This document shows, in pieces, positions 1-64,000 of a stretch of DNA of 64,000 nucleotides. Within the stretch, counting starts at the first letter, position 1. Every line of letters starts with the position of its first letter. Position numbers and translations under genes: made by a program. The notes below the pieces were generated by a model that was not told the DNA's origin, did no database searches, and saw nothing but the letters and a program-made list of their open reading frames with translations. Where the stretch lies: positions 18,073,746 through 18,137,745 of the forward strand of contig CM055113.1 in assembly GCA_029204225.1 (NCBI GenBank), given 5' to 3'. The stretch comes from Diphasiastrum complanatum. Taxonomy: Eukaryota > Streptophyta > Lycopodiopsida > Lycopodiales > Lycopodiaceae.

Positions 1-5
1 TACCA

Positions 6-355
6 GTGCTTCAAAGCATTGTTGATGAACCATATGTGCCAAAGCCAAACGTGTTATTAATCAGACACACATATGATTTTCATGATCATATTAATGCGTC
101 CAATGAAATAGAGAGATGTGTAGCTAATATTAATAATATTAGCTTCCAACATCAGTTTAAAATCAAATGTAATGAATCATGCATTATATTATTATGGCTA
201 TTTTCAAATTCAGTTTCATGGTTGCCTCTTGAAGGAGTTTGATTTTTACTTAACATTCCATCGACTCAAATCAAGCTTGTTGTGTTGTCTCTCTTGAAGT
301 CCATGCTAGAAGAACAAAAGGCGCAAAGAAAACATCGTGAGATTGATCCATTTGT
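6..355 (+). pseudogene. unrecognised coding remnant, 5' part
   Basis: An open stretch of about 78 codons begins at the window edge and is followed by a broken frame ending near 355 with a charged E-E-Q-K-A-Q-R-K-H segment. I do not recognise the family. It stops exactly where a small TIR element begins at 357, and possible coding sequence resumes at 720, so both may be parts of one gene or transposon ORF split by that insertion. The left end is cut by the window. No start codon can be chosen. Confidence 0.3.
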
Positions 356-356
356 C

Positions 357-718
357 TAGTTTTGAGCTCCAAAAAGACCCTTTAAAAATTCGTGCAAGAT
401 GTCTTTTATATTATTAAAATATTATAACACTAATACTTTTGACTTGCCATAACTTTTTAATCATATCGTAGAAATATGTCATGTAAATTGGAAAGCCCTT
501 GTTGAGCGCTTTCCAATGTGCCAAACTCCGCTAAATTTGGACTTACCACTAAAAATTTATGCCATTTTTAGTGTAGAATCAAAATGTGGACTCAAAAAGT
601 TACGTTACGTAGATTTCAAATTTGAGTGTTTTGATTGGTCCATGTGTAAGAAAAATTTAAGAAAAAATATAAAAATAATCTTTACAAAGGGTCTTTTTTG
701 GATTTAGAACTCCTCTAA
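357..718. mobile_element. small TIR element (MITE-like)
   Basis: The ends are inverted repeats: the left end reads CTCCAAAAAGACCCTTT and the right end AAAGGGTCTTTTTTGGA, and both outer edges fall on a TA dinucleotide (TAG on the left, CTA on the right). The right 120 bases match 7047-7164 almost exactly, so it belongs to the same family as the hairpin element at 6366-7164. It has no coding capacity. The TA at both edges would fit a TA target duplication (Tc1/mariner-type), but that is inference. Confidence 0.65.
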
Positions 719-719
719 T

Positions 720-1258
720 ATGAGTTTGATCAGCATTGGTGGACAAACCTTTTTGAGGAACAAAAAATCAGTTTGCTCAATCTCAAACATGCATCAACAA
801 TTGGAAGAATTTTATTGGCCTCATAATTTGGGAATTTCAACTACAATTGTCGAACCTTCAAATCTTCCTCAAGATAAAGGTGGGGAATGTGAAATTTATG
901 TGGGCTCAAGGAAGAATAGGCAAAATGTAAAAGCTGCAAAAATGAAATGGCACGGTGATTGGAATGAAATCCAAATTAGAAGCCTTGTTGCACTTCTAGC
1001 TTCAGAAAATAGTGAAGGACATCCATTTTGGATTGCCAAAGTACTTGGTTTCATTCAAAATAGCAATCAAACAAAAGTACTATGTGTCCATTGGGTAGTT
1101 GCGCAACCACTTCAACAAATGCGTTTTTGGGAAGGTACGAACTCGAAATGTTACAAGTAGATCCAAAGGGCAAGAGAAAGAGATTGCCAAAAAATCAACC
1201 AAGAGTCAACGATTTGAATTTACAAGATGTAGATGTTTTGGCATTTAATTTGCGTTAA
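720..1258 (+). pseudogene. unrecognised coding remnant, 3' part
   Basis: An open frame of 146 codons runs 720-1160. A second frame then carries a plausible continuation (Y-E-L-E-M-L, a basic K-G-K-R-K-R patch, then D-L-N-L-Q-D-V-D-V-L-A) to a stop at 1256-1258, implying a frameshift near 1135. The segment F-W-I-A-K-V-L-G followed about 10 residues later by V-L-C-V-H-W resembles the small beta-barrel of BAH/Tudor-like chromatin readers, but this rests on pattern only. It lies directly after the TIR element at 357-718, which probably interrupts the same ancestral ORF. Beyond 1258 there are only degraded acidic fragments up to the copia breakpoint near 1588. Confidence 0.35.
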
Positions 1259-1584
1259 CAATGACCAATCATCTACGAAAGTCAACTATATCTATATTAA
1301 AAGAACGACTTGGATTAATGAAAAAACCATCATCCTCTACTCGTCATCAATAGAGAAAAGCTGATTTACAAGGTTTTTTTGTTAACATTCGATGCGGATT
1401 CTGAGGAAGATATGTCAGTTGACTCTGATGAAGAAGACATGCCTTTCACCTTTCACTTCATCAGTTGAAAACGAGAGTATTAATAATATGTCAAGTTTTG
1501 AATTGAGAGACATCAGTAAAAATCCCTTGAAACATGTACTTTAAAAAGGAGAATGTGTGAATATAATTTAAGTCGTTTTGTATT

Positions 1585-2950
1585 TCAATGGGATCTTGGT
1601 GCTTGCTTGAGTCCATAAAGACTTTTGAAGAGCAAGCACACTTTGGACTCATCCTTGATGAATCTTTGAGGTTGTTCCATATAGATCTCCTCCTCAAGAT
1701 AACCATTTAGAAAAGCATTGGATACATCTAATTGGAACACCTTCCACTTGAAAAGACAAGCAAGAGAAATAAGAATTCTTATTGTCACCATCTTTGCAAC
1801 GGGTGCAAAGGTCTCCTCATAATCAAGACCATGGATTTGAGCAAATCCTTTGGCACATAATCTTGCTTTATGCTTGTTGATGGTGCCATCATGATTGAAC
1901 TTGATCCGAAATACCCAATTGCAACCAATCACATGCTTGTTGGAAGGAGGATCCACAAGCTCCCAAGTATTGTTGGTGATCAATGCATCATACTCTTGCT
2001 TCATGGCATCATACCACTCCTTGGTATTGAGTGCCTCTTGTATATTCTTTGGCTCTTCATGAGAGACATAAAAAACATAATTAGTGGAATCAAGATCCAC
2101 TTGTTTGCCTTTGTCAACATATGAGAGCCTCTTAGGCTCGGATCTATCTCTCATGGATCTTCTTGGTGAAAAAATCCGAGGAGAGTCTTCTTCAAATCTC
2201 GACCCCATCACATCATGATTGTCTTCAAAATCAATAATTGATGATGCATCCATAGATTTCTTGATCTCGGCCTCTTCAAATGATGAGTGTTGATCTTCAT
2301 GAAAGACAACATCTCTACTTTCAATAATTTGAGAAGTAGAGAGTATAAAGACTCTATAGGCCTTCTTGGTGGATGAGTATCCAACCATGATCCCTTTGCA
2401 TGCACTAGGATCTTCCTTCTTCCTTGTTTCCAAGGGAATATGGACAAAGCATAAGCATCCAAAAACTCTAAGGTGATCAACCATAGGCTTCTTCAAAAAT
2501 AAGATTTCATATGGTGACTTTCCTCCAAGAGCTATATGTGGGAGCCTATTGCAAAGATAATTTGCACAATTAATAGCTTCTCCCCAAAAATCTTTGGGCA
2601 AAGATGCCTCAATTCTCATAGATTTTGTACATTCACATAGAGATCTATTCTTTCTCTCGGCGACTCCATTTTGAGATGGAGAGTAGGCACAAGAAAACTC
2701 TCTTTTAATGCCTTCAAGCTCACAAAAATCTTGAAATTTATTGGAGATATATTCACCACCTCTATCACTTCTAAGAGCTTTAATCTTGAATGAGAATTGC
2801 TTCTCTACATAAGCTTTGAAAATAAGGAAATGATCAAACACCATAGATTTTGAAGCAAGAAGATATATCCAAGTGAATCTTGTGTAATCATCAATGAAAG
2901 TAACAAAACAAGTGGCTCCTCCCTTGCTTGTAGTTGATGAGAAATGACAT
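1585..2950 (-). pseudogene. copia A integrase C-part and RT N-part
   Basis: The frame contains the integrase core (R-S-D-R-G-G-E-Y-I-S-N, then S-Q-N-G-V-A-E-R-K-N-R), the post-integrase G-C-L-C-F-V-H-I-P block, a Ser-rich linker, and the RT amino-terminal half (N-W-V-F-R-I-K, F-A-P-V-A-K-M-V-T-I-R, Q-L-D-V-S-N-A-F-L-N-G, S-L-Y-G-L-K-Q-A-P-R). Homology stops after Q-A-P-R, leaving three foreign residues before a stop, which marks the truncation point. The upstream integrase sequence F-V-T-F-I-D-D-Y lies in this same frame, so the frameshift that disconnects it from the HHCC domain lies near 2945. Confidence 0.9.
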
Positions 2951-3128
2951 CCGAGTGGATTAACTCCAAAGGATGCTTGCTTTTGATAGAAGATCTTGTA
3001 AATGGTTTTTTGTGAGATTTAGCAATAGCACAAGCCTCACAAGGCTTGATCTTCTTGGAGAATGACTTTGGCAAGCCAATAGCTTTGGATTCTTTGATCA
3101 TAGACATCATGGATTTGTAGTTGGGATG
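2946..3128 (-). pseudogene. copia A integrase HHCC zinc domain
   Basis: This piece continues the gag-protease frame beyond an in-frame TAA (3129-3131) that replaces the usual Gly of the L-G-H-P-N-Y motif. It includes C-E-A-C-A-I-A-K, the second half of the HHCC finger, and reaches H-S-D-V, where the canonical C-G-P residues are missing and the reading frame shifts. Both lesions block a Gag-Pol polyprotein. Confidence 0.85.
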
Positions 3129-4502
3129 TTACAACCTCCTATGCCATAATTCCTCCATAGAGAGCTTGTTCACAAGAGCAACATTACAAGCATTCACATA
3201 CTCATTTGGATCTAGTTTATAGATGCCACCAAATCTAGATCCTAATGCAAGTATCTCATCATTCTTCTTGATAGTGCAAGTATCAACATTGAATTTTACA
3301 TCAAGGCCATTATCAAGCAATTGGCCAACACTAATAAGATTCTTGGTAAGCTTAGGTACATAAAGAACTCTAGAGAGAGAAAGAACTTTAGAGGATGCAA
3401 GCTTCAAGGGAATGTTCCCTATGCCTTCAATAGGACATTCAAAATCATTTGCAGTGTATATTGATTTCTTCACTCCATCATAAGGTGCAATAGAAGAGAA
3501 AGAGTCCTTGGAGCTACACATATGTGAAGAGGCTCCACTATCAATATACCATAGGTCGTCCTTCTTGAAAGGAGTAGATGAGAAACTAGAGACCATAAGA
3601 GATCCCTCTCCATCACTTGCAATAGTATCTTCCTTCTCATTGGTAATATTGGCTTGCTTGAGTTGATTCTTCTTTTTGAAGCAATTGGTGGCATAATGAC
3701 CTTTCTTGCCACAATAAAAGCACTTGATCTTCTTTTTCTTCTTGAGCTTGGATGATGAAGCATTAGAGGAATCATCTTCCTTCTCATCTTTGTCTTTGGA
3801 TTTGACTTTGTCCTTGCTTGAGGATTGTTGATGTTGGTTCTTGCTCCTCTCTTTGTGCTTATCCTTGGCAAAGAGAGCGTTGCCATCATTATGAGTGAGA
3901 GAAAGCTTGTCCATCCTCAAGAGCTTATACTCTTGTCTTGATTCTTCTGAAATTAGCACACTTTGGAGAGCCTCCAAACTTGGTAGCTCCTCCTTAATGG
4001 CATAGGATTGGACAAGATTATCAAATTCACTTCTCAAGCCATTGAGAATGACTTGAACTAGCTTATTTTGATTGATGGAATCACCAATACAAGCAAGCTC
4101 TCTATGAATATCTTTTACTCTCAAAACATAACTAGATGCACTCTCATCACTCTTTTGGCTACTTTGAAAGATTTGATTCCTAAGAGTGAGAAGCCTAGAG
4201 GTATTCTTAGCCTCATAGATAGTCTTGAGACAATCCCAAGCTTCTTTGGCTGTTGTACAAGTACCTATCTCCCTCAATATCTCATTAGAGACATTCATCT
4301 TAATGTAGTGGAGAGCCATCCTAGTTCTCTTTTTGTATTTTTGAACCTCTTGAAGAACTTGTGGTTCTTCTTCAAGGCCAAGAACTATGTCCATCACGTC
4401 TTGAAGGATCAAGATGGACTCCATCCTCATTTTCCAAATTGAATAATTTGAACTGGTCAATCTTTCACTTGGTTCCAACAAGGATGAACCCATTGAAGAC
4501 AT
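3129..4502 (-). pseudogene. copia A gag-protease
   Basis: About 457 residues from the internal ATG at 4502; the frame opens further upstream, but M-S-S-M-G-S-S resembles usual copia starts. The capsid-like region has the S-N-Y-S-I-W-K-M-R-M motif typical of plant copia Gag. A Lys/Ser-rich stretch precedes the zinc knuckle C-F-Y-C-G-K-K-G-H-Y-A-T-N-C, and the aspartic protease has W-Y-I-D-S-G-A-S-S-H-M with an intact DSGA. The frame ends in integrase at E-L-W-H-R-R-L, where a TAA interrupts it. The gag-pro part itself looks uninterrupted. Confidence 0.9.
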
Positions 4503-5242
4503 TTGAAGTGAAGAAAACTCAAATGATGAACAATAAATGTTGTTACACACTTTTGATAGGATCCAATAATTGAGTACTATCTCCTCCTATGAAAGATCTT
4601 ACAACAATTTGTGAATTGATTCTCACTAGCTACACAAATCTCTCTAAAACAAGATCTATTTCACATCAAATGATGGAGTATAGGCAAAGTTAGGATCCAA
4701 CACTCTTAGCACGAGTGAAATACACTAAGAAACCAAATTTAACTCAAATACAATGATATTGCATGAAACAAAATGGCTAAGATCTCAAAACAGTGCCTAG
4801 ATCACATATAGATGAGATTGGCAAGCATACAACTGTGATTTTGGATCAACCAAGCAATCTCTTGACCAAACCAAATGTGTCCACCCAGGTCTAGGTGCCC
4901 TACCTAACCCTCTTCAAAAGCTTATAACTTTTGATTGGCTCAACCAAATGGAATGAAACTGATTGCAACAGTAGACAAAAATAGCTTCAAAACAAGCTAT
5001 CAAGCAAGATAAATGGATCAAACATGAGAGAGAACTTCCAAACTGAAATTGGATGTTCCTCACACGTGTCTGAGCACCTGATTTCGTACAGTACCAGGTC
5101 AGACCCAATCAATGTCCTTTTGATCTCTTTTGATCCAAGATTGAACAAGATAGCTAGGAAAATGGGCCTTGACAACTTCTAGCTCAAGATTGATGAAATT
5201 TTTTCACTTAGATGGATCAAAATGCATGGTAACCTTAGGTAG

Positions 5243-5254
5243 GCTCTGATACCA
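5243..5254 (-). other. primer binding site of copia A
   Basis: On the minus strand it reads TGGTATCAGAGC, complementary to the 3' end of initiator methionine tRNA, the usual copia minus-strand primer. It directly abuts the LTR that starts at 5255. Confidence 0.9.
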
Positions 5255-5914
5255 TGTTGATTTTCACACGTGTGGACTGTCCACTACATGTACTTGTGAT
5301 CTCCTAAGGTGTGTAGATGCACCAAGATCAAGACTAGATTGAGATTCAAGATCAATCTTGAATCCTATGGCAAAAACACACTACTACATGCATTCAATCA
5401 CTTCCAACTCTCACTCACACGTGTGGGAAGTATTCAAAAAATAATCTAAGTAAAAACAAGCTGCTCTCCTCGGGTAGAGAGAGAAAATGCATCAAGAGCT
5501 CTCGGGTAGAGAGAGAAAGCTAGAAATCCAATAACTCACAAAATCCATGAAATCACCAAATCAATTGATTTCAAAATGAGGAGTACAATGATACTAGTAG
5601 GTCCACGAGCTACCACTATGCTTAACTATGATTGGACCACATTTTGTCACCTCTTGATCCTATTGGATCATTGATCTATGCACCTCTTAATTCTATTGGA
5701 CTATATTCAAGCACACCTCAATTTCCTATTGGACCTCACAAGGTTCCACCTCTATATCCTATTGGACCTTTTGGAATTCATCAAACAAAAACTTTACACT
5801 TGTCTACACTCTAATTAGCAAGTGTTTAGCCTCTTACTCTATTTTGGCTCAATAGTGGCATTACAAGTGGAAATGCATAATTTGCCATCTATGCCAAATT
5901 TATTCCTATCAACA
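5255..5914 (-). repeat. 5' LTR of copia A
   Basis: 660 bases bounded by the perfect inverted repeat TGTTGAT / ATCAACA and starting immediately beside the primer site. It contains CACACGTGTG palindromes and two copies of the CTCGGGTAGAGAGAGAAA block. It is homologous to the solo LTR at 38146-38901 (shared G-G-C-A-T-A-G-A-T stretch and paired CTCTCTCTACCCGAG blocks), in the opposite orientation. Confidence 0.85.
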
Positions 5915-5929
5915 TCCTACGCCTAGATG

Positions 5930-6293
5930 CTTGATGTAAAAAACATAAGACCCCTATATCTAACATAGATAATCTTTTTCAATTCTTCACATGGAAGTCA
6001 CATCCCTCACGTCATATAGTGAGCTCAAAATGTGCCATACTTCTTTCAAAGTTTGAGCTTCAGATATGTGGCCAATCAGAGTGTCTGATATATTGAGTAC
6101 GATAAGCGCAAAAGCTTTACCATCTCTTGATTTCACTTTGAGTCGGCTATCTCATCAAGCTTTAGTTTGATACCAGTGACAACATCCCACAACTTGTTGG
6201 CAATTAGCAAGGTCTTCATCTTAAATTTCCACAAATAGTAATTGGATTTATTAAGCTTGTCTACAATGAGACTGACTTTGTCTTGAGAATCCA
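5930..6293 (-). pseudogene. copia H gag remnant
   Basis: Read on the minus strand from the ATG at 6293 it gives M-D-S-Q-D-K-V, then N-K-S-N-Y-Y-L-W-K-F-K-M-K, the typical start of copia Gag. After a stop and frameshift it continues as S-K-W-K-S-R-D-G-K-A-F-A-L-I-V-L-N and the Q-T-L-K-E-V-W motif. The same protein stretch recurs on the plus strand at 9840-10030, so the two are one family. It is cut at 5914 by insertion of copia A, and its leader is split by the TIR element at 6366-7164. Confidence 0.8.
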
Positions 6294-6365
6294 TTTGGAC
6301 GTTAGTCTATAGATAAATCGATGACTTAAGAATGATACCGTGTGACGCTACAATTGGAAATCACA

Positions 6366-7164
6366 TTAGAGGAATTCTGAATCCAAAAAAGACCCTTTAA
6401 GGAATGTCACGTAGATTGACAAAGTTTATTAATATAAATTACCAAAATAAATTCATTTTCTACCCAAATTCTTTTTCATTTCTGCCCGCACTAGTTTCGA
6501 TGCTTAACCATTCTATGTACATTACCATTTGTAGTTAATTTAAAATAGCATAACTTTTTAACCGTAGCTTTGATTGAGACGAAAATTATACCGTTGAAAA
6601 GCGCTCGATAAGAGCTTTCCAACGGTATTGAGATGCCTACTTCCAAGCCATTATTCAAAAGTTATGGCCGGTCAAAGTTTCAGACCAAAAAAAAAAGGTC
6701 CACATATCTCTCTTGTGCGAGGATAGAGTACTCTATTCGCGCACAAGAGAGAGTACTCTATCTGCGCACAAGAGAGATATGTGGACTTTTTTTTTTTTTT
6801 GGTCTAAAACTTTGATCGGCCATAACTTTTGAGCGGTAGCTCGGAAGTAGGTCATGTAGGATACCATTGGAAAGCTCTCGTCAAGCGCTTTCTAACGGTA
6901 TAATTTTCGTCTCAATTGAAGCTACAGTTTTATGCTATTTTAAATGATAATTGCATATTATACTATGAATAACATGTCATGCTTGCGGGCTGCCCCCGAC
7001 GCCGAATTATAGCATTATTAAGAAAACTTTTTTTTCGATTCTAATGAGCTACGTTACGTAGATTTCAAATTTGAGTGTTTTGATTGGTCCATGTGTAAGC
7101 AAAATTTGAGAAAAATATATAATATCTTTACAAAGGGTCTTTTTTGGATTTAGAACTTTTCTAA
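6366..7164. mobile_element. long-hairpin TIR element
   Basis: The outer ends are inverted repeats (left ATCCAAAAAAGACCCTTT, right AAAGGGTCTTTTTTGGAT) with TTAG at the left edge and CTAA at the right. Inside, roughly 6541-6740 is the imperfect reverse complement of 6745-6942, so the transcript could fold into a stem of about 200 base pairs with almost no loop; the apex carries repeated GCGCACAAGAGAGA units. There is no coding sequence. It sits between the primer site (7247-7258) and gag (6293) of copia H. Same family as 357-718. Confidence 0.75.
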
Positions 7165-7246
7165 CGATTATCTGATGCTAAAATTTGATATCACTTGTTG
7201 AAGAATAGATATAGCTCTGATACGATGAAAAGTATTTAGTGATATC

Positions 7247-7258
7247 GCTTTGATACCA
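7247..7258 (-). other. primer binding site of copia H
   Basis: The minus strand reads TGGTATCAAAGC, one change from the initiator-tRNA site. A second degenerate copy lies at 7214-7225. It belongs with the gag remnant at 5930-6293 on the same strand. A TGTTGGAAG sequence immediately beyond may be the LTR end. Confidence 0.7.
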
Positions 7259-8029
7259 TGTTGGAAGAAGGAAGAGAAGAGCAACTGAGAAGTTTAATAG
7301 TTGTGACTATCAGAAAACAATAATCGATTCACGCATACACGTTGTTGAATTTTGGATTGGTGGCAAAAAGTGATTCACAACATCAGTCAACATTTAAATT
7401 GGTTGAAATTTTGTGGATTGGTAGCTAGGATTTTTTGAAAAATAGAAACAACTTGATAGCTTTTGATAAAAACATCATGACTATGCTATTGAATGCCATT
7501 TTCAAAGCTATGAAGCTGGAAATCATGCTGAGATAGGTCGCTAGAGGGCTATCCAAGATTTTCTCAGTCTTTGATTTGATTCTAGTCATTGTCAAAAGAT
7601 AATAGTTTTCTTTGTATAGAGAGAGAAAAATTAATTTTTTCTCAAGGCTTAAAAATTCTTGTTCTCGACCAAAACAAACAAGTAAGGGGTCTATGTGTTG
7701 AGCTAGACCTAGGTGACCTCAGCTGTAGCTTCTAGCAGGGGTCAAATTGGCTCTTTGAGACAAGAAATCTTCTGCCAAAAATCAATATGAAGGCATGTTT
7801 CTCTCTCTCTCTCTCTCTCTCATGGACTCTATTTTATGGTCATTATGCTTTTTTTCACATAAAGAGGTTTTTCCTTATGGTACAAAACCAACAATAAAAA
7901 TGCCATACTATATTAAACTTAGATATGTGACCCCTAAGAATAAGTTTTTTTTTTTTCAAAACAACACTTTTGAAGGGAAATCGGTTTCTCTTGAACGGCC
8001 ATGATCTGTGCACAATAGGAGGATATGAT
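7259..8029 (-). repeat. probable copia H LTR region, limits unclear
   Basis: By position this should be the 5' LTR of copia H, beginning TGTTGGAAG beside the primer site. I cannot find a matching inverted end or a second LTR copy, so the outer limit is not fixed. It contains a CT microsatellite at about 7800-7821 and no credible coding sequence. Confidence 0.35.
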
Positions 8030-9247
8030 CAAACGGTGGGTACTTTGAAGCATTAAGTGCTTAAAGTGTACTAGAATCTCTATATAAAGGGAAGTTACAC
8101 TACCCTAACCTCACTATTCTTGCTCTCTCTCTTTCCTTCTCCCGTTCTCTTTTGGTTTGCCTCTCTACTGCTGCCATCTCGGGTAAAAGCTATCAGAAGA
8201 GTAATCGTGTGGGAGATACCACGCGCAAAGGTAAGAGTGTCATCGCTTGCTTTATTACTGCTTATGAATGGTTAATGCATACTTGCTTGCTGTGTTGGGA
8301 GTGAATAAACTCACGTGGGATATGATTATCAATGAATGTGGTAGTATCCTTGCTTCAAAAGCTACTTTGGAAACAAATACAACTAGGCGCTGCCTCAAGC
8401 GTTTTCGGCAAGACTTTTTACAGGTATGATACTCATCATAGTTATGTTCATGATGGCACTTGACTTATATGAGGTTTCATGCCTTTTTTAGATGGATGAG
8501 CACTAATATATATGTGGTCATTCGCTAGTATATATCTGGTTTCATACCTCTTTGAGATACCAGAATGGTCGCTGGCCAACGGAAGCCTGTTTTGCGCATT
8601 TCCTACTGCATGATTTGTTGGTTTTCACGAGATTCACAGTACCTTGCTGATTGGCTAGTGGGTTTCCATCCTGATTGCAATGGACCCTAGCTATCCTTAT
8701 TTTCTGTTGATTAAACTAGTAGCATACTTCATTGCTCATAATGCATGGGCTAGTTTCTGCTCAGATGATACTTGATACCATACATATGAAGTAGTCTAAT
8801 GATAGTAAGCAAGAAGATGAAAACACAAAATACGAGTCCGCCTGCATGCAATACAATTTCTGTATAGGATCTGTAGGTCCACAAGTCCGCTTGTAAGCGA
8901 GACATTACTCGTGGGAGGACTATATTTTCTCACGCCAATTCACTGTGTGGATCAGCATGCAGTGCTTGAAGAATCAGAAAGTCAATAGATGATCTTGTAG
9001 CCGTTTGCGCACATATCACTCTTATCATGTTTGATCTTGAATGCAAAGCAATCTGCTGTTATTCGTGTGTCTGATTCACTTGTTCATTTAATTTCGCACC
9101 TTGGTTTGATTTTGTTGAATGTTGTATTAATCTCTAACGTAGTACAATAGTGTTTGTCTACATTCTGGAGGATTGTATGAATGATACAACTGGCAGTGAC
9201 CAATAATCAGATCCGAACTCCATCCGAATTGCTCTAGTTGTCATCAG
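8030..9247 (+). repeat. probable LTR and leader of plus-strand copia
   Basis: A TATATAAAGG box lies at 8081-8090, followed by a CT-rich stretch as in LTR promoters, and the segment ends beside a degenerate primer site at 9248. LTR ends were not resolved and no partner LTR was found downstream. No coding sequence is visible. Confidence 0.45.
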
Positions 9248-9259
9248 TTGTATCAAAGC
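9248..9259 (+). other. degenerate copia primer binding site
   Basis: TTGTATCAAAGC differs at two positions from TGGTATCAGAGC and lies about 110 bases before the ATG of a gag-like start at 9359. Confidence 0.6.
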
Positions 9260-9358
9260 CTACCTTATCATAATCTGACATAGCCAAACGACTATCAGAT
9301 CCAAGAGGCCAAGCATTCAGACAAACAACCATCAACAAGAGAACAGACTTTAGAAGCA

Positions 9359-9840
9359 ATGGCTTCAATCAGCAGCATACAGAGCAAGATCTATACAATT
9401 CTTGATTATTCGAGGAGACTATGCCACATGAGCTCAATGGCACTTTACCAAGCAAGCCATCATGGAGCAATAACATGGGTCATCATCTGGAATACAACCA
9501 ATTCGACCACCTGTGATGCATGTCTGAAGGGTAAGATGTCATGCACTCCATTTGCCAAAGACTCCTAAAGAACAACCAAGATTCTAGAGTTAGTGCATTC
9601 TGACATCTGTGGGCCTTTCAATGTGATCTCAGTAGGAGGCTCAAAATATCACATAACCTTCATTGATGATTATAATAAATTTGCCAAAGTGTACTTTATT
9701 CAGAATAAATCTGAAGCACTTGATAAATTCACTAAATACGTGAATTGGGAAGAGAGATGTACATACAACAAAGTGAAGCAGATCAGGACAGATCGAGGTG
9801 GCGAATACATCTCGAATCGCTTCACTGACTTCTGCAATGA
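9359..9840 (+). pseudogene. copia gag start joined to integrase
   Basis: The first residues M-A-S-I-S-S-I-Q-S-K look like a copia Gag start. The frame then continues as a degraded integrase: Y-S-R-R-L-C-H-M-S-S (GAG_pre-integrase), C-D-A-C-L-K-G-K-M-S, a stop at 9566-9568, then L-V-H-S-D-I-C-G-P-F, F-I-D-D-Y and R-T-D-R-G-G-E-Y-I-S-N-R-F. Protease is missing between the two. It is followed without a break by gag sequence, so the internal order is scrambled. Confidence 0.75.
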
Positions 9841-10500
9841 TGGGAAGTTTGAAGACGACACAACCGACTCAAAGTGGAAATCTAAGAATGGTAAAGCTTT
9901 TGTGCTTATTATTCTGAATATATCAGACACTCAGATTGGCCACAAGTCTGAAGCTCAAACTTTGAAAGAAGTATGGAACATCATGAGCTCACTATATGAT
10001 GTGAGGGACATGACTCCCAAGTTGCATCTCATAAGAAAATGTCGAATGGTGATTCACTTCATAATCAAGTTAACCAGTTTAAGAATATCTTGCAACAGAT
10101 GGCAGCTGTCAGATTGATCATCGACGATCAAGACACAATCATGAGATTGCTTTCGAGCTTGCCTTCTACATACGAGAACTAGGTGATGATCATATCGACA
10201 CACTCAGATTTAACCCTCACTAGAGTTATCACTATGTTGCCACAAGAAGACAATCGAAAAAGTCAAGACACCTCTTCGACTTCATCATCTCATGATCTAT
10301 ATGTTAAGAAAGGCTCAAAATGATAGAAGAAGAAAAGCTCTAAGCAGTCCACATCAAATCAGAAGCCGATACAAAGTCAAGAGCAATTATCAAATCCATA
10401 GTTGAAGAATAAGATGTTCTATAAGTATTGCAAACTTACTAATCATGAGATCCAGAATTGCAGAGTATTAAAAGCAAAGAACAAGGAATCTTATTCACAA
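9841..10500 (+). pseudogene. copia gag fragment lying after integrase
   Basis: From about 9841 the same frame becomes Gag: D-S-K-W-K-S-K-N-G-K-A-F, then A-Q-T-L-K-E-V-W-N-I-M-S-S-L-Y. After frame changes it continues as L-L-S-S-L-P-S-T-Y-E-N and a degenerate zinc knuckle (M-F-Y-K-Y-C-K-L-T-N-H-E-I-Q-N-C) at about 10410-10460. It is clearly the same family as the minus-strand gag at 5930-6293. Gag normally precedes integrase, so this is a rearranged or template-switched copy. Confidence 0.75.
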
Positions 10501-10539
10501 ATCATGAAATTACACGTGTCCTTTAAAATTTTTTTGATT

Positions 10540-11100
10540 TCTACTCCTGATATCGATTTGAAGCGTACTTTTCAGCTTTTTTACCTTCCGTTCGTACATC
10601 CGCGCCTGAAATCGATATTGCTTTTTAGGATATCGCTCTCAAGCGCAATTTTTCTCTCTAATTTTCTCTGGCCAATGTATCCGCGCTCAAAACTAATACT
10701 AGAAGCCTGTTTGATGCACTTGAGATCGATATTGCGAGGAAAAAAATGAAAATTTGCGACAATAAATAAAAATTTTGAGACATGTGGCATCATTTCAGTG
10801 GTCCACGTGGCCATTTGTACACATCATTATGACTATTTGATGAGGGGCACTTGCATTAATCAGAAACAACCACATGTCATTGTACACGTGACAACTGTTG
10901 CATCAATCATTATTTGTACGGAAGAGTATTTTCAACCAATCACACGACATGTGTTCTTAAAAAAAAATTTGATTTCTATGCTTGATATCGATAACAAGAA
11001 TACCTTTCAACCTTTTTGCTTTTCATTTGTACCTCTGCATCTGAAATCGATATTACTTTGTAAGATATTGCTCTCAAACACATTTTTCATTCCGATTTTC
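10540..11100. repeat. left cluster of GATATC-type motifs
   Basis: The block carries many variants of a two-part motif (ATCGATATTGC, GATATCGCTCTCAAGCGC, CGCGCCTGAAATCGATATTG). Two halves, about 10540-10690 and 10960-11110, are imperfect direct copies of one another; each has TTTGATTTCT, a TGATATCGAT core and GGCCAATGTATCCG near the end. It starts right after the copia gag fragment. No coding sequence except the start of the ORF at 11109. Confidence 0.6.
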
Positions 11101-11108
11101 TTTGGCCA

Positions 11109-11560
11109 ATGTATCCGTCGGGCCCTAGAACTGCCACTACTCTTTCTCCTTATGATAGATCTCTAATCACATTGCCTACTTATAATATAGATAATAATTC
11201 TTTTTTGACATTATCGGATATATCGGATCTTTTTGATTTCACAGAGGCTGAGACTCTTTGCATTTTGGGCAAAGAGCTTCATGAATTTTTAGATATAACT
11301 GATTTTGATGTTGATGATTTTCTCCCTGGTGGTGACGATGTAAATAAGGATGAAAAGATTGTTTGAAAATGGCTGTGGAGGAAATGCGCCAAAAAGAAGA
11401 TGACCTTTCTTCTGAATAGGAGTTTCTTAGATTTCAAAGTCAGTTTGGTTTTCCAAAACCAATTGTCTATTCACCAACCTTATTGACATCAAAAGGTGGA
11501 CACAATATTGAGGGAGAGACAGTAATCAAGGAAGACAAAGCCGAATGCGTAATTTTTGTA
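11109..11560 (+). pseudogene. hypothetical acidic ORF, frameshifted
   Basis: An 85-codon frame beginning M-Y-P-S-G-P-R encodes an acidic sequence (D-I-T-D-F-D-V-D-D-F-L-P-G-G-D-D) and stops at 11366. A second frame from the ATG at 11369 adds M-A-V-E-E-M-R-Q-K-E-D-D, a stop, then F-G-F-P-K-P-I-V-Y-S-P-T to about 11560, where the TIR element begins. I do not recognise it. It follows a motif cluster, as the ORF at 20885 also does. Confidence 0.35.
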
Positions 11561-12027
11561 TCTTATTATCTACTAGTCATTAGGAGAAATTTGGTCTCAA
11601 AATGGGCCCATTAAGAAGTTTGACTTTAGAGAGAGATTACGTAGAGAGATAATAGAAACCGGTACCATTTGGTTGCCATTTTTTGAGTTTTCGGTAATGC
11701 CCACATTCTAACTACTTTTGGTAGAACTAGCTCTAACTCTAGGAATAATTAGTTAAACGTGTTTTGTAATAATAGACATACGTTTATCATATAATCTGGG
11801 GCTGTAAACGTTTACCAAAAATAATATTACAACATGGTACCTACGCCTTAAAGTAATGAATGGTCTATCATTAAAGCCTAATGATCACCGAATTTCATAC
11901 CTAGAGATATGATACGTTCGCGAAAACTCACGAGGCTCTGCTCTACATAAGCACAAACATGACATTAAAAAAAACTTTACGTTTGAATTTCACGCCCGAA
12001 TATCAGTTCAGCACACGCACAGATCAT

Positions 12028-12180
12028 TCAGATATCCTTCATCCATGGCGGGTCACGTGGCATGCCCCTTGGCCTAGGAGGCGGTGGTGGAGGACGAGGT
12101 CGTGGTGGATTTCCTTGGTGGCCTCCTTGCATTGGGACACCTCCAAGATGAATCCGTGTTGTTTGCTTCGTGTGAGCCAT
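12028..12180 (-). pseudogene. histone H3/CENH3 N-tail copy
   Basis: Fifty codons from ATG to TGA. The start M-A-H-T-K-Q-T-T-R-I-H-L-G-G matches the histone H3 tail pattern M-A-x-T-K-Q-T-x-R-x-x-x-G-G, followed by a Pro/Arg-rich run and D-P-P-W-M-K-D-I. The TGA that ends it aligns with the CGA (Arg) after K-D-I in the longer copy at 18856-19260, and conversely this copy keeps codons that are stops there (Arg-9, Trp-47). Weak similarity continues to about 11965. The two copies therefore descend from one intact ORF. It lies inside the TIR element, beside the outer hairpin arm. Confidence 0.75.
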
Positions 12181-12189
12181 GTGCATACC

Positions 12190-13838
12190 CAATATCGGAT
12201 CAGCGCGCATGTAGAAAGTCAGTAGCTACAGAATGTAGGTCGGGCATGCCACATCGATATTAGACAGAAAAGTCGGAAACTAGTTGATGATAGCGGATGG
12301 GCGTGCGGGAGTCTAGAACATGAATATCACAATTGGGTCGGGCATGCTGACCGATATTGCATGTTGTAAAAAAAAAATCGTTAACTTTTGAAAGACAACT
12401 CGGATTGAGACGATTACAACGCCATTAGAAAGCTCTCCACAAGAGCTTTTTAGCGACATCCAACTTGATCTAGTTTCGAGCTATGGTTAAAGAGATATTC
12501 TCAGTCAAAGTTTTGGATGGTCAACAGTGTGAAAAAACTGGATCTTGAATGGATCCAGACTCCCAAAATACTTGGCTAAGATCTTTGCTCAACAAGCTAC
12601 AAAAGCTAGAAATGGCAAAGCATCCTAATGCAAACTTTGATACACATGAACTTGACAAAGCATTCAAGAAACAAAAGAAGTTAATAAAAGGTACTGGTGG
12701 CAGCCAAAAACAACAGCATACCAGCCCTCCAACAGCAGCCTACCACTTTTGGAAACCTCTTAAGATCATACACAAAAGCTTGAAGACAATACACATAGCA
12801 ATGCTCTCAATCAAGGAAGAAACTGTGACAATGATCTATTGATCTCTCTCAACGATACAATAAGTTTCTCCAACCTATTCTCCACGAATTTCAGCCTGAT
12901 ATATGTGAGAGAGATGACTCTCTCTCCTCTCTCTAGAACTTAGAACCCAATTTTAGGGCACCAGTAGCCTAAAATAGCCAATTTTGCCCTATATGTCCAA
13001 ATAATATGATTTTGGTGTCATTTTGAAGGTCTTGAAGTTTGGGACTTTCTCAATATGAAATATATACTAAAATAAAAGTATCTAGGTCTCTTTCACATTT
13101 GTGAAAGATTAGATCCAAAACTATGTACAAAAATCACCAATTTAGGCCTCAAACTAGCTAGGAAATGTTGACAATTTTCACAAACAGTCAACGGTCAACC
13201 TAATATCGGATTAGCGCGTGGTTGACCAGTTTGATCCGGTCAAATCCTAAGGGCATGCGCCAATCCAATATTAGAGGTTAAATTTTGGGTTTTTTTTTTT
13301 GTGAAAGAGCTCCAAAACTTTGACTGCCTATAACTTTTGAATCGTAGCTCGGTATTAGGTCATTTTGGTGCCGTTGCAAAGCTCTCGTCGAGCTCTTTCA
13401 CAAAAAGAAATTAAAATCCTAATATTGGATCGGCGTGTGCCCTTAGGATTTGAACTGGTCAAACTGGTCAACCGTAGGCTGACATGATATTAGGTTGATC
13501 GTTGACTGTTGATCACCCAAAACTTTGACTGAGAATATCTCTTTAACCGTAGCTCGAAACTGGGTCATGTTGGATGTGGTTGAAAAGCTCTCGTCGATGG
13601 CTTTCTAATGGCACTGTAATCGTCTCAATCCCAGATGTCTTTCAAAAGTTATCATTTTTTTTACAACATGCAATATTGATTCAACGCGCCTGACCCAATC
13701 GTGATACTCTTGTTCCAAACTCCCGTGCGCCCATCCGCTATTGCCTAGTTTTCGACTTTTTTGTCTGATATTGGTTCGATGCACCTGACCTACATTCTGC
13801 AGCTGCTGACTTTCTACACATGCGTTGATCCGATATTG
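12190..13838. repeat. nested inverted repeats of the TIR element
   Basis: The outer arms are about 12190-12535 and 13500-13838: AATATCGGATCAGCGCGC in one arm faces TGCGTTGATCCGATATTG in the other, and CAGTCAAAGTTTTGG faces CCAAAACTTTGACTG. The inner arms, about 13186-13285 and 13415-13505, are related sequences with GGTTGACCAGTTTGA and AATCCTAAGGGCA. The 13300-13410 apex again has a GCTCTCGTCGAGCTCTTTC hairpin. The arms differ by scattered changes, so they are old. Confidence 0.7.
12549..12842 (+). CDS. hypothetical ORF in TIR-element interior
   Basis: A 97-codon frame starting M-D-P-D-S-Q-N-T-W-L-R-S-L-L-N-K-L-Q-K-L-E, with a Lys-rich middle. I do not recognise it. It lies between the hairpin arms, and downstream sequence to about 13180 is non-coding. 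It may be a captured fragment or a chance frame. Confidence 0.25.
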   Translation: MDPDSQNTWLRSLLNKLQKLEMAKHPNANFDTHELDKAFKKQKKLIKGTGGSQKQQHTSPPTAAYHFWKPLKIIHKSLKTIHIAMLSIKEETVTMIY

Positions 13839-14574
13839 CGTCTACAAATGGCCTCTTATACTAAATGAAATATTTTAACTTTCAGAAGAAATATTCTAGA
13901 TTCTCCCTTTGGATGGGAAAAGTATGAAGACTCAAATTCGATCCAAAAACTTAACACAACGAACAATGGCCTATACTCACAGGCGCGTTGATCCGCTATC
14001 GACTGCCGAGTTTCATTCTTGGGTTATCGGTTCAGCGTGCGCCTCCTATACTGCCTCGCTGCTAATTTGTACACATGCGCGCTGATCCAATACTAGGACA
14101 TCGCATGGACCGCACCAAACAAACTGCTCCTAGCCCACATCAATCGTTCCTCTTGGTCTCCGATTATTTGTTGCCATTAGTCCAAAATATCTCTATGGAA
14201 GTTGAGTACGAATGAGAACAAAGAGAATGAGAGATATACCTAACAATGACAAGAAGTTCTTAAACTACGGGGATTAGTTAACTACAGTTTATGACTATTG
14301 ACTACAAATCAACCTCAAGTGTAGAAATATGGGCAGGAAAAGAGTATTTGGGCAGTAAATATGGTCCAATCACAATCGTTTGTATTGCTTGGTGGGATTT
14401 TTGAAAATCACCAAAATTTGGCCGGGAAAGGAAAAGCAATTTCCATCCGTCAACCACTGTTACAGTTCATCACAGATGGATACTATTGATTGGGCCACTT
14501 AAGCGTTGAAAGCGTGCGAAGTAAAAAAATAGCATCTTGACAAAGGGCCCATTTTGAGTTCTAATATCCCCTAA

Positions 14575-15298
14575 TGAGATCCGTTATGTCAGATTTTATA
14601 TTGGAGGTTACTTTTTATTTTTATTCATTTCAAAAAACAATTTTTCTTGATGATTTTGCAATTTGTCGAGGAGAGCAGAGATCTTTTTGACAAAATTTTA
14701 CAGCAAAATGAATCCCAATCAACCCTAAAAGTGATGCAATAGGCACACAGATTTGATCAAATGAACCAAAGTAAAGTACAACAAGGTTCTCAGACCTGTA
14801 AAAAAGTTGAGTACCTTCCAAAACAAGCAATTAATGCATAAGAACACTCACATCCAATAGCTAGAACTCGCCACCAAAAGACAATGATGATAGAAGTGGA
14901 AAAACTCAATTTTTCTTGATATTTGGATGGAAATCCCATCACATATTTATACTTTTCAAGCTCAGATCTGAGCATATTAGGGCACCTCTGAACTTATCAT
15001 ATCCTAACCCTAACATCTACCCTAATAGGTCATTGGATCCACCCTAACTTGGGGTCAAGATTTTGAGATCCAAAAACAATGTAAAACATGCTATTTTTAG
15101 ATCCTAGAATTTCTCTAGCCTATCCAAACACATTTTTGCCTCATTTCAAAGATGCTATCACAATGTCATATGAGGAATGAACTTATTGGAAAGCATGCTA
15201 TGTGATTTGTCACATGTGGCATCTATTTACATGGCCATCTTGCCAATTACAATGCATGTCAACAAAATTGGCCAAGCTAGAATTGTGAAATTTTAATA
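14575..15298 (-). repeat. 3' LTR of copia B
   Basis: On the minus strand it begins TATTAAAATTTCACAATTC directly after the polypurine tract GTGAGGAGGAG (15299-15309). It is clearly homologous to the plus-strand LTR at 57459 (shared TATAAATATGTGATGGGATT promoter block and TGACCCC-AGTTAGGGTGGATC block). The TATA-like box is at about 14940-14955. The outer end could not be fixed; it runs up to the TIR element end near 14574. Confidence 0.75.
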
Positions 15299-15312
15299 CT
15301 CCTCCTCACAAT

Positions 15313-16551
15313 CTAGCTAGATGATAACATAGCTTTACTAACTAAGCCAAGGGCTGATCTAAGCTTAAAAAAAGCATTCTTTTGAAGAGGCTTTCTCAAT
15401 ATATTAGCTATGCATTCTTCACTTGAAACATGCTCCAATGAGACCTCCTTAGCTTGGACCTTTTCTTTTACAAAGTGGTGAGCAATCTCTATGTGTTTGC
15501 TCCTTGCATGGTAGATTGGATTGGATGCTAGGTGTTGGGGTGAGATGTTGTCATTGTAGATGAGTGGAATGATACCTAATCTGATCACCTTGAGCTCCTC
15601 AAACAACCTCTTGATCCATAGAATCTACTTGGTTGTGGTTGTTAGAGCCTTGTACTCGGCCTCGGTTGATGAAAGAGAAATTGTTTCTTGTTTTTTTGAT
15701 AGCCAAGAAATCACACCTTCTCCAATGAAAGTTGCAAAGGCACTTGTTGACTTTCTATCCTTCTTGTCCCCTGCAAAATCTGAATCACTAAAAGCATGCA
15801 AGTTAATGGATTCACCTCTATAAAGGATCCCAAAATCTAGTGTGCCCGAGATGTATCTCAATATTCTTTTGGCACATTTCCAATGGATAACTAATGGATC
15901 TTGCATATGTTGACTAAGCTTGCAAACACTATAGCAAAGATCAGGTCTTGTTATGGTTATCCACATTAAGGAGCCAATAAGTTGCCTATAAAGAGTGATG
16001 TCCTTGAAGGATATTTCATCCTCTTTATTGGTCACTTTTACATCATGCTCCATAGGAGTCTCTACATGCTTGATTCCATGCATGTTAAATGTATCGAGTA
16101 ATGAAATGGCATACTTAGATTGACAAATGAAGACATAATCTAAAGATCTAAGTACTTCCATACCCAAAATGAAGTGCAAAAGCCCGAGATCTACCATCTT
16201 GGACTCTTTGGATAGATCTAGCTTAGTTTTCTCAGCACCTTCTAAATCATCTCCACTAAGTATGATATCATCAACATAAAGTAATAAAAGTACAATGCCT
16301 TTTGCACTAAATATTATGTACAAAGTGGGATCATACTCACTAGGAGTAGATCCAATGGAGATAAGAAAAGTATTGAGCCTTGTGTTCCAAGTTCTAGAAG
16401 CTTGTTTCAAACCATACAAGCTCCTCTTGAGATGACACACCTTGTCTTCCATACCTTGCTTGATGAAGCCCTCGGGCTGCTCCATAAATATATCCTCTTC
16501 CAAATGACCATTTAAGAAAGCATTTGACACATCCTTTTGAAAAATAACCAA
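15313..16551 (-). pseudogene. copia B reverse transcriptase and RNase H
   Basis: Two frames read together as the RT carboxyl half and RNase H: D-V-S-N-A-F-L-N-G, S-L-Y-G-L-K-Q-A-S-R-T-W, the catalytic Y-V-D-D-I-I-L-S-G, I-T-R-P-D-L-C-Y-S-V, F-S-D-S-D-F-A-G-D, then S-S-T-E-A-E-Y-K-A. A stop at about 15625 separates the last part (N-P-I-Y-H-A-R-S-K-H-I-E-I, ending at 15313). The YVDD active site is intact, but the stop and an upstream frameshift kill the polyprotein. Confidence 0.9.
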
Positions 16552-17081
16552 TCAAAGTGAGAAGCAAGAGCAATGATTAGTTTTATGGTGACCATCTTTG
16601 CCACGGGTGCAAAGGTCTCATCATAATCTATGCCCTTTGATTGAGCATACCCCTTGGCTACAAGCCTTGCCTTGTGCTTATAAAAACTCCCATTTTGATT
16701 CAACTTGAGCTTAAAAACCCACTTACATCCAATTACATTCCTATCCAAAGGTAGATCAACAAGCATCCAAGTATCATGCTCCATCAATGCATTGTACTCA
16801 TCACACATAGCTTGAAACCACTCCTTTGATTCTAAAGCTTCACTAACATTTGAAGGCTCTTCAAAAGATGTGATGAGCTCATAAGAAGAAGTACTTCTCT
16901 CGGCTTGCTTACCCTTGTCCTTGTATGTGAGCCTTAATGGCTCCATCCTTGACCTTGTGGATCTTCTTGGTGTGCTTGGTGTTCTTGGTTCTAGCTCCTC
17001 CTCATGATCAAGCTCCTCCTTGATCTCGGGTACCTCTCTTCCAATAGAGTGGTTAGATGAATCATCTTCAAGCTTATGCAT
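16512..17081 (-). pseudogene. copia B linker and RT N-part
   Basis: A frame with an acidic/Ser linker (T-P-S-T-P-R-R-S-T-R-S-R), then E-S-K-E-W-F-Q-A-M, G-C-K-W-V-F-K-L-K and F-A-P-V-A-K-M-V-T-I-K. It overlaps the downstream RT frame by a frameshift at about 16520-16550, where F-F-K-R-M-C-Q-M-L-S in this frame equals F-Q-K-D-V-S-N-A-F-L in the next. Confidence 0.9.
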
Positions 17082-17147
17082 TCTAGTCTCATAAAAAATG
17101 ATATCTCTAGAAATGACAACCTTTTGAGAAGAGGGAATGTAGATTTT

Positions 17148-17610
17148 CTAACCTTTGCTTGCATTGCCATAACCTACCATGATCCCCTTCATGGATGATG
17201 GATCCTCCTTGGTTCTTTTGTCCGAAGGGACATGTACATAGCAAATGCATCCAAACACTTTCAAGCTTTTGAAATTAGGCTTTTCTCCATACAATAACTC
17301 ATAAGATGTTTTACCATTTATAGAGCTACATGGAACTCTATTACATAAGAAGTTAGCACATGTGAGAGCTTCTCCCCAAAAAGACTTAGGTAGGCACGCA
17401 TCTAACCTTAGAGCTTTAGAACACTCACATAGTGTCCTATTTCTCCTCTCGGCCACCCCATTTTGTTGAGGATTGTAGGGGCAAGATAACTCCTCCTTGA
17501 TCACAAAAGACTTTAAATTCATTGGAGATATATTCTCCTCCATTATCACTTCTAAAGAACTTGATCTTGTGATTATGATGCTTTTCAATATCCAAAAAAT
17601 ATTGTTTGAA
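17148..17610 (-). pseudogene. copia B integrase, 5'-truncated
   Basis: The integrase core is split between two frames: F-R-S-D-N-G-G-E-Y-I-S-N-E-F in one, then N-P-Q-Q-N-G-V-A-E-R-R-N-R-T-L and C-A-N-F-L-C-N-R-V-P in the other, with the frameshift near 17500. Homology ends at about 17610, where the GCGCGTTGATCCGATATTC-type motif takes over. Copia B is therefore 5'-truncated inside the motif district, with no gag, protease or 5' LTR. Confidence 0.85.
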
Positions 17611-17976
17611 TATCGGATCAACGCGCACAATATGAAAAGAAACCAAGCAATAACTACAAGGGCATGTCAAATCGATATCGAAATTTTTTTACCTCTGCAT
17701 CAACAAATTTCAGCTTCGTATATGCTATTGCATGTGGTACTGGAAAGAGTTCCAATATTTTTTGGATATGGCTCCTAGCAATATTGTGTGTGTGTGTATA
17801 ATAGAGTTCATCTTTAAACAAACTGGATTACACACACCCTCATCATTGACATATAAGGACAACACATATAAGCGCCAATGATCGCTGCAATCAGAAAACA
17901 ATAAATTTATGAAAATGAATGTAAAATCAAAATTCATATAAAATATTCAACTTAATAAAATCTGATAGAAATTTAT
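17611..17976. other. motif remnant and uninterpreted spacer
   Basis: It begins with AATATCGGATCAACGCGCAC and has AATCGATATCG at about 17670, then a GTGTGTGTGTGT tract near 17790. I see no gene. Confidence 0.5.
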
Positions 17977-18237
17977 CTACTTTGTTATGTATGGGAGCAC
18001 AATAATTGGAGTCCCCAGTCTGACGTATTGGGGCATATCATCGTGCACACTTTTGAAATCAACAAAATAAAAAACAACCATGAATTGAAGTGGAAACAAT
18101 GCTACATCTATAAGCAGCGGGGTCTGGAAAAACTCCATCCAGTACTGAATTGCTCCCCCTCCTACATTGTCCCCTAGCATTTTATCCCTACTTTCTAACT
18201 CACCTGTATCTAATTTAGAAAGGGGAAGACCCAGCAT
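17977..18237 (-). CDS. hypothetical ORF next to histone-like pseudogene
   Basis: An 86-codon frame: M-L-G-L-P-L-S-K-L-D-T-G-E, G-G-G-A-I-Q-Y-W-M-E-F-F, and a hydrophobic L-F-P-L-Q-F-M-V-V-F-Y-F stretch. I do not recognise it. It lies downstream, on the same strand, of the P/S-rich ORF and the H3-like pseudogene, so all three may be parts of one mobile-element gene. Confidence 0.3.
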   Translation of the reverse strand: MLGLPLSKLDTGELESRDKMLGDNVGGGAIQYWMEFFQTPLLIDVALFPLQFMVVFYFVDFKSVHDDMPQYVRLGTPIIVLPYITK

Positions 18238-18307
18238 TGATTTTCGGCATCTTAAAATTGTATAGAGGACCTAAAGCTTTAAGATATGTGTTTAACAATT
18301 GGTCATA

Positions 18308-18805
18308 CTATACATATTGAGGAGTATTTACAAAGGCAAGTGCAAGGGGTGAAGGAAGTAATACAGATAAACCACTAAAAGAATTGTCATTCAAAATTGA
18401 TTCTACCTTTACATTTACAAAATCATCTAAATCATTTCCTAGAATAGGAGGTGGGGAACTAATATTTGTGAGGGTAGGAGGAGACTGAGATTTTGAAGGA
18501 GGAGGAGATTTATTAGGAGAGGAAGATTTAGCAGGAGAAGATGGAGATTGAGTTCTAGGAGGAGAAGAAAGAGACTTAGGAGTCACATCTCTGTTCTCCA
18601 AGGAGATCCGATCGATTTCATGAACTCCTGACCTAACAAAAAACATTGTCGAAGCAGTTAGAATCTCATGCAGAGGAGAGCTTTGAAAAATCTCTCGCTT
18701 TATTAGGAGGGTCATGAGACCTCCTCTTCTTTGAAACACTCCTACTCTGTACTCAAAAAACAAGCCAAGATGGTTGAGATTGCTTTCGTTTTCTTTTCTC
18801 TGCAT
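18308..18805 (-). CDS. hypothetical Pro/Ser-rich ORF
   Basis: 165 codons. The first third is basic (M-Q-R-K-E-N-E-S, F-Q-R-R-G-G-L-M); the middle is a Ser/Pro/Lys low-complexity tract with repeated S-S-P, S-P-P and K-S-P units; the end is acidic and hydrophobic (I-L-G-N-D-L-D-D-F-V-N-V-K-V-E). The tract looks disordered and could be a chromatin or nuclear linker, but no domain is recognised. It starts about 50 bases after the stop of the H3-like pseudogene on the same strand. Confidence 0.35.
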   Translation of the reverse strand: MQRKENESNLNHLGLFFEYRVGVFQRRGGLMTLLIKREIFQSSPLHEILTASTMFFVRSGVHEIDRISLENRDVTPKSLSSPPRTQSPSSPAKSSSPNKSPPPSKSQSPPTLTNISSPPPILGNDLDDFVNVKVESILNDNSFSGLSVLLPSPLALAFVNTPQYV

Positions 18806-18855
18806 CTTGTTTTGGAGGAGAGGAATGAGCTGGTCTAAAGTACTCTACAAATTTG

Positions 18856-19260
18856 TCATATGTGTCCCATAGCCTGAACCACAATGTTGAAATACTTGGG
18901 CATGATGGTCACCCTCCTGGCATGGACAGTTGCAACAACACTATTTGAAAAAAATTTCACTTGGAAATCCTCATATGCAGTGTGCAACGTCTCAATTGTT
19001 GTTACAGTCCATCTCACATCTATAGTTAGATTTCTTGTAACCTGTTTGATGGATCTCTGTATGTGAGCTTTCGGAATCAGAAGATTATTGATCTTTTATA
19101 CCTTTCGAATATCCTTCAGTCAGGGAGGGTCTCTTCATCTGCCCCTTGGCCTAGGAGGAGGTGGTGGTGGATGAGGCGATGGTTGTGGATTTCCCTGACC
19201 CCCTCCTGTGATTGGGATTCCACCAGGGTGGATTCATGTTGTTTGTTTAGTTTGCGCCAT
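18856..19260 (-). pseudogene. histone H3-family pseudogene, CENH3-like
   Basis: One continuous frame of 134 codons plus stop, broken by four internal stops (codons 9, 42, 47, 55). The tail is M-A-Q-T-K-Q-T-T, a Gly-rich part and a Pro-rich run. The histone fold is clear: L-K-D-I-R at alpha-N, N-N-L-L-I-P-K, Q-R-S-I-K-Q-V, then D-V-R-W-T, Y-E-D-F-Q-V-K-F-F, and H-A-R-R-V-T-I-M-P-K at loop 2/alpha-3. Spacing from L-L-I to the end of alpha-3 equals canonical H3. Pro after L-L-I, Trp-Thr in R-W-T and H-A-R-R are residues typical of plant CENH3, the centromere-specifying variant. There are no introns, although plant CENH3 genes normally have several. The C-terminal A-R-R-[LI]-x-G end is not conserved. 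Confidence 0.8.
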
Positions 19261-19644
19261 TACTAGAGAACGATAAGAACTTTTAGCAAAAAAAATTTAA
19301 GCGTCGTCCATCTGTATATATAGTGCAAATCCGAAATGATTGCATACGTGGTGGTTTGGAATTCCGAGGTTCGGATTACGTTGATGATTACTTTGAGATA
19401 TTTAGAGGCTTGTCAATCAAATCCAATTAAATATCCATCTTTCATAAAAATGATTAGTCGATATGGCTAATGACGACCACAATTAATTTCTACAAAAGTG
19501 TGGTCACATCTACAATTAATTCTACAAAAGTATGGTCACATCTACAATTTATTTATGAAATTGACAAGGTTATGCTATAAATATCCAACCTTTTTCTAAT
19601 ATCCAATCATTATAATTTCAAAAAATTTCAAACGCCATTATGTC

Positions 19645-20880
19645 ATCCAATAGCGAATCGATGCGCATGCATTGCATCTGTAAACTAGAGAGGCTATTCT
19701 CACGTGCTGAACCGATATTAGATGATATATGAATGATCAGAACTTGACTCGATATATTCTTCTTAGCTTTGGACAATATGAAGAGACTACCGAATCAAGC
19801 TTTGATCATGCATAATGTCGTCCAATAATTTTGACAATTTTCAAAAATCTTTTTTTTCCTGCAATAGCGATTTGACGCACGTAGTCCAAGGAAAGAATCA
19901 CTTTCTTCTCCCAGGCGCGCTGATCCGATATCTGAGACGCACTGAAAATATATTGGAACACAATATGAACCATCAAAGCTTGCTTTGGCAGATTTTTTTA
20001 AGCTTTGGATGTATGAGAAATCTCCCGAAACAAGCTTTGATGATTCATAATGCATTCCAATAGCGAATCAACACGCGTAGTCCAAGTTGAAAAATCTTTT
20101 TTTTGGGACGGGCGCGCTGATCCGATATCCGATTCGCCATATCAGAGTATTTAATCAACGTGCGCCTATTTGATCTGTTCCTCTGAAGCACTTGTCCTCT
20201 CACGTGGAATCGATATCGGCTCTTTCAAAATGCTCCGCCTTATGAAAATGTTCTGAATGGACAATCTCAAAAGAAAAAATTTCGTCTTTACGGTGCTTAA
20301 ATAGGGTGAGAGACTGTAATAATTGCCCTCGTACACGTTTTTCAATGATGTCTATTTAATGTTGTTTATTATTTGTTTAATGATGATTCAAGGAGGCTAG
20401 TGATAGACTATTTAATGTATTCCAGCGTAGGTACAAATTTTAGGGTCAGGGCTAATGATGATTTGGAGAATCTAGTGATAGACTATTTAATGTATTCCGG
20501 CGTAGGTACAAATTTGTCTCACTCTGATTGGTGGATAAATATAGGCTATGCTCCTCAATTCATTATTTGACAAATGTATGACTGTGATTCACAAGAATAG
20601 GCTATAAATATGGGCACCACTTTCCATATTTCGATTCCGTGATCTTTTATTCTGAACTCCCTCGTCATTTTGTTTTTTTTTTCTCGCGATATCGAATCAA
20701 CGCGCGCCTTCACATACAGTGCACAGTCAGATTCATTCAGGCACGTTGAAGCGATATCAGCCTCTTCTAACGTGTGCTCGCGAAAAATTTCACTCTCATC
20801 AAAATGATATCTAATCAACGCGCGCACTGTTGTTCAGTCCTCACCGAAATCATTCAGTCGCGTTGAACCGATATCAGGTT
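19645..20880. repeat. right array of GCGCGTTGATCCGATATC motifs
   Basis: About twelve copies of an 18-bp motif in both orientations: GCGCGCTGATCCGATATC at 19915 and 20109, GATATCGAATCAACGCGCGC at 20687, GATATCTAATCAACGCGCGC at 20807, GCGTTGAACCGATATCAG at 20859, and weaker ones at 19655, 19703, 19865, 20062, 20150, 20207 and 20745. Parts are imperfect direct repeats of about 230 bases, each with AAGCTTTGAT and CAATAGCGA. No coding sequence is seen inside. Confidence 0.7.
20398..20515. repeat. 43-bp direct repeat, 75-bp period
   Basis: The 43-base unit starting TAGTGATAGACTATTTAATG occurs at 20398-20440 and 20473-20515 with one difference (CCAGCG versus CCGGCG). It is a recent local duplication within the motif district. 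Confidence 0.9.
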
Positions 20881-20884
20881 CAAT

Positions 20885-21193
20885 ATGGCTAGCTCCTCTA
20901 TGTCCTCAGATAACAAACTTCTGGATTTTTTGAATGCCAGTGACATTCCATCTGAGAAATTAGAGTATTTTTCTAGTATTTTTTTTGCTCCCTTCGATAT
21001 CGATAAGCTAGTTTATGAGAATCGTTATAATTTAATTTCTCTTCTTGATAATTTTTCTCAGATTATTAGTACTCCTATTCAGGATATAGATAGTTTTTGT
21101 TTCATTCATTTTCAGGACCTTGTGCATTCCCAACCATCCTCTAAGCATAAACACAATTCCAATATCACGCAACCTTTGACAATATCCAAGTAA
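20885..21193 (+). CDS. hypothetical acidic ORF after motif array
   Basis: 102 codons starting M-A-S-S-S-M-S-S-D-N-K-L-L-D-F-L-N. The ATG lies seven bases after the last motif copy. The sequence is acidic and aromatic (L-E-Y-F-S-S-I-F-F-A-P-F-D-I-D-K-L). It is unrecognised. The ORF at 11109 sits in the same position relative to the left motif cluster and has a similar acidic character, so both may be N-terminal pieces of one element's protein. Confidence 0.4.
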   Translation: MASSSMSSDNKLLDFLNASDIPSEKLEYFSSIFFAPFDIDKLVYENRYNLISLLDNFSQIISTPIQDIDSFCFIHFQDLVHSQPSSKHKHNSNITQPLTISK

Positions 21194-21199
21194 TTCGCT

Positions 21200-22960
21200 A
21201 TTTCCTTCACATACAAATATGAGAAGATGAGTTATGGACTTAAAATCTGGACACAAATTGGTAGCTGGATCATTAGGATAAATTGATCCATCCACCCACA
21301 AATCTATATTCATATGATTATTCATTCTCAATTTATCTAACTATTGCAGCAACATTCTCTACAACTTTCAAATTTTTTTTAATAATTGGAGTGCATTCCA
21401 TAGGAAGAGCAACATGCAAATGGAACATTGCCATTGTTAAATGCTACAATCCGCGTAAATGCTTCAAACTACAATAAATCAACATGAATAGATCTAGCAT
21501 ACCTTACTTTTGTAATGTTTATGTCGCATTGAAAAATCGTCCAGCCCCATATTTCACTGTAAGTACAGTGATTTCAAAAGTTCTGCTACTCCCGCTTCAG
21601 TTTTTGCATTGAGCACACCAAGATTTTCCATGTTTTTAACCAGGATGTCATGTTGACATCATGGTTTAATAAAAAAATCATAAAAACCAAGGGATAAAAA
21701 TTGTGATGAAGGGAGCGACTATCTAGACTTAGGCGACTGCCGAGAGGGCTCCGCGGCCGGCGATAGGCGCTACCCTACATGAAACGAACCACTGGGGTGA
21801 CGAACGACCTTAGGGTGGTGCAACATTAAAGCCTGTGTGCATTCTGTCCTGAGGCTGTTTTCTTTGTGTCGATGAGAGGCAATAGTTTGGGGACCATGTT
21901 ACATTGAGAAAATCCCTCTTCTGTAGAGAGTCTAATTTTGTGAAGCCTCACACTGTAATAGGGCTGCATGTGCTACTTTTGCACATGGATATAAGATAAC
22001 TAAATAAGATTCTATTTTCTAAAGCACTAGAGTGGATGCACTATCCAAAACAATCTCTTTTGAAACTGCAATGCAAAGCAATCTATTGGGGCTTGCTTTA
22101 GCCAATAGATTCTTTCCTGATCCTCTCGTTCGACTACCGTGTGCCCTCTCGGTTGTAGTATTAATGCTGATAGAATTTGGACTTGTTAGATGATGTTGTA
22201 ATTGAAATCTTGTTTAAACAACAAGGATAACACGAGTCCTCTTTGTGGTTAGCCAGCCCTGTCTCTAAAGCTATCATGCCCCCTTTTCCATTCCTATCTA
22301 TATTAGGGGCCTGCCCCACCTGCAGGTTAGTTAATTGGCAGGTATGTTAGTGGTAGCTTGTGCTAGTTACTATCCTTCTTGCTGCCCCCCCATGTACAGT
22401 TGTCTCCATCAGTTACGTTAGCACTAATTGAAGTGCTGCCCCATCTCCACACCCATTAGTGGCTCAATTGAACCAAGCAATGGACTCCGTTGGTAGGAGG
22501 TTGTGGAGCTTGTTTCAAGCCGTGCTGAAAAGGCTTGTTCCATGCCTGCAAGCTTGTAGACATTGGCACTTGGAGGAGGAGAGGGGCAACGGACTATGGG
22601 AGTTGGGACCTTTCCTAACCTAGGCACATGTTAGCTTAAAGGATGAGTTAATGGGGAGCACAAAATGCTCAGTCCAGGTTAGTGCTAACTGAATTAACTG
22701 TAAGTGAGTCAGCACACTTCTCAGTTAGCTTCAGTTAACACTAACTGAAAAACGCTAACCTGTAAGTGGGACAGGCCCTATTGGGTTGGTGCTCATCTAG
22801 TAATGAATATAGGATCGTTTCAGTTAGCAAATTTATGAAATTTATTGGTCATGAGTTCAAAGTTCTGCATGATTGAGCCATATCTGTGACAAAGCATCCA
22901 GTTGTCACCAAAAGTCACGAAGTTAGTTTACATTCATTGAGAATTTTTGATTCTTGTAAT
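21200..22960. other. no gene recognised
   Basis: Unique-looking sequence without a credible frame. A GC-rich patch at 21720-21830 and a zone around 22340-22830 with repeated CAGTTAGC / GCTAACTG words in both orientations are the only structure seen. Confidence 0.5.
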
Positions 22961-22965
22961 TGTGC

Positions 22966-23840
22966 TCAATCTCTGAAAAATTGGATGTGAAGCTGCCTGA
23001 AGGAACACCAACACAAAATTGCCACAATAAGGACTAAGCTAGACAAAATAAGCTCAACATCAAAAGGTTTCAATCCAAATTCTTTTGATGGGGCATTTCT
23101 GGGCTTCTTGGCCATGATCTTAACTCCGCTCTTAGAGGGGTCTTTGGTAAGTGCACTATATGATTCAACATGAGTTTCTTTATAAGCAGGTGCACTTTGA
23201 GTGGGCTTCTTTGTGGATTTATCTATAGCATGCATCTTTGACTTGGTAGGAGGACCATTGAATAAAGTTGTTTTATCTTTTCCCAAATATTATTAAGAAT
23301 AGGATTATTTCCCTCAACAACATAATCTACCACATTCGTTAAACATTGTTTTAAGCTCTAAAATAGAAAAAAAAATTAATTAGCATAGCAATTACGAATG
23401 AGAAGTGTTTATTGTATGGAAAACCAATGAATTCTAGATAACTTTTTATTTTGCACATAACAATAAAAAAGAGAACATTTTCGACACCTCGAAAAATATT
23501 CACCTTGAAATGCTTATTACAAAATCCATAATCATCAATGAAAATCAAATCCAAAACAAAAATTAATGTACTTTTGTCAATCTTTTTGACAAAGATCTTG
23601 CAAATTCCTTCCTCATCCTCATCTCCATCTTTGAGCTGATCAAATATGACTCTACCCTCTACTTTGAACTGAGATTCTGATTTAACAAATTTCACAACCA
23701 CTCAAATGAATATCTCATTAAAATGACTATTATTTACACCTCTTGTAAAATAATATGTTTACTTAGTCTTGTCTTTCTTCTTGACTTCTTCGGGCTTACC
23801 CAAAAACTTAAACATCACTTTTGACATTTCAATAATACAA
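22966..23840 (-). pseudogene. unrecognised Lys-rich coding remnant
   Basis: Three open pieces lie in minus-strand order: about 23755-23830 (F-L-G-K-P-E-E-V-K-K-K-D-K), 23351-23701 (V-V-K-F-V-K-S-E-S-Q-F, then G-D-E-D-E-E-G-I-C-K-I-F-V), and 22966-23286 (a Lys-rich region beginning M-G-K-D-K-T-T and ending in a hydrophobic segment that may span a membrane). Composition and spacing could fit exons of one gene, but splice sites were not established. Function unknown. Confidence 0.3.
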
Positions 23841-24044
23841 TGTTTGAGAAGGAAAATGGACTACTAGAAATAATAAATTATAAAAATTTGAATGGTTGTT
23901 TTTTAGAGATACAAATGAAAGACTTTTTTTCTCATTTTGAAATTCAAATATTTGACAATTTTCTTACATGAAAAGTAGATTTTTTTTTTATTCTTCAGAA
24001 AAATGGTTGTGGTTAGCATAGAAAAATAAAATCTTATTTTGTCC

Positions 24045-25235
24045 GGGCCTTGGCATTTTGTGAGTAAATTTTTTGCAAGTTTTTCTCTACCCATGATTCA
24101 ACGAAAGGTAGCACATGGTGTGCTACTGTTTTTTTATGCCATTACATGATTTTCTATAAATAAGAATTGTGGGTTTGGTACATAGTTGAGAATCTTTATT
24201 AACCATCAAACTTTAAGTAGGTCCATCAAAATATACTTCTTCTAGGAGGACCAAGTCCGGGGCTAGGGCCTGGTGATTAGCTAGGTCCAATCTCATGGCC
24301 AGGTAAAGCCCAGGAGGGCTATGAATGCAATAAACTACAAGAAGGCTCCTTGTGGTTCCGTGCAGTCCTGCCACCACTTGCAAGGAGCCTTCTTGCGGTG
24401 GGCTAGAGCGCAAGGAGCCTTCTTGCGGTCCCTTGCGGTGGGTTGGACCGTAAGGAGCACGGACCGCAAGGAGCCTGCTTGCGATCCAGCCCACCACAAG
24501 GTTGCAAGAAGGCTCCTTGTGGTCCCTCAGGGTTTAGGGTGTAAGGTTTAGGGTACCCAACCCAACGGACCATAAGGAGCCCACCCCAAGGGACCACAAG
24601 GAGCCTTCTTGCGGTCCAGACCACCGTAAGGGACAGCAAGAAGGCTCTTTGTGGTCCCTTGCGGTGGCTCAAGGGACCGCAACGGGCCACAAGGAGCCTC
24701 CTTGTGGTCCCTTGCGGTGGGCTGGCCGCAAGAAGGCCCCATTGTGGTCTGTTGGGCCACCACAAGGGACCACAAGGAGGCTCATTGCGGTCCCTGGCGG
24801 TGCGCTGGACCGCAAGGGACCACAAGGAGCCCAAGTGTAAAAATAAAAATTTGATTGAATCACTTGGCACACCGGTGATTCATAAAAATAAATAAATAAA
24901 TAAAACTTGTTTTGCCCCTGGCAGCCAACCACCATAGCAGGCTACCAGGGCAAAAAATAATAATAATAATTTTGAATCACTTGGCACGCCGGCGTGCAAG
25001 TGATTCAGTTTTTTTTTTGTTAATGTAGCACAAGGCTAAACATGTTTTTTAACTTCAATAAAATTTTATTTTGGGATTTCATTATGGGATTTCTAACTAT
25101 GTGCCAAACCACAATTCTTATTAATAAACATTCAAGTAGTAGCATAAAAAAGATAGCACACCACGTGCTATCTTTGTATTGACTCATGGCAAGAAAGAAA
25201 CTCGCAAAAAATTTACTTGCAAAATGCCAAGCCCC
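24045..25235. mobile_element. long-TIR DNA element with palindromic core
   Basis: The left arm, 24045 to about 24196, is the imperfect reverse complement of 25090-25235: both read inward GGGSCTTGGCATTTTG, then AGTAAATTTTTTGC, and the short palindrome TAGCAC-TGGTGTGCTA. No transposase is present. The core is a GC-rich repeat array (24310-24835) followed by paired hairpins (GAATCACTTGGCAC at about 24857 and 24975; CCCTGGCAGCC facing GGCTACCAGGG). Arms of about 150 bases suggest a Mutator-like or similar non-autonomous element; no target duplication was confirmed. Confidence 0.7.
24310..24835. repeat. palindromic GC-rich array
   Basis: Interspersed units such as CCGCAAGGAGCC, CTTCTTGCGGTCC, GGACCACAAGG and CCTTGCGGTGGGCTGG occur in both orientations, so neighbouring units can pair with each other. 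It is open in several frames on both strands only because of its composition, and I do not regard it as coding. Confidence 0.8.
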
Positions 25236-25239
25236 GTCT

Positions 25240-25565
25240 CAATTTTGCTTCGATCCAAAAACGATGTTGACAGTCATCTACTTCCAAAATCAACTCCTAT
25301 GATAAGCTACTAATATTTTTCAAATATGTACACACGTGGGAATAGCCTCTCACATGTGGGAATCCTCCATTATTCACATGGGAATGCTTGATCAACTAGT
25401 AAAATGGTGCCAAATGGCAATTTCCTGCTTGAGTGTCAATCAAGACTTTTTCTATCTAACTAAAAATAAATGCATTTAGGACTTCCATCCACACGTGAGA
25501 ACAGGGTCCACAGGTGTGGGATCAAGTTATGTACAAATAATCATAGATCAAAAGCTAAAGTTTGA
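25240..25565. other. LTR-like spacer with CACGTG words
   Basis: It contains several ACACGTGGGAA / CACATGTGGGAA / CACACGTGAGAA words like those in the copia LTRs here and lies at the downstream edge of copia F. It is possibly LTR debris. No coding sequence. Confidence 0.35.
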
Positions 25566-25569
25566 CAAT

Positions 25570-26260
25570 TTAACAATTTGTATATAGTTTTTGTACATGA
25601 CATAGCCTTCTGTGCCATAAGATGTCAGTGGACTCGTGAATCTGGTGTGTCTTTTCACTTGGAATTCGTATCTTCAAATGGTACAAATTGCCTCTGCACT
25701 TTCCTTGTGTGATGATGTGAGTGTTGTTTGCTTCGTTCACTTCACATGAGTCGTCTACAAAGGTAATGCTCATGCATGCACCAACCAATTTTGCGACAAA
25801 TAATAGATCCTTTTGGAGTGTTGGGATGTATAGCACGTCGTCAAACCTCCTATCTCTACCATTGGCATACGGCCATAGTCGGCCTGTTCCACCTACTTGG
25901 TGTCTTGATCCATCTCCCAGAATAATGTATCTGGAGGAATCCGTCTGACGGTAATCAGCAATCATGTGCTTGGTGGTCACGAAATGTGACGTAGCACTGG
26001 AGTCAAGAATAACTTCTTGTACATCAACTTGAGATGTGGTGCACACTTCGGTGCATAGGTAAAGCGGATGGATTGTTTGTTGATCTCTCCTCAGCCATCT
26101 TCGAAAACTCTGGCTTCTCTACATACGATGAGCTTGGGTTTTGAAATCAGTCTACTATTGCATGACCCTTCTTATGACAATGTACGCATTGAATGTTTGG
26201 ATTTAACCAACATGTATCAACGGTATGACCGTCGCGTCTGCATCTAATGCAACTTCTTGT
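25570..26260 (-). pseudogene. copia F gag knuckles, protease, integrase start
   Basis: The minus strand first reads a zinc knuckle C-I-R-C-R-R-D-G-H-T-V-D-T-C and a second, C-V-H-C-H-K-K-G-H-A-I-V-D, whose last Cys is a TGA stop. Then comes protease with I-L-D-S-S-A-T-S-H (Ser in place of Gly in DSGA) and D-D-V-L-Y-I-P, then I-L-W-H-R-R-L-C-H-V-Q-K at the start of integrase, where it is cut near 25570. Tandem knuckles are less usual in plant copia. Its upstream part is separated by the element inserted at 26296. Confidence 0.8.
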
Positions 26261-26295
26261 CACCACCTTGCGGTTTTTGCTTGGTAGGTGTCCTT

Positions 26296-26948
26296 TGTGA
26301 GAGATTTCAACTAGTTTAGTCTAGTTTAGTCACATTTTGGTAAATTGTCAATAAGAGGCCAAAACTCATTTTAGACTTAGAGATAAACTTTTTGAAGTTA
26401 TATTAGTTTAAAATACATTCAATAAACACTTTATGAAAGTGTGGGAAAGTTGGTAGTCGAGTTTGAGAGAGATTCAAATTTAAACTTTGGGTACATTGAA
26501 TCTAGACCCAAAAATAGTAGGGTTTACATTTTGGAGGGGAAGCCAACTGGCCAAATAGGGTTTGAAAACTCTATAAAAGGATGTAACTCGTGGAGAGACA
26601 CATATTCTCTCTTCTCTCTCTCATTTCGTCATTGTAAATGGTTCTCTTTGGGTTCTACTACTCATTGGTGCACTATCTTGATGTTATCTTGCAATTATAT
26701 GTGTAGAATAATCATTTACTGCTATTTTCAGTTCCACACGTGTGAAATATAGTAGGGTACTGTAATTGTACGGACATCAAACATATTTTATGTTTTGGTT
26801 CATGTTTGATTAGTATCTCTTAGAGTTTGCATCTCATTTGTATGTAGATGCTAATTTTTCTACATGGGCAGGATTGTTGGTTTGCTCCTTATTGTAACCA
26901 AAGATTAGGGACATGGATTGGATCTTGAATGATCTGAAATCTTTCACA
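26296..26948 (+). repeat. 5' LTR of the 26-31 kb copia
   Basis: 653 bases from TGTGAGAG to CTTTCACA (7 of 8 inverted match), directly followed by the primer site. The first 54 bases recur at 31082. The 5' copy has an extra 10-base repeat of TTTAGTCTAG. It contains a CACACGTGTGAAA palindrome at about 26735. Confidence 0.9.
26571..26580 (+). promoter_or_regulatory. LTR TATA box
   Basis: CTATAAAAGG in the first half of the LTR, followed by a CT-rich stretch, is the usual arrangement of a copia LTR promoter. Confidence 0.6.
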
Positions 26949-26960
26949 TGGTATCAGAGC
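26949..26960 (+). other. primer binding site
   Basis: TGGTATCAGAGC, an exact initiator-Met-tRNA-type site immediately after the LTR end. Confidence 0.95.
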
Positions 26961-27548
26961 TATTGTGTTTCAAGTTATGAAAGGATCAGCCATCTTTAGC
27001 AAGGATTTGGAGGAGTTACCAATGCTAGACATGCTAGATTGATCTCTACTCAAAAATCAACATTTTTGCATGTGTAGAATTGATCTTTTGTAGGTCAAAA
27101 CTCAATATAGGGTTATATACTTGATCAGTTATGATTTCACACTTGGCTTACTGGATTTAGATGATTTCTGGTGCATTAGTAAGGTCTCATTGGAGTCTAC
27201 AAGAAGATACATCAAGTTTCTAGAAATTGCATGTAGAATTTGAGATATTCACTTTTTTGTGATTTTGTCAAAACCCTAATTTTGATTGGATCTCTAGTTT
27301 GTGAGGTTACTGAACTTCATTTGAGTGTGTTTCAATCTTGGGAAGTGGCAAGAATCATTATATTGAGGATAGATCATAGGTTGATCAAGATTTCACTATT
27401 CTATGTGTTGATTTTCTAGTTAGAAGTGCTAGAAGAGATTTGAGAGGTTCCATATATTTGGGATTTCTTCTTGAGTTCATTTGTTGACATTCAAGAGAGT
27501 GCTTTGTGCATTGGAACAAGTTGAAAGAGAAGATCAGGTCACTTCAAC

Positions 27549-28988
27549 ATGGCTACAAGTGGAGGCTTTATGTTGGAGAGCAATGATAGGCTTACCTCAA
27601 TCAACTATTCTACTTGGAAGGTGAGGGTGGAGTCCTTATTGGAGATGAATGAGTTGATGGAAATTGTTGCAGGTGTGGAGGAGAGGCATCAAGCACCTCA
27701 AGATCAAGTGACGTATGACAAGAGAGCAAATAAAGCTCTACACATGATTAAGATGAATGTTACCAATGAACTTCTCAAGGAAATTGGTAAGTGCACATCA
27801 TCTTTGGAGGCTTGGGAAGCTTTGAAGAAGCTTTATGAATCAAAGTCTACATCAAGAGTGCTTACTCTTAGGAGGCAAATCTTTCAAAGTTTTCAAAAGA
27901 AGGAAGAGAGTACTCATGCTTTTTTTTTGAGGGTTAAAGCATTCAATGATGAGTTAGCATGTATTGATGAAAGCATTAAGGAGGTAGAACTTGTTCAAGT
28001 TATACTTAATGGCTTGTTGGATGATCATGCTAATCTTGTTCAAAGTTTTGCTATTCAAAAGACTTTGCCAAGTATTGTGGATTTGCAAGAGATCTTGGTG
28101 AATGAGGAGTATAGGATTCAATCAAGAGGAGGTGGATCTACATCAACATTTCATTTTGAAGAGGAGGCTATGTTCATCAAAGGCAAGTTCAAGGGCAAAG
28201 GAAAGTGGTCTAAAGGGCAAGATCAAGGTGAGACTTCTTCTTTTGGCAAAAAGAAAGATAAGTCTAAGTTAAAATGCTTTTATTGTGGAATCAAAGGGAA
28301 TTTTGCAAATGAATGCTTGAAGAAGCAAAGAGATGAAGGTAGCAAGCAAATCAACTTTACTACTAATGATGAGGATCTAGGTGGTTGTGATTATCTTTTG
28401 ATGTGTTCTTCAAGTCCAATATCAAGTGAAGGTGACAAAGATTCATGGTGGATTGATAGTGGAGCTAGTTCACACAAGGAGTTCTTTACTTCTTTGGTCA
28501 CTTATGATGGAGCCAAGAAAACAATTCACATGGCCAATGGTGGTGAGTGTGTGATTGAAGGTATTGGTTCAATTCCTATTTGTCTCTCTACTAATAGGAA
28601 AGCAAGACTTGATGGTGTTCTTTACATTCCTTCACTTTCAAAGAATTTGCTAAGTGTTGGTCAAATGATAGAGAAAGGATACATGGTAAAGTTTGGTGGT
28701 GACGCTTGTTTCATTACAAAGGAAGAAATCTTGGTTGCTAGGGGCAATAGACAAGGTAGACTTTTCAAGCTTGATGCTTTCGTTATGGCTAACAAAAAAG
28801 ATGGAATGAAAAAGGAGATTGGTCTCAACTTTCCAAAGTTCTCTTTTAGCATCAATAAGATTGGTGGATCTTATAAAAAGTCTAACAAGCTTCCTTATGC
28901 TAGATCTAGGTCAAGATCTAATATTCTTCTTGGAGATGTTCATCTTTGTGCTAACTTGGCTAGTCTTGAGGATAATGATGGTGTTTAA
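27549..28988 (+). CDS. copia Gag-protease
   Basis: A 479-residue uninterrupted frame. Gag starts M-A-T-S-G-G-F-M and has S-I-N-Y-S-T-W-K-V-R-V at about residue 17. A basic region precedes the zinc knuckle C-F-Y-C-G-I-K-G-N-F-A-N-E-C at about residues 243-256 (the His of CCHC is Asn). The protease has W-W-I-D-S-G-A-S-S-H at about residue 300, S-K-N-L-L-S-V-G-Q, and ends near G-R-L-F-K-L-D. The expected L-W-H-R-R-L-G-H integrase start never appears; instead about 65 unrelated residues lead to a stop. The start 588 bases after the primer site fits a copia leader. Intact DSGA suggests recent decay or use as a Gag donor. Confidence 0.85.
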   Translation: MATSGGFMLESNDRLTSINYSTWKVRVESLLEMNELMEIVAGVEERHQAPQDQVTYDKRANKALHMIKMNVTNELLKEIGKCTSSLEAWEALKKLYESKSTSRVLTLRRQIFQSFQKKEESTHAFFLRVKAFNDELACIDESIKEVELVQVILNGLLDDHANLVQSFAIQKTLPSIVDLQEILVNEEYRIQSRGGGSTSTFHFEEEAMFIKGKFKGKGKWSKGQDQGETSSFGKKKDKSKLKCFYCGIKGNFANECLKKQRDEGSKQINFTTNDEDLGGCDYLLMCSSSPISSEGDKDSWWIDSGASSHKEFFTSLVTYDGAKKTIHMANGGECVIEGIGSIPICLSTNRKARLDGVLYIPSLSKNLLSVGQMIEKGYMVKFGGDACFITKEEILVARGNRQGRLFKLDAFVMANKKDGMKKEIGLNFPKFSFSINKIGGSYKKSNKLPYARSRSRSNILLGDVHLCANLASLEDNDGV

Positions 28989-31065
28989 ATGGTTCTTCAT
29001 GGCAAGTGCAAGCATGCAAAAGGTAAGGAAAGAGCTAACCTCATCAATGGAGGTGAAGGTTCTTCCTTGGAAAAGATTATTGTTAATGATTTCTTTGATC
29101 ATATGTCAAAAGACGTTGCTAGGTGCATTCATGAAGGAGATGGTTCTTCTACATTCTTTTGTGATGAGTCCAAGAAAGTCATTTTTGCAGCAAGTGGAGT
29201 CACATGTCTTCATAAAGAGAGTAGATCAAATCGTTCTATCAAGAGACTTGGTGAGGGAGATAGTCACAAGTCGAGAAGAAGAGAAGTATGTGAAGTGTTC
29301 AAAGTAGGATGTACTTTGAAGATGTCATTGTGAATGATAGTGAGAAAGAATCATTATCATATGAGTCATTACCTAAAACAATGAGGAAAAGTTCTTGTTT
29401 GAAAAAAGAGATTACTTCAATCATCCTTATGTTGAAGTACTAATCATTTTTTTCATGGCTTCTAATGTTTTTGAGATTTCTACTTCTTATGATGCAATCA
29501 TTAAGAGGGAGTCCTATAAGGAAAGAGCAATGGAAGATTGGTTCTTGGGAAGATCCAAGGCATGGAACTCACATCTCTTCATCAACTCAAAGGATTCTAT
29601 GATTGTGAATTGATCAATCATGATTGAGATGGCAAAAGGTTGGTTGGAGAAGACTACATAAAGAAAATCGAGAGGCAATTTCTTCAAGGCAAGGGAGATC
29701 TCATTGGTGAGCTTATTGAGGTTTGTTATGGACTCAAGAGGGCTGGATTTCTTAGGTTTTATGCTCATCTTCACCTACTCTACTTCATGTTGGATGGAAA
29801 GTTTGGAATCTATCTTTTGTTTTATGATGGTGACATTGTTTTCACTAACCTTTGTGGAAATTCGAGATCAAGCATTGATGAGATATTGTTTGATCTAGAT
29901 CATATGTTTGAGAGGGAGTATTTCCAGAGGTTTAGGTCTAAAGATATTCATATCTTTGATATCTTTGATGATCCTTGAAGATGGTATACGAGTAGCTATT
30001 CACTTGGTTGTTGATGGAAGCGTGTTTTAAATCGGAAGGTCATCCCCCTAACCGTAGAAAGTTCAAAAGCTGAACCCCAGTTTGAAAGGTAAGCAAGTAG
30101 AAGCGACTCATTTTGCTTTACTCACATGTTTTGGAGAATCTTCTTGTGTAGATGATGCTATGCAAGTGGATATTGGTTCTCATGGTTTTCATACTAGAAA
30201 ATCAAGTAATGGATTTGAAAAACAAAGTTTGTTCAATGACTTTGGTTGATGATCAAGAGTTTGGTCTCAAAACGCTTCAACTAGTCAAAAGGGAAGGTGG
30301 CAATCTGGAGCTAGTCAAGAGCATCAAAGGAAGAGTATTTGGCAAAGATGTTTTGGATCTGTTTTTGCAGCTTGTTGAAGAGTCAAGTAAGGTCAAAGGA
30401 GCAGCAATGAAGTGTTGCTCAAGTTTACTTTACTTGTTCTATCTCATGTTTGAGCTATTTCATGTGGATGTGTGCAAATTGTCAAGATATGGACAAACTA
30501 GCTACATTGTCTTGCAATATCTTATTGTTGGAGTTGTACTAGCATTCTTGGCTGGTTTTGTTGATGGAAATGAAGCTATTGGAGGTTTAGATCAAGTTCT
30601 CAAGTGTTGAGGTACTTGATGCCAATGTTTGGAGATTGTCAATTTTTGGTGAATTCATGGTCATTTTCTTGTGTTAAGTAGATCTTGAAGATGGACTAGT
30701 GCAACCTACTTGGTTTATGGAGTCATGTGGTGTTGCATTTGCATCATTTATAGGACAAAGTTGGAGGAGACAAGCAAGCAATTGGTCATCACTCACATTT
30801 ATTGTTTGGTTGTTGTAATTTTCCAGAGAGTTCAAAGTTTGAAACATGGAGGAATCATTTCATTCACATTCTATTTGGTTTTTCATGTTCTAGTTATATC
30901 TTGACGTGTAAAATTGATGTAAGAAATAGTGAAGCATCCAATTTGGACACTATTCTCTATATCAATTATGAAAGATACTTTAGAACCTTAGAAATGAGAT
31001 CTATACTTAGGATGGAGATCATTCTAAAGTTGGATCAAAGTTCTATTGTCAAAACTATGCCAAAA
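28989..31065 (+). pseudogene. decayed or replaced pol region
   Basis: No intact frame. The piece at 29640-29978 keeps an RT-like pattern: E-V-C-Y-G-L-K-R-A, a 40-residue gap, then I-Y-L-L-F-Y-D-G-D-I-V-F-T and I-D-E-I-L-F-D-L-D-H-M-F-E. YDGD stands where YVDD belongs, so the active site is lost. Other frames of 60-150 codons are unrecognised. Integrase and RNase H were not found. About 2 kb is short for a copia pol, implying deletion or replacement. Confidence 0.5.
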
Positions 31066-31135
31066 CTAGTTGAAGAGGGAGTGTGAGAGATTTCAACTAG
31101 TTTAGTCACATTTTGGTAAATTGTCAATAAGAGGC
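31066..31135 (+). repeat. polypurine tract and truncated 3' LTR
   Basis: TTGAAGAGGGAG precedes TGTGAGAGATTTCAACTAG at 31082, which repeats the start of the 5' LTR. Identity stops after AATAAGAGGCC at 31135, and the rest of the LTR is gone. Confidence 0.85.
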
Positions 31136-32260
31136 CGATGATCTTTGTGAGCACTACTTGGCATACCGCACAACGCGTTGACGCAAGAGAATCTCTGTCT
31201 CTTACGAATTCTAACTCATTAAGTGGTTTCGCTTACTACCGGACTTTGACATCAACTCATCTACCAATGCTTTGCAACTCTCACAGCCCTCTCTCTCGCG
31301 TTCATCCTATTTATATAAGAACAGAGAGAATGGGCTTAAGCTGATCATCAGATTACAAGAATTGGTTTAAGCACGTTCTAACGGCTTTCAGTTTGTTGTC
31401 TCCTTCGTCTGTGGAGTTCATTGTGCATCTGGTACTTCGCTTGATCTTCCCTATACTTGGGTCTTGAAGATCCGCCATATTTGCAGCCATTTGTGACTAT
31501 AATCGTTTCTCCACGTTTCTGTCGTGAAGATTCTTTGGCAAGCAACCGCAGATAGACCATAGCAGGGGTTTCTGCGGTGTTCGGGCGGTTCATCTCTTTG
31601 AGAGGAGAGAACCATTGTGAACCGTATTCGTTGACTCTACGGTGGCCTTCGGTCAGCTTTCTTCACGGACTATCTTTGTTTTGCTTCGTAGGTGACCATA
31701 AGTTCCAGCTTGGCAGTTGCCTTCGGTTTGCTTCATTGTGAGTCGTGGTCTTCGTAAGTGTTGACCTTCAGTTTGCTAAAGCATATCGCAATGGACTGTA
31801 GACCGGAGTGTTGCGGTTCGTTGAAGTGGCCTTCGTTGCCTTTGTTGCTTTGCTTTCGTGGTGGCCTTCGATTCGGTTGTGCTTCGTTGGTCTTCACTTG
31901 TAACCGTAAGGTTGACCCTTGCGGTGCGTTGCAGTTGCGATTTCGTTCGGTTTATTTCGACTTTGTAATGGACCGTATGCATGACTTTACGGTTGCCTAC
32001 GGTGCCTTAGTTAACCGTTTGCAGAACTTTACGATTGCCTATGGTGGCCTTCGTTGAAGCCATATGTAGGAGTGTTGCGATTTTTTACAGTTTTTGTCTG
32101 TTGGCAGTTTCCATGTATTTCTGCAGAGACAATCTGCTGGCCTTTTACGAGTATTTCTACAGGTAAGGCCTGTTGGCCCTTTACGTGTATTTCTGTAGGT
32201 ATTGGATCATAAGCTATAAGTGCTTTGTAGGTAGAAACATCATATTTCTTCAAGCATTAC
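31136..32260 (+). repeat. degenerate CCTTCG-rich repeat zone
   Basis: A TTATATAAGA box at 31311-31320 is followed by more than 400 bases with many variants of GTGGCCTTCGTTG and TTTACGGTTGCC. At 32090-32215, imperfect copies of a unit with GTATTTCTGCAG and TGTTGGCCTTTTAC recur about every 45 bases. There is no coding sequence. It could be the LTR and leader of copia F or a diverged satellite-like array. Confidence 0.4.
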
Positions 32261-33490
32261 TCCGTTAAAATCGATTAATTATAATGTAACTTATGAAAGT
32301 TTATAAATGAAAAATCCAAAATTTGGATTCCAGTAATTCTCTTACTGTATTTAACAAATTTTTATGTGTTGACTAAAGAATTACTTCCATTTATTACCAA
32401 TATTCATTAGTTTAATTGAAATTCACTTTAACAAGTATCTTACTAAAAGCTTTTGCGTGCTAAGCTTAATGACGGAATCGTTTAGAATGCAATAGCAAAC
32501 CTATCGATCAAAAAAGAAAAAAAAATGGATTTGAAAATCCACGAGCACAATTTAACTCAATTCATCGAGAGTAACCTCATTCCAAAGTTAAAATTGTTAA
32601 GCACACGACGGTACTTGGTAATTAAAATTTTCGTCACTAGTTACTTGCATGAGACCCCTTTCTTGAAGACTATTTATTTGCCGTTAATTCCAAATTTATG
32701 AACCTAGTTCTTAACCCTTACTACTTAGGATTAAATCCAGGCAAAAATTATTCCTTCAACGATTTCCTCGGTCAAGGTTTAATAATAATAATATCCCGGC
32801 TTTTATTAAAAATGATGAGAAAACCCATGATCATACAAGAAGATTAAAGTATTTAAAATAATACCATAGAAAGCAAAAATGAATTAAGCTACCCAATAGC
32901 TAAGTTAAAAATAAAAAATAGTGAGCTAATTGCTCAAAACCAACTGCCCTTGCCGTAAATCACTAACTAAAAACAACCATACATTGGTCAAGGTTTGAAA
33001 AATTGGCATTCTCAAACGTGGGTTTAGGTGGATTTCAAAAATCACCTTTTTGAACCAACAACAAAGTTTCTTCTCATGCAAAGGACGCAAGAAACACTAG
33101 AGGCATTACAAGCCCTCACCAAAGAGTAAGGGAGTTGATGAAGACGCAACAGCCGCCATTGCTATTTCTTGCTCCACCTATCAATCTAGCATTGCTGCCC
33201 TGCAGCAAACTGTGGCAAAATCGAGCTTCAGCTCATAGGCACCATCTGCGCCATATCCAGATACAAGCAGCTTTGGCTTCCTGTTGGTGAATGGCAACGA
33301 GCAATAGGAGGTGTTGGATCGAGCTCCAGACAGCGGCATCCCTCAAAACTAATGGCTTCAGCATCCCAACGCTCTTCCAGCAAATCAAAAAGCCACCTAA
33401 CTTGCTGTTTCGTCCCTAAGGATTCTGTGACAAGTTCCCCAGCGTCAGAGATTCTGACTTCTGAAATTCAGAAACCATCATTCCATTCAT
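32261..33490. other. AT-rich spacer, no gene
   Basis: No plausible frame or RNA gene. There is a short TAATAATAATAAT tract near 32780. Nothing else is recognised. Confidence 0.5.
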
Positions 33491-33493
33491 AAA

Positions 33494-33575
33494 TATTCCT
33501 ATGGTCAGAAACCAGTGGAGGTAGAGCGTCAGTCTTGTAAACTGAAGGTCCAGAGTTCAATCCTCTGTGGAAGCA
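33494..33575 (+). tRNA. tRNA-Thr(UGU)-like sequence, probable pseudogene
   Basis: The 3' two-thirds is a good tRNA: anticodon arm TCAGT-CTTGTAA-ACTGA with anticodon TGT, variable AGGTC, T arm CAGAG-TTCAATC-CTCTG, and 3' acceptor strand TGGAAGC. The 5' part is damaged: the acceptor partner survives only as TTCC, and the D arm appears to carry an insertion (CAGAAACCAGTGGAGGTAGAGC in place of a compact CAGTGGTAGAGC). It is therefore probably not functional, or it is the head of a tRNA-derived repeat. Confidence 0.6.
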
Positions 33576-34332
33576 CAAAAAAATAAACAGGTTGCTAACT
33601 TTCTTCTACCCGTTGTGAACGGGTTGCCCTCCCAATTGCATGGCTTAACAAAAACTTCCATTCAGATCTATCTCTATGCTTTCTCCATAGTGCTACAAAT
33701 TCACAGGTTCACAGCACAAAAAAAAGAAGATCAGGAATTGCTTTTAGCAGGCGAATGATTCTTCTGTGGAAGTCTCCACTCAGTCTTAGCTTACTTTCAA
33801 GTCAACATTTGAATAACTGCAATTTCAATCAATGTCCCTCCACATGCAGGTACACAGGAGGATTTGGGTATAGAGAAACTTCTAATCCTCTGGAATCATG
33901 CTTCTACTTGCATACAGTTCATTATATTCACAAAAAATTGAGTTTGCAATCAAGTTTTCAATGAAGCAAGAAAACATGATTCAGAACATTATGGGGTCAT
34001 GCATGTTATCATAATGCTTAACAAGCAGAATTAAGCTGTGTGACAAGCAACATAATCTACACATGCAGATCATTCTATATCCTATGAAAGCCTCCCCAAG
34101 AAAAACAGAAAATTATCAATGAATTCACACCAATTCTCAGCATCTTTGGAAAAAATGTTGAAAATCAATCTACCACATATTTTTTGATAAGTATGCCAAC
34201 AAACATGAATTAGTGAACCCATCTTCAACTTCTCTTGAGTAATCAACACTCCAATCCGGGACATGAATCCACGTGCTTCCGACTTGATGCAAAGCTTGTC
34301 TCCAATCCTATCCAAGACTGCATCTTAGCCGG
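33576..34332. other. probable retroelement interior, unrecognised
   Basis: By the minus-strand primer site at 34333 this should be the leader or gag side of an LTR element. A 77-codon minus frame (34082-34315) starting M-D-R-I-G-D-K-L-C lies directly below the site but matches no gag I know. Confidence 0.3.
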
Positions 34333-34344
34333 GCTCTGATACCA
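34333..34344 (-). other. LTR-element primer binding site
   Basis: The minus strand reads TGGTATCAGAGC. TGTAACCTAG, a candidate LTR end, begins two bases beyond at 34346. The LTR body runs right with no second end identified. Confidence 0.75.
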
Positions 34345-35249
34345 ATGTAACCTAGATCAATCCTGGATCTAGCCCTTGAGCCATGCCATGTGAATGCTTG
34401 AGGAGAAGATAGCAATTGGTAACATGAACCAAAAGTTGTCGACGGGTGAATCTCTACCCCAATATTTAGAAAGTAGATTCATGTGCATGACCTCATGCAA
34501 TCCTCATGCAACCCAACTATGAATAGATCACAGCTCTCATGCGGTCCACATGCATACAACAGTCACATATTGCACTACTCCATATGTCTCATTAAAGAGT
34601 GTCTGGGTCCTCTCAAGGTCATTAGTCACGAATTGGCCTTGACATGAAATTAAATCTCACCAACAATCTCGAATATCGAAGCGCCGGTCCACCATATTAG
34701 GACTATTCCATGTCCTTAGCTGAATATGGGCGTAACAACTACAATTCAGATGCCAGTGGGTGGAATATCCCCAAAGAGACACAAAGTCATAGTTCTAGAG
34801 AGTTTCTAAGAAGAAAATATTTTTGAAGAAGAAGAGCTCTCAACTCTTAGCAGTACCATTAGGTCAAGCTAGCACTTCAACATTAGTCTTTATTGATTCT
34901 CAAAGTTTTCTAGGGCTACATCAACACTAAGGACAAATGATAAAAAGATGATGGAAAACAAGATAGTTGTGGAACTCCAAATACCAACTTTGGGCAAGAA
35001 AAATACTTTGATGGCCCAAAAAATTAACAAAGCTCAATAAATAACATTTAATATCAACATAACATGGGGATTAATTAGCAAACGCACAATTGTAGCAGAT
35101 TTAAGCACATGAAGAAGCATTGTAGAAATGTGTTTCCTAGTTGCAAAACTATATACAAAGTACGTAGTATTGATTCACAGAGAATAAGGACGTTGAATGG
35201 ATTTTTTCAATCCTCAAGAGTGATTGATTGCATGGTCAGATCTATCTCC

Positions 35250-35843
35250 TTGATAATCTACCTCCAATGGGTTGAGATAGAGTCACAATCTTGATCAATA
35301 GTAGCAAGAGCAATCAAAAGAGAGTAAAAATAGACAAAGGAGACCACGTGTGAAGTATAGTCCCCTGTACAGCCCGTTAGCAGAGTTTAATGTTCACAAA
35401 TATTTGATTGCAAAATGATCACTCAAAAACAAGTTACAAGGGAGAAAACCCAAGACTCGCTTTTGGACTCCAAAATCATGATTGTCACACTAAGCTCCTC
35501 AATGAGCAAGTACATCAAAGTCATCATTGGGGCTGGTTGAGCAGTTGTGGCTCATGTTCAAGTGGCATGTCATCAATAGATCTACCTACTCATCTCTAAT
35601 TTACCTAATCATTAGGTATGCAAAAAACAAGGGTTAGTAGTTCACCACTCTAATTTCCTTGATTTTAGGAGTAGGGCCCTAGATTATAAAAATCTTGACC
35701 AAATGACCTACCTAACACCTATGGTTTAGATCTAAACTTACCTAGGCCTATTCTTCACACATGGAAACTGCCTCCACACATGTGGGATCTACTATGCACA
35801 AGATTCACATGGTTAATCAAGTTAGAATTGTCCAATTTTAATA
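35250..35843 (-). repeat. 3' LTR of copia C, left limit approximate
   Basis: The minus strand begins TATTAAAATTGGACAATTC after the purine tract GAGGAGG (35844-35850), resembling the copia B LTR start. It contains CACACATGTGGGA palindrome variants. The other end was not found and merges with the LTR that begins at 34346. Confidence 0.6.
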
Positions 35844-35854
35844 CCTCCTCAAAA

Positions 35855-36710
35855 CTACCTTGATAAAACTATGATATAGTTATCCATAACTCCAAGGGCT
35901 GATCTTAGCTTGATAAATGAATCCTTAGACAAGGATTTGGTGAGGATATTCACTATGCAATCTGATAATGACACATGTTGGAGTTGGATCTCTTTAGCTT
36001 GCACATTCTCCCTCACAATGATGAGCAATCTTGATGTGCTTGCTCCTTGCATGGAATGTAGGATTGGTTGCAAGTTGTTGGGATGACTGGGTGTCACAAA
36101 AAATGATTGGTACCTCCTCATCCTCCATCACTTAAAGCTCCAATAACAACCTCTTGAGCTAGAAAACCTGCTTTGTTGTGGAGGTCAAAGCTTTCTACTA
36201 GGATTCTACTGGTGATAGTGAGATTGTATTCGTACCTAATATGCAAGTTACATCTCTAATCCTAGCCTTACATTGTCCCCAATGGTCAAGACGAAAAAAA
36301 GATAAATGTAGCCAATATAATGTAATAACTTGTGCAACATTCCAAAGAGGTAACTTGAGACTGAAGTTTGCACAATGTTAAAAAACCACCCCATCACATA
36401 AGAATGTTGCAAATGTACTTATGAAAATTTGATCTACTTTCTAACTTGCAAAATCAAAATTTGAGATAGCTCTCAAGTCAATGTTAGCACCTCTATAAAG
36501 TATGCCAAAATTCTTGGTGGCTGAGGCATACCTTAGCACCTTTTTGGCCATTTTCCAATGTAGAATGAGAGGATCGTGCATAAATTGGCTCAATTTACCT
36601 ATGTTATAGCTAATATTAGGCCTAGATATAGTTAGATAGATCAAGGAGGCTATACACTTTCTATTAAAAATGTCACTTCCAACTTGATGAGGCTTGGTTA
36701 ATCTTGAGAT
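35855..36710 (-). pseudogene. copia C RNase H and RT C-end
   Basis: Minus-strand pieces: R-K-C-I-A-S-L-I-Y-L-T-I-S-R-P-N-I-S-Y, L-H-W-K-M-A-K-K-V-L-R-Y, I-L-Y-R-G-A-N-I-D (36441-36700), then a badly broken middle, and finally V-R-E-N-V-Q-A-K-E-I-Q-L-Q-H-V, I-V-N-I-L-T-K-S-L-S-K (35855-36121), the usual RNase H end. Many stops. It is cut at about 36710 by an LTR-like block. Confidence 0.8.
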
Positions 36711-36714
36711 AATT

Positions 36715-37635
36715 GATCTTGATAGGATCTCACACGTGTGGAGTCTGTTCCCACGTGTGAAAGGATGTACATAACTTACTTTTATAATGTTAGATTGATT
36801 TTAGTTAGATCTACAGTGTGAAATTGACTTTTGACTAGAATCTAGAAAAAAGTCATTTTGGTCAAACTTTATGTAAATAGATTGCACTTCCATGTGAATG
36901 AGTTACTACTCACACATGTCAAGATGCCATTCATACATGTGGATAAGATTGTAGATGATAAGATTGAGAGATTTCATTAGATCCTATTTTATAGGATAAT
37001 TGTAGAAGACTAGTTTTTTTGTTTCTAGCTAATGAGAATAGTCAACTCTGGGAAATGAGCATATATGGCTCCCATTGGTGGATCTAGATGATTAGGCACT
37101 CTTCACACGTGTGAAGGCTTGCTGGATAGTACACAGCTCATGGATGTACTTGATCTATAAAGGGATCAACCAAATCAATGAGAAGTTGATGTGACATTGG
37201 CAATTTCTAGTTTTCCTTGTAATTTCCACATTTATCTTGAGCTTTTATGATTGGAAGACTTTAGTATGCAAATGTACTTTACTCTCTGTCTATAGTCCGT
37301 ACTGGTATTGTCCTCCACACGTGTGAGGCCGCTCTCATGGACATACTTGTCTTATAAAGGGATCAACCAAATCAATGAGAAGTTGATGTGACATTGGCAA
37401 TTTCTAGCTTTCCTTGTAATTTCTATGTTTGTCTTGAGTTTTTATGATTGGAATACTTTATATGCAAATGTACTTCACTCTCTATTTACAATCCGTACTG
37501 GTACTGTCCTCCACACGTGTGAGACCACTCTTCATAGTTTTTAATCATTTGATCCATTGCTCTTGCTAAAATCATAGTGTAATGCATCTAGATCAATATC
37601 TGACACATAGAACTTGATAGATCATTGGATTAAGC
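36715..37635 (+). repeat. LTR-like block with duplicated promoter
   Basis: It lies between two unrelated breaks in minus-strand copia RNase H sequences and contains five CACACGTGTG palindromes and two CTATAAAGG-type boxes (about 37155 and 37352). The composition is that of the other LTRs here. No primer site or terminal repeat was found, so solo LTR status is inferred. Confidence 0.5.
37138..37531 (+). repeat. 197-bp tandem duplication with TATA box
   Basis: CTCATGGA at about 37137 and 37335 begin two copies of about 197 bases that share TATAAAGGGATCAACC, GAGAAGTTGATGTGACATTG and CCGTACTGGTA-TGTCCTCC. They differ by roughly a dozen changes. Each has its own TATA-like box. Confidence 0.85.
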
Positions 37636-37639
37636 AATC

Positions 37640-38140
37640 AATTACTCTTTTTCTTACTACTCCATGAAATTGCACATAATCATAATGAGAGCATGTAGTC
37701 AGTTGTTGATCATCTTTGTTGGTAGCCCAATTTGCATCGACATAGCCTTGTCATTTTATCTCATTGTTGTCATTATATTCCATGCCAAAGTCATAACTAC
37801 CTATTATGTGGCAAAGTATACTTTTTGTCGTCTTCTAGTGAACTTCTCTAAGTTCATTCATGAATCGATTGATGACTTTGGTTGCATAAGCTATATTTGG
37901 TCATGATGTTGTTAAGAAGATAAGGTTGCCTACAAGTTGTCGATACAAAGTTGCATTCACCAAAAGATAAGCATCAAGCTTGGCCAAATTTTCACTTGAG
38001 TCAATGAGAGTTTATGTCAGCTTGCACTCTTGCATGTTGAACTTCTTGAGTATCTCTTGAGCATATTTTGCTTGAGAAATGAAAATATAGCTCCTTTGCC
38101 TCCATATTTTGAGGCCTAAATGAGCAAACCAAGGTCAGTC
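37640..38140 (-). pseudogene. copia G RNase H remnant
   Basis: The minus strand reads E-M-T-D-L-G-L-L next to the solo LTR, then after frame changes R-Q-L-V-G-N-L, V-I-N-R-F-M, Y-D-F-G-M-E-Y, G-Y-V-D-A-N-W-A-T-N-K-D-D and W-S-S-K-K. Heavily mutated. It is the downstream half of the RT/RNase H at 38907-39560, split by the solo LTR. Confidence 0.75.
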
Positions 38141-38145
38141 ATTTC

Positions 38146-38901
38146 TGTGAAAAATCGTCAAAATCTATCTTGGTTATTTTGTGTTTCTAGTTTGTGAGGA
38201 AAAATCACATGAGTGGAGCATGTTCTCACATGTAGAAAAAGTCAAAAATAGTTTATGATGTTGACTTTAGGGGTTTCCTAAGTTTTGATGTCAAGCATTT
38301 TGGTGAAGAGTTGGCATAGATGACAAATTGATCAAATCCACATGTAATGCCTCTATTGAGCCAAAGTAGTGTAAGAGGTGAAACTCGAGCTAGTTAGGCT
38401 TGTGACACTTGTTTAGATGTAATTTGATGAGTGATCAAGTCAAAGTGTTGGCTGTGGTCAAAGGATCCAATCAAAATAGAGATATCCTTATGAAGGGTCC
38501 AATAGAATTGCAAGATGGATGCATCACTCATCCAATAGCATTTGAGAGGCTAGGATTAGGGGTCCCATGAGTTTTATATGTACTCCTCTTTCCAATCATG
38601 ATCTAAGTTGAGTTTTTGAGTCAAATTTGAGAATTGTGGATTTTGCTTGTATTACACTCTTTCTCTCTACCCGAGACCAAAAGTGGTATATTCTCTCTCT
38701 ACCCGAGGAGAGGAGCTTGGCTTTACTTAGTTTTTTCATGAATCACTTTCCCACCTGTGAAAGTACTTTGCTTATCTATCTTTGCCTCTATGTCTTAGAT
38801 TTTTTATCTAGATTTTGGATTTCAATCTAGGATTGATCTAAAAGTGCACAAGCTTGCTTAGGAGATAACATCAGGCATTCCCACACATGTGAAATTTCAC
38901 A
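38146..38901 (+). mobile_element. solo LTR with 5-bp target duplication
   Basis: 756 bases from TGTGAAA to TTTCACA (perfect 7-base inverted ends), flanked on both sides by ATTTC (38141-38145 and 38902-38906). It interrupts minus-strand copia G exactly between K-M-F-E and E-M-T-D-L-G of RT. It is homologous over most of its length to the copia A LTR (5255-5914). It arose by LTR-LTR recombination of a full element. Confidence 0.9.
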
Positions 38902-38906
38902 ATTTC

Positions 38907-39560
38907 AAACATTTTGGTTAGACCTACCTCGAGATCATCCATTTTTGCTAGATTAGAGTATGTAATTATAAGATCATCAACATGAAAAATATTATTGATA
39001 GCTTCACCATCTTTCTTCATGTAATGTGTGGGTTTAGATTTGGTATTTTAGCTTGCTTAAATATTGTTTATGTGGCCATACCTTGCTTTGGGAGTTTGTT
39101 TGAGTCGCTAGAGCACCTTTCTTAGTTTGCGTACATAAAGGTCCTTGCCTCCAGCAACAAATCCTTGTGGTTGTTGCATGTCAACTTCTTTCTCAAAATA
39201 TTCATTTGAAAATGCAATTTTCACATTCAGTTGTTGGAGGTTTCAATTGCAATAAGACACTATTGCCAAAACAAGTCGGATTGAGGGCACTTTTGCTATG
39301 GGAGAGAAAGTCTCTTCATAATCCATACCTTTTTTTTTTTATGCATATCCTTTTGCAAACAAATCCTGCTTTGTGTTTGTCAATGATTCTATTGGCTTTG
39401 AACTTGGTTTTGTAAATTTGTTTGCAACCAATGGGTGTCTTTCCTTATGGTAACTTCACTAGCTCCCAAGTGTTATTTTCCTGAAGTGAGTTTAGTTCCT
39501 CTTGCATTGCTTGTTGCCAAGCTTCTTCTTTGCTAGTTTTTGAAAAATTGAGGTTCTTGG
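38907..39560 (-). pseudogene. copia G reverse transcriptase remnant
   Basis: The minus strand shows A-K-S-A-L-N-P-T-C-F-G-N-S, E-C-E-N-C-I-F-K, a Gln/Pro patch, then H-V-D-D-L-I-I-T in the YVDD position, followed by K-M-F-E at the solo LTR. Multiple stops and frameshifts. The first active-site residue is His rather than Tyr. Confidence 0.75.
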
Positions 39561-40320
39561 TTGTCATCAATGCAAAATTGGTGTCATGCCTTGGCTAACT
39601 TGGTCTAAATCTTCTTGGTCATCACTGGAAGCTAGATTAGCCTTCTTCAACATTGTTGGCACTTGGTGGGTCCCACAATGAAAGTGTATTAGCCCAACCC
39701 AATGAGCATAATCATTAGATCTGTATAACTTGTAAACTAGGAATAAAAAGACTTGAGGCATTAGCTTAGAATAAAATAATGTTGAGGCCCCAAAGTCAAG
39801 TTAGTTAATTTCTAAGTTTAGACAGAATTACATGTACATGTGAGGGCCCTTCTCACTCTAAAATAAACTCATATGAATCATGTGGAGGGGACTCTTCTAA
39901 ATTAGAACCTGTAGAATTTAAATGAAGGGCTTGGATTAAAATCCTTTTTCATTTAGAGATAACCAATTAAAGACAAGGGATAGGGCCTTCTCCAAAAATC
40001 AAACCTCTTGTACTCATTTGCCATGGTCAAACAAGAGGAGGAGACTTAGTCTGTTTGTGACCTAAACGTTCTCTCTCTCTCTCTCTCTCTATGCTTTTCA
40101 TTTGTTCATGCTTTCTAGTTTATTGCTTTTGTTTTTTTCTTGAACTCTTAAGAGAGTGAGAGAGGGGAAGGTACAAGAGGCCTCCCTTGACTCATCTTGT
40201 TTTGGTAGATAGGTTGTGGTTAGTTAGGAGTGGGTTAATTAGGTGAGAAGGGTTTTGGTAGTTAGGTTGTGGTTAGTTAGGAGTGGGTTAATTAGGTGAG
40301 AAGGGTAGAAAGCCACAAAG
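39561..40320. repeat. non-coding insertion with CT tract and 53-bp duplication
   Basis: A block foreign to copia G separates RT from the upstream linker. It holds a CT microsatellite (40070-40091) and two copies of a 53-base unit starting TTTTGGTAG (40200-40252, 40253-40305). Possible LTR or intron-like debris. No coding sequence. Confidence 0.5.
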
Positions 40321-41355
40321 ATAAGCTATCTTCGTGAGGGAAAATGCTATTCCCTTGGCAACAAAATCCCCATTTGACAGGTACTCTAAAACCACAACAT
40401 GCTTCTTTCAAGGTCTCAATGGCCCATCTTGGGACTTTCTTTGAGATGATGATGGTGGCATCCATGTGTCCCATGAAAATGAGATGGTCTTCCTTTTCCT
40501 TGATTTTTCTTCATCTTCATGTTGTTCTTGTACTGCCTGGAGTTTCTTGTTTTCTCCTTATACATTAAGACCTCATTGATAGGTATCAAAGTTTTGTTTT
40601 CAACTTCTTTGTCTTCTTGCTAATTCTTGAAACACAAAGAGTCATCTTTGCCAAATATGACATATGTTGATGTGATGGATTTGTTGGCATCAAAAACAAG
40701 TAAGCAATATGCCTTTGGATTGGTCATGATATCCTAAGAATATATGTTCCTTGGATTTAGAATAAGGTTTATGCCCCTTTTCATCTCCAATATGGCCATA
40801 AGCAACTTAGGTTTTGGGATGGGACACACTTGTCTTTATGCTTGAAAATATTTCTTTTGGAGTTATTCCTTCCATGGTCTTTGTTGGGTTTTTATTAAGC
40901 AAATTGTCGGAGAGAATTTTGGCTTTAAAAATTGTCGGAGAGAATTTTGGCTTTAAGCGTGCTCATTACACATTCAACAATCATTCAATTCTTTCTTTGG
41001 CCACTCATTTTGCTATGAAATGCATGGCGTTGCAAAGTGCCTTCTTATTGGTTCAAGCATGCTCGTTGCACATTCAAAAATATTCAATTCTTTCTTTGAG
41101 CCACTCATTTTGTTGTGAAGAATATGGTGTTGCCTTTGTATGCCATGGTAGTCACAAAACTTCTGGATTTTATTTGATATGAATTCCACTCCTTGATTTA
41201 ATCTTGTACACTTGATTTTTTTTGTTGACTTGATTTTCTACCTCAACTTTATATGGCTTGAAATTAAAAAAAAAGCTTGGCCTTTTTCTTTTTGGAAATA
41301 GACCCATACCTTTCTTGATTAGTCATCAACAATAAGTGCCCCAAGACAAAGATTT
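40321..41355 (-). pseudogene. copia G integrase core and linker
   Basis: Strongly decayed minus-strand integrase: F-I-S-N-K near 41165, F-E-C-A-T-S-M-L in the catalytic region, and later H-I-A-C-L-F-L-M. Two internal tandem duplications disturb it: a 28-base unit (AAATTGTCGGAGAGAATTTT) repeated near 40900-40955, and a roughly 105-base unit near 40965-41110 that duplicates the E-R-K-N-type segment. Confidence 0.6.
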
Positions 41356-42320
41356 TCAAAAGGACATGTGTATCAAGCAAAAGAACCATTGGAGCTTATG
41401 CGTATGGTTCTCTTGGTAAGCTCCAAAAGAAAGAATCAATATAATATAAAGTGCGTCCAAGAGATCTCGTTTGTGTAGGATCTCATAGATCCATATGGAT
41501 AAACTCCAATGGTTATGCATGTGGAGGTTACACACTCCTCCCTTTGGAATTTTTTGTTTGTGTTGTTTGCCAAATACACAAGCTTCACATAATTTGGGAT
41601 GGAATTGCAAATTTGGTAGGCCATGTACCATATTGTGTCTTTTGAGGCCTTGAAGACTTTGATAATGCCACAATCTTTCCTAAGAGGTGTGAGAGAATAT
41701 TTGCTTGCTATGTTTCTTTATTTGTACAATTCCTCGTCCTTTGACCTCATGAGTACAATTATCACCAATGCAAACTTTTTGTCCATTTGGAATGTCATAT
41801 AGTCTAATAAGCCACTCTTTATTAGGAGTCATATGTGGCAAAATTCTTGAATCAATATACCATTTTGAAATAGGCTTTTGATCATTATAAGGGTGATGGA
41901 TAAGAGAACATCTTCTTGTGGTGCTTTTTGCCCATAATGTGAGGATGGTCTCCTAACTCCTTTTGTCTTCTTGAGAGGTGATTCCTCGTCTTGCTTTCAA
42001 AGGCAAAGTTTCCAAACTTGCCACAATAGTTAGCAGCTCCTTGTCTTTTTTGTGTGCTTGAAAATTGCTGAGCATTTGAGTATTTTCCTCATCCTCTATG
42101 TAAAGTTTGCCATCTTTGGCACAATAGAATATTATTTGCTAAAATTTTGCAAGTGTTTGCTTCTTTGGTCTGCACGACCAACTTTTTGTTAGTAGCAAAA
42201 GCATGCTCTTATGATTTGTCTTTCAAGGAGAAAGATTGCCTTCTAAGTTCTTCATCCAAAAGCATTCCATTCAATTCCTTAAATGTATTTTTGTCAAAAT
42301 ATTTGCATGCACCTTCCATA
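41356..42320 (-). pseudogene. copia G gag end, protease, HHCC finger
   Basis: The minus strand reads a gag end with a degraded knuckle (Y-C-G-K-F-G-N-F-A-F-E), then protease W-Y-I-D-S-R-I-L-P-H-M-T (DSGA mutated to DSRI), Y-D-I-P-N-G-Q-K-V, then L-W-H-Y-Q-S-L-Q-G-L-K-R, H-G-L-P-N-L-Q-F and C-E-A-C-V-F-G-K-Q-H-K-Q of integrase. This fixes the orientation of copia G from 42.3 down to 37.6 kb. No gag N-part, primer site or 5' LTR is seen. Confidence 0.75.
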
Positions 42321-43026
42321 TGATGGAAGGTGCATGTAAAAGAGAATTTACAACCATAAAAAGAGAATTTACAACAAAAAAAAAAGCTTTCTAAAAAAAA
42401 GTAAAAAATGTTTTCTCGTCGAGGAAGGTCCACCCCTAGTCGTTTCGCCATGGGAAGGCCCTTTCCATGCTAAATGGCCTCGAATGACAACCTCCACATC
42501 CTCTCGTTCATCCTCATAGTGATGCTTCTTCAAGTACTTTGTTCATCAAGCTTTTTGTTTCATAGAGGTTGCAGAGTTTTTCTCAACTATTTGTGGATCT
42601 TGAGCCCCACATACTTGCCTTGCAAGCGAATCTCCTAAAGCATAAAAGCATGAGCAAATGGTGGCATATGCCTTTCCTTATACTTAGACGCAACTATGGT
42701 GTAAAGAACCAAACACGTTCCATTCACGTCACTTGTGCATCCTAGAGGCACGTGGATTTGGGCTCAAATCCATGAACAAAAGTCACAATAGCTTCCTTTC
42801 CTGGAATTTCATCTCCATGCACCATTTCCGTAGGCCAAAGTTTTTTCCTTTTCTTCACAATACATAATGCCAGGTGCTCTGGTTTCCTTTGTATTCCAAA
42901 AATACCTTCAGTGGCAAAATATGCACCTGGATTTCTCTCTCCATCATCTCAAAACATTATGTTCTCTCTATGAAAAGTGGCATTCTCTCTTCAAAACTGA
43001 GATTCTCTCTTCTCGCACTAGCTCAT
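42321..43026. other. no gene recognised
   Basis: Only short chance frames. A GACAACC/CTCTTCTC-rich stretch leads into the copia D LTR. Confidence 0.4.
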
Positions 43027-43274
43027 AGTTAAAATAGCAATGATCGACTTATACAGTGCTTTCTTATTTCGACGGCACCACGTGTGCTTAGTTCTAGAGT
43101 TATCGGGCCATCTTTCTTTTACGAGCCCTTTGAGTGCCTTTAAGCAACTTATCTTTGTACTTACTTATTAGCTGAATATACAGTTTGAGGTGAGTAATTT
43201 TGGGTTCTTGTTGCACTTGACGTTGTGCTGTGGTGATTGATCCGGTCGGGTGTTTAAACTGTGTTTTCTTAACT
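43027..43274 (+). repeat. 5' LTR of copia D
   Basis: 248 bases with inverted ends AGTTAA / TTAACT instead of the usual TG...CA. Contains CACCACGTGTG. Followed at once by TGGTATCAGAGC. Confidence 0.9.
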
Positions 43275-43286
43275 TGGTATCAGAGC
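43275..43286 (+). other. primer binding site of copia D
   Basis: TGGTATCAGAGC, directly after the LTR. Confidence 0.95.
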
Positions 43287-44534
43287 CCTTGGTGGCTTGA
43301 ATCACCGGACAAGAACAGAGAGCTGCGAATTCACGATGGTTTGTTGGCTAGGAAGCACAAAACCGAGTCTGTGGAGATTCGTGGAACAGCTCAAAACTGT
43401 AAAAAGGATTCAGAGATAGGGAATTGTCGGTTGAATAAAAAAGCAAGCAAAGATTGAAGCTAAAAATTCTTCTAGAGGGTTGCTTGGCATTTGTGATTGG
43501 TTTGAATCCAATCAAACACCGTTTGAAGAGCGGTTTGGAGTAGAAGATTGCCTGTTGTAGGGCGACCTTAGCCAGATAGGAGCTGCAAGTGAAAGCTTAG
43601 GGAAAGCCTGAGTAAAGCCCAATATACCCTTCTCTTCAAAGTTGCTAGGGTTTCAAAGTGCAAAATCTGGGATATCTCCTTGTAGGAGGCCGTTTTCAGA
43701 GTTGTAAGTTGTTGAGAATGGGCGCCCTGGTAGTGTGACTCAGTAGTAAGGAGGCCGCAACTGGCCGTGGAGAAGGAAGGCAGCTAGATCGATCCACAGG
43801 GAGCAGCCATAGCCTGTGAAAGAGAGGAAAATCCATCGCAGAGAGAGAGAAGAGGAGGAGAGTTCGCGGGACCTCGCGCGCCCAGTTCAACTTGTCGATT
43901 AGTGGCCGAAGTGCCTGGTGCTTCGAAGGCCCTTGATCAACGCACAAAAGCGTGGAAAGCTGTCCGATCTCCAATCACACAGATCGACGATGGTCATTAC
44001 ACGACAGGTGGGTCGTTGGATCTAAAGGATCCGTTAAATTGATGTGAAAAAGCCTCAAGGGGTCTGAAGTGCAAAGTGCATTGCAACTTCATTAAAAATC
44101 TTCAAACTGAAAAAATTGTTGGGTCCCAAGTTTTTGAAGGGTGAAGTTTCTTCACACTGAAGAAACAATTCAAAAACCCAAATTGCCCTTATTTTCACCT
44201 CCTTTAGCCTATTTTGGCCAAACGAAAGGCTATAGCCTCCAAACGAAGGGCACCCTAACTGTACCTACAAGTACGGTACACCAAAACAGAGTGATTGCCG
44301 TGGAGAAAGTGTTCGAAGCGCGCCAGAAGTGATTTTACCATTCGACTGGGCATGAAGCTGGGAGCTGGTGACAAGAAGCATTTCGAAAAACGACACCAGT
44401 TTTGGCTTTCAATTTGGAGAAAGAGTGGCGGGTGGCTTGGTAAGCCAAAAATTGCAGGTCATTATTATTGCTTTCTGACATCACGGTTGGCTCTAGCGTA
44501 CACTTTATAGCCTACAAGTGAAGTTTCAAGCGGT
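43287..44534 (+). other. copia D leader, no coding sequence
   Basis: About 1.25 kb between the primer site and the ORF, an unusually long leader for copia. Short frames on both strands look like chance. Captured sequence is possible, but none is recognised. Confidence 0.6.
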
Positions 44535-45854
44535 TTGGAGATGGCAAACATCAATGAGACAATTTTGGGCGATGCAAGCAAATTTGATGGGGCTTCTAAG
44601 TGGACTATGCTACGTCTTATCATTGCCTTAGCATTTCATTTTGGGTGGAAGATCTATCAAATGGATGTGAAGTCTGCATTTTTGAATTGTGACTTAGAGG
44701 AAGAAGTTTACATGGTCCAACTGTAGGGCTTCATGGCAAAAGGGCAAGAACAGAAGGTATGTAAACTACATAAAGCACTTTATGGCCTTAAGCAAGCGCC
44801 ACGCGCATGGTATGGACGCATTGACAGTTACTTTCTTTCTCATGGATTTCTAAGAACAAATTCAGATCCAAATCTTTATGTTCTTATAAATGATGACAGA
44901 ATTGCCTTGATTGTACTTTACGTTGATGATATCATCATCACGGGCAATGATGAGAACCTCACTTGTTCTATCAAAGTCAACTTATGCAAGCAGTTTGAGA
45001 TGACAGATTTAGACCTTATGCACTATTGCTTGGGTGTCGAAGTATGGCAAACTAGAAGTGATATCAGGTTATATCAAAACAAGTATGTAGGCAAGATATT
45101 GGAGAGATTTCACATGACAGAGTGCAAACCTTCCATCACCCCTTGCGAAGCTGGTAAGAAATTATCTCGTATTGATAATTGTGCACATGTTGATGCTATA
45201 CTATTTCGTCAGCTAGTTGGGAGTTTGATATATCTTACGACTACTCGTCCTAATATCTGCTATGCTGTAAGTTTGATTAGCCAATTTATGTCATCACCCA
45301 CTATGGACCATTGGAAAGCTGCAAAAAGGATTTTGAGGTATGTGAAAGGTACACCTAACCTTGGTCTAATCTACAAAAGACAAAGTGTTTTACCTAAGTT
45401 GCAAGGTTATGTTGACGCTGATTGGACAGGAAGTATAGATGATAAAAAGTCAACAACAGGTTATGCCTTCAATTTTGGTAGCGGTTGTGTTTCATGGTCT
45501 AGCAAGAAGCAAGATACTATTTCTCTTTTTTCCACAGAAGCCGAATATAAAGCATTGAGTGCTGTTTGGCTACGTAAGTCATTATGTGAGATTGGCATGA
45601 AGCAGGTGAATCCCACTGTTATTTTCTGTGATAGTCAAAGTGGAATACAATTGGCTAAAAATCCTATCTTTCACGCAAGGACAAAACATATTGAAGTAAA
45701 ATATCACTTTGTGCGTGAAAAGTTACAATCTGAAGATATAAGTATTGTACATTGTTCTACGTTATTACAAGTTGCTGATATATTTACGAAAGCTTTAAGT
45801 AAAGAAAAGTTTGAGACTTTTAGAACCAAACTTGGCTTAGATATGGTTATGTAA
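44535..45854 (+). pseudogene. copia D gag-start fused to RT-RNase H
   Basis: The first residues M-A-N-I-N-E-T-I-L-G-D-A-S-K-F-D-G are a copia Gag start. At residue 17-18 the frame passes directly into RT (S-K-W-T-M-L-R-L-I-I-A-L-A), so gag body, protease, integrase and the RT N-end were lost in one in-frame deletion. RT motifs: Q-M-D-V-K-S-A-F-L, L-Y-G-L-K-Q-A-P-R-A-W-Y, Y-V-D-D-I-I-I-T-G; RNase H: Y-V-D-A-D-W, S-T-E-A-E-Y-K-A, H-A-R-T-K-H-I-E-V. A TAG at 44724-44726 breaks the frame; otherwise it is open for 373 codons. Confidence 0.9.
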
Positions 45855-45940
45855 AAAGAAAGCCTTTACTTGTAATACTATCATGGAGGTATGTTCCATG
45901 AATAGAGTAAACTATAAAATGAAAAGAGACGTTGATCATT

Positions 45941-45949
45941 GAGGGGGAG
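45941..45949 (+). other. polypurine tract of copia D
   Basis: GAGGGGGAG immediately before the 3' LTR, the expected plus-strand priming site. Confidence 0.85.
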
Positions 45950-46196
45950 AGTTAAAATAACAATGATCGACTTATACAGTGCTTTCTTATCTCGACGGCA
46001 CCACGTGTGCTTAGTTCTAGAGTTATCGGGCCATCTTTCTTTTACGAGCCCTTTGAGTGCTTTGAAGCAACTTATCTTTGTACTTACTTATTAGCTGAAT
46101 ATACAGTTTGAGGTGAGTAATTTTGGGTTCTTGTTACACTTGACGTGGTGCTGTGGTGATTGATCCGGTCGGGTGTTTAAACTGAATTTCTTAACT
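45950..46196 (+). repeat. 3' LTR of copia D
   Basis: 247 bases, about 96 percent identical by eye to 43027-43274, with the same AGTTAA / TTAACT ends. Confidence 0.9.
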
Positions 46197-47407
46197 CTAC
46201 AAGAGTTTTAAGTAGTTTTCCAGACCAATTGGAAGAGCACAAGTTGGGTCAGAATTATTTGGTCTTGAAAGATGCTACCCTGTATTTTGAGGGAGTTCAG
46301 AGTTCCCCAACATGATGCATTCAGGTCAGATTTTTCAGCTGATTGATACTCCAGCAATATTTCTTTTGCGGAGTCAACGTGACAATTAGGAACTCAGGTT
46401 CAATGTGGGGTTTTTTTCCCAATTCCCAAGTCAGTAGGTTCTAGAAAGCTTCAAAGTAGTTCAAGATCCATTGAAAGACTTTTGGCAGCCTTTGGAAATT
46501 TAGTTGAGTTTATTGGTAAGGAAGCTCTTGCAGATATTTGAGTTACTTGAAAAAGAAATTTAATCATACCTTTCGGCAATTTTCTTGCAGTAATTGATCT
46601 CAATTAAATTCTTGAGTATGCTTCAGCCAGTCAAAATCTCACCACTCAGAAATTTACCAGCTTAGCTTTTGTATTAGGGTGCACAACTGGGTGAAAGATG
46701 AATTGTCATCTTAAGCTTTTCGGTCATTCAAAAACTATCTGGCATCAGAAATTAATTCGACAAAATCATAGCAGTCTAACTTTTGGGAATCCAGAAATCT
46801 GCCAGCCATAATAAAATTTGGAATGAATACAGTTCAATCTTGATTTGATTTGTGAGAGAGATTCTAGCAGAGCAAGGAAATGACCTCAAGTGCCAAGGCG
46901 TGCCACCGAGATTCTATCGGTGGTCAGTAGATAAGGACACAAGAGTCTCAATCTCTCATTGAAGTTTGCTGCATTTTCATTCTGTTTCAGAATTGATGCT
47001 TTTGATCCTCATTCACAAATTCACGATTAATGAGCATAGAAATTTTTGAAAGGTTGCATGTAGACTTGTACCAGAAAGCAATCTAAAAGTTCCCATTTGA
47101 AAGTGTTCATAAGAATGGCAACACCAACTACGGATGAGGAAACCAATGCCTCAAACGAATTGCAGCCTTAGGAAGTTGAACATTAATCTCAGAAATTGTG
47201 TTTAGCCAAGCGATTTTTATGCATAGCTTCAGCCAAAATGTCAAGAAAAAACTCATCAAAAATTGTATTTAGCCACGCAATCTTTATGCGTAGCTTGTGC
47301 CTAAACTTCATCACCAGCTGATATGAACGCTCAGCTGAACAATAAGTCTCTTTGTCATATAAGAGCTAACTGCTCGTTACTCAACGCCTGGATGCTAAAC
47401 ACAGAAC

Positions 47408-47455
<48 letters not shown>

Positions 47456-47530
47456 CCTCTCTTTCTATCTCTATCTCTTTCTCTACTCAGCAGCATTCTC
47501 TGCTAAAAAGTGTAAGGATCACACTCGAAA
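46197..47530. other. spacer between copia D and host gene
   Basis: No gene recognised. A CT microsatellite occupies about 47411-47453. The last few hundred bases should include the 3' untranslated region of the minus-strand host gene; no clear poly(A) signal is singled out. Confidence 0.5.
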
Positions 47531-49623
47531 CTACAAATTTGCTCCATGTACTTGCCTAGCTTCCCAGTCTACCACGGGCCTGCAATGGTACTTATGCCTC
47601 ACTTTCCAATCCAGAGCTTGACAAGCCCGCGAGCAGTAATTGACAGATCCACAGGCTGAGCATCTTCTGAATTCATGTTTTCTGGTTTCTAGTCGCCCAC
47701 AGTTTCCGTGGGAGCACAGCCTCAACCCGCAGCTTGGAGGATGAAGAGAAAACCAGTCGACCAAAAATCTGTTTGCTGCATGAAGCTTGGGAGGAGGAAG
47801 ATTGCAGCCAAAGTCACTGAGCAGAGAGCAGGCACCATTGTGCAGAAACCTAAAGATAGGACGCCGATCCGCTCCAATGCTAACAAAATTTCCCGAGTGA
47901 TCCAAAAGAGCTCTTTGAATTACCTGAGCTTTATTCAACACGGAATGGAAAGGAAAGCTGTGATGTGGACAAGTTAATCGCAAGGGGTTGGCCATAGTTT
48001 GTAAGACTGACTGCACGAAACTCCTCGGAGATGCTACGACTGCCGCTGCAGCTTCTCTGGCATTGGCTTCCAACAGCAGGCGGCGACCTTCAACAACATT
48101 TTGCAGAACACCATAACCATCTTGTAGGCAATGACCAAGCTCGCGTATAGCATCCACGTGACCCAATGCGGCTGCTTTTGCACAGAGAATCATTCCGGCT
48201 TTCAAGTCCTTGTCTTTTCTAATACCTCCGCTTCCATTAAACTGAATAATCGCAAGAGAATGAAGAGCAGAAGTGTGTGCGACCATTGCCGCTTTTGACA
48301 TGAGAGAGGCACCTGCACCTCTATATCCTAGACAGTAAAAGCGGATCTGCAAATGCATTGCATCACAAAGCTTGTTTAATAACAAGCGATGGACTGTCTG
48401 TGAATTTTAAGGAATGATTTAGAAGAGACTACATAGCCAAAATCTCCAAGCCAGTGCCAGCTTCAAGTGCTATGCGTCACAGAGACAGCTAACAACTATC
48501 ATGGAAGAGGAAAGATAGGCGAATTGCTACAAAGGAATACCAAAGAAGTGCTATTCACTAAATTTGTTCAAAATACAATAGTTCGAGTTTGTAGCACACA
48601 GAGATGCTTGATATTGTTTGAGGAACAGATCTTTACCATTCCAAGCATGTAGCATGCCTCAATGTTACCGGCACCTGCACACTTCTTCAAAAATCGATGC
48701 GCCCCTTCAGACCAGGCCCGAGCCTTCACTTCAATAGCAGGGACTGCTGCCCTGGCAAGCACAAGAGGATGTGTTGCAGCGGCACAAAATCTTCGGCATC
48801 TACTCAAACATTTTCAGCGCGACTTTACTCAATAACGGAATAATTATACATGCGAATGACGTACAGCTTTATCCCGCTTGGGTAGCACATAAACAATCAA
48901 CTAAACGTAAGAAAGTTTAGCACATTTCCATAATGCACGAAAGAACTCTCTGGTTGAAAAATAAAACCCCATCTCATTCGTTACTGTCATTCTTGAAAAT
49001 GAAGAATTACGAAAAATTATGACAATGTCACAGAGAAAACCTTTGGAAGGATAAAATTGACAAAATTGAGGTGCAGGAAAAACACGAAGCGAGAATTCAT
49101 TTATAATGCAAATTCTTCTGGTTGCAAAACAGCAGATTTGACATAATCAGTTCAGATGATTGCAGGCCAAAAAGAAAACAAGTAATACTCAGAAAAGAAC
49201 TAGGCTTGTGAATGGGATGCAAAATGCCATGAATATCAGTTGCGCAGGAAGTAAGTTAGGAGCAGAGCGTTTAAAGCATAACACAAACAAATCTCACTCC
49301 GCTTGCCTACATTTGTAGCAAAATAATCAAATGAGTTACAATCAATTGCAAGATCGAGTCACATACGTAAGCATTGCGTTCACAAGATCCGCCGGAGACG
49401 AAGCTGTAGAACCGACACACGTGATGATGGCGATAAGCAAATCATCTGAAAGGGCATTGATTCCATCGTTTGAATCGTTCTTCAGGCGAGTAACGCGATT
49501 CATCTTCTTCGGCCTGTCATTGATATCCTTCATAACCAGCTGCGGCCTCTTTCGAAAAATAGGTCTGATATTGAAAGTGATTCCATCTGATGGAGTTGGA
49601 TAGTTCGCTCGCCTGGTCCGCAT
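47531..49623 (-). CDS. F-box protein with MYND zinc finger
   Basis: Three coding exons: 49367-49623, 48637-48802 and 47531-48346, with introns 48803-49366 and 48347-48636, both GT...AG. Together they give 1239 nt, an intact 412-residue protein. Exon 1 starts M-R-T-R-R and has the F-box (I-N-A-L-S-D-D-L-L-I). Exon 2 continues the F-box after a codon split by intron 1 (R-C-R-R-F) and enters Sel1-like repeats. Exon 3 has W-F-x-type and Sel1-like helices (E-L-G-H-C-L-Q-D-G-Y-G-V) and the MYND finger C-S-A-C-G-S-V-N-Y-C-S-R-A-C-Q near the end. Architecture and length match the plant At1g67340/At5g50450 family, predicted SCF ubiquitin-ligase substrate adaptors. No damage is visible, so it is the one probably functional host gene here. 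Confidence 0.92.
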
Positions 49624-50650
49624 GATCAGAAGGAGCTATCACAAGAAACAACACAGAAAAACGGACCAGATCTCTAAACGGAAAGAGGCAAGGCAACCTA
49701 CAAACTACTAACAAAACGTGTTGAACGAAGCTGTGTGATCGTAGCGGATCATCCTATTGGCTTTCTGTGCTAGTCTGTGCGACCGACAAGTGATTTTGAA
49801 ATAAGACTTCTGCTGTTGAGCAGATTCAGCTTCGCATTGGTTGTTAATAATCCCGTTGCGATCTAACAAATCTATGCAAGCAGTGCTTCCGTAAATGCAA
49901 AAATCTAATACTGATGAGGCAAAAAAATCTGAATCCTGTAGCTGGGCTGTCGCCAAAGACACTGCAAAATTTGTCGGTGGAAGCATCTATGTGTTGGACT
50001 ACGTCTGGCCTTCCAAAGAGTGAAAAGGCTCCAAAAGACACCAGACACCATAGCCAAATTCAATCACAAAGAACAAACGGAAGAAATGCAGAAGCTACTG
50101 TTGGCCTAAAAGCTACGAAGCTCAACAAAATCTTTACTTCCGACTCAAAATCTTTACTTCCGCCTCCGCCTCACTCCAGGCTTCCAGCCTGCTATGTTAT
50201 GCAAGGCAGTGAAGCAAAAAAGCGTTTGAGGGTCTGATACAAAGCTGCAGGCCGCTGCGCAGGGCAGAAGCTTAAGCAAATGAATGCGTACCTGCTGCAA
50301 GGGGAGTACCAAACGGAAAAAAACAAACCCCAGCAAGCAAAAGAAAGATTGCTGGAGAAGGCAAGGCGCAGAAACCGAGCTGCAGGAGCAGTGAATGAAG
50401 CAAGCAAGCAAAGCAAAGCAGAGCAATATGGAAAGAGGATGACAAGAGCAAGCCAACAGAGGTGGCTAATAAATGCCATGAATTACATCAACAACACCAA
50501 CAGCGCGCGGCATAATCCAGCAATAGCAACAGTAGCAAATGCGGAGGCACCGAAATAGGTGAGAAGAAGCCACCGCAGAGAGAGAGAGACGGGATGGATC
50601 GCCATCGCTCTTGACCTGCTCTGGATTCTCTCTCATCCACTGCTCTCGAC
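49624..50650 (-). promoter_or_regulatory. 5' flank of the F-box gene
   Basis: No convincing coding sequence on either strand. It should contain the 5' untranslated region and promoter of the minus-strand gene. A purine-rich AAGCAAGCAAAGCAAAGCAGAG tract lies near 50400 and GAGAGAGAGA near 50578. No TATA box can be assigned with confidence. Confidence 0.4.
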
Positions 50651-50718
50651 TTCTGCCCAGCTACCCCCCCCCTTAGCCTTAAAGGCACTGCCCTGGGTTT
50701 TGGCCCCAGCCTTAAAGG

Positions 50719-50769
50719 CGCCCCCCCCCCCCCCCCCCACCCCCCCCCCCCCCAAAAAAAAAAAAAAAA
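50719..50769. repeat. poly-C/poly-A tract beside short repeat
   Basis: A run of more than 30 C broken by one A, followed by about 18 A. CAGCCTTAAAGGCGCC and TTAGCCTTAAAGGCAC just before it are near copies. Such homopolymers can also be assembly-sensitive. Confidence 0.9.
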
Positions 50770-50779
50770 CCCATAAAAA

Positions 50780-53320
50780 GTGTTACATGGCAAGTGCAAT
50801 AGGCATATTTGATGGCCTACTTTTATTTAAGTGTCAAAAGCTTTTTGGCTTGAAAATTGTCTAGGCATCAAGCTACCCCCCATTATTATTAGATTTGCTT
50901 CCCTAGCTTCATGACTCTTTACGACATCACACTAAAGAATGACTTTATTTTTTGCTTTTTAAAATCCAAGTGTTCTATTTTCAGTTTTGTCTCAATAGTG
51001 GTAAGTTATTTCGAGAATTTGTTAAAAGTTACGAAGTTATTTTAATGTGAGTTTGGGCATATGAATGACATAAGGTTTAGATTTTTTTATTCTTTTCAAA
51101 TACAATCTTTGCTTTTTTTAGAGTGTTTTAGTTACTTCGATGTTATGCCTAAGTCCAAGTTTTCTCTTTTTGTAAGTTTCTCTTTTTGTATTGATCACTT
51201 TGTTGTTTGCAAAGATGCTCGTAATTGTTGAATCACCTTCTCTCTTTTTTAAATCATATCATGGTATTTAAAAGAACATTTATGCTCATAAAAAATCTAC
51301 AAATTTCATCAACCAATTGATTCACTTCAAACGAATTAACAATTCTTTGTAGATAATGTTTAAAAGAGCAAAAAAAATGGATCATCACATTGGAAAATCA
51401 CTCCCTTATGTGGAACTTTAATATAAAATTTTAGTTACACAAAATGTTTTTTTATATGACATCATTTTGTATAATAGATTTACGTATTGCCTCATTCCTA
51501 TAGCATTTTAGAGATGAGCGTACTTAGTCATTGAGCATCAGCCGTCTCATTGTGAGGGTGAGTGATAGTGTCATCTTTCCAAGATGGTATAATATCTCCT
51601 CACCTTTATGTTTTTGGGAGCCCACCATTGTCATTACAATGGTGGTTCAAAATACACTCCCATGAATCAAAACATCATTTTTATGTGGGAAGTTGACTTA
51701 TTGAATGGATTATAAATTTCACTTGATGTAAAATTTTGATAAAGGCAAAGATATAACCATGATTTGCTAAAAGATGTAATAATTATTAACATCCTGAAGA
51801 TTTGCTTAAAGTCGAGGAGCCTCTAATGTGTGATTTTAGCACATAACTAGGAATTTGTTCGTTTTGCCACTCTAGTAGCGATAAGTTGTTGTGACGGTTT
51901 GTTAAAAGCCTTAGGTGTCACTTGTACATGAGTTTGAACATTAAAACAAAGTTTTCTAACTTTTTTATTCTTATGACAATCTTTGTTTTTTTTCAAGTTT
52001 TTTCTTAACAATTTTAATGCCTTCTATAAAGCAAAGCTTCTTATCATCATGATGTATCACTTTATTTACCTCTTTCAAATTAAAATCTTTATATTTCAAT
52101 TTTTAACAATTTAAATGAGTCTCTAGAATAAGCAAAGCTTCTTGCAATGTGTCATCTTGTTTAGTCTTTCAAATTGAAAGTTTACTTTGTGATTTTTACC
52201 AATTTAATGAGTCTTTGAAATTGCACATATACAAGACAACTTGAATGAGTGAAAACTTACCCAAACAAATCTAGTCACAATAATTTTTTTTAAAAAAAAA
52301 AAAGCGTGATAAACCCCCCAAAAAGATTTTATTCTCACATCAAAAAAATTGCATCGACCAATGCTTGAAAAAATCGGCAAAGTATGAGAATGAAATCAAC
52401 TTTTTTGCTCAAAAACCAATATCGTGAAATTTTTAACAATTTCTATATAAACCCTTTTATGAAAGATTCTCGTCTTCCAAAACAAATGAACTTTTAAGAA
52501 AGCAATGCAAATTTTTTACGATAACTTAATCAGTTTTCCTTCTTTTACAAAGGAAAGGAAAGCGCCGCCTCGTAGGGAATTTGTGCACCCTCCTCTTTTT
52601 TCCAAAAAAATTTACGTCATCCGGATGTCGAAAGTTGCATGTAAAAAACAATTCAGGCAAAAAACCATTTGAAAAAAATAAAAACAAAAAATATGATGGT
52701 GTGGACACCCTTACTCTTAATGGGCAAAATGCCCTAGGAGAGTGACCTTCCCCTCTTAAAGCACTTGTACCAACTCGCAACCTTCAGTGCTCTCGAGAAA
52801 ACCAACAAACTATAGAAATGGAACATTAAGCTTTCTCAAAAACCGAAATCATAAAATGTGTGACGATTTTTTATGCAAGCAAACATACCTTTTTACAATT
52901 AAAAGTCTTCAAAAAATTAAGTTGTTATAAAAATGCAGGTTTTTTTAGGATAACTAAAAAGAGGTTCCATCACGGGGGCCCAAGCTAAACAGCTACTTCT
53001 TAACCTGATCATGTGCTATTTCCATCCGCCTTTATTATAATTCTGTCACCAATTTTAGGTCAAATAGCTTTTCTAGATAATATCTCCGACTCAGAGATCC
53101 TCACACTCATTCTTGCATGACGCAGCGATCCTCACACTCATTCTTCCATATCTTATATTTTAAATCCTTTTTTATATCAAACAAATCTGTTCTCCAAAAG
53201 AAATATAAAGTTCGTAAAACTGAGCGAATTTTCACTTCCGTACTAGAATTCGCAAAAACAGTGCCTTATTTTTTGGGGAGCAGTAAGTACGGCGCTGGTG
53301 AGAGGACAGGGTAAAAGTAA
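50780..53320. other. AT-rich spacer with long diverged direct repeat
   Basis: No gene. About 50980-51130 and 51880-52020 look like diverged direct copies (GATAAGTTGTT/GGTAAGTTATT, GTTTGTTAAAAG, GAGTTTG, TTTTTTATTCTT in the same order), offset by about 900 bases. A 25-base unit with GATCCTCACACTCATTCTT is duplicated near 53095-53145. Confidence 0.45.
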
Positions 53321-53324
53321 ACAC

Positions 53325-53420
53325 TAAATAGTTCCTCGATCGCCGACACGAGAGCCTAGAATGAAGGGGGAGGGGGGGGGCGACGAGGGTTCGAATCCCA
53401 CGTGCCGCCCAAGACTCTAA
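53325..53420 (+). other. tRNA-like/SINE-like B-box sequence
   Basis: GGGTTCGAATCCCA is an exact Pol III B-box/T-arm motif, followed by CGTGCCGCCCA. Upstream, TCGCCGACACGAGAGCC and a G-rich run could be a degenerate Leu/Ser-type tRNA body with a long variable arm. No complete cloverleaf can be drawn, so a tRNA pseudogene or SINE is likelier than a tRNA gene. Confidence 0.4.
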
Positions 53421-54325
53421 GAAATAATATAGGTTTTCAGTTTTGTTCCTGGGCCCCAGGCCAAACAAAAAGAAAGACGTGCTGGAACCCTTTGAAGCCA
53501 TGTTGACATGATCATTGAACCTTGGGCAGTATTGCATTTTGCTACTCTAGTAAACCCTAAAAAAATTGTTAAAAGTATGGTGTTATGGGAGGGTTGACAA
53601 CTTCCAAGGATAGTCATAGCACACCCAATGACTCCATTGGGCTCACCAACCCAAGTTCTATTCTAGATTGAGATTGAGAATACGGCAAAGCAATGATTGA
53701 TGGCACTTCATTTGGAAGGTGTCCAAGTTCCAACTCCTATCTTTGAAGAACATTTGGTGCACACAATCTAACCATCAAAACTTCTTACAAAGTAGTATTG
53801 TGAATACCATTGATGGAGACACTCTACTATCAAAACTTTACTAAACTCTAAATTGTCAAGAGGAACTTTATAAATAAATTTCAGCAATATATTCTCACGT
53901 TGATGGATTAATGTTCACTCAAAATTTGATTAAAACTCTACTTTTCCATAAGCCTCTCAAATTTCATGGGTTCTCGAGTGGGGGAGCCTTCTCCTATATT
54001 AAACCATGCATCACTATCCAGCTCAACACATACTATTACCGTATATCCTCACCACCTATACACTAATGACATTGCATGGAGGTGTGTTCCACATGATTAA
54101 TATCATATGCAAATGGAAAGGTGGGAGCCATTTTGAAAATCCTTGCAAGACAACACGTGTACACACAAATTGATACTACCAATCGCTTTATTCTTCCCTA
54201 TTGCAATAATATAATATGTAGGTGGAAATTGCAAGTTGTGGCATCCCTTCTACTCAATGCTATATGCACATAGCATAATAAGAAAGAGAATCTCTCAATG
54301 TCGCCTTCTTCGTTTACGAGACAAA

Positions 54326-54388
<63 letters not shown>

Positions 54389-55480
54389 TGTGTGTGTGTA
54401 ACATGCTCCTTCCAAAATCATTTCCACTTGTGTGGAAGCAAAAACCTGCATACACATTGTGTGGGACAATCTATAAGTATGGTTGTATATGACATACAAT
54501 AACATATTTGGACATTGAGAGTTGCTTGAAATGGCAACCACCCTTTTATCAAGTCAAAACTTCCTCTTATAAAATTGAGAGAGGGCTTTAGAAATGTCAC
54601 TTCATATATATCGTACATGATGTCATTTTGTCGTTGTCCTAAGTGGACATCATGGTCACTTTGATAGAAGAGAATTCATGCTTCAAAGTTTGCAATATTT
54701 CCTTGCTCCCACCATGGATTTGATTTTCTATTGTTGCCATAAGTCATATTGTGATATTTTTTTTGGGTGGGGAAAAGGTGGGAGTCTTAGACCATTGCAA
54801 GTCATGTGAATCTCATGATCTAGCTCAATGCTTTTATTGGTAGATGTTGATATCTGAAGTGGAAATACTATAGTGATGATGTGTCAAAACCTAATTGCCA
54901 AAAAAACTTTATTCACTAAAGTCTCATGGATGGACCTCGAAGAAAAGCCATTCTTTCATAGCACTAAGTATGTGTGTAGGTAAAGTGACTTCATTATCAA
55001 CACTTGTATAGGTTGATATGTTTCTGGAAATATGAATCTTCGTGGCTTACAATATGCACTTCCAACTAAAGACTATATCTCTTTTGCATATTTTGGGTAT
55101 CATGACATTTCAATTGAACCTACATATAGCCTATGGGGAATAAGCTTATTGAGAATGCACACTCACACAACTTTAAATAAAAAAAGTCTTCCAATAGTAC
55201 TTACTTTTTATTGGCTAGATAGCTCTTGAAGTCGTGTTCATACTCAAAGAATTTAGTAGAACCAAAAACAATATAAATTCATTTTGTATCCTTAAACTAC
55301 TTGATTCAAACACATGTATGGTAGACACAAACGCAAGAATCATTCATAAGCAAATTGGAGGTAGATGCATGTAAATCAAAGGTGCATCATGTGAATGAAA
55401 ACAACATACATGCCATTAATAGAACAATATTAGTTCTGATTGAATATGTGTGCGGAAATTAATGCGGAAGTAAAAGACAA
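53421..55480. other. no gene recognised; GA microsatellite
   Basis: AT-rich sequence with a GA tract at 54331-54386 followed by TGTGTGTGTG. Frames through it are artefacts of the repeat. Some CACGTGT words occur, as in the LTRs. Confidence 0.5.
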
Positions 55481-55489
55481 CTTAGACAA

Positions 55490-56424
55490 TAAGAAACTAT
55501 TGACCAGAAACGAATTTTCATGGTTGCCCAACTTGCGTCACTGTAAGATTTGATGTGAAATCCAACTTCCTTCGAATAACACAGTCCATAGTCTTTCGTT
55601 TCCTAGAGATATTGTAGTACTCTCATTGCCAACTTCCAATGTAACGATCCTGGGTTTTGATTATATTGGCTCAGCCTATATACTGCAAACGCTATATCAG
55701 GTCTGGTGTTGTCTGCTAGATATAATAATGATCCAATCAGCCTACGATAGGGTGTTTTGGCCATTCGTTCCTCTTCCTCGAGAGTCTGCGGACAATCTGC
55801 CTTGCTCAGTATTGTTCCAGATATCATGGGAGTATGCATGTTGAAGTCTTCAATGATCTTGTGAGTGTACTTTTGTTGGTGAAGATACAACTTACCACCT
55901 TCAAAGTCTCTCACGATCTGCAAGCCTAGATAGATTTTAGCTTCTCCTAGGTCAGCGATCTCAAATATTTCAAAAATGTCCCTTTTGACATCTAAAATTA
56001 ACTTATCTCTTCTTGAGAAGATAAGCGTGTCATCAACATAAACAACTAGAATGATTATTTCATTTTGGACATGCTTGATATAGACATTTGATTCAGCAAA
56101 TAGAGGTTTGAAGCTTATGGAATGTAGTGCTTCGTTCTTCTTTCTATGCCATTGTCTCGCTGCTTGTTTCAGACCATAAATGCTTTTATTCATGTGACAT
56201 AAGTATTCTGAATTTTCTTGGCTTACAAAACCAAGTGGTTGGTCCATGAATAAGTCTTCTTCCAATTTTGCATGCAAGAAAGCAGCTTTCTCATCCACAA
56301 TATGGATTTTTAGATCATGAGCCACTGCATACATGAATAACAAGCGAATTGATGTATGTTTGACTACCGGTGAGAAAGTCTCAATGTAGTCGATCCCATA
56401 CGTCTGTGAAAAACCTTTAGCAAC
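55490..56424 (-). pseudogene. copia E reverse transcriptase and RNase H start
   Basis: The minus-strand frame (55603-56343) has A-A-F-L-H-A-K-L-E-E-D, S-I-Y-G-L-K-Q-A-A-R-Q-W, the catalytic Y-V-D-D-T-L-I-F-S, D-L-G-E-A-K-I-Y-L-G, and T-R-P-D-I-A-F-A-V. Past a stop at 55603-55605 it continues as G-L-C-Y-S-K-E-V-G-F, S-Y-S-D-A-S-W-A of RNase H. Upstream, G-I-D-Y-I-E-T-F-S-P-V-V-K lies in the same frame. It is diverged from copia A, B and D, so a separate lineage. Confidence 0.88.
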
Positions 56425-56831
56425 TAACCTTGCCTTGTATCTGATGTTTCTCCATCAGGACCTGTTTTGATCTTATAGATCCACTTGCACTTGACTAATT
56501 TTCTGCCATCAGGTATAGGTGCAAGTGTCCATACATTGTTCTTGTACATGGATGACATTTCGTCCTCCATTGCCTGAATCCAGTGATCTTTTTCTGGTCC
56601 ATCTACAGCTTTCTCGAATGTTTGAGATTCGTCAGAGAATCCACAAAATTCGATGGTTGTATTAAAAACAGCCTGACCATACCTTTTTGGTGGTTTTTGT
56701 TGTCTTTTTGATCTTCTCATAGGTGGTTTTGAGTTCGGTTCTGCAGGTTCCCAAATAAAGTAGTATTGGATTTCGATGTGCTTTGACCTGCCATGAAATC
56801 TGGGATTCAACGATAGTGAAATATAGCTCAT
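56424..56831 (-). pseudogene. copia E chimera: RNase H end joined to RT linker
   Basis: The first 27 residues (S-L-N-P-R-F-H-G-R-S-K-H-I-E-I-Q-Y-Y) are the C-terminal RNase H motif. They are fused to P-N-S-K-P-P-M-R-R-S-K-R, the integrase-RT linker, followed by W-I-Q-A-M-E-D-E-M and K-C-K-W-I-Y-K-I-K of RT. A frameshift at about 56430 separates it from the rest of RT. RNase H normally follows RT, so the junction is a rearrangement. Confidence 0.75.
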
Positions 56832-56890
56832 GTTGTCACATAAATGGTAGCAGGTTGAAATTGAGTGTGATGTAAATTGTGAAGTAGTAA

Positions 56891-57247
56891 TTGAGTGTGT
56901 TTGATGTCATGAATTTGACAAAGTCCTTTGATGATGCTAGTATGAACATTGTTTTTCATCCTATATCTTATGATGATGAAATAGTGACCATTACTACTTT
57001 GATTGGAGTTCCAAATATGTATTCAAAGGCCTCATATTATGATCCATTCACTCTTGAATTTCCAAGGAAAGAAGACCTTCATTGGAAGAATGCCAAGTTG
57101 GAGTTCATTGTTTTGGTGGATAAAGTCAAGATGGTGATATCTCAAGCTTTGATTATATGTGCTTCATACAAAAGTTGGATCTTATGGAAAGCTGTTGTTT
57201 TTCATCTTTATTTTGAGGAGGAGACTCACTTTTGCATCCCAAGGTGA
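56891..57247 (+). CDS. hypothetical ORF of a non-autonomous LTR element
   Basis: 118 codons starting M-S-V-F-D-V-M-N-L-T-K-S-F-D-D-A. Not recognised. It lies upstream of a polypurine tract and LTR on the same strand, so it is probably internal sequence of that element. A related-looking phrase (tatgatgaagtgatcata) recurs out of frame to 57360. Confidence 0.35.
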   Translation: MSVFDVMNLTKSFDDASMNIVFHPISYDDEIVTITTLIGVPNMYSKASYYDPFTLEFPRKEDLHWKNAKLEFIVLVDKVKMVISQALIICASYKSWILWKAVVFHLYFEEETHFCIPR

Positions 57248-57450
57248 TCATTCAAACCAAAGACAAAGCTTGGATCTTGAAGACAATCCTTATTGAGCTC
57301 TCACTACATTTGAGAACTTGGAGCTCAAATCATATTCTTATCATGATGAAGTGATCATACTCACTCAAAAAAGCAATAACCTGGAAATTATGTTGTTTTT
57401 ATCCATGTATTAATTATTGATCCAGGATAGTCTCATCAAGCTAAATTGTG

Positions 57451-57458
57451 AGGAGGAG
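57451..57458 (+). other. polypurine tract
   Basis: AGGAGGAG directly before the LTR start TGTTAAAATTTCACAATTC. Confidence 0.75.
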
Positions 57459-57950
57459 TGTTAAAATTTCACAATTCTAGCTTGACCAATTATTGCTTGT
57501 AAATTGTATCATATGTTGTGGCTTGTCACACGTGCCAAATAGCATTGGGTACTCTTTGTAAGTCTCATTCCTAACCTAGCATAGGAGTGGCACCTTTGGA
57601 ATGAGTCCAAATAGTGCTTTGATAGGCTAGAGAGATTCTAGGAGCTCAAAATAACATGTTTTTCATTGTTTTGGGATCTCGAGATCTTGACCCCTAATTA
57701 GGGTGGATCAAGTGGATATTTAGGCTAGATGTTAGTGTTAGGTTATGATGAATACATAGAAGCCCTAATATGCTCATATCTGAGCTCTACATGTATAAAT
57801 ATGTGATGGGATTTCCATCCAATTATGAGCAAAATGGAGATTTTCCTTCTTGACTAGTTTGAGTCTATGATTTGATTGATGAATGTTATTGGCATATGAT
57901 TTTTGGTGATGATTGAATGAGTTTGGAGTTGCAGGTACAGTACACAGGCA
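57459..57950 (+). repeat. 3' LTR, same family as copia B LTR
   Basis: Starts TGTTAAAATTTCACAATTC and matches the copia B LTR (minus strand, 15298 downward) through TATAAATATGTGATGGG (about 57795) to roughly 57850. The right end is approximate. No 5' LTR or primer site for this element is seen. Confidence 0.8.
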
Positions 57951-60900
57951 TCAGCAGGCCATACTTTCACACGTGTGAAGAGTTTTGGAGCTAATTCATG
58001 GAGTTCAAGCCAAGATAAGCTAGAAATGAATGCATTGAATAGTAATCTAGCTTCTAGATCTTGTTTGGATCTTAAGTAGGTGCTTTCTCCATCATTTCTA
58101 GGATCAAATGGGATTATTTTGCTATTTTTATCAAAATAGTGGTTGATGAGATTATTTTTATGAGAATAAATTTGTCATCAAGCTAAGATTTGGCACATTT
58201 ATCTATAAGCATCATGTTATCAGAACATTTTGTAGTCTTCATATTTTATAACTATTTCTAGTGACTAATGTAGTTCTTTTATTCAAAAAGAAAAAATCAT
58301 AGAAATTTTTTCTTCTACAAATTTGTGAATCATTTTTTCTAACATATAATTATGACACTACTACCATATGCACTTGACTTTGAATTGTTGACAATGGGAT
58401 TTGCTCAAATCAAAATAGTTGATGGAGATTGTTGCTTGCCAAGTTATCTAATCATAAACATTTTTCGTTAGGTTGTGGCATGTTCATAGGTCAACTTGCA
58501 AAAACATCTGATAGCATGACTCACACTATGCAATCAAAAGTATGTTGCTCAACTATGTTGTTGCTATGTTTTGAAGTGTGATCTACTATAGTTTTATTCA
58601 CTTGCTATGAAAAAGTTTGACTCTTGGGATCTCAATTGCCAAAGTGAAAACTCAAAATTTTGCTATATAGAAATACATCAGGTTGGAACTACTACTAAGC
58701 AATATCACTAGGAACTTGTTTCTATAGTGTTTTTTTTTGTTAGTGTGAACCTTTTGAGACTCTTCTTATTAAACCCAAAATTTGGTCACTATGTATGAAC
58801 ATAAATTTTCTAGCACCAGATTGTAGGATGTTAGATCAAGATTATTAATTTGAATAATATAAGTCATTTAGTGGATATGTTATCTAAATAAGTATCAATT
58901 ACATTCAAATATATAATTGTTTTCATTCCATTGTATTGTCATAGTTGTTTTCTTTGCTTTTCCTTAAGTCTTAGAGCCTGAAATGGCTACTACAGACCAT
59001 TGATGTATAGTAATTTTATAGCAATGAGATAGACTTGTCCAATTATGAACTTTCCATTCCCATGACACTCAAGAAAGTCTCAATCTCAATAGGATTTCAC
59101 TATTTAACTATGCATGTATCATTATCTTTTGGAGCTCAACAAATGGTTAAGCCATGTATCTTATGCTTTGTGAACCCATACTTGAATGGCATAACAAACA
59201 TGATGCAAATACACCTACTTAATATATCTGTGATAAAGATAGAAATTTATATTTCAAGCTAATAATCATATTCATTAGTATGGATTGGAGCTTTAGAACA
59301 TGAATTTATAAACTTACAAAATGGTGATCATGCAAGAGTTTGACATGGGTGATGTTCTCTCACTTCTACAATATAGTGGTCCTAAGGGCACCAACAAATA
59401 AACAAAGGACAACAAGTCATATTAGATATGTAAGACTAATTTTATGATGCATGTCATTATATCAAACTTAGAAAGTCAACAAACATACACATAGGTTGCT
59501 TTAGCAATTTAAAAAATCATCCAATTGATTAATGCCAAACATTTATCTATAAAATTAAAATTTAAAATTTATTCTTACAAGATGTGATATCACATTGTTG
59601 TTTACATTCATACGGCCTAAATAAAAGCTTGTCGGCATCGTGCCCTAGTTGCATATATTTAATTCCTATGTACCAAAGCAAATGTGAGGTATGAAAATCC
59701 CACAAGCCTTAGAAATTTTCATGAATGATGAATACATTGGCAGGCTCCAAAACATAGAGGTAAAGTGAGAGTATACTTGAAATGAGGCCCCACTATTTGA
59801 TGATTATAGAAAAGAAAATAGAAATTTTAAGAGTAGCAATAAATCAATCTCATATAATTCACTAGAAATTTGGAGTCCAACGCACTTTTGCATACTAGGG
59901 TGAATGTTCAAGAATTATTCATATTTTTGAATTCATCTAATAATGTCCACTTCGCCAAACATTTTCATAACCACAACATGTAGACTAAAACGATTAAAAC
60001 AAGAATAAGGCCAATAAAGAAGGAGCAAACTTTCATTATGTCCCTGTGATAATGTACACAAGCTTTCGTTATGCCCTGTGATAAGGTACACAATCCACTA
60101 GAGATTATGAGAATGAAAACATTGATAAATGAGAAGCTGCTAGTAGCTTTGAGGGAGTGAGAATGAATTGAGTGAGGTCAATGCTTGAGTTGTACAAAAC
60201 AAATGTAGCTAGAAGCAAGCTAATTCAGAGGATTCTACAAGAAGAAATGAGGCCACATCAGTGCTCATGAAACCTCTTGCCACTTAATTTGGCATAAGAC
60301 TAGAGTTCTCAGAATCCTACTTTAATACCTTGAACATCCTTAATTTACGAACATATAACATCACTTTTCTTGCACATTTTCCCAAAGTTTGAAATCCTAC
60401 AACTTTCCATTTGCAACCTTCATTTCCTACATAAAACTTGCTCTTTCCTTTGTGCAATTTTTTTTTCTAAATCTTGTCACCTTTAACTTTTCATTTCCGA
60501 ACTTATATTTTAATTATATAATGCACCAGGTGCCTTGTCCTAGTACTTTTGAAAATTGAATTTGCTATGGCTAGTTGCTTGTTCTATAACTGAAAGCATT
60601 GTGTTGAAAAAACACACAACAAAATGTGTTGAAAACATGTACAAAAGCATTATGCAAAAAGAAAGTGTAACCACTAGCAAAAGATGCTTTCATCAAATTC
60701 AAAAATACATTAGGAATTACATTTGATGTTGATTTCATGGCAAAATGGTGCACGTTTAGCATGTTCAAAAAACAGGTTTTCCCAAGATGACAAAAGCTTA
60801 CAAACCATAAATCCCATCTATTGTCATTGATAAAAAAAATGTACAATATGGTTCACCATTCTAGGATCACTTTACATATATGCAAAAGAGTGAATCCCTA

Positions 60901-61090
60901 ATATAATTTAGAAATCCCCATCCATGAGTGGTTTGGCACTCCCATGAGTTGCCTTCTAAAAGTATACAAAATTATGCAAGTGTCTAAATACCAAACCATG
61001 GAGTCATATGCATATAGTCGACCATCATGAGTTATAACCCAACAAGTACTAGTGCTGGTGCAAGCTATATAGATTCCTAAAATTACACAA
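57951..61090. other. AT-rich spacer, no gene recognised
   Basis: Short frames (for example 59035-59262 plus, 60571-60846 minus) show no motif. A 33-base near-duplicate (CTTTC-TTATG-CCCTGTGATAA-GTACACAA) lies at 60029-60092. Confidence 0.5.
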
Positions 61091-61095
61091 ATTTT

Positions 61096-61740
61096 CTAAG
61101 AACTTTTTTGATGCGGCAACTCGAATTCCTTAGATGATAGGACAACTTTAAAGGGATCCTCATTGATATCAATAGTGTCATCGTATTGGGATGAGCTTCT
61201 TTGATTGTTTTTTTTTTTTTTTTTTTTTTTTTCTGTTTTTGATAGCTTGTTAAACTCAACTTGTATTGCAGATATGATAGGTTGGAGAACATCACACAAT
61301 CTCTTAAGAGAGCCATGTTGGCTCAGCCATCTAATGCTAATCACTCTTGTCAATTTCAGCACATCATTGGCCAAATTGAATTCTATTTCTAAAGACCGTA
61401 GAAGTGCTAGCCTTTACAATTATTGCAAAAAATGTGATTGTTAAATTAACAAGCGCATCAAGGAACTTAGCATAGGGCAGTCTAGAAGTTGAACTAGAAC
61501 AAGCGAGGTTACATCTATGAGCACCATAATGTATGCTTGATTAAAAGTGACAAACTGCTTTCAACCTAATTGCAACTCCAAATATTGAGCCAGCCATGGC
61601 TCTAGTTCCATATGAGACAAAGCCAACAAACTTTTAGATGTCAAGCTTAGATGCATTGATGATACCAATTATGATGCTTCAGCATTTTCGTGCGGCTACA
61701 GAAGGGCACCATTGAGGCCATCTATCACTCACCATTGTTG
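61096..61740 (-). pseudogene. hAT transposase remnant
   Basis: The minus strand from 61740 reads K-F-V-G-F-V-S-Y-G-T-R-A-M-A-G, G-V-A-I-R-L-K-A-V, Y-G-A-H-R-C-N-L-A-C, then in the 61096-61374 frame I-R-W-L-S-Q-H-G-S-L-K-R-L and I-S-A-I-Q-V-E-F. These match the K-F-V-G-F-x-x-D-G-A, V-H-C-x-A-H-R-L and R-W-L-S blocks of DUF4371/hAT-type transposases (ZNF862-like). The Asp of D-G-A is lost, stops are present, and a 24-base poly-A/T run interrupts it. No TIRs were found. Confidence 0.75.
61209..61232. repeat. poly-T tract
   Basis: An uninterrupted T run of about 24 bases inside the hAT remnant. Confidence 0.9.
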
Positions 61741-61974
61741 CCAACTGCGCCATTACAACATCCATTTTTTTGTGTGTGATCAACTCCATTCAAATATGTG
61801 CCACCATACACTCATCTCTCAATAACCATTTCAAATGTCATCTTGTAAAATTTGTTAGTTATTCGTGTTTCTTTCATCCCTTCCAATCATCAACCACTTA
61901 TCAAAACTCGAACAAGATCCACTTAGATCCACTGTTGCCATATACCTTCACATTGTATCAAACCTGCACAGTGA
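61741..61974. other. junction between hAT remnant and gypsy element
   Basis: No gene. The leader or primer site of the gypsy element should lie here, but none is recognised. Confidence 0.4.
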
Positions 61975-64000
61975 ATGAGATTGAGATCTGGTAGAATACT
62001 ACCTACAGAGAATCCAGAGCTACATCAAGCAGCAGCGGAAGAGATCCGACCAAATCAGCCAAATCCAATGGATCAAAATATTCCTATGCCAGCGGTACCT
62101 CTACAAGCAATCAGAAGATCTCCCAGATTGGAATTGCCCAAATTTGATGGATCCACAGATCCTATCAGATTCTTGCAGATCTATGGGCAAGCATGCGAGA
62201 TCTATGGTGAAACCACCTCGGTAGAAAAACTGAAGCTGTTTCCAATGTCCTTGACAGGAGCGGCTTTAGATTGGTTTTTCAATCAGAAGACACAAGAACG
62301 AACAGACTGGGAAGTGGTAAAAGTAGCTTTAATCACCAGATTTAAGCCGCAGAAGTTTCTTGAAGACCTGTTCCTCTTGCTTAGCAAAATCAAGATGACA
62401 AAAAGAGAAAGGGTCAGAGACTACATCGAATGGATCAAACACCTGAGATCCGAGTGTAATGCGGAGCTTACTCCTGATCATGCGGTCATTATGTGGTTCC
62501 TAGCGGGACTACCTAGAAGCATCAAACGAGAGCTAAAAAGACGGGAACATATGCCACATTGCACGAAGCTATGGAAGATGCAATGAGAGAAGAAGATGAA
62601 GGATCAGATGATGATTCTACACCAGGAACTACATCTCTTCATGTTTCAACTCCTTCAATTGCATCAACGTCAGTCTCTACAAGCTTGTCCAATGAATCGA
62701 TGATGGAACAGATCATGAAGTTACACAAGCAATAGATGGAGCAGCTCATAGTCCAATTTGACCAAAAACTTAAGCTCTTCAAAATACTACAACACCACAA
62801 CCAGATCCTTATCAGCAGCAGTATCCTCGACAGGACAATGTTTGGTGTCCCATTTGTATCCAAAATCACAATTCCAACGAGTGTCCGGTACTGAAGTAGA
62901 ATTTGAAGCTGACGCATAGATATTGTCATCTGTGCAATGCGTCCTTGCACGACATTGCGTATTGCCCCTACAACCCATGGATCATACAGCAAAAGAGAAC
63001 TCAATTCCAGACCTCTTATGCTTACCATCAAGGAGCACCTAATGCAGCACCAAGGCTTGGACCAGGCCCTCAACAACAAAGAATGGCACTACCAGCACCA
63101 CCAGGGCCAAATAATCCTCAAGCAGCCCAGGTGAATCTCACAGTGGCAGAAGCTTAAACATTTTTCCAATAGGAAATGCAACAATGGTATGGACCTGATG
63201 AACCATTCATCAATTTTGTTATTAATGAGTATTATGCCACATACGCTGCACAACCACAACGCCAAGGGGGCAGATTATATGGATGTTATGGATGCAGAGA
63301 AGGAAATAGGATTGCAAAATGTCCAAACAAAGGAATTTATACGCCATCTATCGCAAGTGTGGATATGGACATTGCTACAAGAATTGTCCATTGAGAGCCA
63401 GCACCAACGCACCATTGAATTGGATTGCAGTTCAATCAGCAGGCCCAAGCACAACTCCACACTCAACTATACCAAGGAGACCTCCCTATTGTAACGTTCC
63501 AGTGTTAGCTATTACGCGAGCACAAAAGTGCAAGGAGGTAGCTCCATCATCACCACACTCTGTATCAGTGTCAGCTGATCAACCTTCAACATCAGGAGGA
63601 GCGAGATTACCTTATCCAAATGCGAAGGATGAACAAAGACGATATCAGAAGATCAAGCATTGGATACAAGAAGCACAGGCGGAGGAAGCTGCACATCAAC
63701 CGACAGCTCCTCACGACACTGCACCAAAAAGAGATCAATATGCGAACGCATCGCAAGGTTCACCACACAAACTAGATGTGAACGTGTGACTACACCATCA
63801 AAAAGAACTATTCCATATGGCAGAACCTGAAGCTCCAAGGACGAAACTATTGACGAGCATCTTATCCAGCAGAATGAATATCTCTATTGGAGAGTTCCTT
63901 CGACTTGCACCTCAAGCAAAGGGTGTCTTGTCAGATTGGTTGAACATTGAATCAGACATACCTTCCAAAGAACCATTATTTTGCACCAATTTTGAAGAAG
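61975..64000 (+). pseudogene. Ty3/gypsy gag, running off the window
   Basis: Starts M-R-L-R-S-G-R-I-L-P, a start common in plant gypsy Gag. The retrotrans_gag domain has L-P-K-F-D-G-S-T-D-P, F-P-M-S-L-T-G-A-A-L-D-W-F and R-D-Y-I-E-W-I-K-H. A frameshift near 62545 moves the continuation (L-H-E-A-M-E-D-A-M-R-E-E-D-E-G) to another frame, and a TAG at 62733-62735 follows. Then come four zinc-knuckle-like motifs: C-P-I-C-I-Q-N-H-N-S-N-E-C (62859), C-H-L-C-N-A-S-L-H-D-I-A-Y-C (62928), C-Y-G-C-R-E-G-N-R-I-A-K-C (63281), and Y-R-K-C-G-Y-G-H-C-Y-K-N-C (63334). From 63819, I-S-I-G-E-F-L-R-L-A-P marks the pre-protease region. Confidence 0.85.

Follow-up and report, generated by a model that had tools for sequence, protein, structure and literature searches.

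A minus-strand reading frame in a 64-kb stretch of the Diphasiastrum complanatum genome (hereafter the window; 64,000 nucleotides of contig CM055113.1, positions 18,073,746-18,137,745) was described in a first-pass annotation as an intronless histone H3-family pseudogene with CENH3-type residues, stemming from a CENH3 or CENH3-like gene that had been retrocopied or captured by a repeat. The locus raises the question of what kind of histone gene decayed here and what carried it to this site. Overall, the best explanation is probably that the feature is a decayed H3-like gene of a large family of DNA transposons with terminal inverted repeats (TIRs). That the element itself represents a transposon family carrying an H3-like gene can be stated with high confidence.

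The frame at 18859-19260 (minus strand) is H3-like and is interrupted by three TGA stops and one TAA. The translation of 18856-19260 on this strand, MAQTKQTT*IHPGG...LLIPKAHIQRSIKQVTRNLTIDVRWT...HARRVTIMPK...GHI*, contains the annotated motifs at the positions where they had been placed. With the stops read as X, the frame matched the Pfam Histone family PF00125 significantly (E=2.4e-13, 50.8 bits at a cut-off of 26.4), and matches to H3 chains in PDB had E-values from 8e-13, with some alignments beginning at residue 1. The assignment to H3 is therefore far above chance, and the frame is a pseudogene copy since it contains four internal stops; in both respects the first-pass annotation was correct. 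The span of 18856-19260 given there is too short for the full remains of the protein. The terminal TGA lies after a frame shift, and the protein extends further in other copies; tblastn with the frame of locus L043 found pieces in the window at 18839-18681, 18466-18248, and 18246-18013. The following features belong to this copy, A being the name of the window type:

17588..21157, minus strand: span of the A-type copy of the transposon (from blastn between the window and A loci, and from comparison of ends)
18013..18839, minus strand: remnants, shifted in frame, of the linker (rich in Ser, Pro, and Lys) and the C-terminal region belonging to the protein of the window H3 (tblastn with the L043 frame)
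18859..19260, minus strand: decayed H3-like coding region comprising the tail, a poly-Pro linker, and alpha-N to alpha-3, with four internal stops (translation, Pfam and PDB matches, copy comparison)
19264..19265, minus strand: deletion point, with loss of about 180 bp of 5' leader found in other copies (alignment; a DNA search shows the same break)
19314..19322, minus strand: TATA-box-like TATATATAC upstream of the H3 frame (sequence and alignment)

The TATA-box-like stretch is common to several other A copies and may serve as a promoter element. Among the 19 other A loci, the codon at the position of the window stop at codon 9 is CGA in 10, that at the codon 42 stop is AGA in 9 and CGA in 6, that at the codon 47 stop is TGG in 13, and that at the codon 55 stop is CAG in 15. 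Both ends of the window copy are broken, at 17588 and 21157, and other copies extend beyond both. Pieces of a Copia-type retrotransposon (RVT_2, SH3-like, and integrase matches) at 15625-17630 on the minus strand adjoin the broken end near 17588 and are possibly a nested insertion that cut the H3 element. With its stops, frame shifts, deletion, and nested insertions, the window copy is dead. The gap of about 180 bp before the window ATG shows TA microhomology and is without GT-AG ends. A processed retrocopy was rejected because the missing leader shows no intron signature; the gene looks resident in a DNA transposon family, and the earlier proposal of retrocopying is not upheld.

The H3-like gene recurs throughout the 1.745-Gb genome. 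All 150 scored candidates, drawn from 7,012 first-look candidates (a number that is not a copy count), matched the window protein; the 149 matches besides the window itself had 71-83% protein identity and E<=2.1e-57. When the genome was searched with PF00125, 13 matches scored 163.7-165 bits, and all eight that were fetched were canonical H3; among the further matches listed, scores were about 83-110 bits, many of them in open frames of 200-417 codons. The fetched loci fall into the subfamilies A (20 loci, L029-L048, where L029 is the window copy itself), B (8 loci), C (11 loci), and D (L026 only). PF00125 matched B with E=5e-28 and C with E=1.3e-28, and A, B, and C all include open frames. 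In A, where several loci are near-duplicates of one another, the matched part of H3 is free of stops in seven loci (L032, L036, L038, L040, L044, L046, and L047) and contains at least one in the other 13. Exact 27-30-mers within the H3 gene occur 259 times for A, 218 for B, and 95 for C, as lower bounds, while the reversed patterns gave zero each. The A-type gene thus has a copy number at least in the hundreds. Besides its B copy, locus L021 contains another diverged H3-like copy (L021:9020-9565), which has a C-terminal region and likely represents a fifth subfamily. In the C-type histone protein (L010:3958-5133), a run of dozens of prolines precedes the H3 core, and its length varies between copies, for example, between L010 and L011.

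Homology in the fetched 10-kb B and C loci extends for kilobases around the H3 gene and includes three partner genes, which were named 'tp', 'mass', and 'ryh' in this analysis. Pieces of them were detected by tblastn among loci in seven of the eight B loci (none in L017), in all 11 C loci, and in 8 of the 20 A loci, which span just 1.5 kb on either side of H3 (L031, L032, L033, L034, L037, L043, L047, and L048). In the D locus, only 'mass' was found by tblastn among the partner genes. The gene order in B is tp(+), mass(-), H3(+), ryh(-), and C has this order too, except that mass and H3 are reversed in orientation. The A loci differ in arrangement: mass and H3 share a strand in L031 and lie on opposite strands in L043. 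Counted by eye among the matches listed, there were at least 11 H3-tp and at least 11 H3-ryh neighbours within 4 kb, tp always upstream on the same strand and ryh always downstream on the opposite strand; this tally noted one arrangement, and A loci show others.

The partner ORFs of B and C that were scanned had no convincing Pfam match. The tp protein contains the pattern IKLDEAEI ... WHLA.DLKTLKCM ... C..C ... QG[MI]EKSH, which, read by eye, could possibly hold the D, D, E triad of a DD(E) transposase. Its 361-aa piece from L012 and 111-aa piece from L020 matched no Pfam family at E<=10, a 327-aa piece from L020 gave weak coiled-coil matches only, and no match of tp to PDB was found. The AlphaFold model of tp had a mean pLDDT of 39.6 and was unusable for fold search.

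The ends of the elements were established for B and C. The right ends of B coincide in all five copies compared, and the left ends (two copies) start with CA[TC]TAGAGGA[AG]TTCTCAATATCAAAAAGAC, the inverse of the right end, giving a TIR of about 36 bp and an element length of 9.3 kb (L049/L028). The C copies, including one element of 1.09 kb, carry CATTAGGGCCCTTTTTGGACTCAAAAAGGGCC at both ends and have a TIR of about 32 bp, and short elements of 1.0-1.15 kb have C ends. The TIRs of both subfamilies begin with CAYTAG. Exact end sequences of 35 and 37 bases occur genome-wide 1,084 times for B and 568 times for C, with zero in the reversed control. A 3-bp target site duplication (TSD) was found in two of seven pairs with flanks fetched for the purpose (L051/L052 and L059/L060) and in none of four other pairs (L028, L011, L024, and the window element at 6364-7166). 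This overall frequency, 2 of 11 pairs against 0.17 expected by chance, is far from regular; therefore, B and C elements are likely TIR DNA transposons with CACTA-like ends. A is assigned to the family by gene content in part of its loci. No 8-bp TSD was seen by eye in seven flank pairs, and no Pfam match to the hAT dimerisation domain was found in the ORFs scanned. The tp pieces had no Pfam match to the CACTA transposase, Transposase_21. The carriage by a repeat that had been annotated is borne out by the 149 further genome matches and by the TIR elements in B and C. Other traces of the family in the window are as follows:

349..720, no strand assigned: another short element, weaker, whose ends resemble those of B (10 and 5 mismatches of 35 in the TIR matches)
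6364..7166, no strand assigned: short element with B-like TIRs (TIR matches with 5 and 7 mismatches of 35)
11163..11551, plus strand: remnant of the partner gene 'mass' (found in two pieces with the B-type protein as tblastn query, E=8e-9)
12029..12208, minus strand: another, short fragment from the start of an A-type H3 gene (69-78% identity to A loci by blastn)

One shuffle of the window, used as a control, gave no B-like TIR matches. The window also contains a Copia-type retrotransposon at 1585-4550 on the minus strand (gag, integrase, and RVT_2 matches), an ORF at 47531-48385 on the minus strand with Sel1 repeats and a MYND finger, which is possibly an ordinary host gene, and two tandem copies of a 197-bp unit at 37137-37531 with 90% matches.

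Selection on the element genes was gauged with dN/dS ratios, calculated with our own script as summed pairwise NG86 values after dropping pairs with dS<=0.02. For the H3 part of A, the ratio was 0.31 (205 of 210 pairs from 21 rows, in which the window counts twice, as itself and as L029) and 0.25 for the 108 pairs with dS>0.3; these values are biased down by the choice of A loci by protein similarity. The C-terminal extension of A, which lay outside the query used for choosing the loci, had a ratio of 0.60 (169 of 171 pairs, 19 rows) and 0.52 for the 66 pairs with dS>0.3. The ratios were 0.46 for B H3 (28 pairs, eight copies), 0.68 for C H3 (53 of 55 pairs, 11 copies), 0.38 for B mass (14 of 15 pairs, six copies), 0.48 for B ryh (three pairs, three copies), and 0.69 for C tp (14 of 21 pairs, seven copies). 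These values suggest purifying selection on the element genes, though less strongly than the figure for A H3 alone would, since similarity-picked loci lower dN/dS and the C-terminal extension gave 0.60.

These ratios bear on the possibility that the histone gene is a passenger, captured by Pack-type transduplication and of no benefit to the element, as in fungal hAT transposons. Transposons often capture host genes, the H3 copies in fungal hAT elements are reported to be mostly inactivated (PMC6710886), and a stop in the matched stretch of 13 of the 20 A loci would agree with such an origin. However, the divergent subfamilies A-D all combine the gene with at least one of the partner genes named above, dN/dS falls below 1 for each of the six gene sets as well as for the A C-terminal extension, and the A and B proteins have an additional C-terminal region. 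Mere capture is thus unlikely.

Still less probable is that a host CENH3, retrocopied or not, was captured and amplified by a repeat. The plant CENH3 (HTR12) has the residues LLIP, RWT, and HARR and a loop 1 longer than that of H3. The window copy has all three motifs, and the resemblance of LLIP and RWT to plant CENH3 underlay the affinity proposed in the first-pass annotation. LLIP is common to A, B, and C, while RW was found in A only. On the other hand, the window type keeps a K4-type tail context, and the loop-1 insertion is absent in A relative to H3, unlike in the plant CENH3 sequences compared; in the alignment, loop 1 of A and C has the length of H3, and that of B is one residue longer. 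That the leader gap is not an intron also speaks against this origin.

In the 20-row tree, one branch separates the 14 transposon rows from the others (86/92, not starred), and another sets apart A and B plus the L021 fragment (92/91, not starred). All transposon rows and plant CENH3 share one side of a branch in the best tree; this grouping is weak (71/62) and inclines slightly towards the annotated CENH3 affinity. In the 20-row tree, A alone did not form a supported group with CENH3. The AU test rejected neither A with plant CENH3 (p=0.167) nor A with H3 (p=0.070). Against the Arabidopsis CENH3 core, the transposon copies compared had 47-56% identity, but the genome's own canonical H3 was nearer, with 59%. 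A search for the host CENH3 with this core gave canonical H3 and then transposon-like copies, and no host CENH3 was found. The CENH3-type residues of the annotation are present, and the affinity itself is not established by the length of loop 1 or by the weak support in the tree.

Some (large DNA) viruses encode histones, and the element has several genes with several proteins lacking Pfam relatives, but an origin as an endogenous DNA virus or virus-like element that brought in a histone is highly improbable, since no viral hallmark occurred in the B ORFs scanned (eight of nine from L027 and three from L018), TIRs and short elements (1.0-1.15 kb) with the same ends are typical of DNA transposons, and viral contigs gave pattern matches with no confirmed relative for ryh and B-H3.

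If the H3-like gene is a working part of the transposon, its tail and fold may indicate its role. The unusual TKQT context noted in the annotation is real: position 4 is K in all 20 A loci, including the window. In the same loci, position 9 is never K (I in nine, G in nine, and V in two), position 10 is always H, so that S10 is absent, and position 14 is occupied by I (19 loci) or F (one), with no K14. In L032, L040, L046, and L047, K4 is the sole lysine before the histone core. The four aligned B tails read M-D-[RK]-R-K-Q-T-R-R-D, with a K4-like site (RKQT) and without K9. The N-terminus of C is long and Pro-rich and that of D is short, both without an H3 tail. A C-terminal region beyond H3 is present in A and B, and in A, B, and C the H3 sequence makes up one portion of a larger protein. 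In the L2 loop region, the H and KRVT residues do not vary among the 15 aligned rows. The B model has H3-like helices at 33-48, 55-69, 78-106, and 113-131, with a mean pLDDT of 42.4 and values of about 50-70 in the helices; the 50 Foldseek matches listed for this low-confidence model were mostly nucleosome or H3 entries, with E from 9.7e-6. The invariant L2-loop residues and the resemblance of the B model to nucleosomal H3 suggest that the protein works as a histone.

Such a protein would pair with host H4 and would enter nucleosomes on or near the element DNA. The A and B tails retain K4 and have lost K9 along with most other modifiable lysines, and nucleosomes with such K4-only tails would hinder H3K9/K27-type silencing of the element. 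Since the H3 tail is missing in C and D, tail-based anti-silencing cannot serve all subfamilies, and we regard this role as tentative at best. Alternatively, the H3-like protein could mark or tether transposition complexes. The boldest formulation, a new superfamily of plant DNA transposons with its own histone variant as a working part, building or seeding nucleosomes that could take the active K4 mark but no mark at K9, nor in several copies at any remaining tail lysine, as a self-made shield against heterochromatin silencing, is doubtful. If the protein does enter nucleosomes, transposons would have evolved a means to alter the chromatin that silences them, and the retention of K4 with loss of K9 offers a natural tail difference that makes the idea testable. 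In genomes of this kind, transposon copies may also inflate the tally of H3 or CENH3 genes.

Comparison with known systems concerns both the ends of the element and its cargo. CACTA (En/Spm) and wider CMC transposons have CA(C/T)TAG termini, a 3-bp TSD, and a C(2)C motif after the second D. The elements described here share the termini, the 3-bp duplication in 2 of 11 pairs, and C(2)C after the second D of tp, but match neither Transposase_21 nor, convincingly, any other Pfam family. The literature searched yielded no CACTA element equipped with a histone gene and no plant transposon carrying one, and the word 'histone' is absent from the main text of a plant review on transposon gene capture; the precedents are two fungal papers. 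In Pyrenophora tritici-repentis, a hAT element contains TIRs, a transposase, an ORF of unknown function, and an H3L gene matching neither H3 nor CenH3 completely, and is present in 10 long and 16 short, highly similar copies (PMC3538342). It is likewise a DNA transposon carrying an H3-like gene between its TIRs, but it resides in a fungus and has a hAT transposase, whereas the plant elements have CAYTAG ends, no hAT match, more numerous and divergent copies, three partner genes, and a longer H3-containing protein (A, B, and C). Pseudocercospora fijiensis and its relatives harbor a hAT element of about 9.5 kb with a captured H3, an 8-bp TSD, and a 20-bp TIR, and hundreds of H3-like copies, the extra ones inactivated by RIP (PMC6710886). 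There, too, a DNA transposon has spread hundreds of H3-like copies; unlike those RIP-inactivated copies, some of the copies described here have open frames, with dN/dS below 1. What looks new is the combination, in transposons of a plant, of a diverged histone of their own, a K4-only tail, and partner genes of an unfamiliar kind. The same partner genes accompany the H3-like gene across divergent subfamilies. Published histone-carrying DNA transposons are those of some fungi, with copies that are few or inactivated, while in this plant they are diverged and abundant.
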